Part shown: positions 1-11,012 of the stretch, piece after piece | Layout: every line of letters begins with the position of its first letter | Position numbering within the stretch: position 1 is the stretch's first letter | DNA from: Pseudomonadota bacterium | GTDB taxonomy: Bacteria; Myxococcota; Myxococcia; Myxococcales; Myxococcaceae | Length of the DNA: 11,012 bases | Assembly (NCBI GenBank): GCA_023424585.1 | Contig: JAFADT010000297.1 | Span: 1 to 11,012, forward strand | Direction: 5' to 3' | The notes under the pieces: generated by a model | What the model was told of the DNA's origin: nothing | Database searches by the model: none | The model's input: only the letters and a program-made list of their open reading frames with translations | Translations under genes and position numbers: made by a program

Positions 1-387
1 ACGCAGACGTCCGGCGCGGGCGCCGTGGACACGGGCCGCAAGCAGGTCGTCAAGGTGCCCCAGGTCGCGGACTCGGTGCCGGAGGTGGACAGCTCGGAGG
101 TCAGCCCCAAGGAGCTGGCCCGCTTCATCCAGCGCATGAAGGCGTCCATCCAGCGCTGCTACGAGAAGGAGCTCAAGCGCGACCCCACCCTCAAGGGCAG
201 GGTGATGGTCCGCTTCAACCTCAAGCCGGACGGCCGCGCGGGCAACGTGGAGGTGGAGGAGTCCACCCTGCGCTCCGAGGGCGTTAGCAGTTGCATCATC
301 ACCACCATCCGCGGCTGGAAGTTCCCTTTCCAACCGAGTGACGACGTCCCCGTCAGCTACCCGTTCATCTTCTCGCCAGGGGAATAG
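1..387 (+). CDS. AgmX/PglI C-terminal domain protein, 5'-truncated
   Basis: The frame is open from base 1, so the start lies upstream; 128 codons and a TAG at 385-387 are visible. The first ~35 residues look like a linker, followed by a compact C-terminal domain. It has an 'IQRCYEKELKRDPTLKGRV' helix, alternating strands ('VRFNLKPDGRAGNVEVEEST') and a second cysteine before 'IRGWKFPFQ'. This two-cysteine, TonB-C-like pattern is that of the AgmX/PglI C-terminal family, which in myxobacteria usually ends long proteins linked to gliding motility or TonB-like energy transduction. The domain would be periplasmic and may bind an envelope partner; the two cysteines could form a disulfide. The N-terminal part is outside the window, so the full architecture and role cannot be stated. 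Family assignment is fairly sure; function is inference. Confidence 0.8.
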   Translation, partial: TQTSGAGAVDTGRKQVVKVPQVADSVPEVDSSEVSPKELARFIQRMKASIQRCYEKELKRDPTLKGRVMVRFNLKPDGRAGNVEVEESTLRSEGVSSCIITTIRGWKFPFQPSDDVPVSYPFIFSPGE

Positions 388-434
388 GCTCGACCTCCCG
401 GATCTTCCGGAGGCACCGGAACCGCGGGGAGCAC

Positions 435-881
435 ATGGAGAAGCTGGCCGTCATCGCCACATCCCCCCTCTTCGAGATGCTGGCCCCCGCCGAGCTGGCG
501 CGGCTGGCGGAGCTGGCGCGGCTGTACCGGTACGCGCACGGCGAGGTGGTGTTCGAGGAGGGCGACCTGGGCGACAGCCTCTTCGTCATCGTCCGCGGCC
601 AGGTGGAGGTGGTGCGCCGGGGGCCCGGCAACGCGGTGAAGCCCCTCACCGTCCTGGGCCCGCCGGAGTTCTTCGGGGAGATGGGCCTCATCGACAAGGA
701 CCACCGCTCCGCCACCGTGCGCGCCCTGGGCGAGGTGGAGCTGCTCCAGCTCACCGCGCAGGACTTGCGGACCTTCCGGCTGGCGCACGCGGACGGCTTC
801 ACCTTCATCGTCGTGAACATCGCGCGCAGCCTGTCCGCCCGCCTGCGCGAGGCCAACGCCCGCCTGGCGCCCCCCGAGTGA
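435..881 (+). CDS. Stand-alone cyclic nucleotide-binding domain protein
   Basis: This 148-residue protein is almost entirely one cNMP-binding (Crp-like) beta-roll. Residues ~5-32 form the lead helix ('SPLFEMLAPAELARLAEL'), 'GDLGDSLFVIVRGQVEVV' (43-60) is the central roll, and 'FFGEMGLIDKDHRSATV' (79-95) is the phosphate-binding cassette with Arg91 placed to contact the cyclic phosphate. A C-terminal helix follows and the protein stops at about residue 148. There is no helix-turn-helix, kinase or transmembrane segment, so it is not a Crp/Fnr regulator and would act by binding a partner in the cytoplasm. Whether the ligand is cAMP, cGMP or none cannot be read from sequence. The ATG at 435 has a weak, close GGGGAG (426-431); the start is supported by the domain beginning directly after it. 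It lies 47 bases after the AgmX-domain gene, possibly in one transcript. Confidence 0.85.
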   Translation: MEKLAVIATSPLFEMLAPAELARLAELARLYRYAHGEVVFEEGDLGDSLFVIVRGQVEVVRRGPGNAVKPLTVLGPPEFFGEMGLIDKDHRSATVRALGEVELLQLTAQDLRTFRLAHADGFTFIVVNIARSLSARLREANARLAPPE

Positions 882-926
882 GCGCCGGCCGCCGCAAGCT
901 GGACCCCAGGCCGATGGGGCATTGCG

Positions 927-955
927 TTGACACCCCCTCCCCTCGCTCCTACGCT
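927..955 (+). promoter_or_regulatory. Sigma-70-like promoter for the secreted-protein gene
   Basis: A perfect -35 box TTGACA (927-932) is followed by exactly 17 bases and TACGCT (950-955), which keeps the key T, A and final T of the -10 consensus. It sits in the 109-base gap before the gene starting at 991, so transcription would begin near 962. The fit is by eye only. It suggests that the secreted-protein gene, and perhaps the beta-barrel and OPX genes after it, form a unit separate from the two genes upstream. Confidence 0.55.
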
Positions 956-990
956 CGACCCCCGACGCTTGGAAGGGGCCGGAAGGACTC

Positions 991-1563
991 GTGACGCGCA
1001 TGCGCACCCTGGGAATGCTCGCCGTGGTCGGGGGACTCATCACCTCCGGGATGGCGCTCGCGCAGACGCTCGCGCAGACGCCCCGCCCCGCGCCGCCCGC
1101 GCTGGACAAGGCCGGCGAGGTGCCGGACAGCCAGAAGCTGGAGCGCAGCACGCAGGCCCTGGGCGGCATGCGCGAAGCGCTCCGCCAGGTCTTCGAGAAG
1201 GTCGAGGAGGCGCGGCGAACCAAGGACGTGGTGAAGCTCAACTGCGCCAACGAGAAGCTGACGCAGATCAAGGGCCTGCTGCGCATCTCCGAGCAGGCGG
1301 ACGTGGCCCTCCAGGAGGCCGTCAGCAAGAGCGAGGCGGCGCCCGGCGAGCACGAGTTCACCAAGGTGATGATCGCCCAGCAGAAGGTGGGGCAGCTGCG
1401 CTCGGAGGCCGAGGAGTGCATCGGCCAGCTCGCCTTCCGCACCGACGAGAACCTCTTCGTGGAGGTGGAGGAGCCCGACAACCTGCCCGGTGGAGACCCC
1501 ACGCGTCCCCCGCCGCCGTCGGACCTGGTGGTCCGGCCTCCTCCCGCGAGCCCCGTGGACTGA
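991..1563 (+). CDS. Secreted helical protein of unknown function
   Basis: I do not recognise the family. The 190-residue product opens with a clear Sec signal peptide (about residues 1-25: basic start, hydrophobic core, cleavage near 'MALAQ'). A Pro-rich linker, an acidic/basic helical region (~45-148) rich in Glu, Gln, Lys and Leu with two cysteines (Cys85 and Cys143), and a Pro-rich tail ('TRPPPPSD', 'RPPPASPVD') follow. The helical part could be a coiled-coil hairpin closed by a disulfide, which would place it in the periplasm. The GTG at 991 has GGAAGGA at 981-987, only 3 bases away; an in-frame ATG at 1000 would be 12 bases from that site and gives a nearly identical product. A 12-base tandem duplication overlaps the signal-peptide cleavage region. 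The gene precedes the polysaccharide-export pair, so an accessory role in export is possible but unproven. Confidence 0.75.
   Translation: MTRMRTLGMLAVVGGLITSGMALAQTLAQTPRPAPPALDKAGEVPDSQKLERSTQALGGMREALRQVFEKVEEARRTKDVVKLNCANEKLTQIKGLLRISEQADVALQEAVSKSEAAPGEHEFTKVMIAQQKVGQLRSEAEECIGQLAFRTDENLFVEVEEPDNLPGGDPTRPPPPSDLVVRPPPASPVD
1055..1080 (+). repeat. 12-bp tandem duplication in signal-peptide coding region
   Basis: The unit CGCTCGCGCAGA occurs twice in perfect tandem (1055-1066, 1067-1078) plus two further bases. In frame it writes Leu-Ala-Gln-Thr twice, right at the predicted signal-peptidase site, giving two equivalent A-Q junctions. It keeps the frame and looks like recent slippage. Confidence 0.85.
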
Positions 1564-1673
1564 GTGGCTGGCCGCCTGCCCACCTTGCGCGCTCCGGGCC
1601 TGGAGCGTTTGTTCCGGTGCGGGAACCCGCGTGCTATGCCCGCCGTCTCACCACCTGGAGCGCCCCTGACACC

Positions 1674-2933
1674 ATGAAGCAGCCTGGGACATTCCGTCTG
1701 GCCCTCGGGGCCCTGGCGCTCGCGGCGATGCTGCCGACGGGGGCGTCGGCGCAGGCCTTCGTGGGCGGACAGCCTCCGGGTGGCAACGGCCTCAAGGTGG
1801 GCAACGGGCGGCTGCACCCGACGCTGGACCTGGAGACGCGGCTGGACAGCGGCGTGGGCTACTTCCGCGACGCGGGCACCGGCCCCGTGTCCCCGGACCT
1901 GTCCGGAGAGCTGGCGCTGCACATCCGCCCCGGGCTGATGCTGGAGGTGCCGTCCCCCAAGCTAGCCATCGCGCTGCGCGGCAACCTGGACTACGTGGCC
2001 TACACGGGCCTGCTCACGGCGGGCTCGAGCGCGGCGTCGCACCTGGAGGGCGCGGCGGAGCTGGCGCTGCGGTTCGACCAGGAGAGCACGCTGTCCGTGG
2101 AGGTGGGCGACGAGCTGACGCGCTCGGACCGCACGCGCACGGCGGCGCTGGGCGCGGGCGTCCTCAGCCTCTTCAACGAGGCGCGCGTGAAGGCGCAGTG
2201 GAAGCCCGGCGGCGGCGCGCTGGAGGTGACGCCGTCGCTGGCGTACGCGATGGAGTTCTTCGAGCCCCTGGGCGGCGTGACGCCCGTGGGCTGCACCGAC
2301 GCCGCCTGCGATCCGCTGGCCGCCAGCCAGTTCAACTACGGCAACCTGCGGCTGGGCGCGGAGGGCCGCTGGCGCTTCCTGCCCAAGACGGCGGTGGTGG
2401 TGGACACCGGCCTGGAGTACCGGGGCTACTTCAACGACACCACCACGCCGGGCGCGGCCATCCTGCACGCCATGGCGGGCGTGTCCGGCCTCGTGTCCCC
2501 GCGCATCACCCTGACGGCGAAGGCCGGCTGGAGCCAGAACCTGGGCTCGAGCGGCGGCGGCACGGCGGTGGGCCAGGTCGAGGGCACGTACCTCTGGGGC
2601 CCGTCGCTCACCGTGAAGGGCGGCTACCTGCGCGCCTTCGAGCCGGTGGCCTCCTACGGCACCTTCCGGGACGACCGCGTCTACGCGGAAGGACGTTCCG
2701 TCATGGGCAGCAAGCTCGCGCTGCACGCCATGGGCGCGCTGGACTTCCTCTCCTTCGCGGGCGGCCGCGGCGACACGCTGCTGACGCTGGACCTGGGGCC
2801 CGAGTACCAGATCCGCCCCTGGCTGGTGGGCGCGGTGGGCTACATGCTGGGCACCCGCTCTTCGTCGCTGGGCGCCGCCGGCCTCAACTACACCCGCCAC
2901 GAAGGCTACGCGCGGGTGTCCGTCTCCTACTGA
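1674..2933 (+). CDS. Outer-membrane beta-barrel, probable polysaccharide export partner (WzpX/S/B-like)
   Basis: The 419-residue protein begins with a Sec signal peptide (hydrophobic core '[12 protein letters not shown]', cleavage after 'GASA'). The rest consists of short alternating polar/apolar stretches rich in Gly, Tyr, Leu and Val with no long hydrophobic helix, ending in 'GYARVSVSY'. A terminal aromatic residue in such a strand is the usual signal for Bam-dependent insertion of a beta-barrel. ATG 1674 was chosen because the signal peptide starts there; GGAG (1657-1660) is 13 bases upstream. The OPX lipoprotein gene follows after 17 bases. In M. xanthus, short OPX proteins lacking their own outer-membrane helix are each encoded beside a beta-barrel (WzpX, WzpS, WzpB) proposed to form the outer-membrane pore, and this pair has that layout. 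The barrel call is strong; the export role rests on context. A generic barrel is the alternative. Confidence 0.8.
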
Positions 2934-2950
2934 GGCCCTCTTCCGCGCCC

Positions 2951-3568
2951 ATGCGTCCCTCGCGGCCCCGCGTCGTCCTCCCGGTCCTCCTCCTGGCGGT
3001 GCTGTCGGCGTGTCACGCGGACACGCGCCCGCCGCCCCCTCCGCCCACGCCGGCCGCGTCCACGGAGGCCGCGGCGACGTCCGGCGGCAACCTGGGCCCC
3101 GGTGACGTGGTGGAGGTGCGCGTCTTCCAGGAGCCCGAGCACTCCGGCACCTGGCGCGTGTCGCCGGAGGGCACCATCGACTATCCCCTGTGCGGCAAGG
3201 TGGCGCTGTCCGGCCGCACCGCCAGCGCCGCGGCGGACGCGCTGCGCGACTGCCTGGCGCGCTACCTGCGCCGCCCGCAGGTGTCGGTGCTGGTGCGGGA
3301 GTACAACTCGCAGAAGATCTTCGTCTTCGGCGAGGTGCAGAAGCCCGGCACCTTCCCCGTCACCGGCGAGGTGTCCATCATCCAGGCCATCACGCTGGCG
3401 GGGGGCTTCACCAAGCTGGCGGCGAAGAACAACACGCTCGTCACGCGCGTGGTGGACGGGCAGGAGCGCAAGATTCGCGTGCCCGTGGAGGACATCGGGG
3501 TGGGCCGCGAGCGCAACTTCCTGCTCCAGGCCGGCGACATCGTCTTCGTGCCGGAGAGCTTCTTCTAG
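2951..3568 (+). CDS. Short OPX (Wza-like) polysaccharide export lipoprotein
   Basis: The 205-residue product has a lipoprotein signal ending in the lipobox Leu-Ser-Ala-Cys21, then a Pro/Ala-rich linker. A Poly_export (PES) domain spans about residues 47-115 ('[19 protein letters not shown]', '[15 protein letters not shown]'), and one SLBB domain follows ('[16 protein letters not shown]', '[16 protein letters not shown]'). The protein ends at '[11 protein letters not shown]', without the C-terminal amphipathic helix that classical Wza uses to cross the outer membrane and without extra SLBB repeats. It would therefore form a periplasmic ring needing a separate pore, for which the beta-barrel 17 bases upstream is the obvious candidate. 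No Shine-Dalgarno site is evident before ATG 2951, which fits translational coupling. No glycosyltransferase, Wzx, Wzy or Wzc gene is visible nearby, so the exported polymer is unknown. Its stop codon overlaps that of the convergent phosphatase gene. Confidence 0.9.
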
Positions 3569-4389
3569 TCGCGCGACGTCCAGCCGATCTCGTCCAGGAA
3601 GCGCTTCGCCTGGGCCATGAGCAGGGGCGCCAGGTTCGCGCCGCTCGCGAGCACGTCGCCCTTGCGCACGTCGAAGGGCCGCCCGTCGATGTGCACGATG
3701 ACGCCGCCGGCCTCCGCCACCAGCAGGCCGCCCGCGGCGATGTCCCAGGGCTTGAGGCCGAACTCGAAGTAGCCGTCGAAGCGGCCGGCCGCGACGTACG
3801 CCAGGTCCAGCGCGGCGCTGCCGGTGCGGCGCATGCCCTGCGCCAGGAGGATGAGCTGGGAGAAGAGGCCCACGGGCAGGTCCGGGCGCTCGCGCACGTC
3901 GTAGGGGAAGCCCGTGCACAGGAGCGCCCGCTCCAGCGTGTCCGTGGGGCTGGCCTTCAGGGGCACGCCGTTGAGCGTGGCGCCCTCGCCCTTCGCGGCG
4001 GAGAAGAGCTCGTCGCGCATGGGGTCGTAGACGGCGCCCGCCACGGTGCCCTCCGGCCCCTCCACCGCCACGCTGACGCAGAAGTGCGGCACCCGGTGCG
4101 AGTAGTTGGTGGTGCCGTCCAGCGGATCCACCACCCAGCGGAAGGTGTCGCTGCCCTGCGTCGCGCCGCTCTCCTCCGCGAGGACGGCGTGGCGCGGGTA
4201 GCGCGCCCGGAGGAAGTCCAGCAGCGCCTCCTCGGAGGCGCGGTCCGCGTCCGTCACCAGGTCGATGCCGCCCTTGAACTCGATGGTGCGGTGCTGCGGG
4301 AAGCGCTCGCGGAGGATGCGCCCGGCCATGCGGGCGCCCTCCTCCGCGGTGCGGCGCAGCGCGGCGGGCGTTTCCGGTTCGTGGGCCAT
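3565..4389 (-). CDS. Inositol monophosphatase family protein (SuhB-like)
   Basis: At 274 residues this is a full-length member of the Mg-dependent inositol monophosphatase family. The metal-site motifs are all present: '[11 protein letters not shown]' (44-54), 'AEES' (71-74) with the metal-ligand glutamates, '[14 protein letters not shown]' (85-98) with Asp88 and Asp91, and 'PWDIAAG' (214-220) with Asp216. It would hydrolyse inositol-1-phosphate or a related sugar or nucleotide phosphate in the cytoplasm; family members also act as histidinol-phosphate phosphatase, PAP phosphatase or the non-catalytic SuhB, and sequence alone does not decide. A GAGGGA Shine-Dalgarno site lies 8 bases before the ATG at 4389. 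It is the last gene of the minus-strand run, 24 bases after the thioredoxin gene. Its TAG lies in the CTAG shared with the convergent OPX gene, leaving no room for a terminator between them. Confidence 0.9.
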
Positions 4390-4413
4390 GGGTGCGTGTC
4401 CCTCGGGTGCGCG

Positions 4414-4998
4414 CTAGGAGGCGGGCTCGGCGAGCAGCTGCTCGATCTCCGTCTGGAACTGCTGGAGGAACTCCTCGGCGAAGCCCTCGTGCACGTGGCG
4501 GATGACGCCCTTGCGGTCAATCAGGAAGGTGGTGGGCATCAGCCGCACCTTCAGCAGGCGCTCGGACACCAGCGCGTTGGCGTCCAGGAGGACGGGCAGC
4601 TCCACCTTCGCCTCCTCCAGGAAGGGCGGGATGGCGCGCACGTCCTCGTCCACGTTGAGCGCGTAGGCCTTGAAGCCCCGCGCGCCGTACTCCTTCTGGA
4701 GCTGCGCGTACATGGGCAGCGCGTCCTTGCAGGGCTCGCACCACGTGGCCCACACGTCCAAGAGGACGACCTGTCCCCGGTCGCTCTTCAGGTCATACGT
4801 CGAGTTGTCCGGGTAGCGCTTCACCTGGAAGGCCAGCGGCTGCCCCGGGTTCTGCTGTGACGACCGCAGGGCGGAGGCGCTGGAGCGCGGAGCGTCGCGG
4901 GTGCGGTCCGTGAGCGGGGGCAGCGATGAGGAGGGCGCCGCGGCGCAGCCCAGGGCGAACGCCAGGGCTCCCAGCGAGAGGAGGAACGGACGGCGCAT
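4414..4998 (-). CDS. TlpA-like thioredoxin-fold lipoprotein
   Basis: The 194-residue protein starts with a lipoprotein signal (lipobox Ala-Leu-Gly-Cys18), then has a low-complexity Ser/Pro linker to about residue 52 and a TlpA/ResA-type thioredoxin domain. The redox site is 'WATWCEPC' with Cys87 and Cys90, the cis-proline is in 'LMPTTFLID' (Pro155), and 'GARGFKAYALNVDED' is the usual strand-helix insertion of the family. It should be membrane-anchored on the periplasmic side and reduce or exchange disulfides in envelope proteins. The target is unknown; cytochrome c maturation genes are not visible here. An SD-like GGGGAAGGGAG (about 5009-5019) overlaps the end of mpl, and only 4 bases separate the mpl stop from this ATG, so translation is probably coupled. 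It ends 24 bases before the phosphatase gene. Family is clear; partner unknown. Confidence 0.88.
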   Translation of the reverse strand: MRRPFLLSLGALAFALGCAAAPSSSLPPLTDRTRDAPRSSASALRSSQQNPGQPLAFQVKRYPDNSTYDLKSDRGQVVLLDVWATWCEPCKDALPMYAQLQKEYGARGFKAYALNVDEDVRAIPPFLEEAKVELPVLLDANALVSERLLKVRLMPTTFLIDRKGVIRHVHEGFAEEFLQQFQTEIEQLLAEPAS

Positions 4999-5002
4999 GG
5001 CT

Positions 5003-6472
5003 TCAGGCTCCCTTCCCCGCCCGGGCCTTCAGGGCGGTGAGCAGTTTGTCGATGAAGCCCCCGAAGGAGCCGTTGCTCATGACGAGCAGCACGTCACCGG
5101 CCTTCGCCTCGGACGCGACGCGGTCCACCAGCGTCTGCACCTCGGTGGCGCCGTCCGCGGCGATGCCCTGGCCCTTCAGCGCCTCGATGAGCCTGGGGAC
5201 GTTGAGCTCCTCGCCCTCGGGCACCTTGTCGTGGCGCTCGGGCACCTTGAGGCTGGCGCGCGCGGCGCCGGGGAAGGCGTGCGCGTAGTCCTCCTGGTGG
5301 ATGTTGCGGCGGCTGGTGTTGGAGCGCGGCTCGAAGATGGCCCACAGGCGCCGGTCCGGGTAGCGGTGGCGGATGGCGGCGATGGTCTCCCGCACAGCGG
5401 TGGGGTGGTGCGCGAAGTCATCCACCACGAGCACGCCGTCCACCTCGCCGCGCACCTCCTGCCGGCGCTTCACGCCCTGGAAGGAGGACAGGCCCTGCTG
5501 GATTTCGGCGAAGGTGAGGCCCAGGCCGCGCGCGGCGGCGATGACCGCGAGCGCGTTCTCCACGTTGTGCGCGCCGGACAGGGGCAGCGTCACGGTGCCC
5601 AGGTCCTGACCCCTCTCGATGACGTTGAAGCGCGCGCCCTCCGGGCCGAAGGAGAGCTGCCTCGGCGTGTAGTCCGCGTCCGCGCCCTCCCGGGCCACGT
5701 AGGTGTGGACGGGTGCGGCGCCGCCGCGCGCGATGCGCACGGCGTTGGGGTACGCGGCGCAGACGACGAGCTGGCCGTCCGTGGGCACCAGGCGCACGAA
5801 CTTCTCGAAGGTGGCCTCGTAGTGGGGCAGGTCGCGGAAGATGTCCGCGTGGTCGAACTCCACGCTGGTGATGATGGCGGTGCGCGGGCGGTAGTGGAGG
5901 AACTTGGAGCCCTTGTCCCAGTAGGCGGTGTCGTACTCATCGCCCTCGACGACGAAGTGCGGGCCCGTCCCCACGCGGTAGTTGCCTGAGTAGTTCTGGG
6001 TGACGCCGCCCACGAGGAAGCTGGGGTCCCGGCCCGCGGCCACCAGCACGTGGGCCATGAGCGAGGACGTCGTCGTCTTCCCGTGCGTGCCGGCGACGAC
6101 GACGGAGTGCGAGCGGTCCAGGAAGAGCGCACCCAGGGCGGCGGGGAAGCTCATCTGCTTGAGGCCCCGCTCGCGCACGGCGGTGGCCTCCGGGTTCACG
6201 CGGCGGATGACGTTGCCGATGATGACCAGGTCCGGCTTCGCGGCGTCCAGGTTGGCGGGCGCGTAGGGCGTGCTGACGGGGATGCCCCACGTCCGGAGCA
6301 TGTCGCTCATGGGCGGGTAGACGTTCTCGTCGCTGCCGGTGACGTCGTAGCCGGCGGCCTTGAGCATGCCGGCGAAGGAGCCCATGCCCGTGCCGGCCAC
6401 GCCCACCAGGTGGATGCGGCGCACGGACTTCGGGTCGAGGGTGTCGAGGACGTTGCCGTTGTCGTCAGCCAT
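5003..6472 (-). CDS. mpl: UDP-N-acetylmuramate:L-alanyl-gamma-D-glutamyl-meso-DAP ligase
   Basis: This 489-residue cytoplasmic Mur-ligase paralogue joins recycled murein tripeptide directly to UDP-MurNAc using ATP. The N-terminal Rossmann domain shows 'IHLVGVAGTGMGSFAGML' (20-37); the central ATPase domain has the P-loop 'GTHGKTTT' (128-135), 'EGDEYD' (176-181) and 'FDHADIF' (206-212). The C-terminal domain has 'DDFAHHPTAVRETI' (351-364) and 'FEPRSNTSRRN' (380-390). The last two, with the 'DEYDTAYWDKGSKF' stretch, resemble Mpl more than MurC, and length fits Mpl. A GAGGA Shine-Dalgarno site overlaps the upstream hydrolase stop and lies about 9 bases before ATG 6472. LdcA, which makes the tripeptide substrate, is two genes upstream in the same run. 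MurC is the main alternative, but no other division or murein-synthesis gene is present. Confidence 0.9.
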   Translation of the reverse strand: MADDNGNVLDTLDPKSVRRIHLVGVAGTGMGSFAGMLKAAGYDVTGSDENVYPPMSDMLRTWGIPVSTPYAPANLDAAKPDLVIIGNVIRRVNPEATAVRERGLKQMSFPAALGALFLDRSHSVVVAGTHGKTTTSSLMAHVLVAAGRDPSFLVGGVTQNYSGNYRVGTGPHFVVEGDEYDTAYWDKGSKFLHYRPRTAIITSVEFDHADIFRDLPHYEATFEKFVRLVPTDGQLVVCAAYPNAVRIARGGAAPVHTYVAREGADADYTPRQLSFGPEGARFNVIERGQDLGTVTLPLSGAHNVENALAVIAAARGLGLTFAEIQQGLSSFQGVKRRQEVRGEVDGVLVVDDFAHHPTAVRETIAAIRHRYPDRRLWAIFEPRSNTSRRNIHQEDYAHAFPGAARASLKVPERHDKVPEGEELNVPRLIEALKGQGIAADGATEVQTLVDRVASEAKAGDVLLVMSNGSFGGFIDKLLTALKARAGKGA

Positions 6473-6484
6473 GCTGCGGTTTCC

Positions 6485-7648
6485 TCAGGGGAGGACGTGG
6501 AGGTCGAGCGCCTCCACGACGAGCTCGTGGAAGGCGGGGCGGAAGTCGCGGATGCGCAGGTCCTGACGGCCCTGGGCCACGCGGTTGGTGATGAGCGCGA
6601 CGACGAGCGAGCGCCTCAGGTCCACCCAGAGGCTGGTGCCGGTGAAGCCCAGGTGGCCCACCGCGCCTGGCGGCGTGTCGCCGATGAAGCGGCCCGCGCT
6701 GGAGTACCCCTTCGACGGCGAGTCGAAGCCCATGGAGCGCGTGCTGCCCTCCACCAGCGGGTCGGTGGCGAGCGCGCGGTGCCACAGGGGCCCGGGGGCG
6801 ATCGCGGAGTGCCGGCCCGCGGCGCCCTCCAGCACGGCCTGGCCGAAGCGGGCCACGTCCACGGCGGTGCCGAAGAGGCCCGCGTGTCCGGCGACGCCGT
6901 CCAGCACCCAGGCGTTGTCGTCGTCCACCTCACCCGGGCGGGACGGCTGGGACGGCACGTCCTTCCACAGCGACTCCTGGCCGGGGGCGGGCTCGCGGGG
7001 GCGCATGGCGCCGGTGGGGGCGGTGGCGCCGTCGGCGGGGAAGTCGGTGAGGCGGTGGAAGCGGGCCTGGAGGTCCAGCGGCTCCGCGACGTGGCGGTGG
7101 AAGAGCACGTCCAGCGGGGCGCCGCCGGCGCGGGCGAGGATGTCGCCGAGGAGGATGAAGCCCACGTCGCTGTACGCGGACTTCGAGCGCACGGGCGCGT
7201 CGAGCGGCGTGGCGGCGGCGGCGTGGAGGACGTCCGCGTGGACCTGGGCGCGGACGGACGCGGGGCAGGCGGCGTCGAGCAGCTCCGGGTGGGCCTTGAG
7301 GGCGTCCGCGAAGAACGGGACGAAGGGGGGCAGGCCGGAGCGGTGGTAGAGCAGGTCCGCGACTGTGACACCCGCGTCGCCCGCGGGCGAGCCGGGGAAG
7401 TAGCGGGACACGAGCGTGTCCGGGCCCACCTTGCCCTCGGTCCACAGGCGCAGGAAGAGCGCGGTGGTGGACAGGACCTTGGTGAGGGACGCGAGGTCGA
7501 AGCGCGTGTCGCCCTTCACGCCGCCGGCGACGCCGCCGAAGACCTGCACGCCCTTGTGGAGCACCACGGCCTGGGCGGCGGGGAAGATGCCCAGCGCCAC
7601 GCCGTCGTCGAGCACGGCCTGGAGGTTGGCGATGGGGTGCTGGCTCAT
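6485..7648 (-). CDS. Beta-lactamase-family serine hydrolase
   Basis: The 387-residue protein belongs to the class C beta-lactamase/penicillin-binding family. It has the nucleophile motif Ser54-Leu-Thr-Lys57 in 'FDLASLTKVLSTT', Tyr159-Ser-Asp161 where the family usually has Tyr-x-Asn, and 'GHLGFTGTSLWVD' (331-343), in which His332-Leu-Gly334 stands for the third motif. There is no signal peptide or membrane segment, so it should be cytoplasmic. Family members include esterases, D-amino-acid peptidases and AmiE (YbbE) of Bacillus subtilis, which splits peptide from MurNAc in murein recycling. Sitting between ldcA and mpl, this gene may have such a recycling role, but that is inference. ATG 7648 overlaps the ldcA stop in ATGA, so translation is coupled. 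The frame stays open far upstream, but that stretch is antisense-like shadow over ldcA. It ends 12 bases before mpl. Confidence 0.88.
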   Translation of the reverse strand: MSQHPIANLQAVLDDGVALGIFPAAQAVVLHKGVQVFGGVAGGVKGDTRFDLASLTKVLSTTALFLRLWTEGKVGPDTLVSRYFPGSPAGDAGVTVADLLYHRSGLPPFVPFFADALKAHPELLDAACPASVRAQVHADVLHAAAATPLDAPVRSKSAYSDVGFILLGDILARAGGAPLDVLFHRHVAEPLDLQARFHRLTDFPADGATAPTGAMRPREPAPGQESLWKDVPSQPSRPGEVDDDNAWVLDGVAGHAGLFGTAVDVARFGQAVLEGAAGRHSAIAPGPLWHRALATDPLVEGSTRSMGFDSPSKGYSSAGRFIGDTPPGAVGHLGFTGTSLWVDLRRSLVVALITNRVAQGRQDLRIRDFRPAFHELVVEALDLHVLP

Positions 7649-8559
7649 CCGGGGCTCACCGCGCCTTCGAGGAACGTGAGGCGCGCGGCATCCGCGTCCA
7701 GGCGCACGTGGGTGCCCAGGGCGACGGGGAAGTGGATGGGGCCATGGCCGATGGGGAAGCCCGCGGCGCACGGCAGCTTCGCGTCGCGCGCCAGCTCGCG
7801 GAGCACGTCCGCGCTGGAGTAGCTCGCGTCCCGCTCCTCGCAGGCGGTGAAGTCTCCCAGGACGATGCCGCGCACGCGGGAGAAGACACCGGCGAGCCGC
7901 AGGTGGGTCCACATGCGGTCGATGCGGTAGGGGCGCTCGGTGACGTCCTCCAGGAGGAGCACGGCGCCGTCGAGCGGCGGCAGGTACGGCGTGCCCAGGA
8001 GCCGGGAGAAGACGGACAGGTTGCCGCCCACGAGGACGCCCTCGGCGGAGCCGGGGACGTAGGTGGCGTTGCCGGTGAGGGGCGGCGGGGCCTCCGGGGA
8101 TTCGAGCAGGCGGAAGAAGGCGTCGTGGACCTGCGACGACTGGCGGCCCAGCTGCGTGAGGACGGGCGCGTGGAAGGACACGCGGTGCAGGGCCTGGAGC
8201 GCGCAGTGGATGGACGTGAGGTCGGAGAAGCCGGTGAAGGAGACGGGGCCGGCCTTGTCGAGCGGCAGCTCCGGCAGGAGGCGCGCGCTGCCATAGCCGC
8301 CGCGGGCGCAGAAGATGGCGCGGGTGGAGCGGTCGAGGAGCGCGTGGGACAGCTCCTCCTGGCGGCGGGCGTCGTCGCCGGCGAGGTAGCGATGCGAGGC
8401 GCCGATGTCGGGTCGGACGACGGGGGTGTAGCGCTCGGAGAGGATGCGCAGGCCGGCCTCGAAGGGGGCCTGTTCGAAGGGGCCCGCGGGGGCGACGACC
8501 TGCACCGTGTCGCGGGGACGGAGCGGAAGGGGCTTGAGCCAACGCACGCAGCGCTTCAT
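7645..8559 (-). CDS. ldcA: Muramoyltetrapeptide LD-carboxypeptidase
   Basis: The product (304 residues from ATG 8559) is a full-length S66-family LD-carboxypeptidase. It removes the terminal D-Ala from murein tetrapeptides in the cytoplasm, giving the tripeptide used by Mpl. Motifs in order: 'VQVVAPAGPF' (19-28), 'CARGGYGSARLLP' (84-96), the nucleophile region 'FTGFSDLTSIHCAL' with Ser112, 'LLLEDVTERPYRIDRMWTHL' (201-220) carrying the catalytic Glu (204 or 208), and 'GFPIGHGPIHFPVALG' with His272. These fit the Ser-Glu-His triad. An in-frame GTG at 8580 would add seven residues; neither start has a good Shine-Dalgarno site, and ATG was preferred because family members begin shortly before the 'LKPLPLRPRD' stretch. 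It probably starts the recycling operon, 114 bases after the methyltransferase gene; I see no convincing promoter in that gap. Confidence 0.9.
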   Translation of the reverse strand: MKRCVRWLKPLPLRPRDTVQVVAPAGPFEQAPFEAGLRILSERYTPVVRPDIGASHRYLAGDDARRQEELSHALLDRSTRAIFCARGGYGSARLLPELPLDKAGPVSFTGFSDLTSIHCALQALHRVSFHAPVLTQLGRQSSQVHDAFFRLLESPEAPPPLTGNATYVPGSAEGVLVGGNLSVFSRLLGTPYLPPLDGAVLLLEDVTERPYRIDRMWTHLRLAGVFSRVRGIVLGDFTACEERDASYSSADVLRELARDAKLPCAAGFPIGHGPIHFPVALGTHVRLDADAARLTFLEGAVSPG

Positions 8560-8673
8560 AGCACCCGGTGCCAGGGCCACGCGGTGTTTCAGGGAGCCCG
8601 GGGCCCGAAGCGTTGAGTACCGCGGGACGGAGGCACGAGGCCCCCTGGAGCGCTCGTCCGCCCGCTGGCTGCC

Positions 8674-9867
8674 CTACCCCTTCGGGTCGCGCTCGAGGAC
8701 GGCCGCGAAGAACCCGTCCGTGCCGTGCCGGTGTGGGGTGACGAAGAGGAACCCGTCCTGGAGGCACGCGTCCGGAAGCCATCCGGCGCACGGCCGTACC
8801 GCGTGGAAGTCGGGATGGGAGCGGAGGAAGTCCACGACCACGTCCTGGTTCTCCGCGCGGTTGACGGTGCAAGTCGCGTAGACGACCCGGCCGCCGGGGC
8901 GCACCACGTCCGCGGCCCGGGCGAGGATGTCCCGCTGGACGGCGGTGAACCGGGAGAGCGAGTCCGGGGTGAGCCGGAAGCGGAGATCCGGCCCCCGGCG
9001 GAGCGAGCCCAGCTCGGAGCAGGGCACATCCGCGAGGACGCGGTCGGCGTCGAGGCCGGGTGACGGAGGCGTCCGGAGCACCTGGACGCGGGTGAGGGCG
9101 GCGCGGGAGGCGCGTTGCTGGAGCCGGTCCAGCCGTTCCGCATCCGGGTCGTAGGCCAGCAGCCGGCCGGAGTCCCTCATGGCCGCGCCCAGTTGGAGCG
9201 TCTTGCCCCCTGCCCCGGCGCAGAGGTCGACCACGGTCTCCCCGGGGCGGGCCTCCACGAGGAGCCCCAGGAGCTGGCTGCCCTCGTCCTGGACCTCGAA
9301 CAGGCCTTCACGGAGGGACGACAGGGCGTAGAGGTTCGGCCGGGGCCCCTCGACATGAAGGGCCAGCGGGCTCCAGGCGCCAGGGCGGGTCGAGACGCCC
9401 TCGGAGGCCAGGCGCGCGGCGAGGGCCTCCCGGGAGAGGCGGGCGGGGTTCACCCGGAGCGTGATGGGGCCCGGGACGTTGAGGTGCGCGCAGAAGTCCT
9501 CCGCCTCCGTCCCCAGCTCACGGGAGAAGTGGTCCGCGAGCCAGTCCGGCAGTGAGGCCCGGAGCGCGAGCGACGGGGGCGTTTCGGTCCGCAGAGGCAC
9601 CGGAGCCGCAAGCCCCGCCCACGACGCGGCGTCCGAGGCGGGAACGCCCACCAGGCCATGCATGAGCGCGAAGAGGAGCGCGGAGGGAGGCGCGTCCGGC
9701 GAGTCCAGGAGGAACCCCAGGCGGCGGCGCCAGAGGCCCACGTTGAAGACGGCCTCCTTCAGCGCCTGGCGCCCCTCGCGGGACAGGTCGCGGTGGGCAC
9801 GCAGGGTCCGGTCGAGGACGCGCTCGGCGGGGTCGCCCGAGAGGACGCGAGCAAGCGCATCGGACAC
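8674..9867 (-). CDS. RsmB/NOL1/NOP2/Sun-type rRNA (cytosine-5) methyltransferase
   Basis: The 397-residue protein is a SAM-dependent RNA m5C methyltransferase. An N-terminal NusB-like helical region (~1-115) with 'LDRTLRAHRDLS' and 'EAVFNVGLWRRRLGF' precedes the catalytic domain: 'ITLRVNP' (135-141), SAM motif I 'VVDLCAGAGGKTLQLG' (212-227), motif IV 'DVPCSELGSLRRGPDLRF' with Cys283, and motif VI 'VYATCTVNRAEN' with Cys333. The two cysteines are the release and catalytic residues of this family. RsmB (16S C967) is the likeliest orthologue given the NusB-like part, but RsmF or another paralogue is not excluded. Motif IV is unusual, Val-Pro-Cys-Ser-Glu rather than Ala-Pro-Cys-Ser-Gly. The start is GTG 9867, without a clear ribosome site. 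The frame stays open for about 30 further codons upstream with plausible sequence but no ATG, GTG or TTG. Confidence 0.88.
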   Translation of the reverse strand: MSDALARVLSGDPAERVLDRTLRAHRDLSREGRQALKEAVFNVGLWRRRLGFLLDSPDAPPSALLFALMHGLVGVPASDAASWAGLAAPVPLRTETPPSLALRASLPDWLADHFSRELGTEAEDFCAHLNVPGPITLRVNPARLSREALAARLASEGVSTRPGAWSPLALHVEGPRPNLYALSSLREGLFEVQDEGSQLLGLLVEARPGETVVDLCAGAGGKTLQLGAAMRDSGRLLAYDPDAERLDRLQQRASRAALTRVQVLRTPPSPGLDADRVLADVPCSELGSLRRGPDLRFRLTPDSLSRFTAVQRDILARAADVVRPGGRVVYATCTVNRAENQDVVVDFLRSHPDFHAVRPCAGWLPDACLQDGFLFVTPHRHGTDGFFAAVLERDPKG

Positions 9868-9938
9868 GACGGAGCTCAGGCCCTGAAGGGCGGACCAGGG
9901 CTGCGAAGTAAGCCGGGAGATCGGATCGAACAGGACAG

Positions 9939-9967
9939 TTGACAGGGCAGGCTCGGTTCTCTAGAAG
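9939..9967 (+). promoter_or_regulatory. Sigma-70-like promoter for tRNA-Asn
   Basis: A perfect TTGACA (9939-9944), a spacer of exactly 17 bases and TAGAAG (9962-9967, four of six matches to TATAAT) precede the tRNA, which begins 41 bases after the -10 box. It is the only clear plus-strand promoter in the 141-base gap between the divergent methyltransferase gene and the tRNA. The fit is by eye. Confidence 0.65.
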
Positions 9968-10008
9968 TCGCATCCGTCACGGCAACGCACCGCCGCGACG
10001 GGACATCT

Positions 10009-10081
10009 TCCCCGATAGCTCAGCTGGTAGAGCGGGTGACTGTTAATCACCATGTCCGTGGTTCGAGTCCACGTCGGGGAG
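10009..10081 (+). tRNA. tRNA-Asn (anticodon GTT)
   Basis: A full cloverleaf can be drawn. The acceptor arm is TCCCCGA (10009-10015) with TCGGGGA (10074-10080); the D-stem is GCTC/GAGC (10018-10021, 10030-10033). The anticodon stem GGTGA/TCACC (10035-10039, 10047-10051) holds the loop CTGTTAA with GTT at 10042-10044. The T-arm is CGTGG, loop TTCGAGT, CCACG (10057-10073). The discriminator base is G10081. CCA is not encoded; the next bases are CAA, so the tail must be added enzymatically. Anticodon GTT reads Asn codons. An intrinsic terminator follows within 10 bases. Confidence 0.97.
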
Positions 10082-10089
10082 CAAAAAAG

Positions 10090-10121
10090 AAGGCCCTGCC
10101 CTAACCCGGCAGGGCCTTTTT
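10090..10121 (+). terminator. Intrinsic terminator after tRNA-Asn
   Basis: AAGGCCCTGCC (10090-10100) and GGCAGGGCCTT (10108-10118) form a perfect 11-bp stem with a 7-base loop, followed on the plus strand by T's to 10121 and, after GC, four more. A's at 10083-10088 precede the stem, so it might also stop minus-strand transcription. It insulates tRNA-Asn from the genes that follow, so the hamA unit needs its own promoter, which I could not identify. Confidence 0.9.
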
Positions 10122-10140
10122 GCTTTTCGCGCGCCTAGCG

Positions 10141-10311
10141 ATGAACATCGCAGGAGCTTCGACGTTTCTAGCGAGAGCACTGAAGGTTCGCAGCTGTCGG
10201 ACACATGGGCGGCCGAAACCAGTTAGTCGTGCCGAGGAACTGCTCGCACTGCACGAGAAGTTCAACGAGCCGGGCTTCGCCACGCTCCACATTGGGGGAG
10301 GCCAAGCATGA
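10141..10311 (+). CDS. Small ORF of unknown function, coupled to hamA
   Basis: I do not recognise this 56-residue product. ATG 10141 is the first standard start after the terminator; a TTG at 10120 lies inside the terminator and is unlikely. No Shine-Dalgarno site precedes the ATG. The predicted protein is basic in its first half ('ALKVRSCRTHGRPKPVSR'), has a short predicted helix ('AEELLALHEKFN') and ends in 'HIGGGQA'; it has no signal peptide or membrane segment. Its TGA overlaps the ATG of the next gene (ATGA, 10308-10311), which supports real translation and coupling to hamA. It could be a genuine small accessory protein, a translated leader, or the tail of a decayed gene from the integrated element. 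An in-frame TAA at 10102-10104 closes the frame upstream, so it is not the end of a longer intact gene. Confidence 0.4.
   Translation: MNIAGASTFLARALKVRSCRTHGRPKPVSRAEELLALHEKFNEPGFATLHIGGGQA
10294..10301 (+). promoter_or_regulatory. Strong ribosome binding site for hamA
   Basis: GGGGGAGG lies 6 bases before ATG 10308, inside the end of the small ORF. It is among the best Shine-Dalgarno matches in the window and fixes the hamA start at the ATGA overlap. Confidence 0.75.
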
Positions 10312-11012
10312 CCACTAGCGTTGATGCGACAGGGCCTGCCGTGACGCCGCCCGATAACGCGTCGGCCACTACGACGGTCGCACCACCAGAGCCCTTAGAG
10401 GAAGCACTGAAGCGCCTTGCACGAGGCACGCCTACTGCGCTCGCGGGGCTCCTTCAGGATGTGGAAAGCCACGTAATCGTCGACGGCACCCAGGTCACTG
10501 CTCATTGCCACTGCCTGAAGCTCGATGGGAACGGACGACCGCGGATCCAGGACCTAGTGAAAGTCGTCGCGGAACACGTTCTTGACTACGCAATCCCCCG
10601 CAGCCGGATCCGCGAAGCCGCCGAGGAATTCGAGCGAACCCGTTCGACGCAGAAGCTCATGCGCCTTGCGGAAGAAGCCAAGAGTCTATTCACGGACCTT
10701 GATCAGAGCGGCGAAGGAGGAGAGCTGCTGCTGTTCGCCCTTGCAGAGAAAGTCCTCCAACTCCCACAGCTCATTTGCAAGATGAGCCTTAAGACCAACA
10801 CTAGGATGCACGTCCACGGTGCGGATGGCCTGCATGCGGGTGTCGATACCGCAACTGGAAAGCTCCTCCTCTACTGGGGCGAGTCGAAAATTTATGGCGA
10901 CGTCACGGGTGCCGTTCGGGAGTGCCTCGCGTCCGTCCGGCCGATGCTCGCTGAACACTCTGCCGGCCAGCGAGATCTCCAGCTTCTCCAGCGTCACGCG
11001 GACCTCGACTCC
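10308..11012 (+). CDS. hamA: HamA, DUF1837 nuclease of Hachiman anti-phage system, 3'-truncated
   Basis: The frame runs open from ATG 10308 to the window end, giving 235 residues with no stop. The first ~30 residues are low complexity (Thr, Ala, Pro); a second part follows ('HVIVDGTQVTAHCHCLKLDGNG'), then the DUF1837 core. The core shows 'GELLLFALAEKVLQLPQLICKMSLKTN' (from residue 138), 'MHVHGADGLHAG' (167-178) and 'LLLYWGESKIYGDVTGAVRECLAS' (from 186). Asp173 and the Glu192-x-Lys194 pair fit the PD-(D/E)xK-like active site of HamA, whose nuclease activity is held in check by the helicase HamB and unleashed in infection. hamB should follow directly but lies outside the window. The gene is poorer in GC than the chromosome to its left and uses AT-ending codons (Lys AAA, Ile ATT, Leu TTA/CTA) more often, a sign of transfer. 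A DUF1837 protein of a related two-gene defence system is the alternative. Confidence 0.82.
   Translation, partial: MTTSVDATGPAVTPPDNASATTTVAPPEPLEEALKRLARGTPTALAGLLQDVESHVIVDGTQVTAHCHCLKLDGNGRPRIQDLVKVVAEHVLDYAIPRSRIREAAEEFERTRSTQKLMRLAEEAKSLFTDLDQSGEGGELLLFALAEKVLQLPQLICKMSLKTNTRMHVHGADGLHAGVDTATGKLLLYWGESKIYGDVTGAVRECLASVRPMLAEHSAGQRDLQLLQRHADLDS

Follow-up and report, generated by a model that had tools for sequence, protein, structure and literature searches.

Gene content of the window

The window, that is, the whole stretch of 11,012 nucleotides analysed here from contig JAFADT010000297.1 of a member of the Myxococcaceae, begins with core genes. Those found by family search between positions 1 and 9867 encode proteins with a cyclic-nucleotide-binding domain, polysaccharide export, inositol monophosphatase and thioredoxin-like proteins, and further a Mur ligase, a beta-lactamase-fold protein, an LD-carboxypeptidase and RsmB. 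They are followed by a tRNA-Asn gene and by an open reading frame that reaches the right edge of the window (Table 1).

Table 1 Features at the right end of the window
Feature	Position	Strand	Basis
tRNA-Asn (gtt), intact, left border of inserted DNA	10009..10082	+	ARAGORN; conserved with flanking core DNA
TCGGGGAGC, tRNA 3' end, putative attachment-site core	10074..10082	+	common to internal direct repeats of relatives
Left end of inserted DNA: terminator-like hairpin, genus-like to about 10161, unmatched beyond; G+C 0.60	10083..10307	.	
Ribosome-binding-site-like GGGGGAGG before hamA start	10294..10301	+	sequence read
hamA, N-terminal 235 of about 406 codons, open at the edge	10308..11012	+	PF08878, PADLOC, identity with P0001
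Low-complexity N-terminal extension, residues 1-29, low-confidence model without secondary structure	10308..10394	+	pLDDT, homologues
GELLLF at codons 138-143; the conserved E139 lies in a helix	10719..10736	+	18 diverse HamAs
Putative nuclease active-site region, codons 170-194, HGADGLHAG...YWGESK	10815..10889	+	conserved D173 and E192-x-K194

The open-frame list gives this last frame 235 codons without a stop, as the sequence-only reading had stated. The ATG at 10308 is taken as the start of the gene because GGGGGAGG lies six bases 5' of it and because the nearest relative with a complete genome becomes similar at the DNA level (77.7% across 704 alignment columns) from exactly this base on. 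A family profile search with the 235 residues matched PF08878 at residues 82-234 with 145.9 bits (E 2.3e-42; cut-off, 25 bits), and all four motifs that had been quoted as a DUF1837 signature are found in the frame. In PADLOC the same residues matched 20 families, all 20 of them HamA models, the best being HamA1 PDLC00163 (E 6.4e-85); the scores for HamA1 and HamA2 are too close (283 and 272 bits) for PADLOC to tell subtype 1 from 2, and those of the HamB proteins of relatives are likewise close for subtypes 1 and 2. The protein database contains 455 homologues at E <= 0.001, and the best 120 of these all possess PF08878. One homologue, P0001, is 406 amino acids long, is 100% identical to the window frame across all 235 residues and carries PF08878 at residues 82-319 (profile positions 2-230 of 230, E 1.7e-59). 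The frame is confirmed as the first part of hamA, the nuclease gene of the two-gene phage-defence system Hachiman; the lack of a DUF1837 hit, named beforehand as an outcome that would refute this, did not occur. It had been described as half of a defence system, which is too much: the window has 235 of about 406 hamA codons, part of one gene.

Conserved residues and predicted fold

D173, E192, S193 and K194 are invariant in an alignment of 18 diverse HamAs, as are G138 and E139. The 64 closer homologues likewise all have D173 and E192, and at least 90% of them have K194. Comparison with solved chains showed that the predicted structure has the HamA fold, the best match being 8zue_A, a chain of 531 residues titled Hachiman defence system from E. 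coli. The solved E. coli Hachiman structures show 10-14% identity to the model in structural alignment, with 14% for 8zue_A and 10-12% for HamA of E. coli ECOR31 (8VX9, 8VXY; PMC12278908). The match to 8zue_A lies at chain residues 252-537, so that this protein has a large extra N-terminal part, whereas the solved ECOR31 chain has 259 residues and no long tails, compared with the 406 residues of P0001. E192 and K194 are presumably the counterparts of E138 and K140 of the ECOR31 protein. The identification as HamA is thereby borne out by family models, predicted fold and the invariant D...ExK residues. When the sequences of solved structures were searched, neither P0001 nor profile A1 retrieved a Hachiman chain, and the sole match of the wider profile A3 was the HamA-domain protein AbpA (9wh1) of the AbpAB system, which has the C-terminal domain of HamA in common (E 6.3e-6).

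The hamB partner and the gene junction

The sequence-only reading implied a helicase gene beyond the edge, which would be hamB, encoding a Ski2-like SF2 helicase, and the neighbours of hamA in relatives support this. Seventeen loci of relatives, 12 in genomes and five on viral contigs, were collected. The protein directly downstream of hamA matches HamB models in all ten loci tested, a count that omits L010 (which ends at hamA), L012 (which breaks off 0.5 kb after the next frame begins), L018 and L020-L023; at L011 the match covers residues 1-315 alone of a 530-residue frame. Furthermore, 38 of the 120 listed HamA homologues are located on contigs sized exactly like one carrying any of the 119 listed HamB homologues, compared with a mean of 0.65 and a maximum of 5 in a jittered control. 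Searches with residues 1-505 of HamB from a relative, and with 320 residues for fragments, gave among the matches listed none on a 2,836-base contig, the size of that of P0001.

Among 195 genomes searched in the phylum, eight have a HamA match, and one of these, G118, is close. This genome belongs to the same family as the nearest genome, and its HamA is 83% identical to that of the window over 234 residues. Its hamA (397 amino acids), which has an N-terminal extension and a C-terminal tail of the same kind, is directly followed by hamB (875 amino acids; P0142, labelled Stigmatella aurantiaca; HamB1 model, E 0, one of one tested) with a 14-nt overlap. At this locus (L087) and at L007, L008 and L009, the string (A/G)TGGC...CGTGA closes hamA and opens hamB as M/V-ALRD. 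The C-terminus of P0001, KGNPNGAA, is compatible with this 14-nt form, and among 120 listed HamBs 31 start with MALRD and eight with VALRD. Other loci show overlaps of 4 nt (two loci) or 11 nt (three loci) or a gap of 1 nt (four loci), and at L016 no hamB start was found by the script.

The five viral-contig loci were obtained by scanning with alignment A1; a scan with the single protein matched 23 stretches, none of them a relative. Frames are unsplit in L019, L020 and L021, while hamB is split in L022 and hamA in L023. A frame directly after hamB, on the opposite strand (L019:11546-12733 and L020:11246-12445), resembles a P4-type integrase. Since it adjoins hamB, related pairs appear also to ride integrating elements.

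N- and C-terminal tails

The predicted model has block pLDDT values of 44-46 across residues 1-40, and its first helix begins at residue 30. Both length anchors, N- and C-terminal, were present in 90 of the 120 listed homologues, and in these the first conserved helix is preceded by 6 to 54 residues that vary in both length and sequence in the alignment. The extension is of low complexity, as had been proposed from the letters; the accompanying suggestion that it is specific to the lineage is right for a broad subgroup and wrong for this genome alone, as homologues share it.

At the other end, 67 of the 90 proteins continue for 45-87 residues past the last conserved strand, about 18 of which form the final helix. 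An ending compatible with the overlap is found in 60 of these 67 long-tailed homologues, compared with 10 of the 23 short ones. The C-terminal anchor alone identifies 84 long-tailed proteins. Their tails have a positive net charge in 80 cases (mean +6.0, range -2 to 12), whereas the remainder of the same proteins has a mean charge of -7.2; the tail of P0001 has 67 residues and a charge of +9. HamA of this subgroup probably has disordered tails at both ends, and the tails are a mark of the subgroup, not of this genome. The last residues of the C-terminal tail look to be dictated by the translation-start signals of hamB (ribosome site and start codon), which lie in the same DNA, and the basic tail might, perhaps, help to hold HamA on DNA. 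For the tails taken by themselves we somewhat favour a plainer account, namely near-neutral low-complexity sequence of GC-rich genomes that has no separate function and is held in place by the overlap with hamB. Their lengths and letters differ widely between homologues, and in the four loci with the 14-nt form the conserved end of hamA falls on the ribosome site and start of hamB; the charge, positive in nearly all tails and negative on average in the rest of the same proteins, argues against this account.

Probable insertion beside the tRNA-Asn gene

DNA from 9500 through the tRNA-Asn gene matches all 16 genomes of the genus that were compared, and similarity ends by about 10161. The hamA frame has a G+C content of 0.61 and a GC3 of 0.68, compared with 0.71-0.75 and 0.92-0.99 in the six core genes to the left of the tRNA. 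None of the 16 genomes has a HamA above 33% identity, and the DNA past the tRNA 3' end differs from genome to genome. In several of them the tRNA 3' end recurs downstream as direct repeats, with GAGAACGAGTTCGCGCAGGGCTTC just before it. A 35-letter junction pattern, with up to three mismatches allowed, has 17 matches in 11 of the 16 genomes, while the reversed pattern has no match in the 16. Three of the genomes with matches consist of a single contig (G007, G011 and G014); there, all seven copies share one strand and fall no more than about 180 kb past the tRNA. The tandem repeats, which share one orientation, carry a conserved 24-base left flank (window 10074-10161; G011:C1:2273790-2318989; G014; G006:C554; G007; G009), and in G011 modules of about 3 to 24 kb lie between them. 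Same-orientation repeats of a tRNA 3' end are the usual mark of repeated insertion there. Related bacteria also use this tRNA-Asn gene as a landing site for foreign DNA, and we infer that hamA of the window is cargo of an insertion at its 3' end. The pair in G118 is preceded by unrelated DNA, and the 20 kb read there contain no tRNA; hence the hamA-hamB pair moves independently of the tRNA-Asn site.

No integrase is visible within the window. A search of ten genomes for PF00589 found none in G011 over the 100 kb that follow its tRNA, and a search of five genomes for PF00239 listed none in 100 kb of the same genome. The G014 array contains one tyrosine recombinase (PF00589) match and the single PF00239 match among the five genomes (G014:C1:2321800-2322342 and 2345418-2345870).

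Other contents of the tRNA-Asn arrays

From the DNA on the tRNA side in the 16 genomes, 38 proteins were selected, the first 20 of them picked by eye as defence-like; 16 of the 38 have PADLOC matches at E <= 1e-8 (6/10, 7/10, 2/10 and 1/8), and 11 of the 16 genomes have at least one match beyond the tRNA. The strong matches are DruE1 in G005 (1868 bits), type I methylase and/or restriction genes in G010, G013 and G016, and the candidate pair PDC-M65A/B in G004 (loci L075:10976-17065, L078, L081, L082 and L058:1625-5025). Others are weak (G011, G014) or generic, as with the kinase of G007. Two of nine core proteins of the window used as a control also match (the cyclic-nucleotide domain and RsmB). 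With proteins chosen by eye, generic or weak matches and this control, the tRNA-Asn gene is not claimed to be a defence hotspot.

Three further observations were made in these genomes. What appears to be one small module, by eye a dehydrogenase-like and a LysR-like frame, occurs in G011 (assembly positions 42480-45157) and G009 (650-3254) at different positions of the tRNA-Asn arrays, as if modules were exchanged. Beyond the tRNA-Asn of G011, at about 52221-72000 of the assembly, a one-strand cluster looks by eye like a contractile, phage-tail-like system. Two HamA-like matches, with 33% and 32% identity to HamA of the window, lie 4.4 kb apart on the same strand of G010 (G010:C737:19106-24136).

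Interpretation

The reading we prefer, with a probability of about 0.93, is that the right edge of the window cuts through hamA of a Hachiman system that lies on foreign DNA beside tRNA-Asn, is followed by hamB and works by a mechanism like that of ECOR31. Three other readings were weighed. That the gene is HamA by descent but belongs to a system no longer functional here, with hamB absent, disrupted or detached, as occurs in mobile DNA, is improbable. The DNA downstream of the window is unread, and split frames do occur in two of the related viral-contig pairs, but all 235 codons are open, P0001 stays open for 406 with an end that fits the hamB overlap, and intact hamA-hamB pairs occur in relatives. 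Scarcely credible, and the least probable of the three, is a DUF1837 nuclease with another partner, for example of the AbpAB kind, rather than Hachiman proper. It draws on the domain in common with AbpA and on a best structural match, 8zue_A, whose length exceeds that of classic HamA; against it, the next proteins in close relatives have HamB as their best models, and the window protein has E-x-K, which is lacking in the aligned segment of the longer AbpA. An AbpA-type layout was rejected, as the 406-residue protein has its HamA domain at 82-319 whereas in AbpA, which is 528 residues long, it spans 236-524.

It is also very improbable that hamA has long been resident in the chromosome rather than being part of inserted DNA. 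In favour of this reading, the tRNA-Asn gene and its neighbours are core, and the window shows no integrase. The low GC3 of hamA, the loss of similarity to all 16 genus genomes by about 10161 and the unrelated, tRNA-free upstream DNA of the nearest complete-genome homologue speak against it, as do the sister genomes, all 16 of which differ on the tRNA side and have no hamA there.

In the Hachiman reading, hamB would directly follow hamA with a 14-base overlap, and the two genes may be translated together into one complex. In E. coli ECOR31 (PMC12278908), the HamB helicase surveys intact DNA and restrains HamA; once the complex encounters DNA damage, HamA is switched on through helicase activity and breaks down the DNA of both phage and host. 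Family membership suggests that the same mechanism holds here: HamB would survey intact DNA while restraining the nuclease, and a complex that met DNA damage would, through helicase activity, activate HamA and so lead to degradation of phage and host DNA. A bolder proposal is unlikely, although less so than the three other readings above. It holds that in this subgroup the basic disordered C-terminal tail tethers the nuclease to DNA and alters its release by HamB, that the overlapping hamA-hamB pair spreads as a ready-made unit, and that the tRNA-Asn site of the genus gathers short tandem modules, most of which lack their own recombinase gene and which are moved by a recombinase acting from elsewhere.

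Within the literature searched, no paper on Hachiman in myxobacteria was found. The hamA gene described here is a real yet ordinary find, a clean myxobacterial example of a known system, and even as such it adds a member to the family. Hachiman has been solved in E. coli, and the tailed subgroup of GC-rich soil bacteria is a natural variant of it, which lets one ask if parts outside the nuclease core tune the release of the nuclease. The tRNA-Asn site, for its part, is a defined place in which to seek further defence modules in the genus.
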